From Methanomassiliicoccales archaeon (GTDB lineage Archaea; Thermoplasmatota; Thermoplasmata; Methanomassiliicoccales; JACIVX01), in contig JARYLV010000002.1 of the NCBI GenBank assembly GCA_029907465.1, positions 62,001 to 126,000 of the forward strand: DNA of 64,000 bases. The letters run 5' to 3'. Positions 1 through 64,000 of the stretch are shown piece after piece. The notes beneath the pieces were generated by a model, which was not told where the DNA came from, did not search any database, and saw nothing but the letters and a program-made list of their open reading frames with translations. The position numbers were made by a program, and so were the translations under genes. How positions within the stretch are numbered: position 1 is the first letter of the stretch; every line of letters starts with the position of its first letter.

Positions 1-744
1 GTGACCATCAGTTACGACAACTATGATATTTCAGTTCGATTCAATCTGAATGCCAACATTGACATAGAATTCGGACCATATCTTGACATCTACCAGTTCC
101 CATTCGACACAGGTGATAGCTGGTCGGTTGATTCGACCGCAGTCGTTTCTGGTACAATAGACGGGTTCCTAGATATCCAAGGGTTGCCAGATGAGGTAGA
201 GGAGGAGATCTTCTCGGAGGAATTCGTGGAAAGAACGGGTATCGCGGACTTCCCTATAGAATTTGACAAGCTCACGATTGAGGATGGAGATGTCAATATT
301 CACGACGGAGTTATAGAGAGCTTCGAAGTTCCCATCCACCTGGAACTGCATTGCATAGAAAAAAGGAACATCCAGTTAGGGAATTTCGGAACAATAGAGG
401 TCTACGTCATCAAGGTTAATGATGGTCGCGAGAGAATTTATTACTCTACTGGGATCAAATTCCTAGCCAAGGCAACAACGGAACTAAGCTTTATCGAGAT
501 GCCATCAGAAATCCCATATGATCCTTTCCAGGGCACAGAAGTTGAGGCAACTTTGGCTGAGCCAGAGATGGCCGAGTCGCAACTTGAGCAAATCGAAAGT
601 TACGAGGCGTCGATTTCTGATGAGGTGACCGGTGGGGGATCTGGTGGCTTGTCTAACTGGGCCGCTCTCCTTGTGATTGCAATCGTGATCGCAGCTGCAT
701 TCATCGTCGTCATCCTTGTGTTTACCCGCAGAAAGAGAACGTGA
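1..744 (+). CDS. C-terminally anchored surface protein, 5' partial
   Basis: Unrecognised protein, probably cut by the window edge: the frame is open from base 1 and no signal peptide is present, so the GTG at base 1 need not be the start. The visible 247 residues are rich in alternating beta-type segments and acidic, followed by a Glu-rich stretch, a short Gly/Ser linker (GGGSGG) and one hydrophobic helix ending in the basic tail RRKRT. This is the layout of an archaeal extracellular protein anchored by a C-terminal membrane helix, with the beta-rich part outside. Followed by a 160-base gap before a converging gene. Function unknown. Confidence 0.75.
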   Translation: MTISYDNYDISVRFNLNANIDIEFGPYLDIYQFPFDTGDSWSVDSTAVVSGTIDGFLDIQGLPDEVEEEIFSEEFVERTGIADFPIEFDKLTIEDGDVNIHDGVIESFEVPIHLELHCIEKRNIQLGNFGTIEVYVIKVNDGRERIYYSTGIKFLAKATTELSFIEMPSEIPYDPFQGTEVEATLAEPEMAESQLEQIESYEASISDEVTGGGSGGLSNWAALLVIAIVIAAAFIVVILVFTRRKRT

Positions 745-911
745 ACTTCTCAAACCCTTTTGCTCCTTTTTATCATATTTCATTTTCTTGATAAATTCCA
801 GCAAATTGCCTCGATTCATTCAGGAAGAAATCTTCAATGGCGAATTGAAATGAGATTTCCAAATTTTATTTAGTTCGTATCGCAATTAAAGATAAAAAAT
901 GCGTATATTTA

Positions 912-1337
912 TTAATTTTCTATCTCTATTCTGCCCCTCCTCCCCCGCATAATATCGATTCCAAAATCTGAGATCTTCACGAAACAATTGATCAACTTTA
1001 ATTTTGTGCCAACCTTTATTCCAATTCTTTCCGGCAGGTCGACATCATCATCCCAGAGCACAAGACGAGCTCCACCTGTCCCGTCTTCAATCTCTATATT
1101 CCTCACTCTGCCATTTGATCCATCTGATTTCTTGAATTCTCTTATGCCGAAGATTCTACTGACTATTGCTTCAACCGATGCTTCTTCGCGGTCTCTCAGG
1201 TCGGACACACATTTCATATTCATTATTAGTAGACCTTCTTCATCCAAAATCAATCTTCTGAGTGCCTCGTCGTCTAATAGGTTTCCGAATTCCTGCCTCA
1301 ATTCTGCAATCCTGGCCTTGAGCTCTTCCTCGTTCAA
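912..1337 (-). CDS. OB-fold (RPA-like) nucleic-acid-binding protein
   Basis: 141-residue protein with a helical, charged first third and an OB-fold in the remainder, including the segment IEDGTGGARLVLWDD that is typical of the single-stranded-DNA-binding OB domains of archaeal RPA proteins. The family binds ssDNA in replication and repair; here there is a single OB domain and no zinc finger, so it could be a small RPA-associated protein rather than the main ssDNA-binding protein. Translation probably starts at a TTG (1335-1337); no clear Shine-Dalgarno is visible, which fits a leaderless transcript. It stands alone, converging on the surface-protein gene. Confidence 0.7.
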   Translation of the reverse strand: MNEEELKARIAELRQEFGNLLDDEALRRLILDEEGLLIMNMKCVSDLRDREEASVEAIVSRIFGIREFKKSDGSNGRVRNIEIEDGTGGARLVLWDDDVDLPERIGIKVGTKLKLINCFVKISDFGIDIMRGRRGRIEIEN

Positions 1338-1494
1338 TGGGCGATAAATCGTTCAATGATTATTTAATCAAACTTATTGCTCAGACATTAAATCAGAAAG
1401 CTTGTAACGATATCTATTAACAAAATTGCGTTCAATGAATTACACATTATCGGGCAGTACCTCGACAAATTCTTATATCGCACAGTAATATATG

Positions 1495-1510
1495 TCTGAC
1501 AGTTGTCAGA
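1495..1510. promoter_or_regulatory. Perfect palindrome at recombinase promoter
   Basis: TCTGACA-GT-TGTCAGA: seven-base arms around a two-base centre. It lies about 60 bases upstream of the first recombinase and about 20 bases downstream of a TATA-like stretch (TTCTTATATC, near 1471), so it would overlap the transcription start. An operator for autoregulation or a recombinase binding site are both plausible. The right arm with flanking bases (TTGTCAGATA) recurs at 3685-3694 beyond the second recombinase. Confidence 0.45.
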
Positions 1511-1570
1511 TAATGTGGATGGGAGCATCCTATCCAGATATTAAATTCAACAATGCTGGAGAGGATGTAG

Positions 1571-2413
1571 CTGAGAGCTGCACTCTATGTTAGGGTATCA
1601 ACCGAAGACCAGGCGAAGGAAGGTTTCAGCATACCCGCCCAACTCAAACGATTGCATTCTTATTGCAAAGCTCGCGGATGGGAGATTGCCGGTGAATATG
1701 TTGATAGTGGCTATAGTGGCCGAGATGTCAAACGCCCTTCATATCAAAAAATGATGCAGGAAAAGGATAAATGGGACGTTATTGTCGTTCTAAAGATGGA
1801 CAGGATACACCGTAACAGCAAGAATTTTGCGACAATGATGGAGGATCTCAGGAGATGGGGGAAGGAGTTCAATTCCATGCAGGAGTCCTTCGATACAACG
1901 AGTGCTATAGGACGATTTGTCATGGATATAATCCAGCGCATTGCTCAATTGGAGAGCGAGCAGATCGGAGAACGAGTTAAGATAGGCATGACCCAGAAAG
2001 CAAGAAAGGGAAGAGGATACCTGGGTTTTGGAATACCATATGGGTTCAACTATCAGAATGGAACACTTATCCCGATTGAAACAGAGCAACAGGTAATCAA
2101 AAGGATTTTCGAATGGTATTTAGCAGGACTGAGTCTGAACGAAATTTCTGAAAGGCTCAATGCTAAGGGTGTGCCAACGAAGAAAGGCGGAAAATGGAAG
2201 AAAGGAACAATTGGGAAAATCCTTTCAAATCCCCTCTATTGCGGGTTCATGAAATGGGATAATTTTGTCATCAAGGCTCCGCACCAGGCATGTATTTCCT
2301 TAGAGCTCTACAATGCCGTCCAGGAGATGAAGCAGATTCGAAGAAAACTCCGTAATGAAAAGAGCGGGCGTAATCTCATTCGCATTAAAGGGGAGGGAAT
2401 TGTGATTGACTAG
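1571..2413 (+). CDS. Serine recombinase, first of a tandem pair
   Basis: Resolvase/invertase-type serine recombinase of about 280 residues. The catalytic domain begins with the VRVSTEDQA motif, whose Ser is the nucleophile, and continues through DSGYSGRD and a conserved KMDRIHR block. A recombinase (DNA-binding) domain follows, with the NAKGVPTKKGGKWKKGTI and ILSNPLYCG motifs. It ends directly after that domain, without the zinc ribbon and coiled coil of large serine integrases. No ATG, GTG or TTG precedes the conserved N-terminus; I place the start at CTG 1571, six bases after GGAGAGG (1558-1564). An ATG at 1565 is followed at once by TAG. The shorter frame from TTG 1652 would lose the catalytic Ser. 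Overlaps the next gene by eight bases. Confidence 0.75.
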   Translation: MRAALYVRVSTEDQAKEGFSIPAQLKRLHSYCKARGWEIAGEYVDSGYSGRDVKRPSYQKMMQEKDKWDVIVVLKMDRIHRNSKNFATMMEDLRRWGKEFNSMQESFDTTSAIGRFVMDIIQRIAQLESEQIGERVKIGMTQKARKGRGYLGFGIPYGFNYQNGTLIPIETEQQVIKRIFEWYLAGLSLNEISERLNAKGVPTKKGGKWKKGTIGKILSNPLYCGFMKWDNFVIKAPHQACISLELYNAVQEMKQIRRKLRNEKSGRNLIRIKGEGIVID

Positions 2414-3224
2414 GGTGGCGATTTACATTAGAGTTTCCACTGAAGACCAGGCAAAGGAAGGTTTTTCACTCGATGCTCAGAAAGAGAGGCTGATCGCGTA
2501 TTGCGAAGCCCAAGGATGGGAAATTGCGGATATCTATTGCGATGATGGACATAGCGGAAGAAACACTCGCAGACCAGCTTATCAGAGAATGATGCAGGAA
2601 AAGGATAAATGGGACATGATCCTCGTTTTGAAAATGGATCGAATTCATAGAAACAGCAAGAATTTCATGATTATGATGGAGACTCTTGAGAAATGGGGTA
2701 AGAAATTTGCTAGCATGCAGGAATCTTTTGATACATCAAATGCCGTCGGACGTTTTGTTGTTGACATCATCCAGAGAATCGCCCAATTGGAGAGCGAACA
2801 GATCGGGGAGAGGACTTATATGGGTATGGCTCAGAAAGCTGAGTCGGGCAAGGGTCTGCTCGGTTTTTATCCGCCTTTTGGCTACAGATTTGTGGACGGA
2901 CAACTGACTGTTGTAGATGATGAGGCCGGGATTGTTTTAGATATTTTCCAAAGTTATCTTAGGGGGGAGAAAATGCGCGAGATTGCGTGGCGACTCAATA
3001 GGCATGAAATTGCAACCAGACGAGGTGGCCGTTGGACTATTTGGTCTATCAGCCGGATACTCAAGAATCCTATCTACGCTGGCTACCTGCGGTGGGACGG
3101 ACGTTTGATAAAGGGATCGCACGTTCCGATCGTGCCTGCAAACCTCTTTAACGCCGTCCAGAGTATTATTGAGGACCGCAGCTTCGTTCGAGACAAGCGG
3201 CAAGTTTGCAAGCTCCCTCAATGA
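2406..3224 (+). CDS. Serine recombinase, second of a tandem pair
   Basis: 272-residue serine recombinase with the catalytic motif IRVSTEDQA (nucleophilic Ser), DDGHSGRN, KMDRIHR and a recombinase domain ending near ILKNPIYAGYLRWDG. It is closely similar to the preceding protein through the catalytic domain (for example both contain QEKDKWD, NSKNF and RFV-DIIQRIAQLESEQIGER) but diverges more in the DNA-binding part, as expected for an old tandem duplication with altered specificity. Start chosen at TTG 2406, eight bases after GGGAGGG; GTG 2415 is an alternative. The start lies inside the end of the upstream gene, implying translational coupling. It also lacks a C-terminal zinc ribbon. Confidence 0.85.
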   Translation: MTRVAIYIRVSTEDQAKEGFSLDAQKERLIAYCEAQGWEIADIYCDDGHSGRNTRRPAYQRMMQEKDKWDMILVLKMDRIHRNSKNFMIMMETLEKWGKKFASMQESFDTSNAVGRFVVDIIQRIAQLESEQIGERTYMGMAQKAESGKGLLGFYPPFGYRFVDGQLTVVDDEAGIVLDIFQSYLRGEKMREIAWRLNRHEIATRRGGRWTIWSISRILKNPIYAGYLRWDGRLIKGSHVPIVPANLFNAVQSIIEDRSFVRDKRQVCKLPQ

Positions 3225-4154
3225 TTTCTTCCGCACTACATTCGTCAATTCGTCCTCTCAATTTCTTTGATTTTATTTTTTTGCACTCTTTGTGCTCAAG
3301 TGGGGGAGAATTATGCGAAAAACTATCGTTTTTGGTTGATATTCGGGAGACCGTCGTTGACTAAATTGCACATTTTTGTTCAACAATTTACTTCATCCCT
3401 TTTTATGCTGCGTCCTTTATGTGCTTGTAATATTCTAATCCTGAGAATTAACGATATTTAAATCAATTTGATAATTAACACCACTAAAGTGATAATTTAA
3501 TTCATTGACTCCCTTGAGGCTAAAGAGAAGCTTACTATTCCTTTTCGTGTTGCACAAATAGACTTTGGAACTATCCCTTTATTGAGAAGTGTTGATTTAC
3601 GGAGAAACTGAGTATTTTTTCCATGAAGTTGAAAATCCATGAATTTTCCGGTTCAGCTGGCGTTACCGAAATTTTCTCTAATTCTTGTCAGATATTTGAG
3701 AGTTGCAAATCTATGATTATTAATTATTCGATAATTATTAATCTCGTAACGCAACTATCTTAATAATTAAAGAATGCATAATTAATCATCAAATCTAAAT
3801 AAACTATGAGAGAGAATTCAAAACGAGCCGAACGCAATTCAGGGTGTTTCAAGAAATTAAAAGTTGAATCCCGTTCACAGAACAGGTCCCGTCCGTGTGT
3901 TCAATTAAAAATGCCCAAAAAATGCTCCAATTTCTTGGTGTTGCAGTGCGTTACATCCTTGCTCTATAAGAACCACACTTTTTTCTCTTAACATAATAGA
4001 TCTAGTCTTATTTTGTTAAGCAATTTGCGTTATATTTGCATTTATTTGTTCTAATTAGTTATCAAGCCCGAATTAATTGCAATACGAAGCTGAATATTTT
4101 CGACCCCCTGGTGATCTTTATTAAATACTATTTGTCTATTTTTATTTGGCAATC
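3225..4154. other. AT-rich intergenic stretch after recombinases
   Basis: About 930 bases without a convincing gene; short frames here have no recognisable features. It is markedly AT-rich, with a nearly palindromic run around 3717-3746 (TTATTAATTAT-TCG-ATAATTATTAA, one mismatch) and one copy of TTGTCAGATA (3685-3694). A TATA-like TTTATTAAATA just before 4130 probably serves the RFC gene. The composition fits the flank of an integrated element; no tRNA-derived attachment site is visible. Confidence 0.5.
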
Positions 4155-5606
4155 ATGAGCACAAATAAAGATAGTGGCGATTGGACTGAAATCTACAGGC
4201 CTAGAACACTGGATGATATCGTTGGTAACCCCAAAGCGATACAAGAGCTGAAGGAATGGGCGCTTGATTGGGAAAACGGCCATCCAAAGAAAAAAGCTGC
4301 CGTACTGATCGGTAGCCCAGGGACGGGGAAGACGAGCGCTGCTCTCGCCGTTGCAAATGATTTTGGATGGGGCATCATTGAAATGAACGCATCTGATCAG
4401 CGCAACGCAGAAGCGATTCGAAAGATTGCGCTCAGAGGTGCAATGACAGATACTTTTACAGATGATGGGGAATTTCTCTCGTCTAAAGAAGGATGTTTAA
4501 AACTTATTGTACTCGACGAAGCAGACAATATCTTCGGCAAGGAAGATTATGGAGGAATACCTGCTATCGTCGAACTTATTAAAGCGACCAAACAGCCAGT
4601 CATCCTAATTGTCAATGATTTTTATGCGTTGAGTAAGAGGAGCGGGATAATCAAATCGGAAACAAAGCAGATCAAATTCAATCGCCTCCATCCAAATTCG
4701 ATAAAATCAGTCCTCAAGAAAATCATGAAGGATCGTGGGTTGAGAATTGATGAAAAAGCCCTTGAGTTGATAGCAAGCAATGCAAACGGAGATCTTCGAT
4801 CCGCGATTCGAGACTTGCAAGCAGTCGCGCTCGGCAGGACGGAAGTCAAAGAAAAAAACGTTGCAATCTTAAATGAAAGACAGATCATGAAATCCATGTA
4901 CGATCTTTTGGTTGAGATACTTCATGGCACTAATCCTGATAGGGCGAGATCGGTTTTCATGGAAGTGAATGAAGCTCCTGATTATGTAATGCTTTGGATC
5001 GATGAAAACATCCCGCTTGAGTACAGAGATCATAATGATCTTTATCATGCTTATCACATTTTGTCAAGATCAGACGTTTTCTTGGGAAGGGTTAGAAAGA
5101 GACAGTATTACGGTTTCTGGTCCTATGCGATTGATCTGATGACCTACGGTGTCTGTGCTTCAAAGAAGAGAAAATACAAAGAATTCGCGAAATACCGATT
5201 CCCGCTCTATCTGATGAAAATGTCTCGTTCGAGGAGCTTGAGAACAATAAGAGACAATATATCAGCAAAATTAGGAGCGCTGTGCCACTGCTCCGCATCG
5301 ACAGCGAGAGATGAACTGTTACCCTATATTCAATATGTTTCTGAAAACGACAGGGAGTTCGTAATAAGAATTGCCATTGAATTGGGACTCGATGCGGAAG
5401 AATTGGCCTTCCTCTTAAATGAGAAGATAGACTCGAACAAGATCAGACATTTATTGACAGAGATTCAGAAGGTTACCGATATTGAAAAGAGACCTATCAG
5501 AGAGATCGAAATTGAAGCTTCATACATTGCCAGCGATCGTTCGGCTGAAGATGAACAATCCACCGAAGATCAGCCAACACGGCAGCGTAGCCTTTTTGAA
5601 TATTGA
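4155..5606 (+). CDS. rfcL: Replication factor C large subunit (clamp loader)
   Basis: Archaeal RFC large subunit, which with the small subunits loads the PCNA sliding clamp onto primed DNA. The AAA+ domain starts with WTEIYRPRTLDDIVGN; Walker A is GSPGTGKT (residues 53-60), Walker B LIVLDEAD (about 120), followed by RFC-box motifs such as NGDLRSAIRDLQA. The long C-terminal part is helical, and the last residues QRSLFEY form a PCNA-interacting (PIP) motif. The 483-residue length is normal for the family. ATG 4155 is preferred over an in-frame TTG nine bases upstream because MSTNK... leads directly into the conserved N-terminus. Followed 13 bases later by taw1. Confidence 0.95.
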   Translation: MSTNKDSGDWTEIYRPRTLDDIVGNPKAIQELKEWALDWENGHPKKKAAVLIGSPGTGKTSAALAVANDFGWGIIEMNASDQRNAEAIRKIALRGAMTDTFTDDGEFLSSKEGCLKLIVLDEADNIFGKEDYGGIPAIVELIKATKQPVILIVNDFYALSKRSGIIKSETKQIKFNRLHPNSIKSVLKKIMKDRGLRIDEKALELIASNANGDLRSAIRDLQAVALGRTEVKEKNVAILNERQIMKSMYDLLVEILHGTNPDRARSVFMEVNEAPDYVMLWIDENIPLEYRDHNDLYHAYHILSRSDVFLGRVRKRQYYGFWSYAIDLMTYGVCASKKRKYKEFAKYRFPLYLMKMSRSRSLRTIRDNISAKLGALCHCSASTARDELLPYIQYVSENDREFVIRIAIELGLDAEELAFLLNEKIDSNKIRHLLTEIQKVTDIEKRPIREIEIEASYIASDRSAEDEQSTEDQPTRQRSLFEY

Positions 5607-5619
5607 GAACATCAGTTGC

Positions 5620-6561
5620 ATGAAGAAAATGAGATCAGAACTTTTCGCGATCCTCGAAAAGCAGCAGTACAAGGTGTACCACTGGCATGCTGCTGTAAAA
5701 CTATGCCATTGGGTGAAAGAGAGTTTATTGCGTAATAGATTTTGTTATAAGCAGGAATTCTATGGAATTAAATCTCACCGGTGTCTACAGATGACACCAG
5801 TCGTAAACATGTGCACCCAAAACTGTCTTTTTTGCTGGCGGGTTCAGGGTTTCGAATCACTTCCAGATTCATGGTGTGAACCAGAAGAAATGCTTGACGC
5901 CTTGATTGAACAACAGAAATATCTCGTATCTGGATTCAAAGGGGACAAGAGGTGTGAAATCAATCGGTGGAAGGAAGCACGGGAACCTAAACACGTCGCA
6001 ATCTCCCTTGCTGGTGAGCCTACGCTGTATCCTTTCCTCAGTGAATTCATCGAGGTGTGTCATAGGAGGGGACTAACGACTTTTCTCGTCACAAATGGGA
6101 CAAAACCGGAAGTTCTTGAGGAACTGGATCCTTTACCGACACAGCTCTATGTCACCGTCGCCGCACCAAATGAAGATATCTACAGGAGGCTCTGCGTTCC
6201 AAAGATTCCCGATGGGTGGGAGCGGCTCATGGCGACACTTGAATTGCTCCCGTCATTAAACACACGAACAGTCATTCGCCACACACTCGTCCAGGATTGG
6301 AATCTGGGATGGGAGGAAGAATACGCAAGACTCGATGAGATTGCCGATCCAATGTTCATCGAGCCAAAAGGGTACATGTTCGTCGGGCAATCAAGGCAAA
6401 GAATGAGCCTCACCAACATGCCATCCCATGCATCTATAAGGGACTTCGGGACAAGACTAGGAAACCTGCTTGGTCTTGAAATCCTCATGGAGAAAGAAGA
6501 TAGTAGAGTTGTTTTACTAGGAGAAAAGGGAAGAGAGACCAGAATTCCCGGAATCGAATAA
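5620..6561 (+). CDS. taw1: tRNA 4-demethylwyosine synthase (Taw1/TYW1)
   Basis: Radical-SAM enzyme that condenses pyruvate carbons onto N1-methylguanosine-37 of tRNA-Phe to make the tricyclic wyosine base. The radical SAM cluster motif is CTQNCLFC (Cys65, 69, 72, CX3CX2C). Three further cysteines, Cys29, 42 and 55, sit at exact 13-residue steps, the spacing known for the second iron-sulfur cluster of archaeal TYW1. Other family blocks are AISLAGEPTLYP, FLVTNGT and HTLVQDWN. The open frame runs further upstream inside rfcL; I chose ATG 5620 (MKKMRSELF), with ATG 5629 as an alternative. Probably cotranscribed with rfcL. Confidence 0.93.
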   Translation: MKKMRSELFAILEKQQYKVYHWHAAVKLCHWVKESLLRNRFCYKQEFYGIKSHRCLQMTPVVNMCTQNCLFCWRVQGFESLPDSWCEPEEMLDALIEQQKYLVSGFKGDKRCEINRWKEAREPKHVAISLAGEPTLYPFLSEFIEVCHRRGLTTFLVTNGTKPEVLEELDPLPTQLYVTVAAPNEDIYRRLCVPKIPDGWERLMATLELLPSLNTRTVIRHTLVQDWNLGWEEEYARLDEIADPMFIEPKGYMFVGQSRQRMSLTNMPSHASIRDFGTRLGNLLGLEILMEKEDSRVVLLGEKGRETRIPGIE

Positions 6562-8478
6562 TCATTTCAACCTAACTGTTTCCAGGTTCATCGGAGCTCT
6601 CGTCTCAACGTTGAACTTCTTATAGAGTGCACTTGCTAGATCAATGCACTTGTGTTCTTCACCATGGCATATGATAATCCTCTCAGGCTTGGGTTCTAAT
6701 GAAGAGATATAATTGATCAGCTGCCTTCGATCAGAGTGTCCAGAGAAGCCATCAACAGTTTCAACGGCCATCTTCAGTTGGAGATTAATCGGCTTGCCCC
6801 TCTCTGTCAAAGTCAGGTCTGTCCATCCTTTCTGAATCTTTCTCCCTAGGGTGCCCTCCGCTTGGTAACCTACAAAGACCAATGAACTCTTTGGGTCATC
6901 GGCCCATGCTTTGAAATACTCAATGACTGGACCACCATTCATCATACCTCCTGTTGCGAGCACGATGCACGGATCTGGATCATGACTGATCTTTTCCCGC
7001 ATCTCGTTGCTGTCAACCCGCTTGAAGATATCTGAGAGGAACGGATTCTGACCCATTTGGAATATCTGTGTACGTAGTTGGCTGTTGAGATACTCGGGAT
7101 ACGCCGTATGTATGGCGGTCGCTTCCCATATCATTCCATCAAGATAGACCGGTACAGTTGGAACCTTCGAAGTCCTCATTAGTTCCTCCAATACAAGCAT
7201 AACTTCCTGAGAACGACCGACAGCAAAGACAGGAATGAGAACTTTACCACCTTTAGATAATGTGCGCTCAACGATTCCTTTCAGCTGATTAGCAGCCTCC
7301 GCTCTAGATGGCTGCATGTCATGGTGGCCTCCGTATGTCGATTCGATGACTAAGGTTTCGAGTCTCGGGAATTTGTTTACGGTCGCGTTAAACAGCCATG
7401 TACGTTCAAACTTCATATCGCCAGTAAAGGCAATATTGTACAATCCATCACCAATGTGGAAGTGTGAAACCGCGGATCCAAGGATATGTCCAGCATTTTG
7501 GAATGTTAACCTGACATCTGGTGCGATATCAGTCGTTTCACCATATTTCAGAGGAATGCAGTGTGCAACGACATCACGGATGTGAGAGGAATCATAGGGG
7601 CTCTTTTTCCCTTCCCCAAATGAGACTTTAATGTAATCGAGTTGTAGAAGCGACATCAAATCCCTTGTAGGTGGGGTGCAATAAACTGGACCGTCGTAAC
7701 CATACTTGTAGAGTGCTGGCAGCAAGCCGCAGTGATCCAAGTGGGCATGCGTAATCACCACACAATCAATTGATTCCAATGGCTGAATTTCTGGAACGTT
7801 AAAATACGGAGAACCGTTGTTCGGATCTGAGACATCAACACCACAATCAATGAGAATCTTACTTTCCTTTGTAGAGAGCAAGATTGCGCTCCTTCCGACT
7901 TCTCTGAACCCACCCAACGCAGTAATTCGGATCCATGTATCTCCTTCAATGCGGGTCCTCATCAGCCGTCTTCCAACTTTCTTGAGAAATTCTCTTCGCT
8001 GATCATGGATATGGCGAAGGTAATAACGTATTTCGGAAACAGTTTTTGATGGGATTGGCGGAGCCCTGACGACCTTTGGCGCCCAACCAACTTCTTTCTT
8101 TATCTCATTAAGTAATGCACCGTGTTTTCCAATGACGAGACCTGGTGCACCCGCTTCTATGGTGACTTCACCTGTATCATGTTCAAAATAGATATCTGTC
8201 ACCTGCGCTTCCGGAGGGATGATCTGACGAATTTTCTGTTCCACACTCTCTGGATCTGCCAACATCGTGGGATCAGGCCTAATAGCGACCCTTCTGCGCA
8301 GCGCTTGAGCGAGCTGTTTCACTATTTCGTTATTCGATGCGAAGGTCTCCATATCCCTCGTGTAAACAACGACAACAGGTCCCTCAAGGTCGACTGAGGT
8401 AATATTAATCTCTGGGGGAACAATCTTCCTGACCTGCTCTCTTATTTCCTCAAGTATTTTGTCCATGCTCATGATCAT
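6562..8478 (-). CDS. fttA: Transcription termination nuclease FttA/aCPSF1 (KH, beta-CASP)
   Basis: 638-residue archaeal CPSF1-type ribonuclease, which cleaves nascent transcripts and terminates transcription. Domain order: two KH-type RNA-binding segments (first ~150 residues, with the GLVIGKHG loop), a metallo-beta-lactamase domain carrying the zinc motif THAHLDHCG, an inserted beta-CASP domain (VIESTYGG, FAVGRSQEV), and the return of the MBL fold with GFSGHSDRRQL and CHGEEHKC. The N-terminus offers several starts (MIMSMDKILEE); the first is used. It lies downstream of psmB in the same direction with a 58-base gap, a gene pair often seen in Euryarchaeota. It converges with taw1, the stop codons being adjacent. 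Confidence 0.95.
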   Translation of the reverse strand: MIMSMDKILEEIREQVRKIVPPEINITSVDLEGPVVVVYTRDMETFASNNEIVKQLAQALRRRVAIRPDPTMLADPESVEQKIRQIIPPEAQVTDIYFEHDTGEVTIEAGAPGLVIGKHGALLNEIKKEVGWAPKVVRAPPIPSKTVSEIRYYLRHIHDQRREFLKKVGRRLMRTRIEGDTWIRITALGGFREVGRSAILLSTKESKILIDCGVDVSDPNNGSPYFNVPEIQPLESIDCVVITHAHLDHCGLLPALYKYGYDGPVYCTPPTRDLMSLLQLDYIKVSFGEGKKSPYDSSHIRDVVAHCIPLKYGETTDIAPDVRLTFQNAGHILGSAVSHFHIGDGLYNIAFTGDMKFERTWLFNATVNKFPRLETLVIESTYGGHHDMQPSRAEAANQLKGIVERTLSKGGKVLIPVFAVGRSQEVMLVLEELMRTSKVPTVPVYLDGMIWEATAIHTAYPEYLNSQLRTQIFQMGQNPFLSDIFKRVDSNEMREKISHDPDPCIVLATGGMMNGGPVIEYFKAWADDPKSSLVFVGYQAEGTLGRKIQKGWTDLTLTERGKPINLQLKMAVETVDGFSGHSDRRQLINYISSLEPKPERIIICHGEEHKCIDLASALYKKFNVETRAPMNLETVRLK

Positions 8479-8536
8479 GTCACACTTCGAATTGCTGGGT
8501 TTGAAAGCGAGTAGGGAGACGCTAATGCTACAACAA

Positions 8537-9181
8537 TCAGGCCTCGATCCCCATCCGTTTCATCCGGTCCTTCACTTCCTCGGCGGGCACTTCTTTGTAT
8601 CCGTCTTTTCCGATGGTAACGATCGTCATACCATCGCCACTCGCCGAGTCACGCTTCATCGCTGCATTGAGCGCCCTGATTGCGAGATCGATCGACTCAC
8701 TCATCGAAAGGTTTTTTCGATAATAATCCTCAAGAACCCCATAAGCAAAAGGAGATCCTGATCCAACGGAGACATAATCATCCCTGATCGAGCCACCCGC
8801 AGCGTCGATCCCGAACACATGTCCGCCTGTCCTATCGATGCCGCCAATAATCAAGCCAACGTAATAATAACCAGCGATGCCTCCACCACTCCTCAGTATA
8901 TTTGAAAGAAGCGTTGCTGCGGACTTCACAGATATTGGAATACCCCTCTTCAGCTTATAGAGTTCAACCTCTGCACGGAGGAATCTCGCCAATAGCTGAG
9001 CGTCACCGACGAGACCAGCGACCGTTAGACCTAAATTATCATCAATCTTGAAAACTTTTTGAACTTCCTTATGAGCGATCATATTGCCCATCGTCGCTCT
9101 GTGTTCAGACGCCAACACGACTCCTTCGGCGTTAACGATTCCAATAGTCGTTGTACCTTTCTTAAGTTGCTCATTTTCCAT
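8537..9181 (-). CDS. psmB: Proteasome beta subunit
   Basis: Catalytic subunit of the archaeal 20S proteasome. The sequence KKG|TTTIGI shows the autoprocessing site: a nine-residue propeptide (MENEQLKKG) is removed to expose Thr10 as the N-terminal nucleophile. Other family blocks are ASEHRATMG, GLVGDAQ, GGIDRTGGHVFGID and the SVGSGSPFAYG segment. Start at ATG 9181 is favoured because GGAAGGTG lies about eight bases upstream and it gives a short propeptide; a longer frame begins at 9214. Upstream of fttA, likely as one transcript. No alpha subunit gene is in the window. Confidence 0.95.
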   Translation of the reverse strand: MENEQLKKGTTTIGIVNAEGVVLASEHRATMGNMIAHKEVQKVFKIDDNLGLTVAGLVGDAQLLARFLRAEVELYKLKRGIPISVKSAATLLSNILRSGGGIAGYYYVGLIIGGIDRTGGHVFGIDAAGGSIRDDYVSVGSGSPFAYGVLEDYYRKNLSMSESIDLAIRALNAAMKRDSASGDGMTIVTIGKDGYKEVPAEEVKDRMKRMGIEA

Positions 9182-9253
9182 CGAACTGCACCTTCCAAAA
9201 TCAATCCTGCTCAAAAGATATGGGTTTTGTCGCTCACTCGAATGAAACGGCCC

Positions 9254-9266
9254 ATATATATATTTT
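9254..9266 (-). promoter_or_regulatory. Probable TATA element for psmB
   Basis: On the minus strand the stretch AAAATATATATAT resembles an archaeal TATA box. It lies about 75 bases upstream of the psmB start and would give a 5' leader of roughly 45 bases. The 279-base gap between psmB and the next gene holds no other gene that I can see. Confidence 0.45.
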
Positions 9267-9460
9267 ATTCCTTTTTATGACCGTTTCAGCAGGAAAGCGG
9301 TCACACCACGGTTCATGTTGGATAAAATTCGTCACGGACTTTGATGAATGCCGTCGATCGTCTGCGAAATGACATTTTGCACACGTCCAAAGGAATTACA
9401 ATCCTAGTACATTTCCTTCATTCATTAACAGCCGATGCAGGGTCGACTTGACACTGTTGT

Positions 9461-10012
9461 CTAATGGTCTTCGCTCAATTTCGTTTCATTTTTTCCCCAA
9501 TCGGGAAATAGCTCTCGAATCAACAATGACAAAAGCATGGCGACAGCGATTCCTGCCAAGATCCCTGTGAAAACCCGCACCGGGTTCGTTGATTCATAGG
9601 ATGTGAAAAGTTGTAACGTGCCGTCAATCACAAGCGGAATGAACATCAGAACAAAAGTGATAGCGCTGATTCTTATCTTTGGGGCCAAGAGGACGATAAG
9701 CATCCCAAAAATGAGACCGGAAAAGATCCCGACATCTCTTGCACAAAAGGGCATCTGATTCCCATTCATAAAAAAGGATCGATCTGATTTCTGATGGCAG
9801 TAAATATCACCAATTGTGTATATGATTCGCGGCAGAGCGTTCATCTTTTCAATGGCTTCGGAGTTATCAATCTGGCCGACAAGTCCGCTCAGATCATTAA
9901 CAGTATTTCTCTGTACAAGAAATGGTGAGATAAGTATGAGAAGAAACCAAAGTGAGAATAGGATGAGAACGACAATTTCGATTCTCTTTGCGTTCAAGTA
10001 TTTGAGATTCAT
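9461..10012 (-). CDS. DUF2085-type membrane protein
   Basis: 183-residue integral membrane protein with about four hydrophobic helices (near residues 10-35, 97-115, 117-135, 145-165). Between the first and second is the hallmark of the DUF2085 family: CHQKSDRSFF followed by a Gly-rich turn and MPFCARDVG. The conserved Cys, His and Gln could bind metal or take part in redox chemistry, but the family's function is unknown. The usual second Cys of the PFCARC motif is Asp here. Isolated gene with no obvious operon partner. Confidence 0.8.
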   Translation of the reverse strand: MNLKYLNAKRIEIVVLILFSLWFLLILISPFLVQRNTVNDLSGLVGQIDNSEAIEKMNALPRIIYTIGDIYCHQKSDRSFFMNGNQMPFCARDVGIFSGLIFGMLIVLLAPKIRISAITFVLMFIPLVIDGTLQLFTSYESTNPVRVFTGILAGIAVAMLLSLLIRELFPDWGKNETKLSEDH

Positions 10013-10271
10013 GACTGAGGGGATATCAAGGATTAGAGATATGATGATTGACCTTTCCCGGAGAATTGGTCAGCGAATGGAACTTCTCGAATCGAATGAT
10101 TTCATTTCTCGACGAAGCACTCCCCGTTTCTAGATGATTTTTATGATTTTTGAACGAGGGATATTTGATTTCTTGGGAATATGCACGAAACGACAATAAT
10201 TTAGGGTTAAAATTTTGCTATAATTGCGTAAACAACGAAAAAATCAATTAAAAAGATGATACGGAGGAAAT

Positions 10272-10721
10272 TTGATAAAGAAGAGTAATTACTCAGGTTC
10301 AATGATCGAACTTCCAGAGGAGCTGCGGATCCTAAAAAGATTTCACGGACATCTGGGGCCTTATGTCGTAGTAGGATATAAGATGGGTAGGATTGGTCGA
10401 CAAAAGGTCAATGGGAAGATCTCGGCTGTTGTTCATACTGGTACAAAAAGGCCGCTCTCGTGCATTATTGATGGGATCCAGTTCTCATCCTCTTGTACCC
10501 TCGGAAAGGGGAATATTTTGGTCGTCGATGACAGAAAAGCACGTGCCACATTCACAGGATCTGGCATGGCCATCGATATTGTACTACGCGACGAGGTCAA
10601 GAATCTAATTGAGTCCACGATGTCACCAGACACGGAGGAGGAAATTGCCGTTGACCTTTTCTACAAAGATGATAACGAACTATTCATTGTCAGAGAAATC
10701 GAGCCAACCAGATCCGAGTGA
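10272..10721 (+). CDS. FmdE-domain protein
   Basis: 149-residue protein consisting of an FmdE domain only. It carries the family blocks FHGHLGPYVVVGYKMG (residues 24-39) and CIIDGIQFSSSCTLGKGN. FmdE was named from the molybdenum formylmethanofuran dehydrogenase operon of methanogens, but it also occurs in non-methanogens, often with a C-terminal zinc ribbon that is absent here; its role is unsettled. The TTG start at 10272 is supported by GGAGG four bases upstream. The last 32 bases overlap the end of the converging pilus membrane gene. Confidence 0.85.
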   Translation: MIKKSNYSGSMIELPEELRILKRFHGHLGPYVVVGYKMGRIGRQKVNGKISAVVHTGTKRPLSCIIDGIQFSSSCTLGKGNILVVDDRKARATFTGSGMAIDIVLRDEVKNLIESTMSPDTEEEIAVDLFYKDDNELFIVREIEPTRSE

Positions 10722-12483
10722 GGAGTGATGTTCCAATAAATACGACCATCGAAAGAGGCATCCTCCTGCCAAATTGAAAGAGAACCTCATTCCAACTTCT
10801 ATCGCCCAGAAGAAATACCGTAAAATAGGTAATCGTGAAAGTCAGTTCGAGTAAATAGATCCCAGCGATCAAAATATTTGTATTAAGCATATTCGCGGCA
10901 ATTGGCCCATAAACATCCACTGCGGAGAAAATGCTGCAAGTCATACCTAAGACGACTGGAGCGAAGAAGATGCATGTAGACCTCATCATATCCACGACTC
11001 CACACAGCCGCTCCTCAATTTTTAACTCACATGATTTGAGATCACTGAGGTATTGTGCTAAATTCACCGCTAGCTGGCCTGCCCCTTGTGTGTCGCGATT
11101 TGCGCACCTCGCAACAATCTGCATTGCTCCTTTGATCAGCGGCGAAATTGATAATACTGCAGTCTCCTCAACAACCACATGCTCAATGTTCCTCCTCATC
11201 ATTTTTGATCTATGAATTACCCTTTTGGCGAACTCAGCAAAGGGCGAGCCGAATCTCGATTCTATACATTCCTTCAAAGAGATTTCAAGGCTCCCACCAG
11301 TAATCATCCTATTTCCTACTTGGTAAAGTGCTGTTATAAACTCTCTTTCATTTTCCCTGTTGCGTTTTCTTAATAAATGATCACTTCTTAATTTAAAAGC
11401 GAAATAGATCGGCAATGGGATCGATAATACTAACAAAACCACATACGGTTGGCTTCGAGCGAGATCAAAAAAGAAGAGAACGAATACAGCAAAAGCGACA
11501 GACAACAACATAAGCAATTCAACTCGTCCAATGCCAACTTGGCTTTTCTGTTGATCATTCATTGGGTTTCTTGACAGGATTGAATTTGCAAAAAGAAACG
11601 TCAATGCGGGCAAGATGACCAATAACAGAACATAGGCGCCTGTTGGTTCCGCTGATGAGGTGATTCCGATAATATTACTAGAAGACGCTAATGAATAATG
11701 GCTCTGGAAAATCAATAGCGGGAAGAAAGACAGGATCATGACTGGCAACAAAACGCCGAGCGCGAAAAGAACCAACGTTGGCACAGTCAGAGAAACAACG
11801 TATTTCTCAACGCCCTCTTTGATTCCGTTAATGACAATGGAATTGGCCTTGTCGAGAACACGAGTTATGCCTTCTTTTGTTTTTTCACATGAAGAAGAAA
11901 TAATCAAATGTAGTGCCTGTCGTAATCCATCGTTCATGTTTGAAAGAGATGAGGCGATCTGGAGTAAGCTCGAGATTACGTTTGTCCTCGACCTTGTTAT
12001 CACCCCCCACAATGCAGAAGAGAGCTTTTCGGAAAGCGGACATTTTAGATGATTAGCCGTGAATATGATCGCCCTTTCAATCGATTGATCAAATTGGATA
12101 CTCATCGACATACAGCCGATGACTGCGGGAGAGTCCCGAAATAGCATTCTTTCTTCACGGCTGACAAATCGGTCTGGTAGGCTGAGAATCAATGATGCGA
12201 AAATGATTGTGAAAAGGAGCGATGCAATCCATATCAGGGTCACTTTAATACTCCCTATGAGAAAGAATGACGTTAAGGAAATCACCAGCGTGGTTGATAA
12301 GGAAACGATGAGTATTACCCATGAAGCGGAGATGACGTCATCTTCATCTACCCCGTGGAGTTGCAGCCACTGTCTCGATTGACGTGAGATCAAACTTCTA
12401 GCGCGCTTCTTGAAATATTGAGGAGGTTGCACCTTGTTTACTTTCTTGACGAGTGCAATGTAAACATTTTCAAGAGAATTCAC
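10690..12483 (-). CDS. Type II secretion/pilus platform membrane protein (TadC/GspF family)
   Basis: Large polytopic membrane protein of about 597 residues with two repeated units, each with a cytoplasmic helical bundle and hydrophobic helices. This is the arrangement of the archaeal FlaJ/TadC-like platform proteins on which the secretion ATPase acts. Hydrophobic clusters lie near residues 58-110, 230-310 and 325-375, with a final group at the C-terminus. GTG 12483 is chosen as start because GGGAG lies about seven bases upstream; it overlaps the ATPase gene by 14 bases, suggesting coupling. A longer frame from 12528 is possible. Last gene of a three-gene minus-strand set. Confidence 0.8.
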   Translation of the reverse strand: MNSLENVYIALVKKVNKVQPPQYFKKRARSLISRQSRQWLQLHGVDEDDVISASWVILIVSLSTTLVISLTSFFLIGSIKVTLIWIASLLFTIIFASLILSLPDRFVSREERMLFRDSPAVIGCMSMSIQFDQSIERAIIFTANHLKCPLSEKLSSALWGVITRSRTNVISSLLQIASSLSNMNDGLRQALHLIISSSCEKTKEGITRVLDKANSIVINGIKEGVEKYVVSLTVPTLVLFALGVLLPVMILSFFPLLIFQSHYSLASSSNIIGITSSAEPTGAYVLLLVILPALTFLFANSILSRNPMNDQQKSQVGIGRVELLMLLSVAFAVFVLFFFDLARSQPYVVLLVLSIPLPIYFAFKLRSDHLLRKRNRENEREFITALYQVGNRMITGGSLEISLKECIESRFGSPFAEFAKRVIHRSKMMRRNIEHVVVEETAVLSISPLIKGAMQIVARCANRDTQGAGQLAVNLAQYLSDLKSCELKIEERLCGVVDMMRSTCIFFAPVVLGMTCSIFSAVDVYGPIAANMLNTNILIAGIYLLELTFTITYFTVFLLGDRSWNEVLFQFGRRMPLSMVVFIGTSLLTRIWLARFL

Positions 12484-14230
12484 CAACTCCCAACCTCCTC
12501 TCAACCCAGCTTTCGAATTCATTGACAATCAACTCGTGATCAATCGCTCCTAGCTCCATCCGTTGCCAAAGAAATTCATTTGTTCTCGCAACCCACTCGG
12601 CTTCGAGACATTCCCTCCTACCTTTCTGAGCAAATTCGAGAAGAACTTCCCGCATTTTCGCCCTCGCCAGAATGTTCGCCCATGCCTCCTCACAGCTAAG
12701 ATTCCATGATTTTGCGATTTTTTTGATAATACTTGCATCCTGGATTGAATGCACGTTGAACTTTCCAGTATGATGGTCGAATTCAATGAGCGGCCGGAAT
12801 TCACCAGGATTGCCGTCTTTCTCGAGTTCAGTCAATTCAATGACCTTGCGCATCTGCTTTGAAGATCCATGAGGCCGGTACAAACCGATTGTAATAACAA
12901 TATCCGTTGCAGCAAACGCTTCCTTTGGAATGCCCATATCGTGAACGATGCGCTCGTAGACAGACCTCGCCGATTCGCCATGTATCGTCCCAAGAACGGA
13001 AGATCCTGCTTTTCCAGTCCGCATACTTTCGTAGAGTGTAATAGCCTCTTTCCCGCGCACCTCTCCTAGAACAATTGCAGATTCACCGAGTCTCAACGAA
13101 ACACGGAGTGCTTCGTCAGTCTTTTCTTCTCTTTCAACACCGATTTCATTTTCGACAAGTATTGACTGGATCTTGTAGCCAAGCTGCTGGAGCTTCCTTA
13201 TCGGTAATTCTGGTGTATCCTCGATCGCGATAATCCTCTGAGTTCTTGGAAGTTCGAATAGCGTTGCGCCCAACAAAGCAGATTTTCCTGCTCCCCGGGG
13301 TCCACAGATCAATATCGTCGCACGACCATCTATCAAAAAAGAGATGAGAGCAGCGACGAAACAATCAACTGTCTCGTTAAACGCGAGCTTAGGCAGTGTC
13401 CATGGAAGCCGTGAGTGTCTTCTCAGGGCGATCGCAGTGCCCATAGGGCTCAATGGGGGACCGATTACGGTCGCGCGAGTATCAAAACCAGCGACATCGA
13501 TCTCCATTACAGGAAAGGCCTCGGAAAAAGGCCTCCTGCTATATTGCCTGAATCTCGAGACGAGCCCTTCAATTTCTGAGTTTGTCGCAAGGACATTTGT
13601 GGCACATCTCACGATGCTGTTCGACCCAGAAATTCCGTTAAGGGTAACGTAGATGGGATTTTCAGAGGCTGGTGCATCAATGTAAACATCCTCGATGTGA
13701 TCATCCGATAACATTGTTTCAAGGATTCCTAGCCCCACTGTGTATCTCGATACTACCGCCGCTAGCCGTTCTAGCAGTTGTTCGCTGGTTACTCCATACT
13801 TGTGTCGAAGTGCAATTCCGTTATCGGTGAGCGATGTGATCACTTGAAGGGAAGTTGATTGGATATACGAGTTGAGTTCATCGAAGGAAAGGGAGAACTC
13901 TCTCGGCGGATTTTCTGCCAGGTGTTCGATCGTTTTTCGAACAATTCGTGTTAGTTCGTTTGGAAGATCATATTCCCACGGTGTAATATGATAAAGGTAC
14001 TCGATCCCCTCATTCAGAGAGAAAATCTGGACATGCGCATCTTTAATATCGTAGTCTTCAATCTTTTTAGCGTTTCTGGGAATATTCCTGATCAGCCAAC
14101 ATCCTGAATAATGTGGCCTATGAGTACTCCTCTCAGCGATGAGTTTGTCGAATCCCTTCTTCGCAGTACCCCGCTGATCAGTGCTCAATTGACGACTCGA
14201 ACTAGAAGGTCTGATAACGACATTCACCAT
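12470..14230 (-). CDS. Type II/IV secretion system ATPase (TadA/GspE family)
   Basis: 586-residue hexameric-type secretion ATPase powering assembly of type IV pilus-like filaments. The C-terminal RecA-like domain shows Walker A GPRGAGKS, the Asp box IEDTPEL, Walker B-type VLGEVRGKEA and the His box GTIHGES. The first ~250 residues are the N-terminal domains that contact the membrane platform. The start ATG 14230 lies inside the end of the upstream gene, with AAGGTGGTGAT as a plausible Shine-Dalgarno. The next gene encodes the membrane platform. Whether the system makes an adhesive pilus, a DNA-uptake pilus or a secretion filament cannot be told from sequence. Confidence 0.92.
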   Translation of the reverse strand: MVNVVIRPSSSSRQLSTDQRGTAKKGFDKLIAERSTHRPHYSGCWLIRNIPRNAKKIEDYDIKDAHVQIFSLNEGIEYLYHITPWEYDLPNELTRIVRKTIEHLAENPPREFSLSFDELNSYIQSTSLQVITSLTDNGIALRHKYGVTSEQLLERLAAVVSRYTVGLGILETMLSDDHIEDVYIDAPASENPIYVTLNGISGSNSIVRCATNVLATNSEIEGLVSRFRQYSRRPFSEAFPVMEIDVAGFDTRATVIGPPLSPMGTAIALRRHSRLPWTLPKLAFNETVDCFVAALISFLIDGRATILICGPRGAGKSALLGATLFELPRTQRIIAIEDTPELPIRKLQQLGYKIQSILVENEIGVEREEKTDEALRVSLRLGESAIVLGEVRGKEAITLYESMRTGKAGSSVLGTIHGESARSVYERIVHDMGIPKEAFAATDIVITIGLYRPHGSSKQMRKVIELTELEKDGNPGEFRPLIEFDHHTGKFNVHSIQDASIIKKIAKSWNLSCEEAWANILARAKMREVLLEFAQKGRRECLEAEWVARTNEFLWQRMELGAIDHELIVNEFESWVERRLGVGEFS

Positions 14231-14777
14231 CAGTTATCACCACCTTGAAGAGTTCCCTAGCGACAATTCGTTCAATCGCTTCAATTTCCGCACTTGCACA
14301 CTTAAGCCAAAATTCAAGCCTCTCTGAACAGTCCTGGCATTTTTCAGATCGGTTAATAAGCTGGCTGTTCAAGTGAAGCCTCAGGTCCTTAATAGACAAT
14401 TGATCGATAACATGATCGAATACAGACCATGGGTTTGAATGGCACGAGGCACAGCGCCTATCAGGATTGAAACTCGCAAATGCAGAACAGTATGAACTTT
14501 TTATTTTCGAAATATGCTGGAGAATTTTGACAACCGTTCTATCGTATGAGATGTCCTGATCACCCATTAGAAGAATTTCAGTGACACTGGCTTCACTCGA
14601 AATAATTCTGAGAACGGATCTGAAGCATCTAGTGTCTCTTAGATCCTGCTTGCCTTGACATTTGCTGCAATTGATTTCAATTCTGCCTTCAGATTTCGTG
14701 TACTCGCAGAAACCAGCATCATCATGTGGAGAGAATTTGTTTCTCATATGCTGAAATAATCTTCCACCTTGCCTCAT
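14202..14777 (-). CDS. Cys-rich protein heading the pilus ATPase operon
   Basis: 191-residue soluble protein I cannot assign to a named family. It has three CXXC pairs (NCSKC, RCASCH, EKCQDC) plus single cysteines, so it probably binds zinc; no signal peptide or membrane helix is visible. The region between the first two pairs (ISYDRTVVKILQHISKI) is helical and similar in feel to N-terminal parts of archaeal secretion ATPases. Its end overlaps the ATPase start by 29 bases, so the two are translated together and it may be an accessory subunit or a split N-terminal domain of the ATPase. Confidence 0.7.
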   Translation of the reverse strand: MRQGGRLFQHMRNKFSPHDDAGFCEYTKSEGRIEINCSKCQGKQDLRDTRCFRSVLRIISSEASVTEILLMGDQDISYDRTVVKILQHISKIKSSYCSAFASFNPDRRCASCHSNPWSVFDHVIDQLSIKDLRLHLNSQLINRSEKCQDCSERLEFWLKCASAEIEAIERIVARELFKVVITDGECRYQTF

Positions 14778-14971
14778 ACACCTCGTATGTAATTTGGTTT
14801 AGGCATCCATCCAATTATTCATTACAATGAAGCTAATTAGCCAAGGATTTAACCCTTTGATTTGAAAGGTAACATTCCCGAAACGCCGATGTCCTAGAGT
14901 GGCGATGTCGTCCAATGTAATACGCGGTTACCGCAGGAAGAGAATTATAAATCAACGACATACGTGGGATT

Positions 14972-16900
14972 GTGCCTGAGCTCGTAGCACCTGCTGGTTC
15001 AAAAGACTCACTCAAGGCTGCAATCCTCGGAGGTGCTGATGCAGTCTATCTCGGCGGAAAAAGATTCGGTGCTAGGAGATTGGCAGAGAACTTTACTCCT
15101 GGAGAACTGAAAGCTGCGGTTCGAATCGCCCATGACAATAACGTCAAAGTCTTTGCAACTGTGAATACCCTCATCAAAGAAAAGGAGCTCTCCGCCGTCC
15201 TCTCCCATGTCGACTTTCTCGTGTCCATCGACATTGATGCGATTATCATCCAGGATCGAGGGCTTTTGCAGCTGATTAGCGATAATTTTTCAATACCTAT
15301 TCATGCCTCAACGCAGATGGGTATCCATTCGCCTGAATGTGCCGCTTGGGCAAAGGCCAATGGGATTAGTAGAGCGATTTTGGCAAGAGAATTGACATTC
15401 TCCGAACTGAAAAAATTAAGGGAAGATACGGACATAGAACTCGAGATTTTTGTCCACGGCGCGTTGTGTTATTCGTATTCGGGTCAGTGCCTCTTCTCTA
15501 GCTTACTCGGCGGACGGAGCGGTAACAGAGGGATGTGTGCACAGCCCTGCCGAAAAATGTACAAGATTGGCAACATGGAAGGTTACATGTTGAGTACCGC
15601 GGACCTTTGCGCCATCGACAATTTACCACACTTAATGAAAATCGGAATCGATGCTTTCAAAATCGAAGGGAGGATGAGAAGTCCAGTGTATGTTTATCTG
15701 GCATCAAGAATCTATTCAAACGCAATCGCCCGGATAGAAAAAGGAGAAGAGGAGATCATTACCGCGAGGGAGAGAGAGTTACTCGAAACTGTTTTCAATC
15801 GAGGATTCACCACTGGATATCTTGATAAGGAACAGATAATGCAGAGGGATTTTCCAGACTCTAGGGGTTTACCACTCGGCACAGGCACGGTGATGAGAGG
15901 AGTCCTCCGAATCAAATCTGAATCGATACAGAAGGGCGACGGAATCACTCTATACAAAGACGGAAAGAAAATCGGTGGCTTCGAGGTGGGGCGTATCGGG
16001 AAAAGTAGCAATGGATACATTCTGGTTCCGCCATTTAATCTACAAGATGGGGATTATTTTATTTACAAAACGAAAGACCGGGAATTTCCGAAAATTCAAA
16101 AAATGATAGAATCGTTCCCGTTCAAGCCAGAAAGAGCAGAGGAAAGACTTGCGAAGCTTGATCTACCTTATAGACGGAGAGAGAAGTCTGAGTGCGAATT
16201 GTCCTTTTATATTTCGTCTCTAAAATCGCTCCAGAAGATACTTCCATATGCCACGAGAGTCTATTTTGAATGGAACAAACAGTTCAACGACGCAAAGCGT
16301 CTTTGTGAGGATCGGGGAATTGAAATTGTTCTAATGATGCCGAGAATCTCGACGGCAGTGCCAGAAACGCATGAGGAGTCTCTAATGGTATGTACATTGG
16401 GGCAGGCTCATAAGTACTCCGATAAGAAACTTTATGGTCATTATTCCCTCAACTTCTTTAATAGCCTCACGATTCCAAAATTGTATCAGTATACGCTCTC
16501 CGTTGAATTGAATAGAGACGAAATAAGAGAAACTGCAGAGCATTATTTTGGAAGGCTAGAGATTCTTGCTTTCGGAAAAATCGAACTTATGGTGACGAAA
16601 GATCCCACGATCCCCGAAGGAATACTGGTTGACGAGCGAGGGAAGAAATTCGAAGTCTACCGCGATAACCATGGACTCACGCACATTCTCAATTCCGATG
16701 ACCTAATCCTTCTTGATTATCTCGACGAAATTACGGAAATAGGGATCGACTCGATTGGAATCGATTTGAGAAGGAGAGATTCTGAACTTTGCGAGCTCAT
16801 CGGCAGGGCGTTCTACGAAAAGAGGGTAGAATTGAAGGATGAGATCAAAAGAAGGTGCAAATCCATCACTCATGGTCACTATTTGAGAGGTGTCTTATAG
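14972..16900 (+). CDS. Peptidase U32 family protein
   Basis: 642-residue U32-family protein. The N-terminal TIM-barrel-like domain begins MPELVAPAGSKDSLKAA, continues with GADAVYLGG, and has the family Cys cluster HGALCYSYSGQC...GMCAQPCR. The cluster is a [4Fe-4S] site in the tRNA/rRNA hydroxylation members TrhP and RlhA and in the ubiquinone members UbiU/V. KIEGRMRSPVYV is also typical. The C-terminal half is a longer collagenase-like extension. By family knowledge an RNA-modifying hydroxylase is more likely than a protease, but the substrate cannot be inferred. The GTG start at 14972 leads straight into the conserved N-terminus. It sits between the two halves of the pilus cluster, on the opposite strand to the ATPase genes. 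Confidence 0.85.
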   Translation: MPELVAPAGSKDSLKAAILGGADAVYLGGKRFGARRLAENFTPGELKAAVRIAHDNNVKVFATVNTLIKEKELSAVLSHVDFLVSIDIDAIIIQDRGLLQLISDNFSIPIHASTQMGIHSPECAAWAKANGISRAILARELTFSELKKLREDTDIELEIFVHGALCYSYSGQCLFSSLLGGRSGNRGMCAQPCRKMYKIGNMEGYMLSTADLCAIDNLPHLMKIGIDAFKIEGRMRSPVYVYLASRIYSNAIARIEKGEEEIITARERELLETVFNRGFTTGYLDKEQIMQRDFPDSRGLPLGTGTVMRGVLRIKSESIQKGDGITLYKDGKKIGGFEVGRIGKSSNGYILVPPFNLQDGDYFIYKTKDREFPKIQKMIESFPFKPERAEERLAKLDLPYRRREKSECELSFYISSLKSLQKILPYATRVYFEWNKQFNDAKRLCEDRGIEIVLMMPRISTAVPETHEESLMVCTLGQAHKYSDKKLYGHYSLNFFNSLTIPKLYQYTLSVELNRDEIRETAEHYFGRLEILAFGKIELMVTKDPTIPEGILVDERGKKFEVYRDNHGLTHILNSDDLILLDYLDEITEIGIDSIGIDLRRRDSELCELIGRAFYEKRVELKDEIKRRCKSITHGHYLRGVL

Positions 16901-17007
16901 CCCAATTCTTACCGAGCTCTTAAACCTCGGATGCTGACGAGATATACGAGATATAATTGTAGTGTCAAGAAAAAAAGGCAGGGTTTAGATCATAAAAAGG
17001 TCGGGGA

Positions 17008-17511
17008 ATGATGATGCGATCATTGAAAAACGATCATTTCTATTCCATCAAAGAGCATAACGTATTGAGATTGAACAGAGATTCCCAAGCAATCGGGAGT
17101 TTTTTTGAAGTCCTACTGAGTCTGATGATCGTAACGGTTGGAATCGTCATTCTATCCGGCGTCATTTTGTCAGGTATAGAAGATTTTGCTGAGTCGGAAG
17201 ATGACATGGAGAGGGCGCCTGAAAGGATTTGTGAACAATTCTTCTCAGATGACCGATTTTTCAATGAAAATAAAATGCTGGTTATTCCTCCACTCTATAA
17301 TCTCTCCTCGGTGATCTACGATCCTAGCGGCGCCAACGGCTATAGCATCACTCTCGTCGATATAACGAACCAAGAGAGAACTCTTACTCTTTTGAAGTAT
17401 GGTGATATCCCTGATGCGCCCGATTCGTTTTTCTACGCCACCTACCCCGTAAGCCTTTCATATCCATCTGAGAAAGTTGGTGCGGGTCTCGTCATAATCG
17501 GAGTGTGGTAA
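17008..17511 (+). CDS. Pilin-like protein with class III signal segment
   Basis: 167-residue protein with a short charged N-terminus (about 30 residues) followed by QAIGSFFEVLLSLMIVTVGI, the pattern of a type IV pilin signal: a polar stretch, small residues, a Glu near position +4/+5 and a 20-residue hydrophobic helix. The rest is soluble, acidic and beta-rich. It is probably a minor pilin exported through the filament system encoded at 10.7-14.8 kb, processed by a prepilin peptidase not in this window. The start ATG is preceded by GGGGA; ATG 17011 is also possible. The next pilin-like gene follows directly. Confidence 0.7.
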   Translation: MMMRSLKNDHFYSIKEHNVLRLNRDSQAIGSFFEVLLSLMIVTVGIVILSGVILSGIEDFAESEDDMERAPERICEQFFSDDRFFNENKMLVIPPLYNLSSVIYDPSGANGYSITLVDITNQERTLTLLKYGDIPDAPDSFFYATYPVSLSYPSEKVGAGLVIIGVW

Positions 17512-17512
17512 A

Positions 17513-18103
17513 ATCAAGCACAAGGTTGAAGCGCAAGCACTGATCTTTGACGCCCTGCTCTTTCTTGTGGTATGCGTGATGATTTCCCTTTCAATATCCA
17601 ATTTTGCGCTCAGGACTGAAGATGAACAATCTGACTACCTGCAGAGATATACCGAGAATGCGCACCACGTATTACTCATGACGACCGTTGACATCTCCAG
17701 TTTTGAAGCATCTGACCTCACCAGAAACAAGTCTCTGAGTATCGCTCACATCTCAGCCCATATTCTGATGAACGGGCTTGGAGAAAATGATACAAAAGTG
17801 CTTTATTTTAAATCAATTGCTTGCCACCTTCTTGATCGGTTATTGCCCGCATACCTGGATTATCAATGGAGTGTAAAATGTAGCGGCCACTCATTCGTCG
17901 TGTCGTCCGATTATACTGACGATGTGAAAACAAGCAAGTTTGCATCATTCATAGAAGTCTCGGTGAATGAAGGGTCGGACCTCGTCTCTTTTTGCCTTCT
18001 TACCTGGATTTCTGGCCAGATGGGTCAAATAAGCTCGTCACCCGATGGGCTATTTCCCCCTGATCATTCCCCTTGCCTCTTTAGTAGTCTTAGCCAATTC
18101 TAG
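17513..18103 (+). CDS. Second pilin-like protein, non-canonical start
   Basis: Likely 196 residues. The N-terminal segment KIKHKVEAQALIFDALLFLV is again pilin-like: basic head, Glu, then a long hydrophobic helix. The rest is soluble with no known domain. No ATG, GTG or TTG precedes this segment: the frame is open only from 17498 and contains TCG GAG TGT GGT AAA ATC. I place the start at ATC 17513, seven bases after GGAGTG. The first standard start (GTG 17567) would fall inside the hydrophobic helix. The gene begins just after the upstream pilin stop and its end overlaps a converging gene. Confidence 0.6.
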   Translation: MKHKVEAQALIFDALLFLVVCVMISLSISNFALRTEDEQSDYLQRYTENAHHVLLMTTVDISSFEASDLTRNKSLSIAHISAHILMNGLGENDTKVLYFKSIACHLLDRLLPAYLDYQWSVKCSGHSFVVSSDYTDDVKTSKFASFIEVSVNEGSDLVSFCLLTWISGQMGQISSSPDGLFPPDHSPCLFSSLSQF

Positions 18104-18391
18104 ATACTGGAAAATGAAGGCAGCAAAGATCGAGACGAAAATCAGTGCAACAAGGAATTCCGATGGAATCGCCTTCAAGAAATTGAGAAATGAAAAAAGA
18201 GCGTGATCTCGCGCAATGAAATCGAGTAAAAGAATAATGGCAACGAGACTGAAAAGATAAGATAGCCATCCGAAGACTGTAGTCTTGACACGAATTACTT
18301 TGCACTGAGCACCGCAAACCTCACATTTCTCTCGTGAGTACCAATTCTTAGGCCTAAGGATCTTACAATCAGGGCAATAACAGAATTTCAT
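18050..18391 (-). CDS. Small zinc-ribbon membrane protein
   Basis: 113-residue protein: an N-terminal zinc ribbon (CYCPDCKILRP, then CEVCGAQC) followed by two hydrophobic helices and a short basic tail. Start placed at ATG 18391 (MKFCYCPDC); a longer frame reaches 18418. The 3' end overlaps the converging second pilin-like gene by 54 bases. Function unknown; zinc-ribbon plus two-helix proteins are common in archaea and sometimes act as membrane-bound regulators. Confidence 0.65.
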   Translation of the reverse strand: MKFCYCPDCKILRPKNWYSREKCEVCGAQCKVIRVKTTVFGWLSYLFSLVAIILLLDFIARDHALFSFLNFLKAIPSEFLVALIFVSIFAAFIFQYLELAKTTKEARGMIRGK

Positions 18392-18540
18392 AATCGCACA
18401 ATCATGTCTATCAATCACTTCGTATTTTCCATTTTTGCCTCTTTCAAGGGGAGTAAATTGATAGGCGAATACGACCGATTCTTTTTCTCAATTTGAGATC
18501 GCTCTCCAATTATTCCTAGATTGAATTGGTCAATAAGCTG

Positions 18541-19773
18541 TTACGCGCCAAACTTTTTCGACCGGTTGGCTTTATCAAGAAGGATCGGCATCAGATCTTT
18601 TCCGCGGATCCTCCCCAGGCCCCCCTCAAGGAATGAGGGTTCATCAAACTGCTCGACAGCATCTCTGATTCCGGACTCACAATATATTGTCACAGGAACT
18701 GGATCTCCACTGTGATCTCTGATTTCAACAGGAGAGCAATGATCCGCAAGGATCGCGACGACAGTATCCGATGGAATGGATGTCCTCAGATAACCTATCA
18801 TCGAGTCGACCCGTTCGATTATTTCGATTTTTTTGCGGGCATCACCGTCATGGGAAGCGATATCAGTCGCCTTCACGTTAAGGAGGACGAGGTCTTTTGA
18901 TTCAAGCAGCTCGGCAACGCGTTCTGCCTTCGCTATCATGTTTGTATCGATACCGCCCGTGGCACCTGGAACATTTGCCACTTCCATGCCACAGATCCTG
19001 CATATCCCCTTTACGAGAGAAACCCCTGCAACGCAAGCTGCAGACACTCCCCATTTTTCTTCTAGCCGCTGGATATCAGGAAAGGTGCCAGCCCCTCGAG
19101 GCAAAATGACGTTTGCTTCGGGTTTTCCTTCCTCTTTCCTCTTCAAATTAACAGGATGGGTCCTCAGTATCTTCCTAGATTCTTCAACAAAAGTATTCAC
19201 GATCCTTGCGGTTTTCGCTGCTTCTGGGACGAGCGGCTTGCATTCCTGGATCTGTGAGCTTTCATGCGGATCCACATCTGTTACAAATGGCGATAGCCCC
19301 TCCCCCCTCAAGAGCAAGACAGCCCTGTGCTCGGTCGCCTCCTTAACAATAACTTGGACATCCTCTATTCTCAAATTTGAAAGAGAAGAGATGAGTTCTG
19401 TCGTTTCTGGTTGCTTTATCCTTCCCGCCCGCCTATCAACGATATTTCCCTGTTGATCAATTGTGGCAAAATTGCAGCGGAATGCGATATCCCCTTTTTG
19501 CCCGACCAGTCCGATTCCTGCGGCTTCGAAAGGCCCTCTTCCTGTGTAGACCTGATAAGGATCATATCCTAATATCGCTAAATGAGAAGTGTCACTACCT
19601 GGTCTAATGCCCGGAGCGATGATGTCTATAAGTCCGTTCACACCGTTTTCAGCATACCAATTAAGATTTGGCCGCTTCGCGCATTGCAAAGGTGTTCTCC
19701 AATTGAGTTCTCTGACAGCCCTGTCACCCATGCCATCAATAACCACAATGAGGATCTTCCTCTGAGGATGCAT
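18541..19773 (-). CDS. apgM: 2,3-bisphosphoglycerate-independent phosphoglycerate mutase (archaeal type)
   Basis: Glycolytic/gluconeogenic enzyme interconverting 3- and 2-phosphoglycerate, from the alkaline-phosphatase superfamily. The N-terminal metal motif is VVIDGMGDR. The nucleophile region is PGSDTSHLAILGYDP, followed by YTGRGPFEAAG, and the C-terminal metal ligands are in NVKATDIASHDGD and LADHCSP. The 410-residue length fits the archaeal ApgM family. Start ATG 19773 (MHPQRK) is preferred over 19818, which only adds a hydrophobic tail upstream of the conserved start. Together with the ferredoxin oxidoreductase genes nearby it points to glycolysis/gluconeogenesis through pyruvate. Confidence 0.93.
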   Translation of the reverse strand: MHPQRKILIVVIDGMGDRAVRELNWRTPLQCAKRPNLNWYAENGVNGLIDIIAPGIRPGSDTSHLAILGYDPYQVYTGRGPFEAAGIGLVGQKGDIAFRCNFATIDQQGNIVDRRAGRIKQPETTELISSLSNLRIEDVQVIVKEATEHRAVLLLRGEGLSPFVTDVDPHESSQIQECKPLVPEAAKTARIVNTFVEESRKILRTHPVNLKRKEEGKPEANVILPRGAGTFPDIQRLEEKWGVSAACVAGVSLVKGICRICGMEVANVPGATGGIDTNMIAKAERVAELLESKDLVLLNVKATDIASHDGDARKKIEIIERVDSMIGYLRTSIPSDTVVAILADHCSPVEIRDHSGDPVPVTIYCESGIRDAVEQFDEPSFLEGGLGRIRGKDLMPILLDKANRSKKFGA

Positions 19774-19821
19774 TACTATCGATGGGGTATTCGTTCGGAT
19801 ATAGAAAAATATCACCAATTA

Positions 19822-20214
19822 TTAGACAGCGACCTCTGGTCGTTCTCGAGACCAAACTGTATCTGGAAGTGTGTCATATATGTTGACAATTTCATCCTTT
19901 GTGGCGGTCAGTTTCCGAGCTTCATGTAGAATCTCTTCAATATTTAGTTCCCAGTAAAAGATTCTCCAACTCCTACCATTCGGGAGAATTGTTTCCTCCC
20001 AATTTGTCTTCAATAATTTGAGATCTTGCAGGAAGTAAAATAGACGGCGATCTTCCTGATCTAGGATATTATCTATTACGACCTCCCCATAACCGAAGTA
20101 ATTAAGGATACGTAGCGCTAGCTCCTTAGCCATCTGCCCATTCACGCCGACCTTGCTTGCGATGACTTTTGCTAGTATCTCTGGAGCAATGGGGGGGTTT
20201 TCGGTCATAATCAT
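19822..20214 (-). CDS. Small paralogous family protein (possibly DUF6015), copy 1
   Basis: 130-residue soluble protein with no assigned function. It shares a layout with the protein at 48233-48595: an N-terminal helical segment, a core with FGYGEVVIDNILDQEDRRLFYFL, then a GRSWRIFYWEL block and the closing motif IYDTLPDTVWSRE. The short charged sequence with a WRI-YW strand looks like a winged-helix or similar nucleic-acid-binding fold. I recall a Thermoplasmata-restricted family of this type (DUF6015) but cannot confirm it here. Start ATG 20214 or 20208. Immediately downstream of apgM's start region, same strand. Confidence 0.75.
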   Translation of the reverse strand: MIMTENPPIAPEILAKVIASKVGVNGQMAKELALRILNYFGYGEVVIDNILDQEDRRLFYFLQDLKLLKTNWEETILPNGRSWRIFYWELNIEEILHEARKLTATKDEIVNIYDTLPDTVWSRERPEVAV

Positions 20215-20808
20215 ATTAAAAATTATTCTGGGGCTTCTGATATAAATAGATTGCCTCGAAACAATTTTGTCGATCCGATTGATCTGGAGCTGAATAACAC
20301 GGAAAGCCAGTATCTCTCAAAATAAAGAAATATTTCATTTAATGTCGTAAACCGTATGTTGGTTGCAGGGCATAAGGAACGATTATTAGTGGCGATAGAA
20401 ACTCGCATAAGGCGATCCGATTTATAATATCCCTAGTAATGCCTGACAGTCCACAAGAAACGCCGAGATCTCTCTGCAATCCTTCACTTTGTGCAATTTG
20501 AAAAGACCGATTACGATAAGTGCTAGATGATAAGACCCTCCGACAATGAAAACGTCAGTACCCCGTTTTGGTAGCCTATGATCAGCATATTCATTGACAC
20601 AAATTGTGCTCACAATGCCACAGGCAAGCGCCATTTCTTAACTATTCATATTATTCGAATCAGTTCGCCAATATCGAATCATAACGAATGTCATTTCCTT
20701 AACCAAAAATGTTCAATTTATGAGAATTTGGAATTTTCACTCACACAAGCAAACTTGGAGGAATGAAGACACTGAATGTACGCAGAATATTTCGTATAAT
20801 TCAAAAGG
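20215..20808. other. Intergenic stretch, doubtful small ORF
   Basis: About 590 bases between the small paralogous gene and tRNA-Leu. A 70-codon minus-strand frame (20422-20634) gives a plausible but unsupported peptide with a hydrophobic middle (FIVGGSYHLALIVIGLF). It has no Shine-Dalgarno sequence and no recognised family, so I leave it uncalled. Nothing else stands out. Confidence 0.35.
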
Positions 20809-20893
20809 TGCAGGGGGTGCGATTTGAACGCACGGACCCCTTCGGGACAAGGTCCTAAGCCTTGCGCCGTTGGCCAGGCTTGGCTACCCCTGC
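20809..20893 (-). tRNA. tRNA-Leu(TAG)
   Basis: On the minus strand: acceptor GCAGGGG/CCCCTGC, D-stem GCC/GGC, anticodon stem CAAGG/CCTTG around the loop CTTAGGA (anticodon TAG), a long variable arm (CCC-GAA-GGG) as expected for a class II tRNA, T-stem GTGCG/CGCAC with TTCAAAT, and discriminator A. No intron. The 3' CCA is not encoded (ACCT follows). Confidence 0.97.
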
Positions 20894-20912
20894 GTCACGG
20901 CTGGATGTGTTC

Positions 20913-20924
20913 ATAAGTATATAA
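20913..20924 (-). promoter_or_regulatory. TATA element for tRNA-Leu
   Basis: On the minus strand TTATATACTTAT lies about 25 bases upstream of the mature 5' end of tRNA-Leu, the normal distance for an archaeal TATA box. Confidence 0.6.
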
Positions 20925-21019
20925 GCTCTTAGCGACAGTGGGTCAAAGACAGAATTGAAGTTCCATCATCGAATATGAAACCCCTTATTGTATTATTCAT
21001 GGAGTCACTGGTTGAGATA

Positions 21020-21478
21020 TTAATTAGTCTGCGAACTTGAATTCGATGATTTCTTTTTAATCAACGACTCGAAGTATTCCCTGGCCGCATTGATCGCGCG
21101 CTCGTAAGTACTAGGATAAGCTTTTGCTTTTCCCTTGACAGCGATTACATCCTCACCATCCGTTAGAACAAGTTGTTCGTGATATGCGAGCTGCTTATCA
21201 AATCTGAAATAGACAAATCCCTCATCATCCATTCTCCGTTCCAATGTATCAATAATCTTTTTCAGATCGCCCAGACTCAGTCTATTAAGAAATGCATCAA
21301 TTTCAGATTTTTTTCTCAGAATTGATTCGAGAATTGTGATGGGATTGCCATGATAGCCAGTTGACAATGATCGCTTGAACTCCTTTGTACCCGAAACAAA
21401 TTGCAGGGCTTTAATGACTTTATTCTCGTCTTCTGTAGCATTTACGAAGACTCTAAAAAAAAGACTATGGAATACCAT
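21020..21478 (-). CDS. Exosome-associated RNA-binding protein (COG1325-like)
   Basis: 152-residue protein of the archaeal RNA_binding (PF01877-type) family, predicted from gene context in other archaea to work with the exosome. Recognisable are the start FRVFVNATEDENKVIKAL, the middle YHGNPITILE, and the end FRFDKQLAYHEQLVLTDGEDVIAVKGKAKAYP. ATG 21478 (MVFHSLFFRVFV) is chosen because homology starts there; the frame is open to 21601. Here it stands apart from exosome genes, ahead of the oppositely oriented por operon. Confidence 0.8.
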   Translation of the reverse strand: MVFHSLFFRVFVNATEDENKVIKALQFVSGTKEFKRSLSTGYHGNPITILESILRKKSEIDAFLNRLSLGDLKKIIDTLERRMDDEGFVYFRFDKQLAYHEQLVLTDGEDVIAVKGKAKAYPSTYERAINAAREYFESLIKKKSSNSSSQTN

Positions 21479-21664
21479 CGTCCCAACATTTGCAAGAATA
21501 GTATTATTTCTTTTTGATGAGATGTGTGATAACTCAGGGCGGTTCAAAAAAAGTGAAAACCGTATCGACATCAACGGAAAACGAGTGCTAATAAATGGCA
21601 CGGATATGAAAAATGTGGAAAATGCTTATAATCACAAAGAAACTTGACCGCCTTGGTGTAATAA

Positions 21665-22216
21665 ATGATCGAAATCCGCATTCATGGACGAGGCGGTCAA
21701 GGAGCCGTTGTGGCTTCCGAGATTCTCGCCCGCGCTGCCGTCAAAGATGGCATGCGAGTTGCAGCTTTTCCATTCTTTGGGGTGGAAAGGCGAGGCGCAC
21801 CAGTAACAGCTTTCTGCAGAATTGATGAAAAACCTATCAGAATTCATGCTGGCATCTATGAACCAGATTATGTGATCGTTCTTGATCCGAAACTCATGGA
21901 ATTCGTCGATGTATGTCAGGGATTGAAGCAAAATGGCGAGATATTGATGAACACGATAAGAAGCAAAGAAGAACTCGGAATCAACAAGCCCAACAAGACG
22001 TGGACTGTTGATGCCACTGGTATTGCATTGAAGCACGGACTCGGGAGCGAAACCGCTCCAATTGTCAACACTGCGATCGTTGGAGCATTTGTGCGAATCT
22101 TTCCAAAGATATCACTCGATTCTGTTTTGAAGAGCATCGAGGAAGCTGCCCCGACCAAAAAAGAAGCAAATGTCGCTGCTGCCAAAGAGGCCTATTATAT
22201 GGTCAAGGAGGCGTAA
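21665..22216 (+). CDS. porC: 2-oxoacid:ferredoxin oxidoreductase, gamma subunit
   Basis: 183-residue gamma subunit. It begins with the family hallmark IRIHGRGGQGAVVASEILARAA and has FFGVERRGAPVTAF and APIVNTAIVGAF. In the four-subunit enzyme it forms the CoA-side module of pyruvate (or related 2-oxoacid) oxidative decarboxylation to acyl-CoA with reduction of ferredoxin. First gene of a gamma-delta-alpha-beta operon with gaps of two bases or overlaps. Pyruvate is the likely substrate from the subunit order and overall likeness, but 2-oxoisovalerate cannot be excluded. Confidence 0.92.
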   Translation: MIEIRIHGRGGQGAVVASEILARAAVKDGMRVAAFPFFGVERRGAPVTAFCRIDEKPIRIHAGIYEPDYVIVLDPKLMEFVDVCQGLKQNGEILMNTIRSKEELGINKPNKTWTVDATGIALKHGLGSETAPIVNTAIVGAFVRIFPKISLDSVLKSIEEAAPTKKEANVAAAKEAYYMVKEA

Positions 22217-22218
22217 TA

Positions 22219-22506
22219 ATGGTGGAAATGCCGAAGACATATAAGGATCTACCCTCTACACCGATCACATTTTTCACTACAGAGGACAACAAAACCGGTA
22301 CCTGGCGGACGATCAGACCAGTCATCGACAAGGAGAAATGTACGAGATGCTACATCTGCTGGAAATTCTGCCCCGATTTAAGCATCGAAGTCGAAAAAGA
22401 AGGCGATTATCCTAGCGTCGATTACGATCACTGCAAAGGGTGCGGGATTTGCGCTAACGAATGTCCCTCTGATGCGATTACGATGGAAAAGGAGATGGGA
22501 AAATGA
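22219..22506 (+). CDS. porD: 2-oxoacid:ferredoxin oxidoreductase, delta (ferredoxin) subunit
   Basis: 95-residue ferredoxin-type subunit carrying two [4Fe-4S] cluster motifs: CTRCYICWKFCP and CKGCGICANECP. It passes electrons from the TPP/iron-sulfur core to external ferredoxin. The N-terminal 40 residues (TWRTIRPVIDKEKC) match the usual PorD lead-in. Its stop overlaps the alpha subunit start (ATGA-type overlap), showing tight translational coupling. Confidence 0.95.
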   Translation: MVEMPKTYKDLPSTPITFFTTEDNKTGTWRTIRPVIDKEKCTRCYICWKFCPDLSIEVEKEGDYPSVDYDHCKGCGICANECPSDAITMEKEMGK

Positions 22507-23690
22507 TAGAAGTGATGACAGCCAATTATGCGGCTGCGTACGCTGTTAAGCTAGCTCGAGTTGGAGTAATTGCCGCTTACCCAATTACGCCTCAGAGCAG
22601 TATTTCTGAGAAACTAGCGGAAATGTATGTTAAGGGAGAGCTCTCAGGCAAGTATTTTTTGGTCGAAAGTGAGCATAGCGCAATGTCAATGCTCATCGGC
22701 GCTTCGTACGCTGGGGCAAGAACATTCACCGCGACGTCATCACACGGTCTCGCCCTGATGCATGAAATGCTGTTCTGGGCAGTTGGTGCGAGAAGACCGA
22801 TCGTCATGGCGGTCGTGGCGCGGGCACTTGCTCCCCCATGGAACATATGGGGAGACCATATGGATGTGATGAGCGAACGGGATACAGGTTGGATGCAGTT
22901 CTTTTGCGAGAACAATCAAGAAACACTCGACACGATCCTCATGGCGTATAAGATCTCTGAAGATCGGTCAGTGATGTTGCCCTCAATGGTCATCGAGGAC
23001 GGTTTCATTCTTTCCCACACCTATGAAGCAGTCGATATTCCAGATCAGGATGAAGTCGATGATTTTCTCCCGCCATTCGATCCAGAATGGAAAATCGATT
23101 TCGACGATCCAAGGAGATTCGGTGGTCTCACAATGCCAGACTGGTGGTCAGAATTCAGGTATAGGATTGCACTTGATCAAGAGGTAGCGAAGAAGAAAAT
23201 TGTGGAAGTCGATAAAGAATTTGAAAGAAGATTCGGCAGGAGCTATGGAGGTCTTGTAGAATTTTACAACTGCGATGATGCAGAAGTGGCCCTCGTTCTA
23301 GCTGGGTCTGCAGTCGGCACGGCAAAAGAAGTTTCCGATAAGATGCGTGAGAGAGGGAAGAAGGTCGGTGTCGTCAAACTCAAGACCCTTAGACCCTTCC
23401 CGGCTGAGGAGCTAAAGAAACTCAATGATATGGTACCCGTAGTCGGCGTGTTCGATAGGAGCTATACATTCGGATACGGCGGCGCATTGTACTCAGAAGT
23501 GAAGAACGGAATTTATGTCCCAGGTGGAGAAGTCCTTGTCAAAGACTATGTTGGTGGGATGGGTGGTAAAGACTTTACGCCGAAGAACATGGAGTTTATC
23601 TTTGAAGACCTCCTCAAGATCAAAAAGGAAGGGAAAGTGGATAGGATGGTCGAATGGATTAATATAAAAGATGGAACGGGGAGGTGGTAG
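22503..23690 (+). CDS. porA: 2-oxoacid:ferredoxin oxidoreductase, alpha subunit
   Basis: 395-residue alpha subunit with the pyrimidine-binding domain (AAYPITPQSSISEKLAE, VESEHSAMSMLIGASYAGART) and the C-terminal domain with LVLAGSAVGTAKEV and VKLKTLRPFPAEEL. Together with the beta subunit it forms the TPP-binding site. Its end overlaps the GTG start of the beta gene by seven bases. The four-gene order gamma-delta-alpha-beta is the common archaeal arrangement. Confidence 0.95.
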   Translation: MIEVMTANYAAAYAVKLARVGVIAAYPITPQSSISEKLAEMYVKGELSGKYFLVESEHSAMSMLIGASYAGARTFTATSSHGLALMHEMLFWAVGARRPIVMAVVARALAPPWNIWGDHMDVMSERDTGWMQFFCENNQETLDTILMAYKISEDRSVMLPSMVIEDGFILSHTYEAVDIPDQDEVDDFLPPFDPEWKIDFDDPRRFGGLTMPDWWSEFRYRIALDQEVAKKKIVEVDKEFERRFGRSYGGLVEFYNCDDAEVALVLAGSAVGTAKEVSDKMRERGKKVGVVKLKTLRPFPAEELKKLNDMVPVVGVFDRSYTFGYGGALYSEVKNGIYVPGGEVLVKDYVGGMGGKDFTPKNMEFIFEDLLKIKKEGKVDRMVEWINIKDGTGRW

Positions 23691-24589
23691 ATATCCCCAA
23701 ATTTACGATTCCAAAAGAAGAATATGTATGTAAAGGACACAGTGCATGTCCTGGTTGTGGGACTCCGCTTGCCTTTCGTTACACCTTAAAGGCCCTTGGC
23801 AAGCGAACAGTACTGAATATCCCTGCGGGTTGCGGTGGCGTCATACTTGGTATCTGGCCGAGTTATGCCCTGAAAGTTCCTGTCGTTGACAATGCATTTG
23901 AGTGCACAGCGGCCGTAGCCGATGGTATAAGGGCTGGATTCGATGTACTCGGTGTCAAGGATGCATATGTTGTAGGATGGGCTGGCGATGGCGGGACGGT
24001 CGACATCGGTCTTCAGGCGCTTTCTGCTGCAGTTGACCGCAATGCAGACATCATCTATGTCATGCTAGACAATGAAGCATACATGAATACTGGGATTCAG
24101 AAAAGTGGTTGCACTCCGATAGGTGCGTGGACGACGACAACCCCAGTCGCCGATGGAAAAGGTTGGAACAGAACTCCAAAGAAGAGGATCATGGAAATGC
24201 TCGTTGCTAATGGGATCGCATACGGGGCGACCGTCAACGTTGCGTATCCAGAGGACTTCATTGCGAGGCTGAGAGAGGCGAAAGACATCAAAGGTACGAA
24301 ATTCATTCATGTCTTAGCTCCGTGCACACCGGGCTGGCGTATTGATCCTAGAAAGAGCATCGAAGTCGCGAGACTTGCAACACAGACTGGGATCTTTCCG
24401 CTCTATAAAGTAGAGAATGGAAAATACTCATTGACGAAAGAGATCAAGAATAGGAAACCCGTTCGAGAATATCTGATGATCCAGGGAAGATTCAGACATC
24501 TTTCAGAAGAAGCGATCAACGAGATACAAAAACTCGTCGATGAGGAATACGCGCGTCTCCTCAAGAAAATCAAGGACACAAATGAATAA
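23684..24589 (+). CDS. porB: 2-oxoacid:ferredoxin oxidoreductase, beta (TPP) subunit
   Basis: 301-residue beta subunit that binds the thiamine diphosphate phosphate group. It has the cluster cysteines in GHSACPGCG, the TPP motif GWAGDGGTVDIGLQAL followed by VMLDNEAYMNTGIQKS, and the closing PCTPGWRIDP. The GTG start is preceded by GGGGAG inside the end of porA. A T-rich stretch (24633-24639) beyond the stop probably ends the operon transcript. Confidence 0.95.
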   Translation: MVDIPKFTIPKEEYVCKGHSACPGCGTPLAFRYTLKALGKRTVLNIPAGCGGVILGIWPSYALKVPVVDNAFECTAAVADGIRAGFDVLGVKDAYVVGWAGDGGTVDIGLQALSAAVDRNADIIYVMLDNEAYMNTGIQKSGCTPIGAWTTTTPVADGKGWNRTPKKRIMEMLVANGIAYGATVNVAYPEDFIARLREAKDIKGTKFIHVLAPCTPGWRIDPRKSIEVARLATQTGIFPLYKVENGKYSLTKEIKNRKPVREYLMIQGRFRHLSEEAINEIQKLVDEEYARLLKKIKDTNE

Positions 24590-24632
24590 ACCGCGTGGCT
24601 ACGTCAATATTCCTCTTTCAATATTCCTTCTC

Positions 24633-24639
24633 TTTTTTT
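24633..24639 (+). terminator. T-run terminator after por operon
   Basis: CTTTTTTTA about 45 bases beyond porB. Archaeal transcription usually ends at such U-runs, aided by FttA. No hairpin precedes it. The converging ftsZ-like gene ends at 24809. Confidence 0.5.
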
Positions 24640-24808
24640 AGCACTCATCCATTTCCCAAAATCTGAACCCAATCCAAGACACTAATTCCTCCAGATCTTG
24701 CTCACTTTCCCCTCAGACTTGAACCTTTATTTGATTGATTCAGTCGTGACTCGGCCATCACTATCTCGAGCAGACCAGTCCTGTTTAAACCTTGTTCAAA
24801 CGAAACGG

Positions 24809-25618
24809 TCAATTCGAAACGAATTTGGCATTTGCGTTGCCAAATGGGTCTGGTTCACATCCGTTTCCAACAGCAGCGTGGATCAGTTCGGCTTCTGGGA
24901 TCTTCTTTTGGGAGAGTTCTTCAGCTTCTTCTTCATCGATATCCTCAAGCATTTCCTCAATATCTGATGCGATCTGAGTTATGAATGATTCACTGATTTT
25001 CGTGCATACCGATTCAATTATCTTGATAATGCTACGCTCCATGATAGAAAAGCTCTCCCATGCAGGTATGTCACCCGCAATTTCGAGAAGCTTGTCATTA
25101 TCTAGAACTAGTGTGGTCTCGGCAACTTCTTTGAGCTTTTTGATACCTTCAACCGCTTTTTTCCGGCATTCTTTTTCATGGGAAAACGGGTTGATCGCAA
25201 TAGCAAATGTTACAGCATCCAGTTCTTTTGCCACCTCGGCGACAACAGGTGCAGCGCCAGTGCCAGTTCCACCTCCCATCCCAGCTATGATGAACACGAT
25301 ATCGCTGCCCTTCAATACTTCTCGTAGAGTCTCTCGAGCACATTCTGCACAGTATTCTCCGACTTCAGGAAATCCACCAGCCCCTTTGCCATACGTTACA
25401 TCTTTGCCGATGAGGATTTTTTTATGTGCATCAATTGATTGTAGTTTCTTTTCATCTGTATTAACTGCGATCGTTTCAACGCTATTTTTGCAGTTCCAGT
25501 ATACGCTGTTCACGATGTTATTCCCTGCCCCACCACATCCCACGACTGAAATTCTCGGCTCAATCATCCCTTTGCTGAGCATTGCCATTATTTGCTCAGT
25601 TTTCATCGTCTTATCCAT
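24809..25618 (-). CDS. Truncated FtsZ-like GTPase
   Basis: 269-residue tubulin/FtsZ-superfamily protein. The GTP-binding half is well kept: VVGCGGAGNN (residues 26-34), IAVNTDEKKL, KGAGGFPEVGE, the tubulin signature GMGGGTGTGAAPV and the NPFSHE and LVLDNDKLLEIAGD segments. After the central helix the catalytic T7 loop (NLDFADV in FtsZ) is not recognisable (about TQIASDIEEML here), and the ~120-residue C-terminal domain is replaced by an acidic tail (EDIDEEEAEEL). So it should bind GTP but may not complete the active site of a neighbour or form normal filaments. Cotranscribed with an RHH regulator 92 bases upstream. It is likely a second, divergent FtsZ; a frameshift is unlikely because only ~220 non-coding bases follow. 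Confidence 0.88.
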   Translation of the reverse strand: MDKTMKTEQIMAMLSKGMIEPRISVVGCGGAGNNIVNSVYWNCKNSVETIAVNTDEKKLQSIDAHKKILIGKDVTYGKGAGGFPEVGEYCAECARETLREVLKGSDIVFIIAGMGGGTGTGAAPVVAEVAKELDAVTFAIAINPFSHEKECRKKAVEGIKKLKEVAETTLVLDNDKLLEIAGDIPAWESFSIMERSIIKIIESVCTKISESFITQIASDIEEMLEDIDEEEAEELSQKKIPEAELIHAAVGNGCEPDPFGNANAKFVSN

Positions 25619-25710
25619 ACTTAATCGGCCTCCTTCCCGAAATCTGGAGATGATTTAGATTGGCCCAATGGCTTTGCAGTAACAAAGCCGTGCATCCCAT
25701 CCCTTCTGGC

Positions 25711-26118
25711 CTATTCATCCCCAGTTTGATTCGATTTCCCCGCGAGAGGTCCAGAGTCCGGAACGATTTCCAGGGTCTCGCATTCGTTTTCATCCAGTCT
25801 CTTCTTGATTTCTTCGAGGAGCGATTTCGAAACGAACTCCCTTCTCACACACTCCTCAATCGCTTCGGATATGGAGTTATAGACACCCGCCCGAACAAGC
25901 CCCTCGATGACACGTAGGGCCAAGCGAGGGACCCTAATCATTACCTCTGTCCCCTGAGATCTGATCGCCTTGTCATCGTGTTTGCCCTCAATGAATGATC
26001 TTAGTGCGATTCTTGCTAGTTGGGATCTGCTCGTATACTCAGGATGCATCTTAAGGAACTCATCTAGGACCCTTAGTTCCTCTGAGCCTAGCCTGAGCGA
26101 TATCCTTTCCTCATTCAT
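25711..26118 (-). CDS. Ribbon-helix-helix regulator upstream of ftsZ-like gene
   Basis: 135-residue protein with two ribbon-helix-helix-like segments: ERISLRLGSEELRVLDEFLKM (residues 3-23; helix 2 in SRSQLARIALRSFIEG) and EVMIRVPRLALRVIEGLV (helix 2 in SISEAIEECVRREF). RHH proteins bind DNA as dimers through the beta-strand; a tandem protein could bind as a single chain pair. In haloarchaea the RHH protein CdrS is encoded with ftsZ2 and controls cell-division genes, and the same pairing here suggests a comparable role (inference). Start placed at ATG 26118 (MNEERISLRL); a longer frame reaches 26190, across the TATA region. A symmetric operator lies at 26158-26208. Confidence 0.8.
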   Translation of the reverse strand: MNEERISLRLGSEELRVLDEFLKMHPEYTSRSQLARIALRSFIEGKHDDKAIRSQGTEVMIRVPRLALRVIEGLVRAGVYNSISEAIEECVRREFVSKSLLEEIKKRLDENECETLEIVPDSGPLAGKSNQTGDE

Positions 26119-26157
26119 TGAACGCCAGTCCTCTGTCCCACCACGGGCGTCATACAT

Positions 26158-26208
26158 TATGACAAAAAAGATATTTATAGTTTGTTGCAAAAGTCATATT
26201 TTGTCATA
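26158..26208 (-). promoter_or_regulatory. Inverted-repeat operator/promoter of RHH-ftsZ-like operon
   Basis: Perfect ten-base inverted repeat TATGACAAAA (26158-26167) and TTTTGTCATA (26199-26208), with a related half-site GTCATATT (26193-26200) next to the distal arm. Between the arms the minus strand reads CTATAAATATC, a good archaeal TATA element about 55 bases before the RHH start. Flanking of the TATA box by symmetric sites is what an autorepressing RHH dimer would use. Confidence 0.6.
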
Positions 26209-26433
26209 CTAATCATCCCAAGAAAACCGAAGCGCTTTTCTTCCCCCGATTCTCATTGATGTGAATGAGACAACGAAACAGTCCTTTGTGAGCTGAATTG
26301 GAGATACATATTTGGGGTCTACATCTTGATAATTCTTTGATCAAATGAAATTTCCAGTCGGCGGAGCTCCCGTCAGTACCTGTTATCGAAAATATCTTTT
26401 AAATCCTTCCGTATACCGTGCCAAAGGTATAAC

Positions 26434-29316
26434 ATGATTGACAACCTGACAGATATCGAGCGAAAATGGCAAGAAAGATGGTATGATGTGGGCATTAATG
26501 AGTCGGAACCTGATAACCGGCCGAAATTTATGATCATCTTCGCTTATCCTGGTGTAACTGGATATTTGCATGTAGGGCATCTGAGAGGCTATACGTATGT
26601 AGATGCGATCGCGCGTTATATGCGAATGAATGGATACAATGTCTTGTTTCCCGTTGGAACCCATGCAACGGGCAACGGTGCAATTAGTCTGGCAAAGAAG
26701 ATAAAAGCACGCGATAAGGCGACCCTCGAGTATATGTTCGCAAACGGGTGTCCAGAATCTGAAATCAATAATCTGGAGGATCCGATCAAAGTCGTTCACT
26801 TCTTTAATGATGTTTATATTAACCAGTACTGGAAAAGATTTGGTTTTCTTGCTGACTGGCGTCGTTTCACATGCACGATATATCCTGATTATCAAAAATT
26901 CATTCAATGGCAGTTCCGTAAGCTGATGGCGAAAGGGCTCTTGATCCAGAAGCCCTATTTTGCTCCGGCTTGTATTGAATGCGGTCCTGTAGCTGTGGAC
27001 CCATCCGAGACAGATCTCCAGAAAGGGGGGAGGGCGGAGATCGTTGAATATACCCTTCTTAAGTTCAAATGTGGCGAACTGTTTCTCGTGGCAGCAACGC
27101 TTCGTCCTGAGACCGTATTTGGGCAGACTAATTTTTGGGTCAATCCAGATGTCGAATATGTAAAAGTCAGGAACAATAATGAGATCTGGGTCATAAGCAG
27201 ACCTTCCTTTGAAAAGATGAAATACCAAAAAGAAGGGCTTGAGATTATTGGTACTATCGGCGGAAAAGAACTCGTAGGGAAGAAATGCATCGCTCCAATG
27301 ATCCACAGGGAGATTATGGTTCTCCCAGCAAAATTCTGTGACCCCTCAGTTGGTACAGGCTTAGTCACGAGCGTTCCATCCGATGCCCCAGATGACTGGA
27401 TAGCGTTAAAAGAACTACAAGAAGACGAGACTTCGCTATCTGAATACGGTCTCGACCCTGCTGAAATCCGAAAAATCAAGCCGATTCCGATCATCGATAT
27501 CGATGGCTGGGGACCGTTACCCGCAGTCGAGATTGTTGAGAAGATGGGTATTGAGAGAAGTGGTGACACAAGGCTCGAAGAAGCAAAGAAGATCGTGTAC
27601 CGCGACGGATTCCACAAAGGAAAGATGAATGACAATTGTGGTCAATATGCTGGATTACCGGTTCAGAAAGCAAAAGAGCTCATGCGCGATGAAATGGTCT
27701 CAAATGGTGAAGCTGAACTGTTTTACGATCTATCTGAAGAAGTGATCTGCAGGTGTGGAAAGCCTGTTGTGATCAAGAAAGTCCCAGATCAATGGTTCAT
27801 TGATTATGGCAACAAGACGTTGACAGAGGACAGCAAGAGACATGCAAGAACTATGCATATCCTTCCTCCAGAATACTATGCAAATATACAAAATGTTCTA
27901 GACTGGTTCCGTGAGAGGGCATGCGTTAGACAGGGTAACTGGCTAGGTACGAGATTCCCATTTGACGAGAAATGGATAATTGAGGCAATCTCAGACTCCA
28001 CACTTTATCCAATTTATTATCTTGTTTCAAAGTACGTAAATGAAGGATCGTTAAAGACAGAACAATTGACTGAGGATTTTTTTGACTACGTCTTCCTCGG
28101 TGAAGGCGATGTCGTAAGGGTTTCCGAAAAGACTGGTGTCGACCAAGAGCTTTTGAGAAGAATTAGAGAAGATGTCGAGTATTGGTATCCTCTCGATATT
28201 AACCTAGGCGGAAAGGAACATATGACTGTTCACTTTCCAGCTTTTCTAATGAACCATGTTGGAATTCTCCAAGAAAAATATTGGCCACGGGGAATATTTG
28301 TCAATTGGTACATCACAGGAAAACTTGGCAAGATATCAAAATCAAAAGGAGGTGCGGAACCGATCCCAGGCGCAGCGGAACGATTCGGCGTTGATACGAT
28401 GAGATTATACTATGCACACATTGCTTCGCCATTTGCGGACGTCGAGTGGGATGAGGGGACGCTCGAGAATTACAAGAGCAGAATCGATCGGATTCTTAAA
28501 ACGATCGAGGAATTGAGAAATCTCGATGGAATGGGGGACTTCAAACACATTGATCGATGGATGCTATCGAGATTGAATTCGAGGATCAGGGCCGTTCGGG
28601 AAGGGATGAGAGATTATGATCTTCGACGACTGGCCAATGAAGTATATTTTGAGATGATCAACGATATTCGATGGTACCTCCGAAGGGGAGGTAAAAACCG
28701 AAAACTCATCAATCGAGTTTTGGATGCCTGGATAAGAATGATGGCTCCGATCACCCCGCATATCGCTGAGGAATTGTGGGAGAATTCTGGTAAAGAATGT
28801 TTTGTCTCGACATCGAGTTTTCCAAATGTCATTGAGGAGGAAATCAGGCCAGATATTGAAGAAGCTGAGGAATATCTTAAATCGATAATTTCCGATATCA
28901 ACGAAATACTCGATGTGACTGGCATAACGCCTAGACATATTCGATTATACACGTCACCGAAATGGAAGCTGCAAGTGCTTTCCATGGCAGTCGACCTGGC
29001 GAAGAGTAAAGAACTTTCGATCCCAGGTTTAATGAAAATGGTCATGAAGGATCAAGTCTTAAAAACTCATGGGAAAGAAGCTTCGGATTTCGCACGAAAA
29101 ACTGCAGAAGCACTTCTTAAGTGCTCAAGTGATGATTTGGATCGATTTAAAGTTGAATTCGATGAATTCGATTTTCTCAACGAGGCTGCGCAATTCCTTA
29201 AGGATGAGTTCGGCTGCGAGATTTCAGTTCACTCCGCTGACGATCCGAACGCACCAGATCCTCAGAAGAAAGCCAGATTGGCAGTTCCGCGAAGACCAGC
29301 GATCTATGTCGAGTGA
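26434..29316 (+). CDS. leuS: Leucyl-tRNA synthetase (archaeal type)
   Basis: 960-residue class I synthetase that charges tRNA-Leu. The HIGH motif is HVGH (residues 46-49) in GYLHVGHLRGYTYVDAIARY, the KMSKS motif is KISKS (633-637). Between them are the zinc-binding and editing (CP1) regions, with TLRPETVFGQTNFWV and GTGLVTSVPSDAPDD typical of the archaeal/eukaryotic LeuRS editing site. The anticodon-binding helical domain begins near RWMLSRLNSRIRAVREG. The ATG start is about eight bases from the expected transcription start given a TATA-like CTTTTAAAT at 26396-26404, so the message is nearly leaderless. The same window encodes tRNA-Leu(TAG). Confidence 0.96.
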   Translation: MIDNLTDIERKWQERWYDVGINESEPDNRPKFMIIFAYPGVTGYLHVGHLRGYTYVDAIARYMRMNGYNVLFPVGTHATGNGAISLAKKIKARDKATLEYMFANGCPESEINNLEDPIKVVHFFNDVYINQYWKRFGFLADWRRFTCTIYPDYQKFIQWQFRKLMAKGLLIQKPYFAPACIECGPVAVDPSETDLQKGGRAEIVEYTLLKFKCGELFLVAATLRPETVFGQTNFWVNPDVEYVKVRNNNEIWVISRPSFEKMKYQKEGLEIIGTIGGKELVGKKCIAPMIHREIMVLPAKFCDPSVGTGLVTSVPSDAPDDWIALKELQEDETSLSEYGLDPAEIRKIKPIPIIDIDGWGPLPAVEIVEKMGIERSGDTRLEEAKKIVYRDGFHKGKMNDNCGQYAGLPVQKAKELMRDEMVSNGEAELFYDLSEEVICRCGKPVVIKKVPDQWFIDYGNKTLTEDSKRHARTMHILPPEYYANIQNVLDWFRERACVRQGNWLGTRFPFDEKWIIEAISDSTLYPIYYLVSKYVNEGSLKTEQLTEDFFDYVFLGEGDVVRVSEKTGVDQELLRRIREDVEYWYPLDINLGGKEHMTVHFPAFLMNHVGILQEKYWPRGIFVNWYITGKLGKISKSKGGAEPIPGAAERFGVDTMRLYYAHIASPFADVEWDEGTLENYKSRIDRILKTIEELRNLDGMGDFKHIDRWMLSRLNSRIRAVREGMRDYDLRRLANEVYFEMINDIRWYLRRGGKNRKLINRVLDAWIRMMAPITPHIAEELWENSGKECFVSTSSFPNVIEEEIRPDIEEAEEYLKSIISDINEILDVTGITPRHIRLYTSPKWKLQVLSMAVDLAKSKELSIPGLMKMVMKDQVLKTHGKEASDFARKTAEALLKCSSDDLDRFKVEFDEFDFLNEAAQFLKDEFGCEISVHSADDPNAPDPQKKARLAVPRRPAIYVE

Positions 29317-29540
29317 GCTTTTATTGTGAGAAGTTGAATGAGTTTTCGAGGCTTCGTAGTTCCTTCTCTGATTAACGAGTCAAATCTCTTCTTTTGATTT
29401 TGGTTAACCAAATCAAAAGTCGTGGATCATTACTGAAATATAATGACCTCTCCGCTATTTGAAATCTGAAGAGTTTGTATGACAATTTTTTTATAGAAAC
29501 TCACTTTTCCCGATCTTACCATTCGGTTAGGGGGATACTG

Positions 29541-32500
29541 ATGTTTGCAAGAATCGCGAATTTCATCGCGCGTCATTATAAAGGGATCATTGCAGCGTGG
29601 ATAATCGTATTAATTATTGCCATTCCCGTCGCACCGCAGGTCTTCAATATTGTGGAATATGAAGAAACGGAAATGGCTCCAAAAGATGTTGAGTCGATCA
29701 TTGCACAGGATTTCATCAACCAACATTTTCCATCGGCAGGTCGAGAAGGAACAACGATCATTGTCCTCACGAATGAAGATGTTTTCAATGAGGAAATGAA
29801 AGAAGCGGTTTTTAAAATCAAGAATGGCATCTTTAATGAAACACATGGCGGGAGAATTGATGGTGAAGTAAGGGTCGACACACTTTACGATGCCATTGAG
29901 GTTTACAGCACTGGTGTGCTGAAGAATATCAATCAGAGGTACCACCAAATAAAAGAAATGGTAGATCTCACAGCCTACGCGGTTTTCGGTATCCCCCTAG
30001 AGTTCCGGACACTCTGGCAAGAGACAAACAAGAGCTGTTTCATGGTTTTCGGTATCCCTGCAATGCATTTGGCAACCTGGATACAAATCAATATGACTTA
30101 TCCCCTGTGGAATGTAAGCACAGTTGATTCGGTTGCCTATGAACAGACAAAGAATTTGTTGATAACGAGCCTCGAGACGCAAGGATTAAATGAGTCAGAA
30201 AGATCGCTTGCAATGGGATGGTACTCAACATACATAATCGGGTGGAATGCCACAAGAGGAACACCTCTGGAATCTATGCCTTCTGAAAGGGCCTCGAGTG
30301 CTTTGTTAGGCTTTGAAAATTTCCTGCTTATCGCTCCCTTGCCCTCCGATTTCAAGGCCTTCCTTTATTCGATTTATTCGAATTTTGATTTAACAGATTG
30401 GAATGATTATCACGCTTTGAACGCGTTCTGTAAGGAACTATTCCTTTCTCAAATGCAAGCGATGACATCCGAGATTCCTGCTGATTATGCTCAATCGTTT
30501 TCCAGTTACTTTGAGACATTTTACTCTCTGTGGAACGCCTCATCGTCCGAACCAAATGACTTGCAATTCAGAGGGATCGTCGGATCGTCGGTTGACGCGT
30601 TGAGCAATGCAGTCGGTGGAGAAGAAGGAGCCTTCATCACGGCAATCTATTCATATCTAGGATGGGACGGTTGGAACAACGACTCACTCATTTCAATGTT
30701 TACGGCAACAAACATAGCAGAACTGGCTTCAATTGATCTGTGGCTTGTATTTGAAGTTGGGAAGATCCCTTCAAATGCGTCAATCTTTACGTTCCAGCAG
30801 CTCTCCCACCAGATTGTAGTTAACCATACAATTGACAACTTCCCGCTGCCGATTATCCCCGCACTTCTCTCCTCGTTCGTCAATACTCCGAAAAACGACA
30901 CAATGATCATCTCCCTAACATTCGAAAGTGACGATGAAAACATTTCACTCGGGAAAGAATCGGTAGGCATCATTCGTGAAATTGTCAAGGATTCAACATC
31001 CGGATCAGATGGTATCACGACTTACGTGACTGGATCGGATGCGATTTCCCTCGATCTCGAAAGATCAACAAACGAGGACATCGAAAGGATCGATCCGATC
31101 ACCATCGTCCTCGTCCTTATTCTAATCGGACTCTTCTTCAGATCCTTCATCGCATCCTCTGTCCCGCCAATGATTATCGGGATTGCCATGGGTGTGAGCT
31201 TTGCAGCCGTATACGCTATCGGTTCCTTTTTCCTTCCAATTCACTACAGCGTTCCAACACTCATGGTCACATCAATGATGGGGGCAGGCTGTGACTATTG
31301 TATTTTCGTTCTCTCAAGGTACAGGGAGGAGAGACGAAATGGATTATCAAAGGAGGAGAGCGTCAAGACCGCTGTAACATGGGCTGGAGAATCAATAGCA
31401 ACGAGTGGCGCGACTGTGATCATCGGGTTCGGTGTTCTGTCATTAGGTCGTTTTGAAATGCTAAAATCGATGGGTATTGGCCTTGCGCTCGGAATCACAA
31501 TCGCGCTCATTGCAGCGCTAACACTCCTCCCATCGATACTCATGCTCCTCGGGGACAGAATATTCTGGCCATCAAAGATGACAGGCGTGAAGAAAAACAA
31601 TGGAGAGAAAAACAAAGAAGGGTACTTCACGAAGAGCGCGAAATTTGCTGTCAAACACGCCAAAGCGATCGTCCTTGTTGCACTCGTTATCTCGATCCCT
31701 GCCACATATCTTGTTTTGACGCTCGAGACGAGTTATGACTTCATAGAAGCGATGCCAGATAATGAGAGCAAGCTCGGGATCGAAGTGCTTGGTGAGAGCT
31801 TTGGTGCCGGTAAAATGATGCCGACACTCATTGCTGTCGAAATGAAAAATCCTATCATAGTTAATGACTCATTTGATGTGGGTGCTCTCGATGCCATTGA
31901 AGACTTGTGCAAGGAACTTTCGAACCTGTCAAGTGTAGCGGAAATCACCAGTCCGACCCGGCCGCTTGGCGAGCATGAGCCGATCGACTATGCAAACTTG
32001 TCATTGTATCCAGAAGAACAAGCCGCGCAGTACATGGCGCTCATGAGAGGAATGATCAGCGAAAATAATTCAAAGGTCGTGCTGATCACCGTCAGCTTCA
32101 GAGAAGATCCTTTTGCGAAAGAATCGATTGATAGCATCAATGCCATCCGATCATTGGCTTCTGAATTCGCGGCCGAGAACAACAATGTCTCAGCGACCTA
32201 CATCGCTGGTTCCACAGCTATCATGTATGACATTTCGACGCTCGTTTGGGACGACTTCAAAGTCATGGAGGTCCTTGCAATCATTGGCATTTACATTGTC
32301 TTGATGATTGTTCTAGGTTCACTAATAAGCCCACTCCGTTCGATCATTACAATCTTACTGAGCATTTCCTGGACGATTGCAGTTACGATGCTTCTGTTCA
32401 ACTTCTTGCAAGGCGTCCCGATATTGTGGCTTATGCCAATGGTCCTCACCGTTGTCTGCCTCGGTTTAGGCATGGACTATGACATCTTTATCACAACAAG

Positions 32501-32798
32501 AATCAGGGAAGAGGCACAAAAGGGGAAGAGCGATACGGACGCGATCGTCCATGCAATGGAGCGGACAGGTGGCATCATCACGGCGTGTGGTATCATAATG
32601 GCAGCTGCTTTCGGCACGATGATGCTATCCGAGGGCGCGCTTTTGAGGGAATTCGGCTTTGCACTCGCCTTTGCCATCCTCCTCGATTCGACGATCGTCC
32701 GCATCTATCTTGTACCGGCTGCGATGTCGCTACTCGGTAAATGGAATTGGTACGCGCCTGGAAAGCTTCAGAGAGTCAGGAGAGACAAGGGAAATTAG
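29541..32798 (+). CDS. MMPL/RND-family membrane exporter
   Basis: 1085-residue protein of the RND superfamily, MMPL/hydrophobe exporter branch. One helix at the N-terminus is followed by a long (~480-residue) extracellular loop with many NXS/T sites, five or six helices (from ITIVLVLILIGLFFRSF), the intracellular MMPL motif TSMMGAGCDYCIFVLSRYREE, then a second helix, a shorter loop and a second bundle with GLGMDYDIFITTRIREE. The first loop is much longer than the second. Probably a proton-driven exporter of lipids or other hydrophobic compounds; the substrate is unknown. ATG 29541 is preferred over the upstream frame because GGGGGAT lies just before it. Confidence 0.88.
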   Translation: MFARIANFIARHYKGIIAAWIIVLIIAIPVAPQVFNIVEYEETEMAPKDVESIIAQDFINQHFPSAGREGTTIIVLTNEDVFNEEMKEAVFKIKNGIFNETHGGRIDGEVRVDTLYDAIEVYSTGVLKNINQRYHQIKEMVDLTAYAVFGIPLEFRTLWQETNKSCFMVFGIPAMHLATWIQINMTYPLWNVSTVDSVAYEQTKNLLITSLETQGLNESERSLAMGWYSTYIIGWNATRGTPLESMPSERASSALLGFENFLLIAPLPSDFKAFLYSIYSNFDLTDWNDYHALNAFCKELFLSQMQAMTSEIPADYAQSFSSYFETFYSLWNASSSEPNDLQFRGIVGSSVDALSNAVGGEEGAFITAIYSYLGWDGWNNDSLISMFTATNIAELASIDLWLVFEVGKIPSNASIFTFQQLSHQIVVNHTIDNFPLPIIPALLSSFVNTPKNDTMIISLTFESDDENISLGKESVGIIREIVKDSTSGSDGITTYVTGSDAISLDLERSTNEDIERIDPITIVLVLILIGLFFRSFIASSVPPMIIGIAMGVSFAAVYAIGSFFLPIHYSVPTLMVTSMMGAGCDYCIFVLSRYREERRNGLSKEESVKTAVTWAGESIATSGATVIIGFGVLSLGRFEMLKSMGIGLALGITIALIAALTLLPSILMLLGDRIFWPSKMTGVKKNNGEKNKEGYFTKSAKFAVKHAKAIVLVALVISIPATYLVLTLETSYDFIEAMPDNESKLGIEVLGESFGAGKMMPTLIAVEMKNPIIVNDSFDVGALDAIEDLCKELSNLSSVAEITSPTRPLGEHEPIDYANLSLYPEEQAAQYMALMRGMISENNSKVVLITVSFREDPFAKESIDSINAIRSLASEFAAENNNVSATYIAGSTAIMYDISTLVWDDFKVMEVLAIIGIYIVLMIVLGSLISPLRSIITILLSISWTIAVTMLLFNFLQGVPILWLMPMVLTVVCLGLGMDYDIFITTRIREEAQKGKSDTDAIVHAMERTGGIITACGIIMAAAFGTMMLSEGALLREFGFALAFAILLDSTIVRIYLVPAAMSLLGKWNWYAPGKLQRVRRDKGN

Positions 32799-32893
32799 GC
32801 GTGCTGCAGTTTCGATAAAGTGAACACAGGTCGTGATGCCATATACGGTGGTCATCAGACCTGGCTATCGTCGATTTTTTCTTTGATCTCCAA

Positions 32894-33445
32894 TCATGCA
32901 CGCCAGCGCCTAAATAAATTGTGCGTTTCGCCGATTTGATCTAAGACCTTTCCGACGACGAAGTCAACGAGATCGTCCACGGTCCTTGGATTATGATAAA
33001 AGGCAGGACATGCGGGGAGAATCTTGACACCGAGCTTACACAACTTGAGCTGGTTCTCCAGCATCACAGCACTGAGGGGGGTTTCCCTCGGGACGAGAAC
33101 GAGTGTGCGTCCTTCTTTCATCGCCACCGCAGCTACCCTCGTAATCAATGAGTCTGCGATGCCTGCTGCAATCTTTGCGATCGTGCCCTCGGAACATGGT
33201 GCGATGACCATGGCATCGAAGAATTGACTGCCTGATGAAATAGGGGCAAAGAGGTCATCGTTTCGATAGAAAAAATCTGCGAGTCGTTCAAGGTCTTCAG
33301 CGTCAATTCCCAGTTCGAACTTGATAATCTCCCTGGCCGTATCTGAAATGATAAGGGTTTTTTCGCCGCTTAGTGTCTCGAGAAGCCGCTTCCCGTAGAT
33401 TGCTCCAGAAGCTCCTGTGATTGCGATTACGGTCTTCACATGCAT
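32894..33445 (-). CDS. ubiX: Flavin prenyltransferase UbiX
   Basis: 183-residue UbiX-type flavoprotein that makes prenylated FMN, the cofactor of UbiD decarboxylases. The FMN-binding start is VIAITGASGAIYGKRLLETL; other blocks are SGSQFFDAMVIAPCSEGTIAKIAAGIADSLITRVAAV and LVLVPRETPLSAVMLENQLKL, and the closing CPAFYHNPRTVDDLVDFVVGKVLDQ. No UbiD gene is in the window. In archaea the pathway serves UbiD-type decarboxylases, including one in menaquinone or mevalonate routes. Converges with the exporter gene. Confidence 0.94.
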   Translation of the reverse strand: MHVKTVIAITGASGAIYGKRLLETLSGEKTLIISDTAREIIKFELGIDAEDLERLADFFYRNDDLFAPISSGSQFFDAMVIAPCSEGTIAKIAAGIADSLITRVAAVAMKEGRTLVLVPRETPLSAVMLENQLKLCKLGVKILPACPAFYHNPRTVDDLVDFVVGKVLDQIGETHNLFRRWRA

Positions 33446-33596
33446 GAATTATGGAGAATCATATTTTAATTCTCTTAGGACGCGATTTTTTTCGAAAGAC
33501 AGGAGAGACTTTGCCGTGAACATTTTCTATGAAAAAACAAAGGGAATTTCATGATAGTAGGAAATTGAAGCCATATTTCCACGCTGTCCAAAACAC

Positions 33597-33605
33597 TTTT
33601 ATATA
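33597..33605 (+). promoter_or_regulatory. TATA element of the S19e cluster
   Basis: TTTTATATA lies about 75 bases upstream of the S19e start, an archaeal TATA box that would start transcription near 33628. The leader contains a 17-codon ORF from ATG 33640 that runs across the S19e start and stops at 33693. Confidence 0.5.
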
Positions 33606-33676
33606 GGCAGTCTATTAATGCCGCAAGCGTCGTCATTAAATGAGCAAGATTAAAGATATTCCTGAGGTTGAATACG

Positions 33677-34117
33677 ATGGTCACAGTCTTTGATGTCCCT
33701 CCTGACAAGGTGATCGAAAAGACGGCAGAAATCCTAAAGACCTACGAGACAATCAAACCGCCAGAGTGGGCAGATTATGTTCGGACTGGTCGCCACACAG
33801 AGAAATCACCGGTTCAACCAGACTGGTGGTACACAAGAGCCGCATCGATCCTTAGAAAAGTATATATAATGGGGCCCATAGGCACATCGAGGCTCGCGGC
33901 AGAGTATGGCGGTTTCGCTGATCGCGGGTCCAAGCCGAACAGGGCGGTTAAAGGAAGTGGATCGATCACGAGGAAATGCTTGATGCAACTGGAAGCATCG
34001 GGCCTTGTCATGAAAGATAAGAAAAAAGGAAGGGTCGTCACCCCTAAAGGGCGGTCCCTTCTTGATAAAATCGCAAAAGAGATTCATGACGAAATGACTA
34101 AATCAACGACAAGTTAA
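33677..34117 (+). CDS. rps19e: Ribosomal protein S19e
   Basis: 146-residue small-subunit protein of archaea and eukaryotes. The family's VFDVPPDKVIEKTAE start, the PEWADYVRTGRHTEKSPVQPDWWYTRAASILRKVY core and GSGSITRKCLMQLEASGLV are all present; the fold is a winged-helix type. ATG 33677 has GAGGT eight bases upstream and is preferred to TTG 33668. First gene of a run of short translation genes in conserved archaeal order. Confidence 0.96.
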   Translation: MVTVFDVPPDKVIEKTAEILKTYETIKPPEWADYVRTGRHTEKSPVQPDWWYTRAASILRKVYIMGPIGTSRLAAEYGGFADRGSKPNRAVKGSGSITRKCLMQLEASGLVMKDKKKGRVVTPKGRSLLDKIAKEIHDEMTKSTTS

Positions 34118-34131
34118 ATGGTTGTGATCCT

Positions 34132-34461
34132 ATGGAGGATGCTGAGCTCGAGGAACTAAGAAGAAGAAAACTCGCCGAGCTTCAGAGGCAAAGGGAACAG
34201 CAGTTGCTCGCTGAGGAACAGGCGAGACAAATTGAAGCAGAGCGACAAGCCCTCCTTAGACAGATCCTTACGCCAGAAGCGAGGGAAAGACTGGGTACAG
34301 TCAAGATGGCATATCCCGATATTGCAAGGTTGGTCGAAGATCAACTCATCATGCTTGTTCAAAGTGGGAGGCTGGACAGGCAGATTGATGATGCGACCCT
34401 GAAGCAGATCCTGAGGCGTGTCGCGCCTAGAAGAAGGGAAATCACGATTGAGAGGAAGTGA
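34132..34461 (+). CDS. PDCD5-like DNA-binding protein
   Basis: 109-residue homologue of human PDCD5/archaeal DNA-binding protein. A strongly charged N-terminal helix ([20 protein letters not shown]) is followed by a three-helix bundle with [28 protein letters not shown] and the basic tail [15 protein letters not shown]. The gene commonly sits between S19e and L39e in archaea, as here. Biochemical role unclear; DNA binding has been reported for archaeal members. Confidence 0.93.
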
Positions 34462-34463
34462 CT

Positions 34464-34619
34464 ATGGCTCGAAATAAACCGTCGGCAATGAAATCTCGCC
34501 TTATGAAGGCGACAAAACAGAATCGTAGGGTCCCCGCGTGGGTAATGATCAGGACAAATAGGAACTTCTTGCGACATCCGAAGCGCCGGAATTGGCGGAC
34601 GCATAAACTAAAGGAGTAG
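34464..34619 (+). CDS. rpl39e: Ribosomal protein L39e
   Basis: 51-residue, highly basic large-subunit protein lining the exit tunnel. The sequence [20 protein letters not shown], then [14 protein letters not shown] and the closing [10 protein letters not shown], is the family signature. Starts two bases after the PDCD5-like stop and ends seven bases before L31e. Confidence 0.96.
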
Positions 34620-34626
34620 GGATTCT

Positions 34627-34890
34627 ATGGAGCAAGAAGAGAAGATACTCAATATCCCTCTAAAAGACACCAAGAAGGTGCCAAGGACTCAGAGGGCTGA
34701 GCGTGCGATCAAAGAAGTCCGTGAATATATCGTACGGCATCTAAAAGCTGATGAGGAGGATATTTGGATCGATAACCGATTGAATGAGGCGATCTGGAGC
34801 AGGGGAATCAGCAAACCGCCGTTCCGCATCAGAGTCAAGGCGGTCAAATTCGAAGACGGACTCGTTGAGGTCTCCCTCCCAGAGGACTAA
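34627..34890 (+). CDS. rpl31e: Ribosomal protein L31e
   Basis: 87-residue large-subunit protein. Recognisable are the RAERAIKEVREYIVRHLK helix, the DNRLNEAIWSRGISKPPFRIRVK segment and the closing VEVSLPED. Part of the S19e-PDCD5-L39e-L31e-eIF6 cluster; GGAG just upstream of the ATG overlaps the L39e stop. Confidence 0.95.
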   Translation: MEQEEKILNIPLKDTKKVPRTQRAERAIKEVREYIVRHLKADEEDIWIDNRLNEAIWSRGISKPPFRIRVKAVKFEDGLVEVSLPED

Positions 34891-34908
34891 TCAATCGGTG
34901 CGTTTGGC

Positions 34909-35568
34909 ATGATGAAGCTTTCAAACTACAACGGAAACCCGTATATTGGTGTTTATTGCGTCGCAAATGAATTTTTTTCTTTAATCCCTTTTGATTCATC
35001 AAAATCGCTTGAACGTGACATTGAGGAGGCTCTTGGCGTTCAGGTCGAACGATGCTCGATCGCTGGTACAAACATCCTGGGATCTCTTGTTGCAATGAAT
35101 TCATACGGTGCGGTTGTTACCAATATGGCCTCCCAGGAGGAGATCAAAGTCATTTCGAAAAGGATCCCAGTCTACCGAATCGAAGACAAATTAAATGCGA
35201 CCGGCAACAATATTCTCGTTAACGACAACGCTGCTCTTGTTCATCCAGAAATCGGAAAAAAGGTTCTGAGGAAGATTGAGAAGGTTTTGCAAGTCGAAGT
35301 TGTTCAGGGAGTACTAGCAGGGCATAAGACTGTGGGATCCGTTTGCATCGCGACAAATAAAGGTGTTCTCTGCCATCCAAATACGAAAAAAGAAGAGCTA
35401 GAAATGATCCGATCACTCTTCAAGGTTCCTGCCTCGATCGGGACGCTCAATTACGGTACGCCGATCGTGAGAGCTTGCCTTGTCGCTAATTCAAGGGGAG
35501 CAGCCGTTGGATTTAAGAGTACACCTATTGAGTTGGGGCGCGTGGAAGATGCGCTCGGGCTCGTGTGA
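34909..35568 (+). CDS. eif6: Translation initiation factor 6
   Basis: 219-residue aIF6, which binds the large ribosomal subunit and prevents premature joining with the small one. The pentein fold shows its repeated units: NPYIGVYCVANE, GSLVAMNSYGAVV, GNNILVNDNAALVHPEI, GSVCIATNKGVLCHP and ACLVANSRGAAVG. It follows L31e as in many archaea; L18Ae/LX and prefoldin alpha, often next, are missing here. ATG 34909 or the adjacent 34912. Confidence 0.95.
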   Translation: MMKLSNYNGNPYIGVYCVANEFFSLIPFDSSKSLERDIEEALGVQVERCSIAGTNILGSLVAMNSYGAVVTNMASQEEIKVISKRIPVYRIEDKLNATGNNILVNDNAALVHPEIGKKVLRKIEKVLQVEVVQGVLAGHKTVGSVCIATNKGVLCHPNTKKEELEMIRSLFKVPASIGTLNYGTPIVRACLVANSRGAAVGFKSTPIELGRVEDALGLV

Positions 35569-35619
35569 TTTTTTGAGCTAATAGCGATAAAATTGAGGCG
35601 AGACGAAATCTGCTCGCTC

Positions 35620-36255
35620 TCAGGGCGAGAAAATCCAATACTCGGTCTCTGTGGGAAGGTCCTCCTTCGCGAATTCGATTTCATTACCGACCCGGAGAAT
35701 CCTTTCCTCGGGGATACCTGATAAGAAGACATCAACAGGCTGAATCGAAAGCGCCAGACCAGCAACCCTGAAATGCATTGGGATAACAATCTTAGGAGCC
35801 AGATCATTGACGACTTCCCGTGCTGATCCGATGTCGATCGTCGGGATACCGCCAACTGGGAGAAAGAGGACATCGATTGATCCAAGTGCCCTGATCTGAT
35901 CCTGACTCAGACGATGACCGAGATCTCCGCAGTGGCAGAATCTGATCCCATCTAATTCAAAGGCGAAAACGATGTTCTTTCCACGCTTAGATCCGCCGAC
36001 ATCGTCGTGAGCGGTGACAATACCAAGAATCTTGACGTCCTTGATCGATCGCTCACCAGGTTCCCTCACGGCTATGTAGTCCCCTTTGACGATTCTCAGT
36101 GCATTGTGGTCGAAATGGTCGTGACTCACCAAGACGATATCCGCTTTCGCATGCGGAGGCTTGATCCCCAACGATTTACCATCGTGTGGATCAGTGATGA
36201 TGGTAAGAGTGTCTTTGATCTCAAAGCACGCATGACCATGCCATTTAATTTTCAT
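35620..36255 (-). CDS. UlaG-like metallo-beta-lactamase-fold hydrolase
   Basis: 211-residue MBL-fold protein of the UPF0173/UlaG-like group. The metal site shows in IKWHGHACFEI, VSHDHFDHNAL (HxHxDH), VTAHDD, CHCGDLGH and IPMHF. The substrate is unknown. Start ATG 36255 is supported by GAGGTG about six bases upstream. It lies just downstream of a zinc-ribbon membrane protein gene (12-base gap from this start), so the two are probably one transcript. Confidence 0.88.
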   Translation of the reverse strand: MKIKWHGHACFEIKDTLTIITDPHDGKSLGIKPPHAKADIVLVSHDHFDHNALRIVKGDYIAVREPGERSIKDVKILGIVTAHDDVGGSKRGKNIVFAFELDGIRFCHCGDLGHRLSQDQIRALGSIDVLFLPVGGIPTIDIGSAREVVNDLAPKIVIPMHFRVAGLALSIQPVDVFLSGIPEERILRVGNEIEFAKEDLPTETEYWIFSP

Positions 36256-36267
36256 ATCGAACACCTC

Positions 36268-37284
36268 TCACAGCACTTCGGCTTCTTCTTGCCTTAATGT
36301 TTCAAACATAGCGCCACAGGCGGGGCAGAACTGATCTTCGGATGAAACGACTTCGTGACACACTGGACAAATCAAAACCTCCAGTTCACCTCTTTCGTCA
36401 TTCTTATTGTTCGAATTCTCGGCATACCCTGATGTTTCTTGACTGAGATGTTTAACATTAATAATCCTCACAAAGCCAATGACGATCATCACTGCCCCAG
36501 CTACCGATACTGTCCATCCAAGCACTTGACTGAATGTGAAAACTGATGAGACTAGAAGAATCGTCAAATAAACTGAAAAACCAACAATCACGAACCCTGC
36601 AGCCATTAGCGTTGCTCTAATTTCTAACGATAACGACTTCCTCCCTATAGCGTAGGATTCTGTGCCGGTAGTCCCTTTTCCACGGACTTCGCCAGGCCTC
36701 AAGATGAGTTTCTTCCAGAGCGGTCGTACTCGCTCCAAAGTTACCTCGCCCTCCAGGCGACCCTTCAAATGCGCATCCTCGATCGTCGCTATCGTCGATT
36801 CCTCGACTCCAACATCGACGCTTGCTGCTTCCTGATCACGCGTTAGCTGTTCCGGCACCTCCTCCTCAGCGGTGGGAGGAACAGGTGGTTCCGCAATTTC
36901 GGCAGAGAATGAAGGGGTAGAAGATTGCTCCTGTTCAAGTGATTGCTCAATCTCACGAGAACTTGGAGTCGCAAGTGGCGCGGATGGCGTCTCAGAAATC
37001 TCTGATGTAGGTGGTTGTAATGAATGCTGTGGAAGAGGTTCCTCCTCTTCTTCAATTGCGAGATCCCTTGTCTTTACCAATGTGGCCTCAACGATTCGGG
37101 AATCTTCTCTTTCAACGGATCTCTCTTCTTTTTGCAGGACAATTCGCTCGAGCTCCAGAAGGTGATCCGTCCATTCGTCCCTGATCTCCCCGAAGTTCCA
37201 GCCGCAGAAGTCACACTCAGTGGCTGAGATCTTATTGCGCAATCCGCATCTGGGACATTCTTTGAATCCAGCTTTTTTTTCCAT
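36268..37284 (-). CDS. Membrane protein with zinc ribbons at both ends
   Basis: 338-residue protein of unknown function. An N-terminal zinc ribbon (CPRCGLRN...CDFCGW, residues 9-28) is followed by a long Glu/Pro/Ser-rich low-complexity region (about 60-175), a short basic segment, two hydrophobic helices (about 230-285) and a C-terminal zinc ribbon (CPVCHEVVSSEDQFCPACGAMF). The layout suggests a membrane-anchored scaffold or regulator with cytoplasmic zinc ribbons. Upstream partner of the MBL-fold gene. Confidence 0.78.
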   Translation of the reverse strand: MEKKAGFKECPRCGLRNKISATECDFCGWNFGEIRDEWTDHLLELERIVLQKEERSVEREDSRIVEATLVKTRDLAIEEEEEPLPQHSLQPPTSEISETPSAPLATPSSREIEQSLEQEQSSTPSFSAEIAEPPVPPTAEEEVPEQLTRDQEAASVDVGVEESTIATIEDAHLKGRLEGEVTLERVRPLWKKLILRPGEVRGKGTTGTESYAIGRKSLSLEIRATLMAAGFVIVGFSVYLTILLVSSVFTFSQVLGWTVSVAGAVMIVIGFVRIINVKHLSQETSGYAENSNNKNDERGELEVLICPVCHEVVSSEDQFCPACGAMFETLRQEEAEVL

Positions 37285-37613
37285 TCCATATTTGCATGAG
37301 AATCATCGCTTATAATTTTTTTGCGAAGCAGGTCAGCGGTTCTTTGCACATCTCTGAGATTTTATTTTTAGTCCTAAATACAATTGAATATAAATTATAA
37401 ATGATAAATATTTATGCTTCACATCAGAACCAGATATCCAATTAACCTCGGAATCCCATGCAGAAAAGCCAAATAACAGTGAGCCAAGTGGTAAAGGTTC
37501 TATTTCAAAGACACGTCTCGAAATCATTATGTGAAAAGTAGTATCGAAGAGTTTGAACCGTTTATCAATGAATAACAAAAAACAAATATGTTGAAACCAG
37601 ATGAGTTTAGTGA
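37285..37613. other. Divergent promoter region
   Basis: 329 bases between the divergent zinc-ribbon and DUF373 genes. AT-rich, with several TATA-like runs (for example around 37380-37410). A weak 81-codon minus frame (37333-37578) is not supported by any family feature. No RNA gene seen. Confidence 0.4.
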
Positions 37614-38756
37614 ATGAAAATCATGGTTCTCTGCGTAGACCGCGACGACGATTTCGGGGTCAAGACAGGCCTCCATAGTCCTTTTATAGGCAGAGAGGAG
37701 AACCTCAGTGCTGCCCTGGCATTGGGACTAAAAGATCCTGAAGATTCGGACACCAATACTCTTCTCGCTGCTATCAGTATTTATGATGAAATGGTCAAGT
37801 CAGGGATCGATGCGGAAATAGCGACGATCTGTGGTGATGTTAAGGTGGGCTATCAATCCGATCTCGTTCTCGCTACACAGCTCGAGAACGTGCTTGAAAT
37901 GATTAAGCCGGACAGAGTGGTTCTTGTCAGTGATGGTGCAGAAGATGAATACATTTATCCGATGGTCTCTTCAAGAGTGAAAATCGATTCCGTCAGACGG
38001 GTTTTCGTTAAACAGGCTCCAACGGTTGAAGGTACTTATTACATTCTGATCAAGATGTTACAGGATGATAAAATCAGAAGAAGACTAATTACCCCAATCG
38101 GTCTCGTGCTTGCAGTTTTTGGGTTTTTCTCTCTCATTCCGAAGATCATTCAGCTCATCAGTGAATGGGACATAGCTATCGTGCCTGGCATGGCTGCTGG
38201 GACGATCTCTGTTGTTCTTGGGTTTTACCTGATTCTCTATGCTTACAGAACTGGTGAAAGACTCAGGGAATTCTCGAGAAAAGCTGGAAGAGCGATCAGA
38301 TCAGGAAGCCAGATGATCCCATTTGCCATACTATCGATCGCACTTATCTTTCTGGGATTTGCTTATGGATTTGATGCTGCCATCACAAATGCAGAGGCTG
38401 GAATTCTCCGACAGGCACTTCTGTTCGTGAGTGGCACTATTTGGGTCTGGATCTTTGCAGTTCTATCCTATGAAACGGGACGCTTCGTCAATCATTTCCT
38501 TTCGGAGGGAAAAATATACTGGACTTATCTTGTCGTGTCCATCACTGTTTTTGCAATCGGATTCATTATCCAGGGCGCAATCGACGCAACGCAGTTCTTC
38601 CTTGGGTATCGGACTTATGACGAGCTTATAATCCTATTCGAGGTTATCTGTGGGTTTTTGCTGGCAGTTTTCGGGGGTTTGCTGAACACGATCATGAGAA
38701 GCACCGCGGAAAAGCAGGTGCCAGAAAAGAAAGAGGCCACAGAATCGGTTGAGTAG
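37614..38756 (+). CDS. DUF373 family membrane protein
   Basis: 380-residue archaeal protein. The soluble N-terminal half has VLCVDRDDDFGVKTG, PEDSDTNTLLAAISIYDE and VLVSDGAEDEYIYPMVSSR, which mark DUF373 (COG2237). It is followed by about seven hydrophobic helices starting near residue 160. Function unknown; the acidic motifs suggest nucleotide or metal binding. It precedes mptE by only eight bases in the same direction. Confidence 0.88.
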   Translation: MKIMVLCVDRDDDFGVKTGLHSPFIGREENLSAALALGLKDPEDSDTNTLLAAISIYDEMVKSGIDAEIATICGDVKVGYQSDLVLATQLENVLEMIKPDRVVLVSDGAEDEYIYPMVSSRVKIDSVRRVFVKQAPTVEGTYYILIKMLQDDKIRRRLITPIGLVLAVFGFFSLIPKIIQLISEWDIAIVPGMAAGTISVVLGFYLILYAYRTGERLREFSRKAGRAIRSGSQMIPFAILSIALIFLGFAYGFDAAITNAEAGILRQALLFVSGTIWVWIFAVLSYETGRFVNHFLSEGKIYWTYLVVSITVFAIGFIIQGAIDATQFFLGYRTYDELIILFEVICGFLLAVFGGLLNTIMRSTAEKQVPEKKEATESVE

Positions 38757-38764
38757 GTGGTTTC

Positions 38765-39430
38765 GTGGATTTTAACGAGTGGGAGCCGTTGTATTGCAAG
38801 ATACTTCAAGAGTTCAATTTCTCGCGCATCGATGATGAACTCTCAGCGCGGCTCCTCAATACGTTGATTGAAGGTAAGAGAATTTGCAAACCAGAGTGTC
38901 TCCGGAGAATCATTCAAAACAGGGCTACCATCTACGGATATGGACCGAACCTTGAGACCGAGTTGGAGAATGTTAAGCCAATCGGTACTCTCATAACGGC
39001 AGACGGCGCGACTTCCGTCCTTATGAAGAAAGGAATTCTACCAGACATAATCGTTACCGATTTGGATGGAGACATCAAGGCACAGGTTGAGGCAAATTCA
39101 TGCGGCTCAGTCGCTGTGATCCATGCACACGGTGACAATGTTGAAAGAATCAAAGAGGCGTTGCCTTTTTTTGAAGGTTGGATCACCCCGACGACCCAAT
39201 CCAAACCGTTTGGAAATGTTTACAATTTCGGCGGTTTTACGGATGGAGATAGAGCAGTTACTCTTGCGAGACACTTTGGCGCATCTCAGATTTATCTCAT
39301 CGGATTCGACTTTGAATCAGTTAGGGAACAAAAGGGTAAAGATTCGAAGATGAAAGCAAAAAAATTGAAGTGGGCTAGGCGAATCATCTTTGAACTCAAT
39401 CCGCCGACGGTCTCGCTGTTGATTCCCTGA
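38765..39430 (+). CDS. mptE: 6-hydroxymethyl-7,8-dihydropterin pyrophosphokinase (MptE-like)
   Basis: 221-residue DUF115-family protein. In methanogens the family (MptE) makes the diphosphate of hydroxymethyl-dihydropterin for tetrahydromethanopterin or related pterins. Blocks include ATIYGYGPNLETEL, GTLITADGATSVLMKKGILPDIIVTDLDGD and YNFGGFTDGDRAV, then IYLIGFDFE. GTG start eight bases after the DUF373 stop, with a GGTGG-type Shine-Dalgarno. Its 3' end overlaps cutA on the other strand. A C1-carrier pterin would fit the FmdE-like gene at 10.3 kb, but the link is only suggestive. Confidence 0.88.
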   Translation: MDFNEWEPLYCKILQEFNFSRIDDELSARLLNTLIEGKRICKPECLRRIIQNRATIYGYGPNLETELENVKPIGTLITADGATSVLMKKGILPDIIVTDLDGDIKAQVEANSCGSVAVIHAHGDNVERIKEALPFFEGWITPTTQSKPFGNVYNFGGFTDGDRAVTLARHFGASQIYLIGFDFESVREQKGKDSKMKAKKLKWARRIIFELNPPTVSLLIP

Positions 39431-39722
39431 TCCAATCAAGATACTTATCATGTCCCTCAACTATGTCGTATCTCACAACGCATGGGATTTCATAAGGATG
39501 TTTATCTAGCACCAGCTTCAAGAGCTCTTGGAAATCTTCTGTCCTGATCTTCAACAAGAGGATAAATTCCTCGGCTTCCTCAATGCGTCCTTTCCACCAA
39601 TACATAGACTTTATTGGAAAATAATTCGCGCAGGCGGCAAGTCTCCTCCCGAGCACGGTCTGTGCAATATTCCTTGCCGACTCACGATCTGGCGTGGTGA
39701 TTAATACTGTAGAATACATCAA
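39396..39722 (-). CDS. cutA: Divalent-ion tolerance protein CutA
   Basis: 108-residue CutA1-type trimeric ferredoxin-like protein. The family motifs RRLAACANYFPIKSMYWWKGRIEEAEEF and KHPYEIPCVVRYDIVEGHDKYLDWI are complete. Bacterial members are linked to copper tolerance, but the actual function remains uncertain. Converges with and overlaps mptE by 35 bases. Confidence 0.94.
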   Translation of the reverse strand: MMYSTVLITTPDRESARNIAQTVLGRRLAACANYFPIKSMYWWKGRIEEAEEFILLLKIRTEDFQELLKLVLDKHPYEIPCVVRYDIVEGHDKYLDWIRESTARPSAD

Positions 39723-39821
39723 CGTTCAAAAAAGATTCCCTATTTAAATTTGCTTGGAGTCAAATTGTTTCGATTCCATCATCCAAGATTAAAAATCTAT
39801 TAAATCCAATTAAGCAAGAGA

Positions 39822-39847
39822 AGTCTCCAAGGAGAGTCTCCAAGGAG
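39822..39847. repeat. Tandem 13-bp repeat with dyad symmetry
   Basis: Two perfect head-to-tail copies of AGTCTCCAAGGAG (39822-39834 and 39835-39847). Each unit contains TCTCC-AA-GGAGA symmetry, so it could be an operator for a dimeric regulator. It lies in the 343-base gap between cutA and the peptide-binding-protein gene, about 220 bases upstream of the latter. The rest of the gap is AT-rich with TATA-like runs near 39980. Confidence 0.5.
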
Positions 39848-40065
39848 AATTAGTAAGAGCGTTTCCATTATTTTGATCCTTATTGAAATCGTATATTTTC
39901 TGAAATCCAAAACAACTGATTGCAACGGTAATAAACTCAAAAAATGCTGATATAGTGTCTGGCCATTGCCATATTATTTCAAAATCTATTTATAGCAACA
40001 AGGCTTTATCAAATATCCAGTCCCCTATTTGATTTCTTTGTGGGGGGATAAGGAGGAAATCAGAA

Positions 40066-42492
40066 ATGGAAGGCGAAGGCGAAAGACTTCCCAAGGAGGG
40101 GGCACCTAAAGGCTCGATGACGAAGATTATCGCTGCCGTTATCGTGATCATCATTGTCGTCGCAGCCATTGCTGGTGCTGTTCTTCTCATGGGAGGAAAA
40201 GTCGTTGAGAACAAGAATCCAACAGTTCTCGCAACAGCAGATACAACAACAATCATTGCGGGAGAATCGGTGACTTTTGACGCATCTGATAGCACTGATA
40301 CCGATGGACAGATCGTTCAATACATCTGGAACTTCGGCGATGGAAGCACGGACAATGTCGCTGGTGCGGTCGTAACACACACATACGAATTTCCAGGAAA
40401 ATACCTGGTCACTGTAACGGCTGTGGATGACAAAGGTGGACGAACGACCAACTGGAACTCCCCGATCCGTGTCGAAGTTCTGCATCCTCCTGTTGAGGAG
40501 ATTGGAAATGGTACGGCTCCATACGCAGTTGCAGCAACAAGCGGCGATGTCATAGAAAGTGGCACTAAAGTCGATTTCGATGCAAGTTCATCAGCAGCGT
40601 ACGCGATTATCTGGAGTGAAGATGATGAGGCCTGGGTTCCACTGCTCGACAGCAGCTTGATCTCCCTCCTAGTATGGAACTTCGGAGATGGAACGGTTAT
40701 ATCAGGCACCATGGATGAAGTTGCGACGGTCAACCACACATATGTCGGCAATGGGAGTGTTTACGCCTCCTGGCTAGCCGTCACAAGCATAAACGGTGCT
40801 GCTCAGATGTACTTCAACACAGTCATCGTTCTACCTGAAGAGGTCTTGGTACCCGTCGCGATCAAGAATCCAGATACGTACATCGTTGCGACGATCGGTG
40901 AGCCTGAATCGCTCGATCCGGCGTACGACTATGAAAGTGCTGGCGGAGAAATTCTGCAGAACGTTTACGAGACACTTGTTTGGTACGATGGAGAGTATGC
41001 AGATAGGCTCATTCCAATGCTTGCAACAAATGTGCCCACAATCGAGAATGGTGGCGTTACGCCAGACGGACTTCACTACACCTTCCACATTCGACAAGGT
41101 GTGAAGTTCCACGATGGGACGACAATGGATGCGTACGATGTCGAGTATTCATTCGAGCGTGTTCTGATCATCAACGATGATTGGGGCCCAGCTTGGATGA
41201 TGGGGCAGGTGATGATTCCAGACTATGGTCATGGCCCACTTGACATGGATGCTATTGATGCTTCAGTCGAGGTGCTAGACCAATATACTGTTAGGATAAA
41301 TCTGGTACAGCCATATCCAGCGTTCATCCAGGTACTTGCGTATACTGTCGCATCAATTGTATCGATGGACTACGTAGAAGCGCATGGCGGAGTCCAGGTC
41401 AACCAGTTGAACGAATGGATGCATACGCACGAAGCTGGAACAGGGCCATTCAAGCTCAAAGAGTGGGTCTCGAACCAATACATCATGTTGGAAAGATTCG
41501 ATGATTATTGGCGGGAACCAGCAAAGCTCAAATACGTAATCATCAAAAAGGTGCAGGACGTTGGAACAAGGGAAATGATGCTGTTCTCTGGTGATGCTGA
41601 TTCAGTTTACATCCCAAGACAGCATAAGACTGACGTGGAAGGCAAGCCAGGACTACGCATTATTCAGGGAAAGCCGACATTTAACATCGACTTCATCGGG
41701 TTCAACCAGGACATTAGACCGGGTCCAAATCCAATTGGAAATGTGTCGAACTGGTTCTTCAAGGACGTTTATGTCAGGAAAGCTTTCGTCCATGCGTTCA
41801 ATTACGATAAATTCCTCAGCGATGTACTGCTTGGCACAGGGATACAACCAAGAGGCGCGATACCAAAGGGTATGTTTGGCTACAATGAATCTGTGCCACT
41901 CTTTGATTACAACCTAACGAAATCTGCATATTACCTTAAATTGGCAATCAATAACGTGACGGGACGGAGCTATGCTGATGAAGGCTTCGAAATATGGCTA
42001 TATTACAACGCCGGAAATGCAGTCAGAGAAGCGGCATGCGAAATGTTCAAGGTTGGTCTTGAGTCGTTGAGTACGCAGGGACTTGTTAATGGCACAATCA
42101 TCGTTAATGTTCAAGCCCTCGATTGGTCTGGTGCATATCTGCCGGCCGTGCGCGGAAGACAGTTGCCCATTTTCTTCCTTGGCTGGGCACCTGACTACGC
42201 AGATCCAGATGATTATACCTACCCATTCTACCATGAGAACGGCACATATGCGTATAGAATCGGCCTACAGAACCATACACTATCACTAATGGTTGAGAAC
42301 GCTGCACGTGAGCTCAATACAACATTGAGAGCACAGATGTATTACGAGATCGAAATGGCAGTCTACGAAAACGCCTATTTTGCATGGCTGGCGCAGGCGA
42401 CAAACTTCCACGTAGAGCGTGATTGGACACAAGGCTACTACTTCAACCCAATGTTCTCAGGTATGTACTATTATCCAATATACAAAGCCTGA
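40066..42492 (+). CDS. Peptide ABC transporter substrate-binding protein with PKD domains
   Basis: 808-residue extracellular solute-binding protein (family 5). A short charged N-terminus is followed by a membrane helix (residues ~20-45, IIAAVIVIIIVVAAIAGAV) acting as anchor. Two PKD-type beta-sandwiches come next (about 50-140 and 145-260), each with the WNFGDG signature and HTY strand. The binding domain starts near residue 270 with IVATIGEPESLDPAYDYESAGGEILQNVYETLV, followed by YTFHIRQGVKFHDGTTMDAYDVEYSFERVL. It likely captures oligopeptides for the permease genes that follow. Preceded by GGGGGATAAGGAGGAAAT, a strong Shine-Dalgarno. T-runs after the stop separate it from the permeases. Confidence 0.93.
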   Translation: MEGEGERLPKEGAPKGSMTKIIAAVIVIIIVVAAIAGAVLLMGGKVVENKNPTVLATADTTTIIAGESVTFDASDSTDTDGQIVQYIWNFGDGSTDNVAGAVVTHTYEFPGKYLVTVTAVDDKGGRTTNWNSPIRVEVLHPPVEEIGNGTAPYAVAATSGDVIESGTKVDFDASSSAAYAIIWSEDDEAWVPLLDSSLISLLVWNFGDGTVISGTMDEVATVNHTYVGNGSVYASWLAVTSINGAAQMYFNTVIVLPEEVLVPVAIKNPDTYIVATIGEPESLDPAYDYESAGGEILQNVYETLVWYDGEYADRLIPMLATNVPTIENGGVTPDGLHYTFHIRQGVKFHDGTTMDAYDVEYSFERVLIINDDWGPAWMMGQVMIPDYGHGPLDMDAIDASVEVLDQYTVRINLVQPYPAFIQVLAYTVASIVSMDYVEAHGGVQVNQLNEWMHTHEAGTGPFKLKEWVSNQYIMLERFDDYWREPAKLKYVIIKKVQDVGTREMMLFSGDADSVYIPRQHKTDVEGKPGLRIIQGKPTFNIDFIGFNQDIRPGPNPIGNVSNWFFKDVYVRKAFVHAFNYDKFLSDVLLGTGIQPRGAIPKGMFGYNESVPLFDYNLTKSAYYLKLAINNVTGRSYADEGFEIWLYYNAGNAVREAACEMFKVGLESLSTQGLVNGTIIVNVQALDWSGAYLPAVRGRQLPIFFLGWAPDYADPDDYTYPFYHENGTYAYRIGLQNHTLSLMVENAARELNTTLRAQMYYEIEMAVYENAYFAWLAQATNFHVERDWTQGYYFNPMFSGMYYYPIYKA

Positions 42493-42504
42493 GAGTTTAA
42501 ACCC

Positions 42505-42525
42505 TTTTTTTATATTATTTTTTTT
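42505..42525 (+). terminator. T-run terminator between binding protein and permeases
   Basis: Two T-runs (T7 at 42505-42511, T8 at 42518-42525) right after the binding-protein gene. Partial termination here would give more binding protein than membrane components, as is usual for such transporters. A TATA-like TTTATAGC near 42633 may start a second transcript. Confidence 0.5.
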
Positions 42526-42673
42526 CAGTATTATTATTAGAACTCAGTTCCATCCAAAGGAACCCAGCTCATCAAATTCAGGAACCATCCCCTCATAGAA
42601 TCCATCACTATTATTCCAAATCTCGAAAACGCTTTATAGCAAAATCCCTTTCCAGGAATAAGGTGATGCTTGC

Positions 42674-43696
42674 TTGAAACTGGGAGCCTATATCATTAGG
42701 AGGCTTCTGTTGCTTATTCCCGTTTTACTTGGCGTCTCAATATTTATATTCACATTGACGAGGATCGGTGGCGATCCTGCTGCCGCGTATATTCATGAAA
42801 GAATGAATGAAGAACAGATAGCACATGTATATGAGAAATATCATCTCAACGAACCAATTCATATTCAATATTGGTACTGGTTGGACGGTATTTTGCATGG
42901 CGATTGGGGGTATTCCAAGACAGCAAGAGCGCCTGTCACAACTGCTATTGCTCAATATTTTCCTGCCACTTTTGAGTTGACACTCATCAGCATCCTGATT
43001 GCTGTTTCTGTCGGGATCGCTCTTGGCACAATATCCGCGGTAAAGAGAGACAAACCCGTCGATCATGCGACCAGAATAATGGCGCTTTCTGGCGTATCAC
43101 TGCCAATTTTTTGGCTAGGTCTCATGCTCCAGTACGTGTTTTTCTACAAATTAAGATGGTTTCCCGCTGGAGGAAGGTATGATGAGATACTATATCTCCA
43201 ACAGGGTTCAATTCATAAATACACGGGATTTTGGACCATCGATACTTTACTGAATGGAAACCTCACATTATTTGGGGACGCACTTTTACATCTAGCTCTA
43301 CCGGCGATAACCTTGTCATTTGGGACAATAGCGATCATTACCAGGATTATGCGGTCGAGTATGCTCGAAGTTCTCGGGCAGGAATATATTAAAACTGCGC
43401 GGTCAAAGGGATTACCAGAGAAAATCGTCATCAACAGGCACGCGAGGAAAAATGCCCTGATCCCAACGACGACAGTTGTAGGCCTCTCCTTTGGGGGATT
43501 ATTAGGAGGAGCGGTGCTCACAGAGACAATCTTTTCATGGCCCGGTATGGGACGATGGTCGACAGACGCGATCCTCATGAACGATTGGGCATCGATATTG
43601 GGATTTGTGCTAGTGACAGCCATTGTCTACGTTATAGCCAACTTAATTGTTGATGTTCTCTACGCCTTCTTGGATCCACGAGTTAGACTGGGGTGA
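42674..43696 (+). CDS. dppB: Peptide ABC transporter permease DppB
   Basis: 340-residue permease with about six membrane helices. It begins YIIRRLLLLIPVLLGVSIFIF and carries the DppB-type blocks AAAYIHERMNEEQ, the EAA loop EYIKTARSKGLPEKIVINRHARKNALIPTTTVVGL, and ETIFSWPGMGRWSTDAI near the end. The TTG start at 42674 is supported by AGGTGAT six bases upstream. Pairs with DppC to form the channel. Confidence 0.93.
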   Translation: MKLGAYIIRRLLLLIPVLLGVSIFIFTLTRIGGDPAAAYIHERMNEEQIAHVYEKYHLNEPIHIQYWYWLDGILHGDWGYSKTARAPVTTAIAQYFPATFELTLISILIAVSVGIALGTISAVKRDKPVDHATRIMALSGVSLPIFWLGLMLQYVFFYKLRWFPAGGRYDEILYLQQGSIHKYTGFWTIDTLLNGNLTLFGDALLHLALPAITLSFGTIAIITRIMRSSMLEVLGQEYIKTARSKGLPEKIVINRHARKNALIPTTTVVGLSFGGLLGGAVLTETIFSWPGMGRWSTDAILMNDWASILGFVLVTAIVYVIANLIVDVLYAFLDPRVRLG

Positions 43697-43712
43697 GAAG
43701 ATAGAAGACAAA

Positions 43713-44681
43713 GTGCAGACAAAAAGAAGCAATTTCTTTGGATCAAGAGTGGAATACCTGAAGAAGACACTATCACCTAGAATCAGAGAACTGCGTTATT
43801 CGCTTTTTCTTATGCGGAAAAGCCTTCTTGCCATCGTCGGTCTAATACTTGTACTAAGCATCGTTGTGATTGCAATTCTAGCGCCCGTTCTAGCCCCGAT
43901 GAAACCAAACCAACGAAATCCGATGGAGATTCCAAAAGACTTTTCGCCACCGAAACCTCCAGGTGCAGAAGGATATATTATGGGCACGGGGAAACTCGGT
44001 GCCGATATTTATTACGGCGTCATTTGGGGCGCTAGAACCTCAATTTATATCGCTCTGTATGTTGTCCTTGTTGCATCGATTATTGGAATTGTTTTGGGAG
44101 CTATCGCAGGATACTTTGGAGGGGTGATTGACGAAATAATCATGAGGATTACTGACGTTTTTCTATCAATCCCAGGGCTTGTACTTGCGATGGCTGTCGC
44201 AGCCGTGTTGAGCAGAAATCTGGAGAATACGATGCTGGCATTGATCATTGTATGGTGGCCTCCTTATGCGAGACTGATACGAGGCCAGGTACTCTCGATC
44301 AAGGAAAGCACCTACGTCGAAGCAGCAAGAGCGGTCGGTGCAAAGAGGAGTAGGGTCTTATTCAGACATGTTGTCCCGAATTCTCTAGCTCCGATGCTTG
44401 TATCTGCTACTATGGACCTCGGCGTCGTAGTCCTGGTCGCGGCTGGCCTGAGTTACATCGGTTTCGGGCCACCGACAGGCTATGCTGAATGGGGAAAAAT
44501 GGTCTCTGATGGGCAGGAATATTTCCTTAGCGAAATACCCTACCCATATCCAGATGGTCCGAAATATAATCCCTGGTGGATGGTGACCTTCCCAGGTCTA
44601 ATGATATTTATCTTCGTTCTTGGTTTCAATTTGTTGGGCGATGGTTTACGGGACATACTAGACCCGCGTCTGAGGAGATGA
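43713..44681 (+). CDS. dppC: Peptide ABC transporter permease DppC
   Basis: About 322 residues with a cytoplasmic N-terminus of ~38 residues, the first helix SLLAIVGLILVLSIVVIAILAPVLAP and four or five more helices. The DppC features are GTGKLGADIYYGVIWGARTSIYIAL, the EAA loop YVEAARAVGAKRSRVLFRHVVPNSLAPMLV, and GFNLLGDGLRDILDPRLRR. The start is uncertain: GTG 43713 is used here, while TTG 43647 or ATG 43653 would overlap dppB by about 50 bases. Followed four bases later by the first ATPase gene. Confidence 0.92.
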   Translation: MQTKRSNFFGSRVEYLKKTLSPRIRELRYSLFLMRKSLLAIVGLILVLSIVVIAILAPVLAPMKPNQRNPMEIPKDFSPPKPPGAEGYIMGTGKLGADIYYGVIWGARTSIYIALYVVLVASIIGIVLGAIAGYFGGVIDEIIMRITDVFLSIPGLVLAMAVAAVLSRNLENTMLALIIVWWPPYARLIRGQVLSIKESTYVEAARAVGAKRSRVLFRHVVPNSLAPMLVSATMDLGVVVLVAAGLSYIGFGPPTGYAEWGKMVSDGQEYFLSEIPYPYPDGPKYNPWWMVTFPGLMIFIFVLGFNLLGDGLRDILDPRLRR

Positions 44682-44685
44682 CTTC

Positions 44686-46005
44686 ATGAAGGGACAGGAC
44701 GAAGTACTACTTGAAATCGAAAATCTGTACACGAACTTTTACACATATCAGGGAGTCGTCAAGGCACTTGATGGTATCAACCTTACAATCAAGAAGGGGG
44801 AGGCGTTTGGACTCGTCGGTGAAACAGGCTGCGGGAAAAGTGTAACAGCAAACTGTATTCTTCGTTTGATCCCGTCACCACCAGGAAAAATCGAGAAAGG
44901 GAGCGTATTTTTTGGGATGCCCTCAGAAGTCAGGCAGAAAAGAATCGAACTCCTGCAAAAGATTGCTGAGATTCAATCCTCTGATAAGGAGAATGGAAAG
45001 AAAAAAGAGTTGGAAGATGCAAAAAAGGAACTTGAAAAAATCCGGAAAGAATACGATCTGCTATCGAAGAGTATTACTTATATGCAGAAGATCCGTGGAA
45101 AGTACATCTCGATGATTTTCCAGGAACCAATGAGTTCGCTCAACCCAGTTTTTACTGCGGGAGAGCAAATCGCTGAAAACTTTCTGCTACATGAAAGGCA
45201 GGAGCTTTCAAAAGCTGTTTTAGAAAACATTGAAATGGAAATCAAAGAGATCAAGTCAACCAAATCCAGTCTCCGCATCTTGAGGCTTCCCATCCTTGCA
45301 TATTATAAGAGAGTTTATAAGACAATGAATAAGAAACCCGATGCCCTATCAGTGAGATTCCTTTCTAGAATTCCGATCCTCAGACGATATCAGAAACCGT
45401 TAAAACAGGAGGCGCTCCGCCGAGCTGAGGAGATGTTGAAATTGGTGAGAATTCCTGATCCAAAAAACGTTTTGAAATCCTATCCACATGAGTTGAGCGG
45501 TGGAATGCAGCAACGTGTAACGATTGCGATGGCACTCGCATGCAAACCAAGGTTGCTGATCGCTGATGAACCGACGACAGCTCTCGATGTTACAATACAA
45601 GCACAGATCCTCAAACTTATGAAGGATTTGCAGTTACAGACGGGCACCTCGATTCTCCTCATTACTCACAATCTTGGCGTCGTAGCGGAAACATGTGAGA
45701 GAGTTGGTGTCATGTATGCAGGTGTAATGGCTGAGGTTGGTCCCGTGCGGTCGATCTTCAAGGAGCCACTGCACCCTTACACACAAGGGCTGATGAATTC
45801 AATTCCAAAACTGACAACAGAAGGGAGAAGACTTGACATCATCCCGGGAAATGTACCAAACCTCGTCCATCCACCATCAGGATGCCGTTTTCACCCGCGA
45901 TGTCAGTTCGCAATGGAGGTTTGTAAGAAAGAGAAACCTCCAATGATTGAAGTGAGACCAGAGCATTTCGTCGCTTGTCATCTATACACAAGGAGGGCGA
46001 GCTGA
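44686..46005 (+). CDS. dppD: Peptide ABC transporter ATPase DppD with inserted helices
   Basis: 439-residue ATPase, about 100 residues longer than usual DppD. Walker [10 protein letters not shown]-loop [13 protein letters not shown], signature LSGGMQQR, Walker B LLIADEPT and the oligopeptide-transporter C-terminal motif [17 protein letters not shown] are intact. The extra length is two charged insertions: one between Walker A and the Q-loop (about residues 75-135, rich in Lys/Glu, probably coiled coil) and one between the Q-loop and the signature (about 170-245). Stop overlaps the start of the next ATPase gene. Confidence 0.93.
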
Positions 46006-47096
46006 TGGAAGAGTATCTCGTCGAGGCCCGCGGGTTGAAAAAGCATTTCCCTATCCGCGGTGGGCTCTTCAGGAGAGAGCTCGCCAGTGTGAAGGCTGTT
46101 GACGGTGTTAACATCGCGATAAGAAAAGGTGAGACTGTAGGCCTCGTGGGAGAGAGCGGGTGTGGCAAGACAACAGCGGGCCGCTGCATGCTCAATCTGG
46201 TTCCGCCGACGGATGGGCATGTGTATTATCGGATGCCTTCAGCGGTAAGAAAGAGGCTCGTTGAAATTGAAGAGAAATTATGTCTATTGGATCAAAAAAA
46301 TCCATACGATGAAAAGGAAAAGGTCAAACTGGAGAACGAGCTACTGGAGATCCAGAAGACTTATGCATTGGACATGAAGGAAGAGGAAGAGATGAGAAAG
46401 CTCAGGCGCTATATGCAGATAGTCTTTCAGGATCCATTTTCATCCCTCAATCCGAGGATGCTCATAAAGGATATCGTTGGCGAGCCGCTGCTCGTGCACG
46501 GTGTGGCGAAAGGCGAAGAGCTGCGGGAGAGAGTCACTGCACTTTTGGAGAGGGTTGGTCTTAACCCAGAGCATCTCTACAGGTATCCCCATGAGTTCAG
46601 CGGAGGACAGAGACAGAGAATCGGTATTGCACGCGCATTTGCGCTAAATCCAGATTTCGTTGTGTTGGATGAGCCGACTTCCGCGTTAGATGTCTCTGTT
46701 CAGGCACAAATATTGAACTTACTCAATGACCTCCAGGCGGAGTTCGGACTTTCATATCTTTTCATATCCCATGACCTTAGCACGATTAGGTACATGTGTG
46801 ACACGATCAACGTCATGTATTTAGGAAAGATCGTTGAAACGGCGAGCAAAGATGAACTTTTTAGAAAACCACTTCACCCTTACACCGAGGCACTCCTCTC
46901 AGTGATTCCGATCCCAGACCCTGATCTCCGAAGAGACAGGATCATCCTTGCTGGCGATCTCCCGAGCCCGGCCAACCCACCATCAGGATGTCGGTTCCAT
47001 ACGAGGTGCAGATATCGAGAGGCAATATGTGAACAGAAAGAGCCGCCACTTGTAGATAAAGGCGGCGGGCATCTTGTTGCCTGTCATTTCCGATGA
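46005..47096 (+). CDS. dppF: Peptide ABC transporter ATPase DppF with inserted helix
   Basis: 363-residue ATPase partner of DppD. Walker [11 protein letters not shown]-loop [13 protein letters not shown], signature FSGGQRQR, Walker [10 protein letters not shown] and the C-terminal Cys motif [16 protein letters not shown] are present. Between Walker A and the Q-loop there is an insertion (about residues 75-130) with helical, charged sequence, placed like the first insertion of DppD. The ATG overlaps the dppD stop (TGATG), so the two are translated together. The open frame extends upstream but the overlap start is preferred. Confidence 0.94.
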
Positions 47097-47105
47097 GAAT
47101 AGAAT

Positions 47106-47423
47106 ATGGCAAAAAAACGCCTAATTAGAATTCAAGAAAAAGACAGTGTGCATGAAGGGACCGAGGAGATCAAAGAACAGGAGATAAGTTGGGCTTCATG
47201 GGTCAAGAAAACCTACCTTAAGTACTGGTACGCAGTCGGATGTATGTTCCTCGATTCATTTGTTATTCTTGAGATCATTAGGGTTTATGGTACTAGCGCG
47301 ACTCTAGCCATAATCGCATTCACTCTTGTTTTACTAGTTCTCTTAGAAGTGTTCATCTATAGCAAAATCTGGAAGCACGAATCAAATAAGAGCGGAAAAG
47401 ACGGGCAGATGAAGAGGCAGTAG
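47106..47423 (+). CDS. Small two-helix membrane protein of transporter operon
   Basis: 105-residue protein with a charged N-terminus (~40 residues), two hydrophobic helices (about 38-60 and 65-88) and a basic tail. It starts nine bases after dppF in the same direction and is probably on the same transcript. No family recognised; a transporter accessory role is a guess from position only. Confidence 0.6.
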   Translation: MAKKRLIRIQEKDSVHEGTEEIKEQEISWASWVKKTYLKYWYAVGCMFLDSFVILEIIRVYGTSATLAIIAFTLVLLVLLEVFIYSKIWKHESNKSGKDGQMKRQ

Positions 47424-47444
47424 AATCTTAATAGCGTTATTTCC

Positions 47445-48155
47445 ATGGTAAAAGGGATGTCATCTGTCCCGGTGATACTCGCATCAGCCATCGCCTCCTT
47501 GATGATCTTCATTGTTATCGTATTGCTGGCCGCACACTATACCTCGTGCAACCTCCTGGACTTCTGGGTGGAGGATTCTTGGTTGGAGTCGATAGCGTAC
47601 GCCGCGCTCATCGCAATTGCGGCAATCTTTTTTTCTTTCATCAATCTCAAAATTGTCGACGGTCCCCCGCCTGTCAGTATGAACATCACTGGTGCCCTCG
47701 TCCCCTTGCTTGTGTCGTGCTTGATCATCATATTTCGGAGAATTAAAATCGCTCAATTGGTCATTTCAGTACCTACCATAACAGTCCTATCATACGCTTT
47801 CGCGGATATCAGGAACGGGCAGATCGTAATCGACTTTCCCTTTTGGCTCGTCATTTCTGCGGTTGCTGCATTATGCGCTTATATTTTTTCAGATGAAAAA
47901 GATCTGATGCAGGCCTCCGCAATTTCTTATGTAGCAGCTAGCCTCGGTGCATTTATAGGCCTCGATGTTTTGCAGCTCGTCTCGATATGGGGCAATGAAA
48001 CAGGAGAATTTATTTTTGGAGCAGGTGGGATTATTGATTTTGTTTTTCTCGCGGGTATCATCGCAATTGCAGTCCTTTGGACCGCGACGATTTCAGCTTC
48101 CTGTGTCAGGAGAATAATCGACGTAGATCACAAAAGAGTGAACAAAGAAACTTGA
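47445..48155 (+). CDS. Polytopic membrane protein (DUF1614-like)
   Basis: 236-residue protein with about seven hydrophobic segments. The stretch PPPVSMNITGALVPLLVSCLII and the later GAGGIIDFVFLAGIIAI resemble the DUF1614 family, whose function is unknown. Follows the small membrane protein gene by 21 bases and could belong to the end of the transporter operon. Start ATG 47445; the second ATG (47457) is also possible. Confidence 0.65.
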   Translation: MVKGMSSVPVILASAIASLMIFIVIVLLAAHYTSCNLLDFWVEDSWLESIAYAALIAIAAIFFSFINLKIVDGPPPVSMNITGALVPLLVSCLIIIFRRIKIAQLVISVPTITVLSYAFADIRNGQIVIDFPFWLVISAVAALCAYIFSDEKDLMQASAISYVAASLGAFIGLDVLQLVSIWGNETGEFIFGAGGIIDFVFLAGIIAIAVLWTATISASCVRRIIDVDHKRVNKET

Positions 48156-48232
48156 TTGAAAAAAATCCATCCAATACTTTCTTTAATTTGAAATGCGATT
48201 CGGGTTTTGGGGAAAGTTTGACAGTTGTAAGC

Positions 48233-48595
48233 ATGGATGACGTTGTAATGGCGTTGAAAAATACGCTGGGAAAGAAGGGGATGGCAGAGAATGATATAAA
48301 GCGCCTTGCAGAATATCTGATGAGCTTTTTCGGCTACACGAATGAAGTTATTGACAATCGTCTTACATCTGAGGACAGGGATGTTTTTTACATGTTGGAA
48401 GAAGAAGGATTGCTTACCACGACGCAGGAAGAAGTACACTTGAAAAAAGGGAAGCTCTGGAGGATCCATTACTGGATTTTAAAGAGCGATCAGATTCTCC
48501 GTCTTGCGAGACAGGGTGATGAAGAACAAAAGAAGAAGGACGATTCCTCAGCGATCTATGACCAGATTTCTGATGAAGTCTGGAGTCGGGAATGA
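48233..48595 (+). CDS. Small paralogous family protein (possibly DUF6015), copy 2
   Basis: 120-residue protein homologous to the one at 19822-20214. Matching blocks are FGYTNEVIDNRLTSEDRDVFYMLEEEGLL, GKLWRIHYWIL and the C-terminal IYDQISDEVWSRE. The frame extends upstream to 48077 over the end of the preceding gene, but homology begins at ATG 48233 (MDDVVMALKN). The nearby site-2 protease gene follows 80 bases later in the same direction. Confidence 0.78.
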   Translation: MDDVVMALKNTLGKKGMAENDIKRLAEYLMSFFGYTNEVIDNRLTSEDRDVFYMLEEEGLLTTTQEEVHLKKGKLWRIHYWILKSDQILRLARQGDEEQKKKDDSSAIYDQISDEVWSRE

Positions 48596-48674
48596 TTTTC
48601 GAGATTACGATGTCCATTTCCTTTCCCGGTTAATCCTTTAATACTTCTTCTTCCTTTACGAGCCAGAGAACTCG

Positions 48675-50282
48675 ATGAATCCATACATCATTGCGCTTAT
48701 CGTCCTTATCGCCTACATCTTTCTAGTCTACTTGTTACACAAGTCCGGCTTCCTTGCGAAGCACGGAATCCGACTGGTCGGACCAATCCTTATGTGGAGG
48801 ACGACCAGGGGAAAATTGTTGATAGATAAGCTATCGAAGCCGAGGAGATTTTGGCTTTTCTACAGCGCTCTTGCTAAGATCATCTGCATTGCTGCAATGA
48901 TAGTCATCATGGCTTTGCTGATCTGGGAAGCGACGATAGTTGCAGATATTCCTGCGGAGAGAGCGCCTGGACCTGAATTGCTTATCGGAATTCCGGGAAT
49001 AAACCCGATCATTCCTATCGGTTACGGCATCGTCGGGTTGATTGCTGCCATCGTGGCTCACGAATTCGCTCATGGCATCATGACACGAGCTGGCAATATG
49101 ACAGTGAAGTCGCTAGGTCTCCTCTTCCTCGTGGTTCCACTGGGGGCATTTGTTGAGCCCGATGAGGAGGAACTCGTCAGAACAGAGAAGAAGAAAAGGA
49201 CGAGCGTATACGCGGCAGGTCCTGCGACGAACATTGTTCTGGCACTTATTTGCGCCATTATATTTTCTTCACTCTTTGTTGCTTCGGCAACGCCCGTTAG
49301 GCCTAATCCCGTCGTTATTAGTGTCGCAGATGATAGTCCAGCGGAACATGCAGGACTGTTTTTTGGGTCGCAGATTATGAGGATTGGAGGACTACAAGTT
49401 GCGAATATATCCGACATCGGGAACATTAGCGCTCCTGACCCTGGCGAGCTGGTTTCCGTTGAGTTTTACTACGCAGGCCATATTAATCAAGTGAATATTA
49501 CATCGGGAGTTGTGGTAACGCAGACGGCTCCAGGATTGCCTGCGGCTATGGCTGGAATTAAACCAGGAATGATCATCGCTTCTATCAACGATACAATCGT
49601 GCGTAATGAATCTGACTTTAAGAGAGCGATGTCATTGACAAAGCCGTACCAGACGGTGAACATCACGCTGCTTGCATACTTTGATGCGACTGGAACTTTC
49701 GAAGTGTTTGATGAGATAACGGAGATAACTCTGGAGAGCAAGCTGGAATATTACAAAAAAATGGCGCCAGAACTGATAGGACCAGATTTCAAAGACACTG
49801 GATATCTTGGTGTTAACACGGCATACATCGGTGCGACGCTCAATTCCCCAGATGTGTTGTTAAAGAGGCTTGCCCATCCATACGCAGGCGTTACTGACTT
49901 TGATAGTTTTGTTTCAGCAACGCTCAGATACATCTCACTGCCATTTCTCGGTCTCGCACCATTAAGGTCGCCGCTAGCTGATCTTTTCGTACCTGGTGGT
50001 GTGATAGCATTTCTCCCTACGAGCGCATTTTGGGTGATAGCTAATTGCATGTACTGGGTCTTTTGGATAAATCTCATGGTTGGTTTAACGAATGTCTTGC
50101 CAGCTGTCCCGCTTGATGGCGGATACCTTTTCAAGGATTGGCTTGACTCAGTTGTCAGGAAGTTAAAGAAGAACGCGACAGAAAGGGAGAGGGAAAAGTA
50201 CATCGCGGCAATCACTTATACTCTCGCTTTCTTCGTTCTAGCGCTGATACTCTGGCAGATCATCGGGCCGAGAATCATCTAG
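48675..50282 (+). CDS. Site-2 protease family (M50) intramembrane metalloprotease
   Basis: 535-residue membrane protease. The zinc motif is HEFAHG (HExxH) in IAAIVAHEFAHGIMTRAGN; the second motif NVLPAVPLDGGYLF supplies the Asp ligand. Two PDZ-like domains lie between them (near residues 215-275 and 285-355, with DDSPAEHAGL and GLPAAMAGIKPGMIIASIN). Hydrophobic helices occur at both ends. S2P proteases cut membrane-bound regulators or signal peptide remnants; the substrate here is unknown. ATG start with the strand-neutral spacing of a monocistronic gene. Confidence 0.9.
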   Translation: MNPYIIALIVLIAYIFLVYLLHKSGFLAKHGIRLVGPILMWRTTRGKLLIDKLSKPRRFWLFYSALAKIICIAAMIVIMALLIWEATIVADIPAERAPGPELLIGIPGINPIIPIGYGIVGLIAAIVAHEFAHGIMTRAGNMTVKSLGLLFLVVPLGAFVEPDEEELVRTEKKKRTSVYAAGPATNIVLALICAIIFSSLFVASATPVRPNPVVISVADDSPAEHAGLFFGSQIMRIGGLQVANISDIGNISAPDPGELVSVEFYYAGHINQVNITSGVVVTQTAPGLPAAMAGIKPGMIIASINDTIVRNESDFKRAMSLTKPYQTVNITLLAYFDATGTFEVFDEITEITLESKLEYYKKMAPELIGPDFKDTGYLGVNTAYIGATLNSPDVLLKRLAHPYAGVTDFDSFVSATLRYISLPFLGLAPLRSPLADLFVPGGVIAFLPTSAFWVIANCMYWVFWINLMVGLTNVLPAVPLDGGYLFKDWLDSVVRKLKKNATEREREKYIAAITYTLAFFVLALILWQIIGPRII

Positions 50283-50291
50283 ACCTACTGT

Positions 50292-50567
50292 TTATCTCTT
50301 TGCAAACGAGATGAAAACAATGCGAAATCCAGACTCGTTGCATCGGGGGCAGAGATCGGGATCAAGCGATTTGAAATTTGAAAAGAGCTCGTATATCCCT
50401 CCGCAATTCGGGCATTTTCTGTAAATGGCAAATGGGGGCTTGAAATGCTCGCAGAACTCAACCAATTCCTCTCTGTTATGCGGGCAGGAATCAGTCCAAC
50501 AATTATCACACAGACTTCTGCGACTGAGGTTGACGCAAAGATGCTCCCCGACCCTTACCCTAGTCAT
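50292..50567 (-). CDS. Small zinc-binding protein
   Basis: 91-residue protein with an N-terminal Cys cluster (CDNCWTDSCPHNREELVEFCEHF) and a C-terminal zinc ribbon (CPNCGGIYELF...CPRCNES). Conserved-looking hydrophobic core at the end (FRIVFISFAK). No known function. It converges on the site-2 protease gene with nine bases between stops. Confidence 0.65.
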   Translation of the reverse strand: MTRVRVGEHLCVNLSRRSLCDNCWTDSCPHNREELVEFCEHFKPPFAIYRKCPNCGGIYELFSNFKSLDPDLCPRCNESGFRIVFISFAKR

Positions 50568-50725
50568 CAGATTTCACCGGGTATTCACGACAGTCTTTCA
50601 ATTAATAGCTCTTAGTATTTGAACTTAAACAAAGCAATTTTCGGTAACTGCACGCCGATTTCGTTAAGACGCAAAATAAGAGGACAAAACAGAAAAAAAG
50701 AAAAGGGAAAATTCACTCTCCAACA

Positions 50726-52831
50726 TTACGCGATGTTATTCCTCACCCTATCCTTGAGTTCTCCGATCTTGCCCTTGTTCCAGCTACTCGTCTTCGAAAA
50801 GAAGCCAGTGACCCTTGTGATCCCTTCGACATCAGGCGAAGAGCAATATGGACAGGTTGACCTCAGCCCTCTACTCGTCTTACCGCAGCTCAGGCAGGAT
50901 GTGAACTCAGGACTGAAAGCGATTTGAGCATTCTGACTGTTCTCAAATGTCTTTCTAACGAACGAAGCTATGCTTTCTGCTGGAGGCTTATGTTCACCGA
51001 GCCACACATGCGTGAGTGCACCGGCCTCGATCAACGGATGGAAGAGTCCCTCTGTTCGTACTCTTTCAATCGCGCTCACTGGTGCTCCGACATTGAGATA
51101 TGTTGAGTTCGTATAGTAGATTTCACCAGTGCTCTTGTTGCCCCGTATGACCGTAGGAGCTTGGAGCGGATAGTACTTCATGTCGAGTCTTGCAAAGCGG
51201 TATGCTGTGCTTTCAGCCGGTGTCTGCTCAAGAGGCATTCTTATACCGTACTCTGCACCGAGCCGATCAGCCTCGGTTTTCATCGCAGCAATCACCTTCA
51301 AACCGAATCGTAATGCGTCTTTTGACTCATGCATCTGTTCACCGGTATGATATTGGACCATCTCGTTGAGTCCGACCATCCCGACAAGATAGGACGCCTT
51401 TTCCAATCTGAAATAGGGCTCTCCGTCGAGATTCATTGTTAGAAGCGCAAGAGGACCGTGTTTGCCCATCTTGAGCAGCTTTGTTATGAATTCTTTTTTC
51501 TGGAGATGGGCCTGTGCAACGAGTTCCACGCGTTCCCGGAGTATCTCGAAGAGTTTTTCATCATCCTGATGCGCCTCATATGCAATTCTCGGCAAATTAA
51601 TCGTCACGTTCTGCATCGCAGAATACCTCATTTTCCAGGGCATCTTAGCGTCCTCAAGATCATTCTTGTCGAGCTTAAAGGCTAATCTGCAGCACTCGCT
51701 GATCTTTGCAGTATTCCCACGATCAAACACGAAGTACGTGTTTCCCTTTTCCGATGCGACATGCGATATTTTCTGCAGAAACTCCTCATGACCATCGGTT
51801 GAGAAGAACTTCTCAGTCATGTGGACATTGGGTTTCGGGAAGAAGAACGGCCTGCCGAGTGCGTCGCCTTCGAGATAGACATCGAAAAGCGCCGATACAA
51901 ATCGTTGGCTCTCTTCGATGTAATCTTCGTAATTCTGCCCCGTGAATTCTCCCTTTGGACCAATGGCGGGGACACCAACGAAATGGTTCGGAATTTCCCA
52001 GTAAAGGTTGAGGTCGCTGAAGATTGATTGACCGCCCCTTGCAACGGCTTGCTGTGCAAATTCAAAAATCAGAATCTGCGCCAGCTGTTTCATCCTGACA
52101 TCGTCGACATTCTCGAGATAAGGGGCGAGGAATATGTTAACGGCGTCCCACCCTATCGCGCCTGCGAAGTGACCTTGGAGAGCTGCTGAGAACTTTATGA
52201 TTTGCTCAATTAGAACTTCTGGATGCTTCGCTGGTTTTGCAATAGATATCGCATTGGGTAGATTTAGACCAAATTTTTTGACGTATTCAATTGATTGTCC
52301 GCTGCAGTAGGGTCTGTCTATCATACCCAGATCGTGCAAATGAATGTCACCGCGCATATGAGCGTCCGCAAGCTCCTGTGAAAAAACTTCAAGCAACGCG
52401 AATTCCTTCTTGATCCTCTCAGCGAGTGTCAGATTTGTGGCTTCTGGCCCATGTGGAACATTAGCATTTTCTTTGTTTGGATTCATGATGATCTGTCGTG
52501 TGTCGTAGAGAGGCACGCCGAGTCTCGTGTGTTGCTTCCGGATCTTCGCCAGCCCATATTCTACGAGCTTCGCATTCGTCAATTCTCTGATCAGAGGTGC
52601 TGTAATTACGTCTAGATCAAGGCTCAATATCAATTTCTCCACTTCGCGAGCTACGATCGAAGCAGCGTCTTCGCTGATCGTTGTTTCACGGATCAGCGCT
52701 TCGTAAATCTTGCTTCGATCCCATTTCTTTATCTCTTCATCAGACGTCCTGACAAAGAGCGACAATTCGGTCGACTCTTTTTCATCGGAGTAAACCTCTC
52801 CAGGTTCGCGAAGATACTCTACCGCCTTCAT
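50726..52831 (-). CDS. nrdD: Anaerobic ribonucleoside-triphosphate reductase (NrdD)
   Basis: 701-residue class III ribonucleotide reductase, which makes deoxyribonucleotides under strict anaerobiosis with a glycyl radical. The C-terminal end has the zinc site CLSCGK...CPYC and the glycyl-radical motif RVTGFFSKTSSWNKGKIGELKDR, in which the Gly after RVT carries the radical. The N-terminal ~100 residues are an ATP-cone-like domain (WDRSKIYEALIRETTISEDAASIVA). Other blocks are HMRGDIHLHDLG and ARGGQSIFSDLNLYW. The activase gene nrdG is not adjacent. The ATG start is used. Confidence 0.95.
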   Translation of the reverse strand: MKAVEYLREPGEVYSDEKESTELSLFVRTSDEEIKKWDRSKIYEALIRETTISEDAASIVAREVEKLILSLDLDVITAPLIRELTNAKLVEYGLAKIRKQHTRLGVPLYDTRQIIMNPNKENANVPHGPEATNLTLAERIKKEFALLEVFSQELADAHMRGDIHLHDLGMIDRPYCSGQSIEYVKKFGLNLPNAISIAKPAKHPEVLIEQIIKFSAALQGHFAGAIGWDAVNIFLAPYLENVDDVRMKQLAQILIFEFAQQAVARGGQSIFSDLNLYWEIPNHFVGVPAIGPKGEFTGQNYEDYIEESQRFVSALFDVYLEGDALGRPFFFPKPNVHMTEKFFSTDGHEEFLQKISHVASEKGNTYFVFDRGNTAKISECCRLAFKLDKNDLEDAKMPWKMRYSAMQNVTINLPRIAYEAHQDDEKLFEILRERVELVAQAHLQKKEFITKLLKMGKHGPLALLTMNLDGEPYFRLEKASYLVGMVGLNEMVQYHTGEQMHESKDALRFGLKVIAAMKTEADRLGAEYGIRMPLEQTPAESTAYRFARLDMKYYPLQAPTVIRGNKSTGEIYYTNSTYLNVGAPVSAIERVRTEGLFHPLIEAGALTHVWLGEHKPPAESIASFVRKTFENSQNAQIAFSPEFTSCLSCGKTSRGLRSTCPYCSSPDVEGITRVTGFFSKTSSWNKGKIGELKDRVRNNIA

Positions 52832-52999
52832 GTTATCACACTTCTCAAAAGTGATGCTAAGATATCACGCATCCCATTACAAGGCAACTAATACTATTTT
52901 CAGCCCACCTTAAAGGAATTTTGGAACACGTTTTGATAAAAATTAACGGCCATTGGAAGGGTATTTATTTATCAAATCTTTTACCATATTTGTGATCAA

Positions 53000-53581
53000 T
53001 TGTTTCATCCAGAAGAAGATTTAAGGAGGACAATTTACGAGATACTAGGCTCCGAAGGTAAATCCATCAGCGCCCTCTCAAAAGAATTGGAAAAAAGAGG
53101 ATTTAAAATCCACCGGTTGGTATTGACAGGATATCTCAGAGCATTAGCAGACATCAGACTACTCCGAGAATATGAGGTACCTCCAGCTAAACTTTACGTT
53201 CCTGCGAAAGCTCAGGAGAAGGATATTTATACTGTCGTAGGAGAAAAAGCCAGGATGATAGCAAGTGGCGAAAAGGCGAATGCCCTGATCTTGTACACAC
53301 TCTGCAAACTCTTCAAACGACCAATATTTCAGGATGAATTAAAAAGAGCAGGGGTTGAAGACCGAATGCCCGGGAGGATCGCGACAACGGAAGAAAGACA
53401 GGAGGCGAAGAAGGTTCTTTCAAAAGCTGGATGGAAAATCCCTGATAGCGTCAAAGCATATTTAATCGAGGACGAAACGCTCAAGGAAGCGTCTGATGAG
53501 ATCTTGAAGATGATTGTTTTGGACTTTTTTGATGCATGGCACATGGTAAAGGAAACCACTCAGACCAAGTTGTCAATTTAG
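53000..53581 (+). CDS. Winged-helix DNA-binding protein
   Basis: 193-residue protein of unrecognised family. The first 65 residues form a winged-helix-like unit (DLRRTIYEILGSEGKSISALSKELEKRG, then RLVLTGYLRALADIRLLREYEV). The rest is helical. A TATA-like TATTTATT lies about 30 bases upstream of the TTG start, which therefore sits at the transcript's 5' end (leaderless). Probably a regulator or an archaeal wHTH protein with a metabolic partner. Confidence 0.72.
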   Translation: MFHPEEDLRRTIYEILGSEGKSISALSKELEKRGFKIHRLVLTGYLRALADIRLLREYEVPPAKLYVPAKAQEKDIYTVVGEKARMIASGEKANALILYTLCKLFKRPIFQDELKRAGVEDRMPGRIATTEERQEAKKVLSKAGWKIPDSVKAYLIEDETLKEASDEILKMIVLDFFDAWHMVKETTQTKLSI

Positions 53582-53682
53582 ATTACTGATATGAGATGTG
53601 AAAAACTGCTTTCACGAAAGAGATCATTTGATTGTAGAATTCGGGGTGGAAAATATTTATTATCAAGCGTATACAGAGCCAC

Positions 53683-54696
53683 ATGAATCTCGAAGCCCTG
53701 ATATCAGATATCAAAAAACACCCTGGGATTACGAGGAAACGTACGATCTCTGACGTTCTTCACTTCTTCCCAAAGATCGATCAAGGAAACATCCTGGCTT
53801 CTTGGGGAGAGGATGCAGCTGTCATCGAATTCGGCGATTCTGTTCTTCTGCTCGCCGCTGATGGCATCATGGAACCATTGATGAAGACGAATCCCTACTT
53901 CGCGGGCTATTACTCAGTTCTTGTCAACATCCACGACATTCTTGCCATGGGCGGGATTCCCCTCGCCATGGTTGACGTGATTTCTATGAAAGAGGAAAAA
54001 ATTTGTGCGCAGGTCATGAGAGGCGTTGAAGCAGCTGTAAGAAAATTCGGTGTCCCCATGGTCGGCGGTCACACCCATCCAGATTGTGAATATCATGCTA
54101 TCGACGTTGCAATATTGGGCTTCGCTGGAAAGAACGAAGTCATTTATAGTCACACGGCTGAAAGCGGTGACGATATTATTTTCGCGATGGACACGGACGG
54201 TTATTTTCCAGATAGGTTGCCTTACGCATGGGACACCACTTCAAAGAAGAGCGAGGAATTCGTAAGGCGGCAGATGCGTATCATGAATGAGATCGGAAAG
54301 AAAGGTCTAGCCACCGCTGGAAAAGATATGAGTAATCCAGGGTCTTTAGGGACGCTCGGCATGTTGCTTGAAACAAGTGGGAAAGGAGGTATTGTCGATA
54401 TCGATCTGATACCAAAGCCAGAAAACGAGGATCTCACACAATGGCTCAAGGCTTACCAGGGCTTTGGATTTGTACTGACAGCGAACCCTGATAACTCTGA
54501 AGAGATCATCAATTTGTTTAGGACTGTAAGCGTAGAGGCGGCAGTTGTTGGGAGTGTGCAATCAAACAATAAACTCATCCTGAAACAAGGAAACAATACA
54601 GGCGTTCTCTTTGATTTTGACAAGGACGTAATTGCAGGATGCAAGGGACCTTTAGTAACGGAAAGAGTTCGCAAGAAGTCTGAAAAATTGTGCTAG
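53683..54696 (+). CDS. PurM-like ATP-binding protein (methanogenesis marker 2-like)
   Basis: 337-residue AIR-synthase/PurM-fold protein. Blocks are WGEDAAVIEFGD, LLLAADGIMEPLMKTNPYFAGYYSVLVNIHDILAMGG, VGGHTHPDC, and the distinctive KDMSNPGSLGTLGMLLETSGKGG. These fit the COG2144/methanogenesis-marker-2 group, which also occurs in some non-methanogens; the reaction is unknown, the fold suggests ATP-dependent phosphorylation or selenophosphate-like chemistry. The stop codon (54694-54696) overlaps the last bases of the SRP RNA encoded on the other strand. Confidence 0.82.
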   Translation: MNLEALISDIKKHPGITRKRTISDVLHFFPKIDQGNILASWGEDAAVIEFGDSVLLLAADGIMEPLMKTNPYFAGYYSVLVNIHDILAMGGIPLAMVDVISMKEEKICAQVMRGVEAAVRKFGVPMVGGHTHPDCEYHAIDVAILGFAGKNEVIYSHTAESGDDIIFAMDTDGYFPDRLPYAWDTTSKKSEEFVRRQMRIMNEIGKKGLATAGKDMSNPGSLGTLGMLLETSGKGGIVDIDLIPKPENEDLTQWLKAYQGFGFVLTANPDNSEEIINLFRTVSVEAAVVGSVQSNNKLILKQGNNTGVLFDFDKDVIAGCKGPLVTERVRKKSEKLC

Positions 54697-55001
54697 GCCG
54701 CAGGGGTTGCCGCCTGGTTCGAAGAGGATTGTCCAGACACCTTCTCGGCCCCGTTTGCCCCCGAGCGTCGGTAGTTCATGGTTAAGCTGCTCCCGTCAGG
54801 GCCTGACTCGTTCCCCATGATTAGAGCAAAGGATGCAGCCCTCCAGCTGCATCGCAATGCTGCCACCGACCCCGAGGAACAAGACCTCATCGTTGGTGTA
54901 AGGGTCCTCATCGTTCCAGTTACGACGTCCCCTGCTGTCACCCCCGCATATCGACGATTTCGGTGTATAAGGGCACGCCGAACGCCCCGGTCAAGCCTAG
55001 C
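54692..55001 (-). ncRNA. SRP RNA (7S RNA)
   Basis: Archaeal signal recognition particle RNA of about 310 nt, on the minus strand. The 5' part has GGGGCGTTCGGCGTGCCC and CCGAAATCGTCGATATGCGG, the archaeal Alu-domain/helix 5 sequence. Helix 8 shows GTCAGGCCCTGACGGGAGCAGC, with the symmetric loop bound by SRP54. The ends pair (GCTAGGC at 55001-54995 with GCCTAGC at 54698-54692). The short reading frames in this GC-rich stretch are therefore not genes. Ends are estimated from pairing and the promoter position. Confidence 0.93.
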
Positions 55002-55024
55002 GAATGCTCATTAACCCATTTTCG

Positions 55025-55033
55025 TATTTATAT
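55025..55033 (-). promoter_or_regulatory. TATA element for SRP RNA
   Basis: ATATAAATA on the minus strand, centred about 28 bases upstream of the SRP RNA 5' end; textbook spacing for archaeal transcription start. Confidence 0.7.
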
Positions 55034-55127
55034 CTATTCTCGATTGACATTTTTCTCTAAAACTATTATTCTGGAAAATTCATTTGGCAATCTTTATCTC
55101 ATAGCTCGAATCTATACCATCTAGGGG

Positions 55128-55739
55128 GTGATTTTAACGAAAGCTGAAGAAACTGCAATTGTCTTCATTGAGTTCCAGAACGACTTCTGCAAACCTGGAG
55201 GGGGACTCTATGAAGCTGTGAAGGAGCAAATCAAGAAGCAGGGAACGATTGAGAATGCGGCAGATTGTATAAGGAAGGCGCGGGGGAAATGCCTGACAAT
55301 CCTGTGCCCGATCCTCTTCGAAGAGGACTACCGCGATGCTGGATGTGCTGGTGTGCTCGGACCAATCCACCAGAACGCCGCGAAGGCAAAGGCTTTCCGC
55401 AAGGGGACTTGGGGTGGAGAGATCATCGATGAACTGAAGCCGACAAAGGATGATATTGTCATCGAAGGAAAGAGAACCCTAGATGCCTTTCACTCGAGCA
55501 ATCTTGACTTTATACTGAGAGTGAACCGCATCCAGAATGTGGCGTTTGCCGGATTTCTAACGAATGTTTGCGTCGAGGGGACGGCACGATCTGCATACGA
55601 CAAGGGATACAAAGTCTTCCTTCTCAAGGACTGCACGGCAGCAATGTCGGAAGAAGAGCAGAAGTATGTCGAAACGAAATTCTTCCCGCTCATTGGTGAG
55701 GTCCTGAAACACGACGAATTCTTGAAGAGACTCGAATAG
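55128..55739 (+). CDS. Cysteine hydrolase (isochorismatase-like fold)
   Basis: 203-residue member of the isochorismatase/nicotinamidase fold. The catalytic Cys lies in GFLTNVCVEGTARSAYDKGY, the Lys in KTWGG/KGTWGG-type context, and the first acidic residue in VFIEFQNDFC. In the classic triad this first residue is Asp (DMQNDF); here it is Glu. Substrate unknown. Start is ATT/TTG-rich; the frame begins at TTG 55128 after GGGGGTGAT, a good Shine-Dalgarno. A T-rich tract (55750-55785) follows the stop and probably ends transcription. Confidence 0.85.
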   Translation: MILTKAEETAIVFIEFQNDFCKPGGGLYEAVKEQIKKQGTIENAADCIRKARGKCLTILCPILFEEDYRDAGCAGVLGPIHQNAAKAKAFRKGTWGGEIIDELKPTKDDIVIEGKRTLDAFHSSNLDFILRVNRIQNVAFAGFLTNVCVEGTARSAYDKGYKVFLLKDCTAAMSEEEQKYVETKFFPLIGEVLKHDEFLKRLE

Positions 55740-56007
55740 ATAGACCAATTTTCTAATTTTTCATTTTTTAATTTTTTATTATTCCAAAAAAAAATGAGTC
55801 CTGGCGAAGTCTTCTATCCATGGCCAGGCCATCCTTCTATATTCCCCCGCGCCCAAGACCTATCAAGCAGCCGACATTCCTTACAACTGCACCCGCCAAA
55901 AAAGGATAGCTCTCCACTCAGGCCAGATCAACATCAAGTTCCTGTTCCAAAATCCAGGCATTAAGGCTACCGCAAAATTAATAAACCCCGTTTCTTACTT
56001 CACCCTT

Positions 56008-56232
56008 ATGCCTGAGGGACTTTCACCAAATGCAGAGAAGGTTTTTAAGGTCATGAAAGACGCCGGTATCATCGGTGAAGAGAAGATGACTGATGCACAG
56101 CGAATTACGAATATGTCGAAATTGCCAAAGGCGCAATGCTTGGCAGCCCTTCAAGAACTTGAAAAGAAGGGTTATGTAAAACGAAGAGCTAGAGAGAAAT
56201 CTGCCGGCTATTTTCTGACAAAGACCCAGTAA
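56008..56232 (+). CDS. Small winged-helix protein
   Basis: 74-residue protein with a winged-helix layout: PNAEKVFKVMKDAGI, then a TDAQRITNMSKLPKAQCLAALQELEKKGYV recognition unit, and RREKSAGYFLTKT as the wing. Likely a DNA-binding regulator. A TATA-like TTAATAAAC lies about 30 bases upstream, so the transcript may be nearly leaderless. The preceding 268-base gap holds a GC-richer stretch with a 6-bp hairpin (CCTGGC/GCCAGG near 55800-55830) but no gene. Confidence 0.75.
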   Translation: MPEGLSPNAEKVFKVMKDAGIIGEEKMTDAQRITNMSKLPKAQCLAALQELEKKGYVKRRAREKSAGYFLTKTQ

Positions 56233-56659
56233 GTCAATCTATTGAGACCTTTCTACAATTCGAAGAAATCCGAACGTAATCTTTTTCCGTGGTTTTCTAA
56301 TAATTTTTCTTCATGCAGGATATTTAAAATTGGGCTATGATTTTTTGATATTCAACCTCATTCTTTTTGCTCTCATCGAAATTCAATTAGTGAGATAACG
56401 CGCTCAATTATCTCAAATGAACCATATTATTTCCGAGAATGACACTTCAGCATTCCAGAGAAATAGACATGGGGGGCAAAATCCAAATGACTTTGGCAAT
56501 CATGAGACCTCAGGAAGACCTCCTTGAGAGTTTGATGCACAAATTATAGAGGAAGAGGCCTTTTAACAAATCCTAATCAAATAGATCTCCTATCCAGCTG
56601 AGTAATAGTACAATGATGCTTCAAAATCCTTAAAATATGCTTTGCCTTATCTATGGCCA
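56233..56659. other. Intergenic stretch with no gene seen
   Basis: About 430 bases between the small winged-helix gene and marC. AT-rich; TTAAAATATGC (56629-56639) is the only promoter-like element noted, suited to a marC transcript starting near its ATG. No RNA or repeat recognised. Confidence 0.4.
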
Positions 56660-57262
56660 ATGGAGTTATCAGATATCGTTTACGCTTCAACTCTTCTGTT
56701 CTTCATCTTCGATCCCTTCGCGAGCCTCCCGATATTCATCAGCCTGACGAAGAATTTCAGCGAGGAGGACAAGATCAGGAGTGCGAATAAAGCTGTACTC
56801 GTCGCCGGTATTCTTTTCGTCGTCTTTGTCCTTGTAGGAAGGGAACTTCTATCTTTTTTCGGTGTTACGACATCTGGCTTTAGGATCGCAGGCGGACTCG
56901 TATTGCTCCTCATGTCCCTTGAGATCATCTTTGGCGTCAACCTCACGCGGACGAGTGATCAAAACGTCGCGTGGGTTATTATTGCAACACCAATCCTCAC
57001 TGGGCCAGGTGTGATCACGACAGCGATCATTCTGACGACAAACTACGGTTATTTTGTGCCGCTGATCGGCGGGCTCTTCGCACTTGCAATTACATGGATC
57101 CTGTTGCACAACGCTGTTATAATCACAAGGCTTGTTGGAAGTAACGTCATCGAAATTACATCGAAGATCATCGGACTCCTCATTGCTGCCATAGGCATCG
57201 AATATATCATGCGGGGGAGCTACGAGTTCATTCATGGTTTGATGTTATTGGGGATTCTCTGA
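56660..57262 (+). CDS. MarC family integral membrane protein
   Basis: 200-residue protein with six hydrophobic helices. The family pattern FFIFDPFASLPIFISLTKNFSEEDK, FFGVTTSGFRIAGGLVLLLMSLEIIFG and PILTGPGVITTAIILT is clear. MarC was once linked to antibiotic resistance in error; function unknown. ATG 56660 (MELSDIVYA) is preferred over the TTG 18 bases upstream. No operon partner. Confidence 0.9.
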   Translation: MELSDIVYASTLLFFIFDPFASLPIFISLTKNFSEEDKIRSANKAVLVAGILFVVFVLVGRELLSFFGVTTSGFRIAGGLVLLLMSLEIIFGVNLTRTSDQNVAWVIIATPILTGPGVITTAIILTTNYGYFVPLIGGLFALAITWILLHNAVIITRLVGSNVIEITSKIIGLLIAAIGIEYIMRGSYEFIHGLMLLGIL

Positions 57263-57431
57263 AAAGGCCCCGAAACACAAATAATGGAGTAATGGTCAAG
57301 AGAGTTCCAACCTAATTCGACTTGTATATCCATACGGTATTTTTCCTCATTGTCTCCCATCAATGCGTGTTATTCTTTCGAAATTATCAATTGGATGACC
57401 GACGCTTACAAGCTTTGAGTGATAATTCGAT

Positions 57432-58082
57432 ATGCAAAGTGAACAATCACGTTATTGGGATGAATTCTATCGCAAAACAAAGAGGGCATGGAAAGGTCTG
57501 ACTGAATTGCCAGTTCGATTAAGAGGAAATGAACGCATTCTCGAGCTCGGTTGTGGCGACGGCAAAACGCTCAGTGCGCTCGAATACTCTGGCAACTGCC
57601 TCGTCGGTGTGGACTTCTCCTCGGAAGCATTGAAGATCTGTCGAAAGAGGTTTCACATGAACGAAAGAACTGATTTTCTTCGAGCTGAAGCGTCTTTTCT
57701 CCCTTTCAGGAACAGGTCATTCGATGTTGTCATTGCATTCCACATATTCGAACATCTAAGAAGTAATGAGAGGTCAATTGTCATGTCTGAAGTAAAAAGG
57801 GTGCTGGTCCCAAATGGCATATTACTCCTTCGTGTCTTTTCTACAGAAGATATGAGGTTTGGCACTGGCGAAGGGCTCGACGACAGCACATTTGTCAAAG
57901 GGACAGGGGTCACCGTTCATTACTTCGATGAGGGCGAGATTCTGGAACTCCTTGAGGGGATGGAAATCAGAAAGATGTCAAAAGTGGAAAAAGAAAAAGC
58001 ATATGGAGGGCGAAGGGTCAAGCGCTCTTACATTGAGGTAGTGGCAGAAAACCGAGCATCGGATGAATCACTTAACGGATAG
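57432..58082 (+). CDS. Class I SAM-dependent methyltransferase
   Basis: 216-residue Rossmann-fold methyltransferase. Motif I is ILELGCGDGKTLSAL, motif II is LVGVDFSSEALKICRKRF, and FDVVIAFHIFEHL follows. The substrate cannot be inferred; the family includes small-molecule and protein methyltransferases. The gene ends five bases before the first arm of the candidate structured RNA at 58088. Confidence 0.87.
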   Translation: MQSEQSRYWDEFYRKTKRAWKGLTELPVRLRGNERILELGCGDGKTLSALEYSGNCLVGVDFSSEALKICRKRFHMNERTDFLRAEASFLPFRNRSFDVVIAFHIFEHLRSNERSIVMSEVKRVLVPNGILLLRVFSTEDMRFGTGEGLDDSTFVKGTGVTVHYFDEGEILELLEGMEIRKMSKVEKEKAYGGRRVKRSYIEVVAENRASDESLNG

Positions 58083-58087
58083 GTATT

Positions 58088-58200
58088 AAAGATCGTCTTT
58101 CATGCGCCAAAGTATCCCGAGCCGTCCCGCCGGGATGATTCGTTCATTAGACGAAGAATCTTGTCTAGGGTGAGAAACGGCTCTGCCGTCGATCTTTTTT
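58088..58200 (+). ncRNA. Candidate structured RNA of unknown class
   Basis: Nested complementary arms: outer AAAGATCG (58088-58095) with CGATCTTT (58190-58197), inner GAGCCGT (58119-58125) with ACGGCTC (58177-58183). Two hairpins lie inside, CCC-GCC-GGG and a stem of ATTCGT with ACGAAGAAT. The outer 3' arm runs into T6, a transcription end signal. A separate hairpin, CCAGG-ACCTCCG-CCTGG, follows at about 58201-58217. It fits no family I can name. It could be an independent small RNA, or a 3' UTR structure of the methyltransferase mRNA. Confidence 0.45.
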
Positions 58201-58300
58201 CCAGGACCTCCGCCTGGGTCTAAGGTTCCGTTGAGTCTTAAGGGAATCATTTTCAAGCAAACAAAAGCTTTTTGATCCGATCCATATAAATTAATTAATT

Positions 58301-58579
58301 ATGAATATAATAATAGGGGTGTGTGGAAACGATTGCGAAAATTGCTCCCACTTTGGCAGCCTCTGCGATGGCTGCTCCAAAGAAATGAGTTCCTCATTCA
58401 CAGGCATCTGCGAGGCGTATCGATGCGCGATGAACAGAGGAATTGCGCTTTGTGAAGAATGCATCGAATTCAACGACTGTACAACAGTTCTCGAAAGCAA
58501 AATACTTTGCCCCCTCATCATTGAAAAAATCACGCAACGGGACATTCACAGCATCAATATCCCAGATTCGGCACATTGA
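58301..58579 (+). CDS. Cys-rich DUF3795-like protein
   Basis: 92-residue protein with eleven cysteines in the pattern CGNDCENC...CDGC...CEAYRC...CEECIEFNDC, which resembles the DUF3795 zinc-binding family. A TATA-like CATATAAA lies 11-18 bases before the ATG, so translation may instead start at GTG 58319 on a leaderless message. Function unknown; the region before it contains the candidate structured RNA. Confidence 0.78.
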   Translation: MNIIIGVCGNDCENCSHFGSLCDGCSKEMSSSFTGICEAYRCAMNRGIALCEECIEFNDCTTVLESKILCPLIIEKITQRDIHSINIPDSAH

Positions 58580-58722
58580 ATGTCAATGATCCAAGCTTTT
58601 CTAAACTATGCAAATATCCATAAGTTACCTCATTTAAATGTATTGATGACAGGATGCTTTGTTACTTTGTCATCCTTTGATCGGACAAAAGCCTACCGGT
58701 CTGAAAAAAACATCCTAAGGAG

Positions 58723-58815
58723 TGGACCGAGTGGGATTTGAACCCACGGCCTCCGCCTTGCGAAGGCGGCGATCTTTAGCGGCGCTCTAACGCACATCCA
58801 CTGATCTATCGGCCC
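58723..58815 (-). tRNA. tRNA-Ala(CGC) with a D-loop intron
   Basis: On the minus strand: acceptor GGGCCGA/TCGGTCC with the G3-U70 identity pair of tRNA-Ala, D-stem GATC/GATC, anticodon stem CCGCC/GGCGG around TTCGCAA (anticodon CGC), T-stem GTGGG/CCCAC with TTCAAAT, discriminator A; CCA not encoded. The D-loop is 28 bases long, too long for a mature tRNA. It folds as a bulge-helix-bulge, so I infer a 19-base intron at 58777-58795; removal gives a 74-base tRNA with D-loop AGTGGATAA. A TATA-like GATTTAATCC lies about 27 bases upstream. Confidence 0.93.
58777..58795 (-). other. Inferred 19-nt non-canonical tRNA intron (BHB motif)
   Basis: Within the D-loop of tRNA-Ala. Central helix GTGG (58801-58798) pairs with CCGC (58782-58779), one G-U pair included. 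The flanking three-base bulges are ATG (58797-58795) and TAA (58778-58776). The inner helix is TGC/GCG with loop GTTAGA, and the outer helix is the D-stem GATC/GATC, with an A-A mismatch beside it. Cleavage after the second bulge base on each side excises GTGCGTTAGAGCGCCGCTA. Confidence 0.65.
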
Positions 58816-58911
58816 AGGCACCGATAATGAGATTGGAGATTTAATCCTTTCCCCGTTGAGAAAATTGAATGGGGACGAAACAACCAGAGGCACTATCGGT
58901 CAATCCTTTTT

Positions 58912-60270
58912 TCAAATCGTCTTCCCCAATAGTTCCTCAGCCCTCTTGACCACTTCATCGACAATCTCAGGAGCCTTTCCGAGGTAATTCTCCGGTGCCA
59001 TGACCCTGTCGAGATCCTCCTCACTCATGACCGACATGACTTCCTTGGATTTGAGGAGAACTTCCCTCAGATTCACGCCCTTTTCGTCAGCCTCCAAACT
59101 GCACTTTCTCACCAGTGCATGCGCCTCCTGACGTCCCATGCCCAGTCGGACAAGCTCGATCATCACAGCCTCAGCCATGATCAATCCGTTTCCCCTTTGG
59201 AGATTCTCACGCATCTTGTCCTCTCTCACGGACAGATTTGAGAATACGTCGATCGTCTTTGCCAGGATGTCGTCGGTGAGGACGAGGACGTGCGGTAAGA
59301 TGAACCTCTCTGCGCTCGAGTTCGTCAGATCTCTCTCGTGCCAGAGAACCATGTTCTCAAGTGCAGGCATCACAAAAGACCTCACGATTCTTGCCAAACC
59401 GCAGATGTTTTCTGAAGTCACTGGGTTCTTCTTTTGCGCCATCGTCGAGCTGCCTACTTGTTTCTTGACATCGAATGCCTCGGAGACCTCTTGAATTTCA
59501 GAACGCTGCAGATTCCTCACTTCAGTCGCGTACCGCTCACATGAGGTGCAGATCTGAGCCATGAGGCAGACTAGCTCAGCATACCGGTCTCTGCAAACGA
59601 CCTGGGTCGCCGCATCCTCAGCCACTAGACCGAGCTCTTCCATGACCTTTCGCTGGATCTCGAGGAACTTCGGACCGAGGGCGGCGCCTGTTCCAACCGC
59701 GCCAGACATCTTACCAACGCAAACCCTCTTTTTGATTTCTTCCAAACGCTCGCGGTGTCTCATCATTTCAGCCGCGTAGCCAGCGATCTTGAAGCCGAAT
59801 GTCATAGGTACGGCGAACTGACCGTGAGTCCTTCCGACCATTACAGTCGTCCGATGTCTCTTTGCGAGCCTGGCAAAAACTTCGATAAGTTCGGTGATGT
59901 CGTGATTGATGATTTCGAGTGCCTCTTTGATCTGAATCGCGGTGGAGGTGTCAATAATATCATTCGACGTGGCACCGAGGTGAACATACTTCCCCGCCTC
60001 CCCGCATTTCTCGGCTAGTGCTTTGACCACTGCCATGATGTCATGTTTTGTCTCTTCCTCAATCTCCTTAACGCGATCCAAAGTCACAAATTCGAGCGTT
60101 GCCCTAGATGAAATTACCTCTGCGTCAGAATCTGGAATATTCCCAACAAAAGCATGTGCTCTGGCGAGGGCTGCTTCAACTAGCAATTGCGTTCTGAGCT
60201 TGTTCTCTTCGCTGAAAATCGCCTTTATCTTCGGGCGGCCGTAACGGTAGTCAAGAGGGCAGAGAAGCAT
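58912..60270 (-). CDS. purB: Adenylosuccinate lyase
   Basis: 452-residue member of the fumarase/aspartase superfamily that acts twice in purine synthesis (SAICAR to AICAR, adenylosuccinate to AMP). The first signature is KAIFSEENKLRTQLLVEAALARA, the His loops are HLGATSNDIIDTS and GRTHGQFAVP, and the mobile loop is GSSTMAQKKNPVTSENI, the archaeal form of GSSxMPxKxNP. The length is normal. ATG start 60270. Stands alone next to tRNA-Ala. Confidence 0.95.
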   Translation of the reverse strand: MLLCPLDYRYGRPKIKAIFSEENKLRTQLLVEAALARAHAFVGNIPDSDAEVISSRATLEFVTLDRVKEIEEETKHDIMAVVKALAEKCGEAGKYVHLGATSNDIIDTSTAIQIKEALEIINHDITELIEVFARLAKRHRTTVMVGRTHGQFAVPMTFGFKIAGYAAEMMRHRERLEEIKKRVCVGKMSGAVGTGAALGPKFLEIQRKVMEELGLVAEDAATQVVCRDRYAELVCLMAQICTSCERYATEVRNLQRSEIQEVSEAFDVKKQVGSSTMAQKKNPVTSENICGLARIVRSFVMPALENMVLWHERDLTNSSAERFILPHVLVLTDDILAKTIDVFSNLSVREDKMRENLQRGNGLIMAEAVMIELVRLGMGRQEAHALVRKCSLEADEKGVNLREVLLKSKEVMSVMSEEDLDRVMAPENYLGKAPEIVDEVVKRAEELLGKTI

Positions 60271-60454
60271 TCAATCAATCCTCACTCTGAACGTTTCAAT
60301 GATTTTATCATCCAGCAATACATCCTTAGATGAGTAGGCGATACCCAAATCCATCGGCGTAACGATCACCTACTGACATTGAATGATCACTATACAAATA
60401 TTATCGTTCCGTCACTTATCAATTGATCAATGAAAATTATGCGACTTTCTAAAT

Positions 60455-60478
60455 AATATCGTTGATATTGTTGATATT
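60455..60478 (+). promoter_or_regulatory. Symmetric and tandem repeat at GvpD-like promoter
   Basis: AATATC-GTT-GATATT (60455-60469) is an inverted repeat and overlaps a tandem GTTGATATT repeat (60461-60469, 60470-60478), directly next to the TATA-like GATATTTAAG of the ATPase gene. A related pair, TAATATC (62187-62193) and GTTGATA (62197-62203), occurs before the next gene, a winged-helix regulator. The rest of the 250-base gap after purB shows nothing else. Confidence 0.45.
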
Positions 60479-60520
60479 TAAGCCTAATTTGTCATCCTGA
60501 GTGCAAAAAACATTAAGAGT

Positions 60521-62152
60521 TTGCCTAAGAATATAGCTTTGGCGTTTGGTTTGAAAATAGAAACTCATGCTGGGAGGATTCCCAAGGAAATATTGGATTT
60601 TCTACGCAGTGCGGGCGGACATTCGCTGATCATAAAAGGTGAGGCGGGAACAGGAAAGACGACCCTTGCGCTTCAGATCGTCGAGGAGTTGATGGAAGAA
60701 GAAGCGAATTATTACCTCTCGTCGAGGGTCTCAGACGAGGCGCTCTACCGTCAGTTTCCCTGGTTAAAAGAGAAATCGAGGCGAGACAGCATTCTGAGAG
60801 CGAGCAAGGCTTTCCTGAAGAGGACGCGCCCCCCACACGCGAAAGAAGCTGAGAGCGTTCCGAAGGACGCGACACTCCGGGCAGCAATGGAACTGCTGAA
60901 AGTTCTTGCAAAATCCGAGACCGTGGCGACGGTCGTGCGATCAGAACTCCAAAAGCTCGAAGGGCAGATCGAATCTGGAGAACTCGGCGAGGAGGAGAGC
61001 GAACGGTACGGGGCGGAATTCGTCGACGGTTCTATCATTCTAGACCTAGGCGTCCTGTTGCCGGAGCTTGAACTCGCGTATGATCTCGCCGAGTCGAACC
61101 TCCCCAAGAAAACGCTTGTCGTCATCGACAGTATCGACGGTCTTTCTGAGAAATACGGTATCCTTTCAAATAGGATTATCAATACGCTACAAAAAGACCT
61201 GGTAGACCACTCTAGCACAAATATCATCTACGTGCTGGAAAGCGGGGGGAAAACAAATCTCGACTATCTGGGAGATGGTGTCGTCGTTCTCAGAAATGAA
61301 GAGCGGAGAGGGAGAAGGGTCAGACATCTCATCATCGAAAAAATGAGGGGGTCGCGTATCGAGAAATGGCGGTACCTGTTTACCCTCGCAGACGGACGAA
61401 TGAAGACCTTTGAGCAGACCCAAGTCATGATCCCGGAAGTGATGAAGAGACATTCGCCAGTCGAGGACCCGAGCGACTCGACAGTATCGACGGGGATCGC
61501 AGATTTCGATCGTGTGATAGGCGGTTTGCCAAAGGGAGGACTGGTTTTCTTTGAATTTGGGCCTGATATCCCGCAGGAAGTAATCGAATGCATCGAACTG
61601 ACAATTGTTGCCGATTTCATTTCAAAGAAGAGGGGCGTCGTATGGTATCCACTGCGCTCCCTGAATTATCCAACATTAGACGGACAGATCAACATGTTGG
61701 TCTCAAAGGACAAGATTTCAAAGTGCTTGAAGGTCCTCGATGCGAGTGGGATTGATGCGGGGTATCCCTTCGTGAGCATAATCGAAGGCAATGATGCTTC
61801 AAATGATCTCAGGTGGGACTCGCTGAGCTACTTGCTTTCAAATGCATCAAAACCGTTTATTTCGATTCTCGGCTATGATGCAATGGAATCACAGTATGGA
61901 AACGACGTTTTCAGAAATACGCATGCGTTTATTGACACTATGAGGCGCGAAGGCAACATCGTTCTCGCAGAGGCGACAGAGGTCTCAACATCTTTCGCCG
62001 CACTCGCGCATCGATCCCAACTTCACATTCAGATCGAGAGCATCGATGGGACAGTCATGTTCTGCGGTATCAAACCGTACACGCCATATTATGGCATCGA
62101 ATTCGAGATAACCGAAGGGTTGCCAAGAGTCGAACTCATCCCGATGGTCTGA
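60521..62152 (+). CDS. GvpD/KaiC-like RecA-family ATPase with degenerate second domain
   Basis: 543-residue protein with two RecA/KaiC-type domains. Domain 1 has Walker A KGEAGTGKTT (about residues 38-47) and Walker B LVVIDSIDG (about 202), with an acidic helical insertion of ~100 residues between. Domain 2 starts as KaiC domains do (STGIADFDRVIGGLPKGGLVFFEF, near 325), but the P-loop is replaced by GPDIPQEVIE, so only domain 1 should hydrolyse ATP. The layout recalls haloarchaeal GvpD, a P-loop repressor of gas-vesicle genes, though no gas-vesicle genes are present. The TTG start at 60521 follows a TATA-like element. Two winged-helix genes follow in the same direction. Confidence 0.82.
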   Translation: MPKNIALAFGLKIETHAGRIPKEILDFLRSAGGHSLIIKGEAGTGKTTLALQIVEELMEEEANYYLSSRVSDEALYRQFPWLKEKSRRDSILRASKAFLKRTRPPHAKEAESVPKDATLRAAMELLKVLAKSETVATVVRSELQKLEGQIESGELGEEESERYGAEFVDGSIILDLGVLLPELELAYDLAESNLPKKTLVVIDSIDGLSEKYGILSNRIINTLQKDLVDHSSTNIIYVLESGGKTNLDYLGDGVVVLRNEERRGRRVRHLIIEKMRGSRIEKWRYLFTLADGRMKTFEQTQVMIPEVMKRHSPVEDPSDSTVSTGIADFDRVIGGLPKGGLVFFEFGPDIPQEVIECIELTIVADFISKKRGVVWYPLRSLNYPTLDGQINMLVSKDKISKCLKVLDASGIDAGYPFVSIIEGNDASNDLRWDSLSYLLSNASKPFISILGYDAMESQYGNDVFRNTHAFIDTMRREGNIVLAEATEVSTSFAALAHRSQLHIQIESIDGTVMFCGIKPYTPYYGIEFEITEGLPRVELIPMV

Positions 62153-62236
62153 ATACCCCCATCCCCTTTTTTACATCAATTGCGTTTAATATCACTGTTG
62201 ATACTCAGGGAACAAATTCTTTAAGAGCGGCGAGAA

Positions 62237-62605
62237 ATGGAAAATCGTATGGAAGCAGAGGTCCTTCACGAAGACTCCCTGATAAAACTCGTTGCTGATG
62301 AATACGCGGGCAAGATTATGCGCGCGACGTATGGCCGAGCCCTTTCCGTGCAACAGATCAGCAAGCAGTGTTCGATACCGATCGCAGTTGCATACAGGAG
62401 AGTTGGAATACTGGAAAAGGCAGGACTACTGCGTTGTGTTCACCAAGAAGAGGTTTTCCGCGGAAAGAAAGTCAAGTATTACCGGTGCGCTGTCAAAATG
62501 GTGAAAATCCTCTTCATTGACGGTCAGTTCGTGAGTGAAGTCGCCTGGCTTCCCAACGAAGAGCTATTCGGCCAGAATCCAATCGCAGAAGTGGCAAAAA
62601 ATTAA
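62237..62605 (+). CDS. Winged-helix transcription regulator (ArsR-like)
   Basis: 122-residue protein. The helix-turn-helix core is LIKLVADEYAGKIMRATYGRALSVQQISKQCSIPIAVAYRRVGILEKAGLL, followed by a wing (EEVFRGKKVKYYRCAV) and a C-terminal extension FIDGQFVSEVAWLP. Likely a DNA-binding regulator of the ArsR-like group, sharing promoter elements with the upstream ATPase gene. ATG start; related to the next gene product. Confidence 0.85.
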   Translation: MENRMEAEVLHEDSLIKLVADEYAGKIMRATYGRALSVQQISKQCSIPIAVAYRRVGILEKAGLLRCVHQEEVFRGKKVKYYRCAVKMVKILFIDGQFVSEVAWLPNEELFGQNPIAEVAKN

Positions 62606-62695
62606 AATCATCGCGTTGAGCTGCTCGTCGCAATTTTCCAGAGTAAAAAATTTATTTACCGTATCACATTTTAGTCATATCGCGGAGGAACTGAT

Positions 62696-63076
62696 ATCGA
62701 TCTCCTGAAAACTTCTCAGCTGCTCACTGATGAGTATGCGGTCAAAATACTCGTGGCAACGACGAGAAAGCCGCGGTCTGCGCAGGAGATCTCCCAGAAA
62801 TACGGAATTCCCATTGCTGCTTGTTATCGGAGGATCAGGGACCTCATGAGCGTCGGCCTCCTGGAATGCAAGGAGAGAAAGCTTTCACAACAGGGTAAGC
62901 GCATTTCTTATTATCTATCAACACTCAGGAATGCTTACCTATTCTTCGAAAATGGAAAGCTGCGGGTAAAGTTCCAATTGAAGACAGGCGACGCCGATCG
63001 CTTCGATGACCAATGGCACGATATCGAGTTCAAAATGGATGATGAGCAAGGAGATCTAGGGAAAGACAAGAGGTAG
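62696..63076 (+). CDS. Winged-helix regulator with non-canonical start
   Basis: About 126 residues, homologous to the preceding regulator: LLTDEYAVKILVATTRKPRSAQEISQKYGIPIAACYRRIRDLMSVGLL matches it along the whole DNA-binding unit, then RKLSQQGKRISYYLSTLR as wing and an acidic tail. The conserved first helix lies upstream of any ATG, GTG or TTG: the frame opens at 62675 and the first standard start is GTG 62753, inside the domain. I infer translation from ATC 62696, seven bases after GGAGG (62684-62688). CTG 62705 is another candidate. Confidence 0.7.
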   Translation: MDLLKTSQLLTDEYAVKILVATTRKPRSAQEISQKYGIPIAACYRRIRDLMSVGLLECKERKLSQQGKRISYYLSTLRNAYLFFENGKLRVKFQLKTGDADRFDDQWHDIEFKMDDEQGDLGKDKR

Positions 63077-63168
63077 GCCGATGGATGCGATTTTCACAGG
63101 TGATCTATTCGGCTTACGCAATGATATTATATCTAAGTTTGACACCCCCATTCTCTCCGACTTTCAAT

Positions 63169-63214
63169 CCGTGGAGACCCCGTCAACTTATGACGAGAGG
63201 TTGCCCCAGCACGG
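63169..63214. other. Intergenic region with a possible stem-loop RNA
   Basis: The 326-base gap between the regulator and the coiled-coil gene contains CCGTG (63169-63173) pairing with CACGG (63210-63214), around an inner hairpin CGTCA-ACTTA-TGACG (63181-63195) that an ACC/GGT pair may extend. The internal loop between the stems is large. It might be a guide RNA or a leader structure; no C/D or H/ACA boxes were found. Orientation unknown. Confidence 0.3.
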
Positions 63215-63402
63215 GTAGAGAAAATCCGCCCTCATGAGAAAAAGTTGATTCTATCAATTACTCTCACCCAGATTTCGAAAAAAATAGCAAAACAATATTG
63301 ATTAGGGAGCTCCAGATATCTGTCCCGGCGAAAGGATTATAAACAAATGTCATTATGTCCATCCCATCTCACTTGTGTGCTTGATTAGTTGAGTGTGGCT
63401 TT

Positions 63403-64000
63403 ATGACAGAACTCCTAGAGGAGCTCGAGAAAAAGCGGCAGATCGCGAACAACGAAGCGGAGCGACATCGACGCCTTCGTGATGAGCTAAACGAGAAGAC
63501 GAAGGAGTGGGTTGAGAAGCGGGACCAGTTGAATGCAAAGGTAAGGGAGCTCGTCGAGGAGGCTTCGAAACATAAGGAAATGCGGGACACCCTAAACGCC
63601 CAGGTTAAGGAGGCGAAGGAGAACAGGGATCTCTGGAACAAGAAGGTCAGTGAACTCAATGAAAAGGTGATGAAACTCAAGAAAGAGAATCTGCCGAAAA
63701 ATGGGCCTCCAATTTCGAGGCTTAAGAGGGATTTGAAGAATCTTGAGTTCAAACAGATGACATCAGTTCTCACCCCTGAAAAGGAAAGGGAACTGATCGA
63801 GATGATTTCACAGCTTCAGTTACAGATTAAAGAAAGGGAGAAGGCCCTCGAGCAGAATGCCGAGATCAAGAACGCGGTCAAAGAATTGAGAGAAGCGCGG
63901 GAAAAAGCAGAAATGTATCATAAGATGGTCGCTGAGTTAGCTGAAAAAGCACAGGCTGAACACGATAAGATGATCGAGCTTTACGAGCAGGCGGATAAAC
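63403..64000 (+). CDS. Coiled-coil protein (COG1340-like), 3' partial
   Basis: Open frame of at least 199 codons running off the window. The product is almost entirely charged heptad sequence: LLEELEKKRQIANNEAERHR, KRDQLNAKVRELVEEASKHK, then RDTLNAQVKEAKENRDLW and a second coil after a break at LPKNGPPISRLKRD. It resembles the archaeal coiled-coil proteins of COG1340, whose role is unknown. Start ATG 63403. The minus-strand frame in this region is a shadow of the coiled-coil composition. Confidence 0.8.
   Translation, partial: MTELLEELEKKRQIANNEAERHRRLRDELNEKTKEWVEKRDQLNAKVRELVEEASKHKEMRDTLNAQVKEAKENRDLWNKKVSELNEKVMKLKKENLPKNGPPISRLKRDLKNLEFKQMTSVLTPEKERELIEMISQLQLQIKEREKALEQNAEIKNAVKELREAREKAEMYHKMVAELAEKAQAEHDKMIELYEQADK

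Follow-up and report, generated by a model that had tools for sequence, protein, structure and literature searches.

The window is the whole stretch of DNA analysed, 64,000 nucleotides long (contig C2:62001-126000), from a 1.72 Mb genome assembly that is 96% complete. The host belongs to the Methanomassiliicoccales: the purB product of the window is 90% identical to its homologue in a Methanomassiliicoccales MAG, and the next-best matches are to the same order. The earlier note's description of the genome as euryarchaeal-looking is correct in the old sense of that name. The features of the locus are as follows.

58912-60270, minus strand: purB (ORF with 80 relatives), which we take from general knowledge of the protein family to encode adenylosuccinate lyase; the neighbour used for tRNA orthology
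58838-58852, minus strand: putative BRE/TATA element GGAAAGGATTAAATC, about 28 nt upstream of the tRNA gene (from the sequence)
58723-58815, minus strand: tRNA-Ala(CGC) gene in precursor form, 93 nt
58797-58815, minus strand: 5' exon, tRNA positions 1-20 (parser and comparison with intronless orthologues)
58776-58796, minus strand: D-loop intron, 21 nt, position 20/21, UGUGCGUUAGAGCGCCGCUAA (strict BHB register; covariation in orthologues)
58723-58775, minus strand: 3' exon, tRNA positions 21-73 (excision scan and sequence)
58760-58762, minus strand: anticodon CGC (sequence and excision scan)
58704-58710, minus strand: run of seven T downstream of the tRNA gene, a putative terminator (from the sequence)

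The sequence at 58723-58815 scores 60.2 bits against RF00005, above the Rfam tRNA threshold, and has the anticodon CGC, which confirms its assignment in the earlier note as tRNA-Ala(CGC). The G3-U70 pair is present, the acceptor, anticodon and T arms are intact as had been described, and the D-loop of the precursor is 28 nt long. An A-rich element comparable to the putative promoter is found upstream of other tRNA-Ala(CGC) orthologues. An archaeal SRP RNA gene (RF01857, 177.8 bits) lies at window positions 54691-55002 on the minus strand, and one is also found a few kb from purB in the Ca. Sysuiplasma locus L063.

Every possible excision from the gene was scored, unguided, for the quality of the mature cloverleaf and for the geometry of a bulge-helix-bulge (BHB) motif. 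The best-scoring excision removes 21 nt, 58776-58796, from position 20/21, away from the canonical 37/38, and the resulting motif is a strict hBHBh' stacked directly on the D-stem, with a 4-bp central helix, two 3-nt bulges and both inner and outer helices present:

58803-58806, minus strand: outer helix, 5' strand, D-stem positions 10-13 (GAUC; excision scan and orthologue alignment)
58771-58774, minus strand: outer helix, 3' strand, D-stem positions 22-25 (GAUC; excision scan and orthologue alignment)
58799-58802, minus strand: central helix, exon strand AGUG (positions 14, 15, 16 and 18), paired in 15/15 sequences, column 16 varying UA/UG/CG
58778-58781, minus strand: central helix, intron strand CGCU (orthologue alignment)
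58796-58798, minus strand: 5' bulge GAU, predicted cut after GA, between 58797 and 58796 (BHB geometry)
58775-58777, minus strand: 3' bulge AAA, predicted cut after AA, between 58776 and 58775 (BHB geometry)
58792-58795, minus strand: inner helix, 5' strand GUGC, with compensatory changes in 3/4 pairs
58782-58785, minus strand: inner helix, 3' strand GCGC (orthologue alignment)

The inner helix closes a terminal loop GUUAGA. Excision of the 21 nt leaves a normal tRNA with a 7-nt D-loop, AGUGGAA, identical to that of intronless orthologues.

The earlier note had placed the intron at 58777-58795, a 19-nt register with the central helix GUGG/CCGC, bulges AUG and UAA, the inner helix UGC/GCG and the mature D-loop AGUGGAUAA. 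This reading of the same intron shares three central-helix pairs with the 21-nt register; its GUGG/CCGC helix pairs 4/4 in the window sequence and its bulges are likewise 3 nt long. However, it separates the 3' bulge from the D-stem by an A14.A21 mismatch, has one inner pair fewer and is higher in energy (-7.3 against -9.2 kcal/mol). It also leaves a 9-nt D-loop, AGTGGATAA, which is 2 nt longer than in the intronless orthologues, and the mature D-loops it predicts differ between relatives. The 21-nt register is favoured because its D-loop equals that of the intronless orthologues, its product is uniformly AGYGGAA among relatives and its BHB energy is lower; the 19-nt boundaries are improbable. 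The exact boundaries given in the earlier note are not supported, and the insert is best read from the sequence as a 21-nt BHB intron. ViennaRNA favours a third fold with 2x2 internal loops over the BHB (-11.2 against -9.2 kcal/mol), and one pair of that fold is broken in 7/15 relatives.

The following observations argue that the insert is an archaeal BHB intron, as had been proposed. The structure far exceeds what chance would give: dinucleotide shuffles never reach the folding stability of the whole gene (z -4.8). In each of the 17 distinct orthologous introns the central helix is paired 4/4 and the inner helix has 3-6 bp, an outcome seen in 0-0.3% of letter shuffles per sequence. The motif is strict in 17/17, none being of the relaxed type (hBH or HBh') that lacks a bulge or a helix, and excision yields AGYGGAA in every one, as in the intronless alleles. 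RNAalifold, applied to 15 orthologues, returns the BHB unaided. In this alignment 99.4% of the cells are paired, compared with 20-52% in controls with a slid partner strand, and four pairs have changed on both sides. The pair at column 16 switches between U-A, U.G and C-G, and in the inner helix both sides change in three of the four pairs.

It could be supposed that the tRNA functions unspliced with its 28-nt D-loop, or that the hairpin is merely trimmed, as RNA folding predicts a stable extension of the D-arm. Nevertheless, the introns of the orthologues vary in length (15-23 nt), in sequence and in loop but agree in both splice bulges, in the central helix and in the product of excision, the intronless alleles have a normal D-loop, and the genome encodes a BHB-specific endonuclease. 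An unspliced tRNA is therefore highly improbable.

The tRNA-Ala(CGC) gene lies 3' of purB in the 13 Thermoplasmata loci examined. The intron is present beside purB in three loci of the host's own family (L033, L034, L035), in three that match sequences of family f3 (L038, L040, L042) and in two of family f13 (L059 and L063, the latter from Ca. Sysuiplasma, which belongs to f13), and it is absent from five (L036, L037, L039, L041, L044). Intronless AGYGGAA alleles occupy this same locus in L037, L039, L041 and L044, and are also found in the genomes G111, G044 and G117. A DNA pattern applied to 400 Thermoplasmata genomes finds intron carriers in 4/4 genomes of the own family, 8/8 of f13 and 5/18 of f3, the last all from one genus; the pattern is narrow, and its lack of a true match in the other families of this sample is not proof of absence. 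The same narrow pattern found no convincing D-loop intron in 250 genomes of another phylum. It was at first restricted to Ala(CGC) and then widened, and the wider version still misses the threonine introns (T-loop TTCGAAA, D-stem TAGC). Ten of the 27 genomes matched by the widened pattern were rejected as chance or canonical-intron matches.

The introns of the own family and f3 are alike in sequence, for example GAUGCGUC...GACGC. This similarity and the common synteny argue for a single origin of the Ala(CGC) intron. Position, synteny and similarity would together indicate common descent, the alternative being separate insertions. One f13 genome, G008, has two tRNA-Ala(CGC) matches (L130 and L137) with the same 15-nt intron, a 3-bp inner helix and a 2-nt loop; one of them lies 46 bases from a contig end and may be an assembly duplicate.

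ARAGORN finds the window gene (at 58722-58815) and names it tRNA-Ser(GCT). Among the window gene and its orthologues L033, L034, L058, L059 and L063, it assigns Ser, Pyl, Gly, Cys or Leu, or misses the gene. Automated annotation is thus unreliable for tRNA-Ala(CGC), one orthologue being called tRNA-Pyl, and the order Methanomassiliicoccales includes real pyrrolysine users. Such misreading by standard software is what a pseudogene or a decaying tRNA gene might produce. Yet the exons show no defects and hardly differ between families, and the intron has undergone compensatory evolution. A second intact tRNA-Ala(CGC) gene, which the earlier note had named as the finding that would make this one a pseudogene, was not found in the 96%-complete assembly. 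Decay of the gene is the least likely of the explanations and can be given almost no weight.

The intron is one of about 20 in the roughly 41 tRNA genes found in the genome, of which 14 are canonical (37/38) and about six, Ala(CGC) included, are noncanonical; introns have been reported in about 8% of Euryarchaeota tRNA genes (PMC4090602). The five further noncanonical introns come from the loci L009, L013, L113, L122 and L121 of the same genome, outside the window: 1) Thr(CGT), 16 nt at 20/21 in the D-loop; 2) Thr(GGT), about 19-21 nt in the D-loop, its register ambiguous; 3) Leu(CAA), 25 nt at 21/22 in the D-arm; 4) Val(TAC), 29 nt at 23/24, also in the D-arm; 5) Lys(CTT), 22 nt at 59/60 in the T-loop. 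The congener G164 has orthologues of four of these five (Thr(GGT), Thr(CGT), Val(TAC) and Lys(CTT)), and G379 has that of Thr(CGT). The motif of the Thr(GGT) intron (L009 1501-1593) is imperfect in either register, with an A14.C mismatch or an unpaired outer position, and with T13.T22. Judging from its sequence, it is a possible relaxed substrate of the splicing enzyme. Apparent introns of 9-12 nt in the variable arms of Ser(TGA), Leu(GAG) and Leu(CAG) are parser artefacts, these being normal long variable arms.

Both splicing enzymes are encoded in the genome. The type of the endonuclease, which the earlier note had proposed to check, is alpha2: one 352-aa ORF has two fused PF01974 domains, aligns to the A. 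fulgidus and M. jannaschii endonucleases and carries the catalytic Tyr, His and Lys motifs in its C-terminal repeat (FRVY, HSKYLVH and GVKK, residue identities by alignment). The proteins of the own family, f3 and f13 lack the CSL/ASL insertion, a loop that is linked to broad specificity and sits in the catalytic repeat between its YG motif and its LxLS helix; S. tokodaii 2cv8, used for comparison, has an insertion of this type. Endonucleases from families in which no Ala intron was detected look the same, and the alpha2-type protein is general in the class (138/150 genomes matched). The N- and C-terminal parts of the RtcB ligase lie at the ends of two contigs (L285 and L286; G000:C22 and C32) with the middle unassembled, the split reflecting either an assembly gap or an insertion.

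The earlier note had held that the endonuclease must accept a non-canonical position with a short inner helix. The inference of an abnormal motif is not supported: with the 21-nt boundaries the inner helix has 4 bp and the hBHBh' is regular, so that the position is indeed unusual for the lineage, but the motif is ordinary. As it is strict, relaxed specificity need not be invoked for Ala(CGC), and an enzyme limited to strict BHBs could in principle cut this precursor.

By combining the observed sequence, structure, conservation, enzyme genes and single-gene status in the assembly, it is possible to propose how the tRNA is transcribed, cleaved and ligated. The gene would be transcribed from the TATA-like element. 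In the precursor, the D-stem would serve as the outer helix, and the central helix would form between D-loop bases 14, 15, 16 and 18 and the 3' portion of the intron. The homodimeric alpha2 endonuclease would then cut both 3-nt bulges, and RtcB would join the exons to give the normal 7-nt D-loop. The intron is probably old: at least three Thermoplasmata families would have received it by descent at the purB-tRNA locus, and others would have lost it. To this reading, a functional tRNA-Ala(CGC) with an old 21-nt BHB intron at 20/21 spliced by an alpha2 endonuclease and RtcB, we assign a probability of roughly 90%.

This kind of intron is already known, because position 20/21 is among the published noncanonical archaeal intron sites (Yoshihisa 2014, PMC4090602; Hirata 2019, PMC6379350) and curated noncanonical introns of euryarchaea are part of tRNAscan-SE 2.0 (PMC8450103). 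Its interest is that alpha2 euryarchaea have been described as canonical-only. Noncanonical introns are reported chiefly from Crenarchaeota, Thaumarchaeota and Nanoarchaeota (PMC4090602, PMC6379350), and in 2011 the euryarchaeal ones were attributed to three methanogens, all thermophilic (Chan 2011, PMC3218864). Euryarchaeota with alpha4 or alpha2 enzymes are stated to have canonical introns only (PMC4090602), Korarchaeum was named in 2014 as the sole alpha2 archaeon with noncanonical ones (PMC4033280), and the alpha2 (alpha'2) endonucleases of A. fulgidus and T. acidophilum are listed as of narrow specificity (PMC6379350). A contrary statement is that homodimeric enzymes also cut BHL-like motifs (PMC8707768). 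In the part of the literature covered, no report was found of noncanonical tRNA introns in Methanomassiliicoccales.

The findings indicate that an archaeon need not have a broad-specificity splicing enzyme to carry noncanonical tRNA introns, and an orthologous locus with both intron-bearing and intronless alleles offers material for the study of intron gain and loss. It is somewhat more likely than not that the loopless alpha2 endonuclease of Thermoplasmata serves a varied set of noncanonical introns in the D-loop, D-stem and T-loop, one of which has persisted from the ancestor shared by Methanomassiliicoccales and the Sysuiplasma lineage. If so, the type of endonuclease would restrict the motif, not the position, the published rule that noncanonical positions go with (alpha beta)2 or epsilon2 enzymes would have to be restated, and the imperfect Thr(GGT) motif would become a test case for the acceptance of relaxed motifs.

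The Ala(CGC) intron resembles the known noncanonical archaeal introns, whose published lengths are 11-129 nt (PMC4090602, PMC6379350), in its short length, BHB motif and position, but here the Methanomassiliicoccales have a conserved set of such introns, and the Sysuiplasma family shares the one in Ala(CGC). With canonical 37/38 introns it shares the hBHBh' geometry, with a 4-bp central helix, two 3-nt bulges and a tRNA stem as the outer helix; that stem, however, is the D-stem and not the anticodon stem, and the D-loop bases supply the central helix. The endonuclease is the same fused two-repeat protein as the alpha2 enzymes of A. fulgidus and T. acidophilum, with catalytic motifs in its C-terminal repeat and without the CSL/ASL loop, yet in this genome it occurs alongside about six noncanonical introns.
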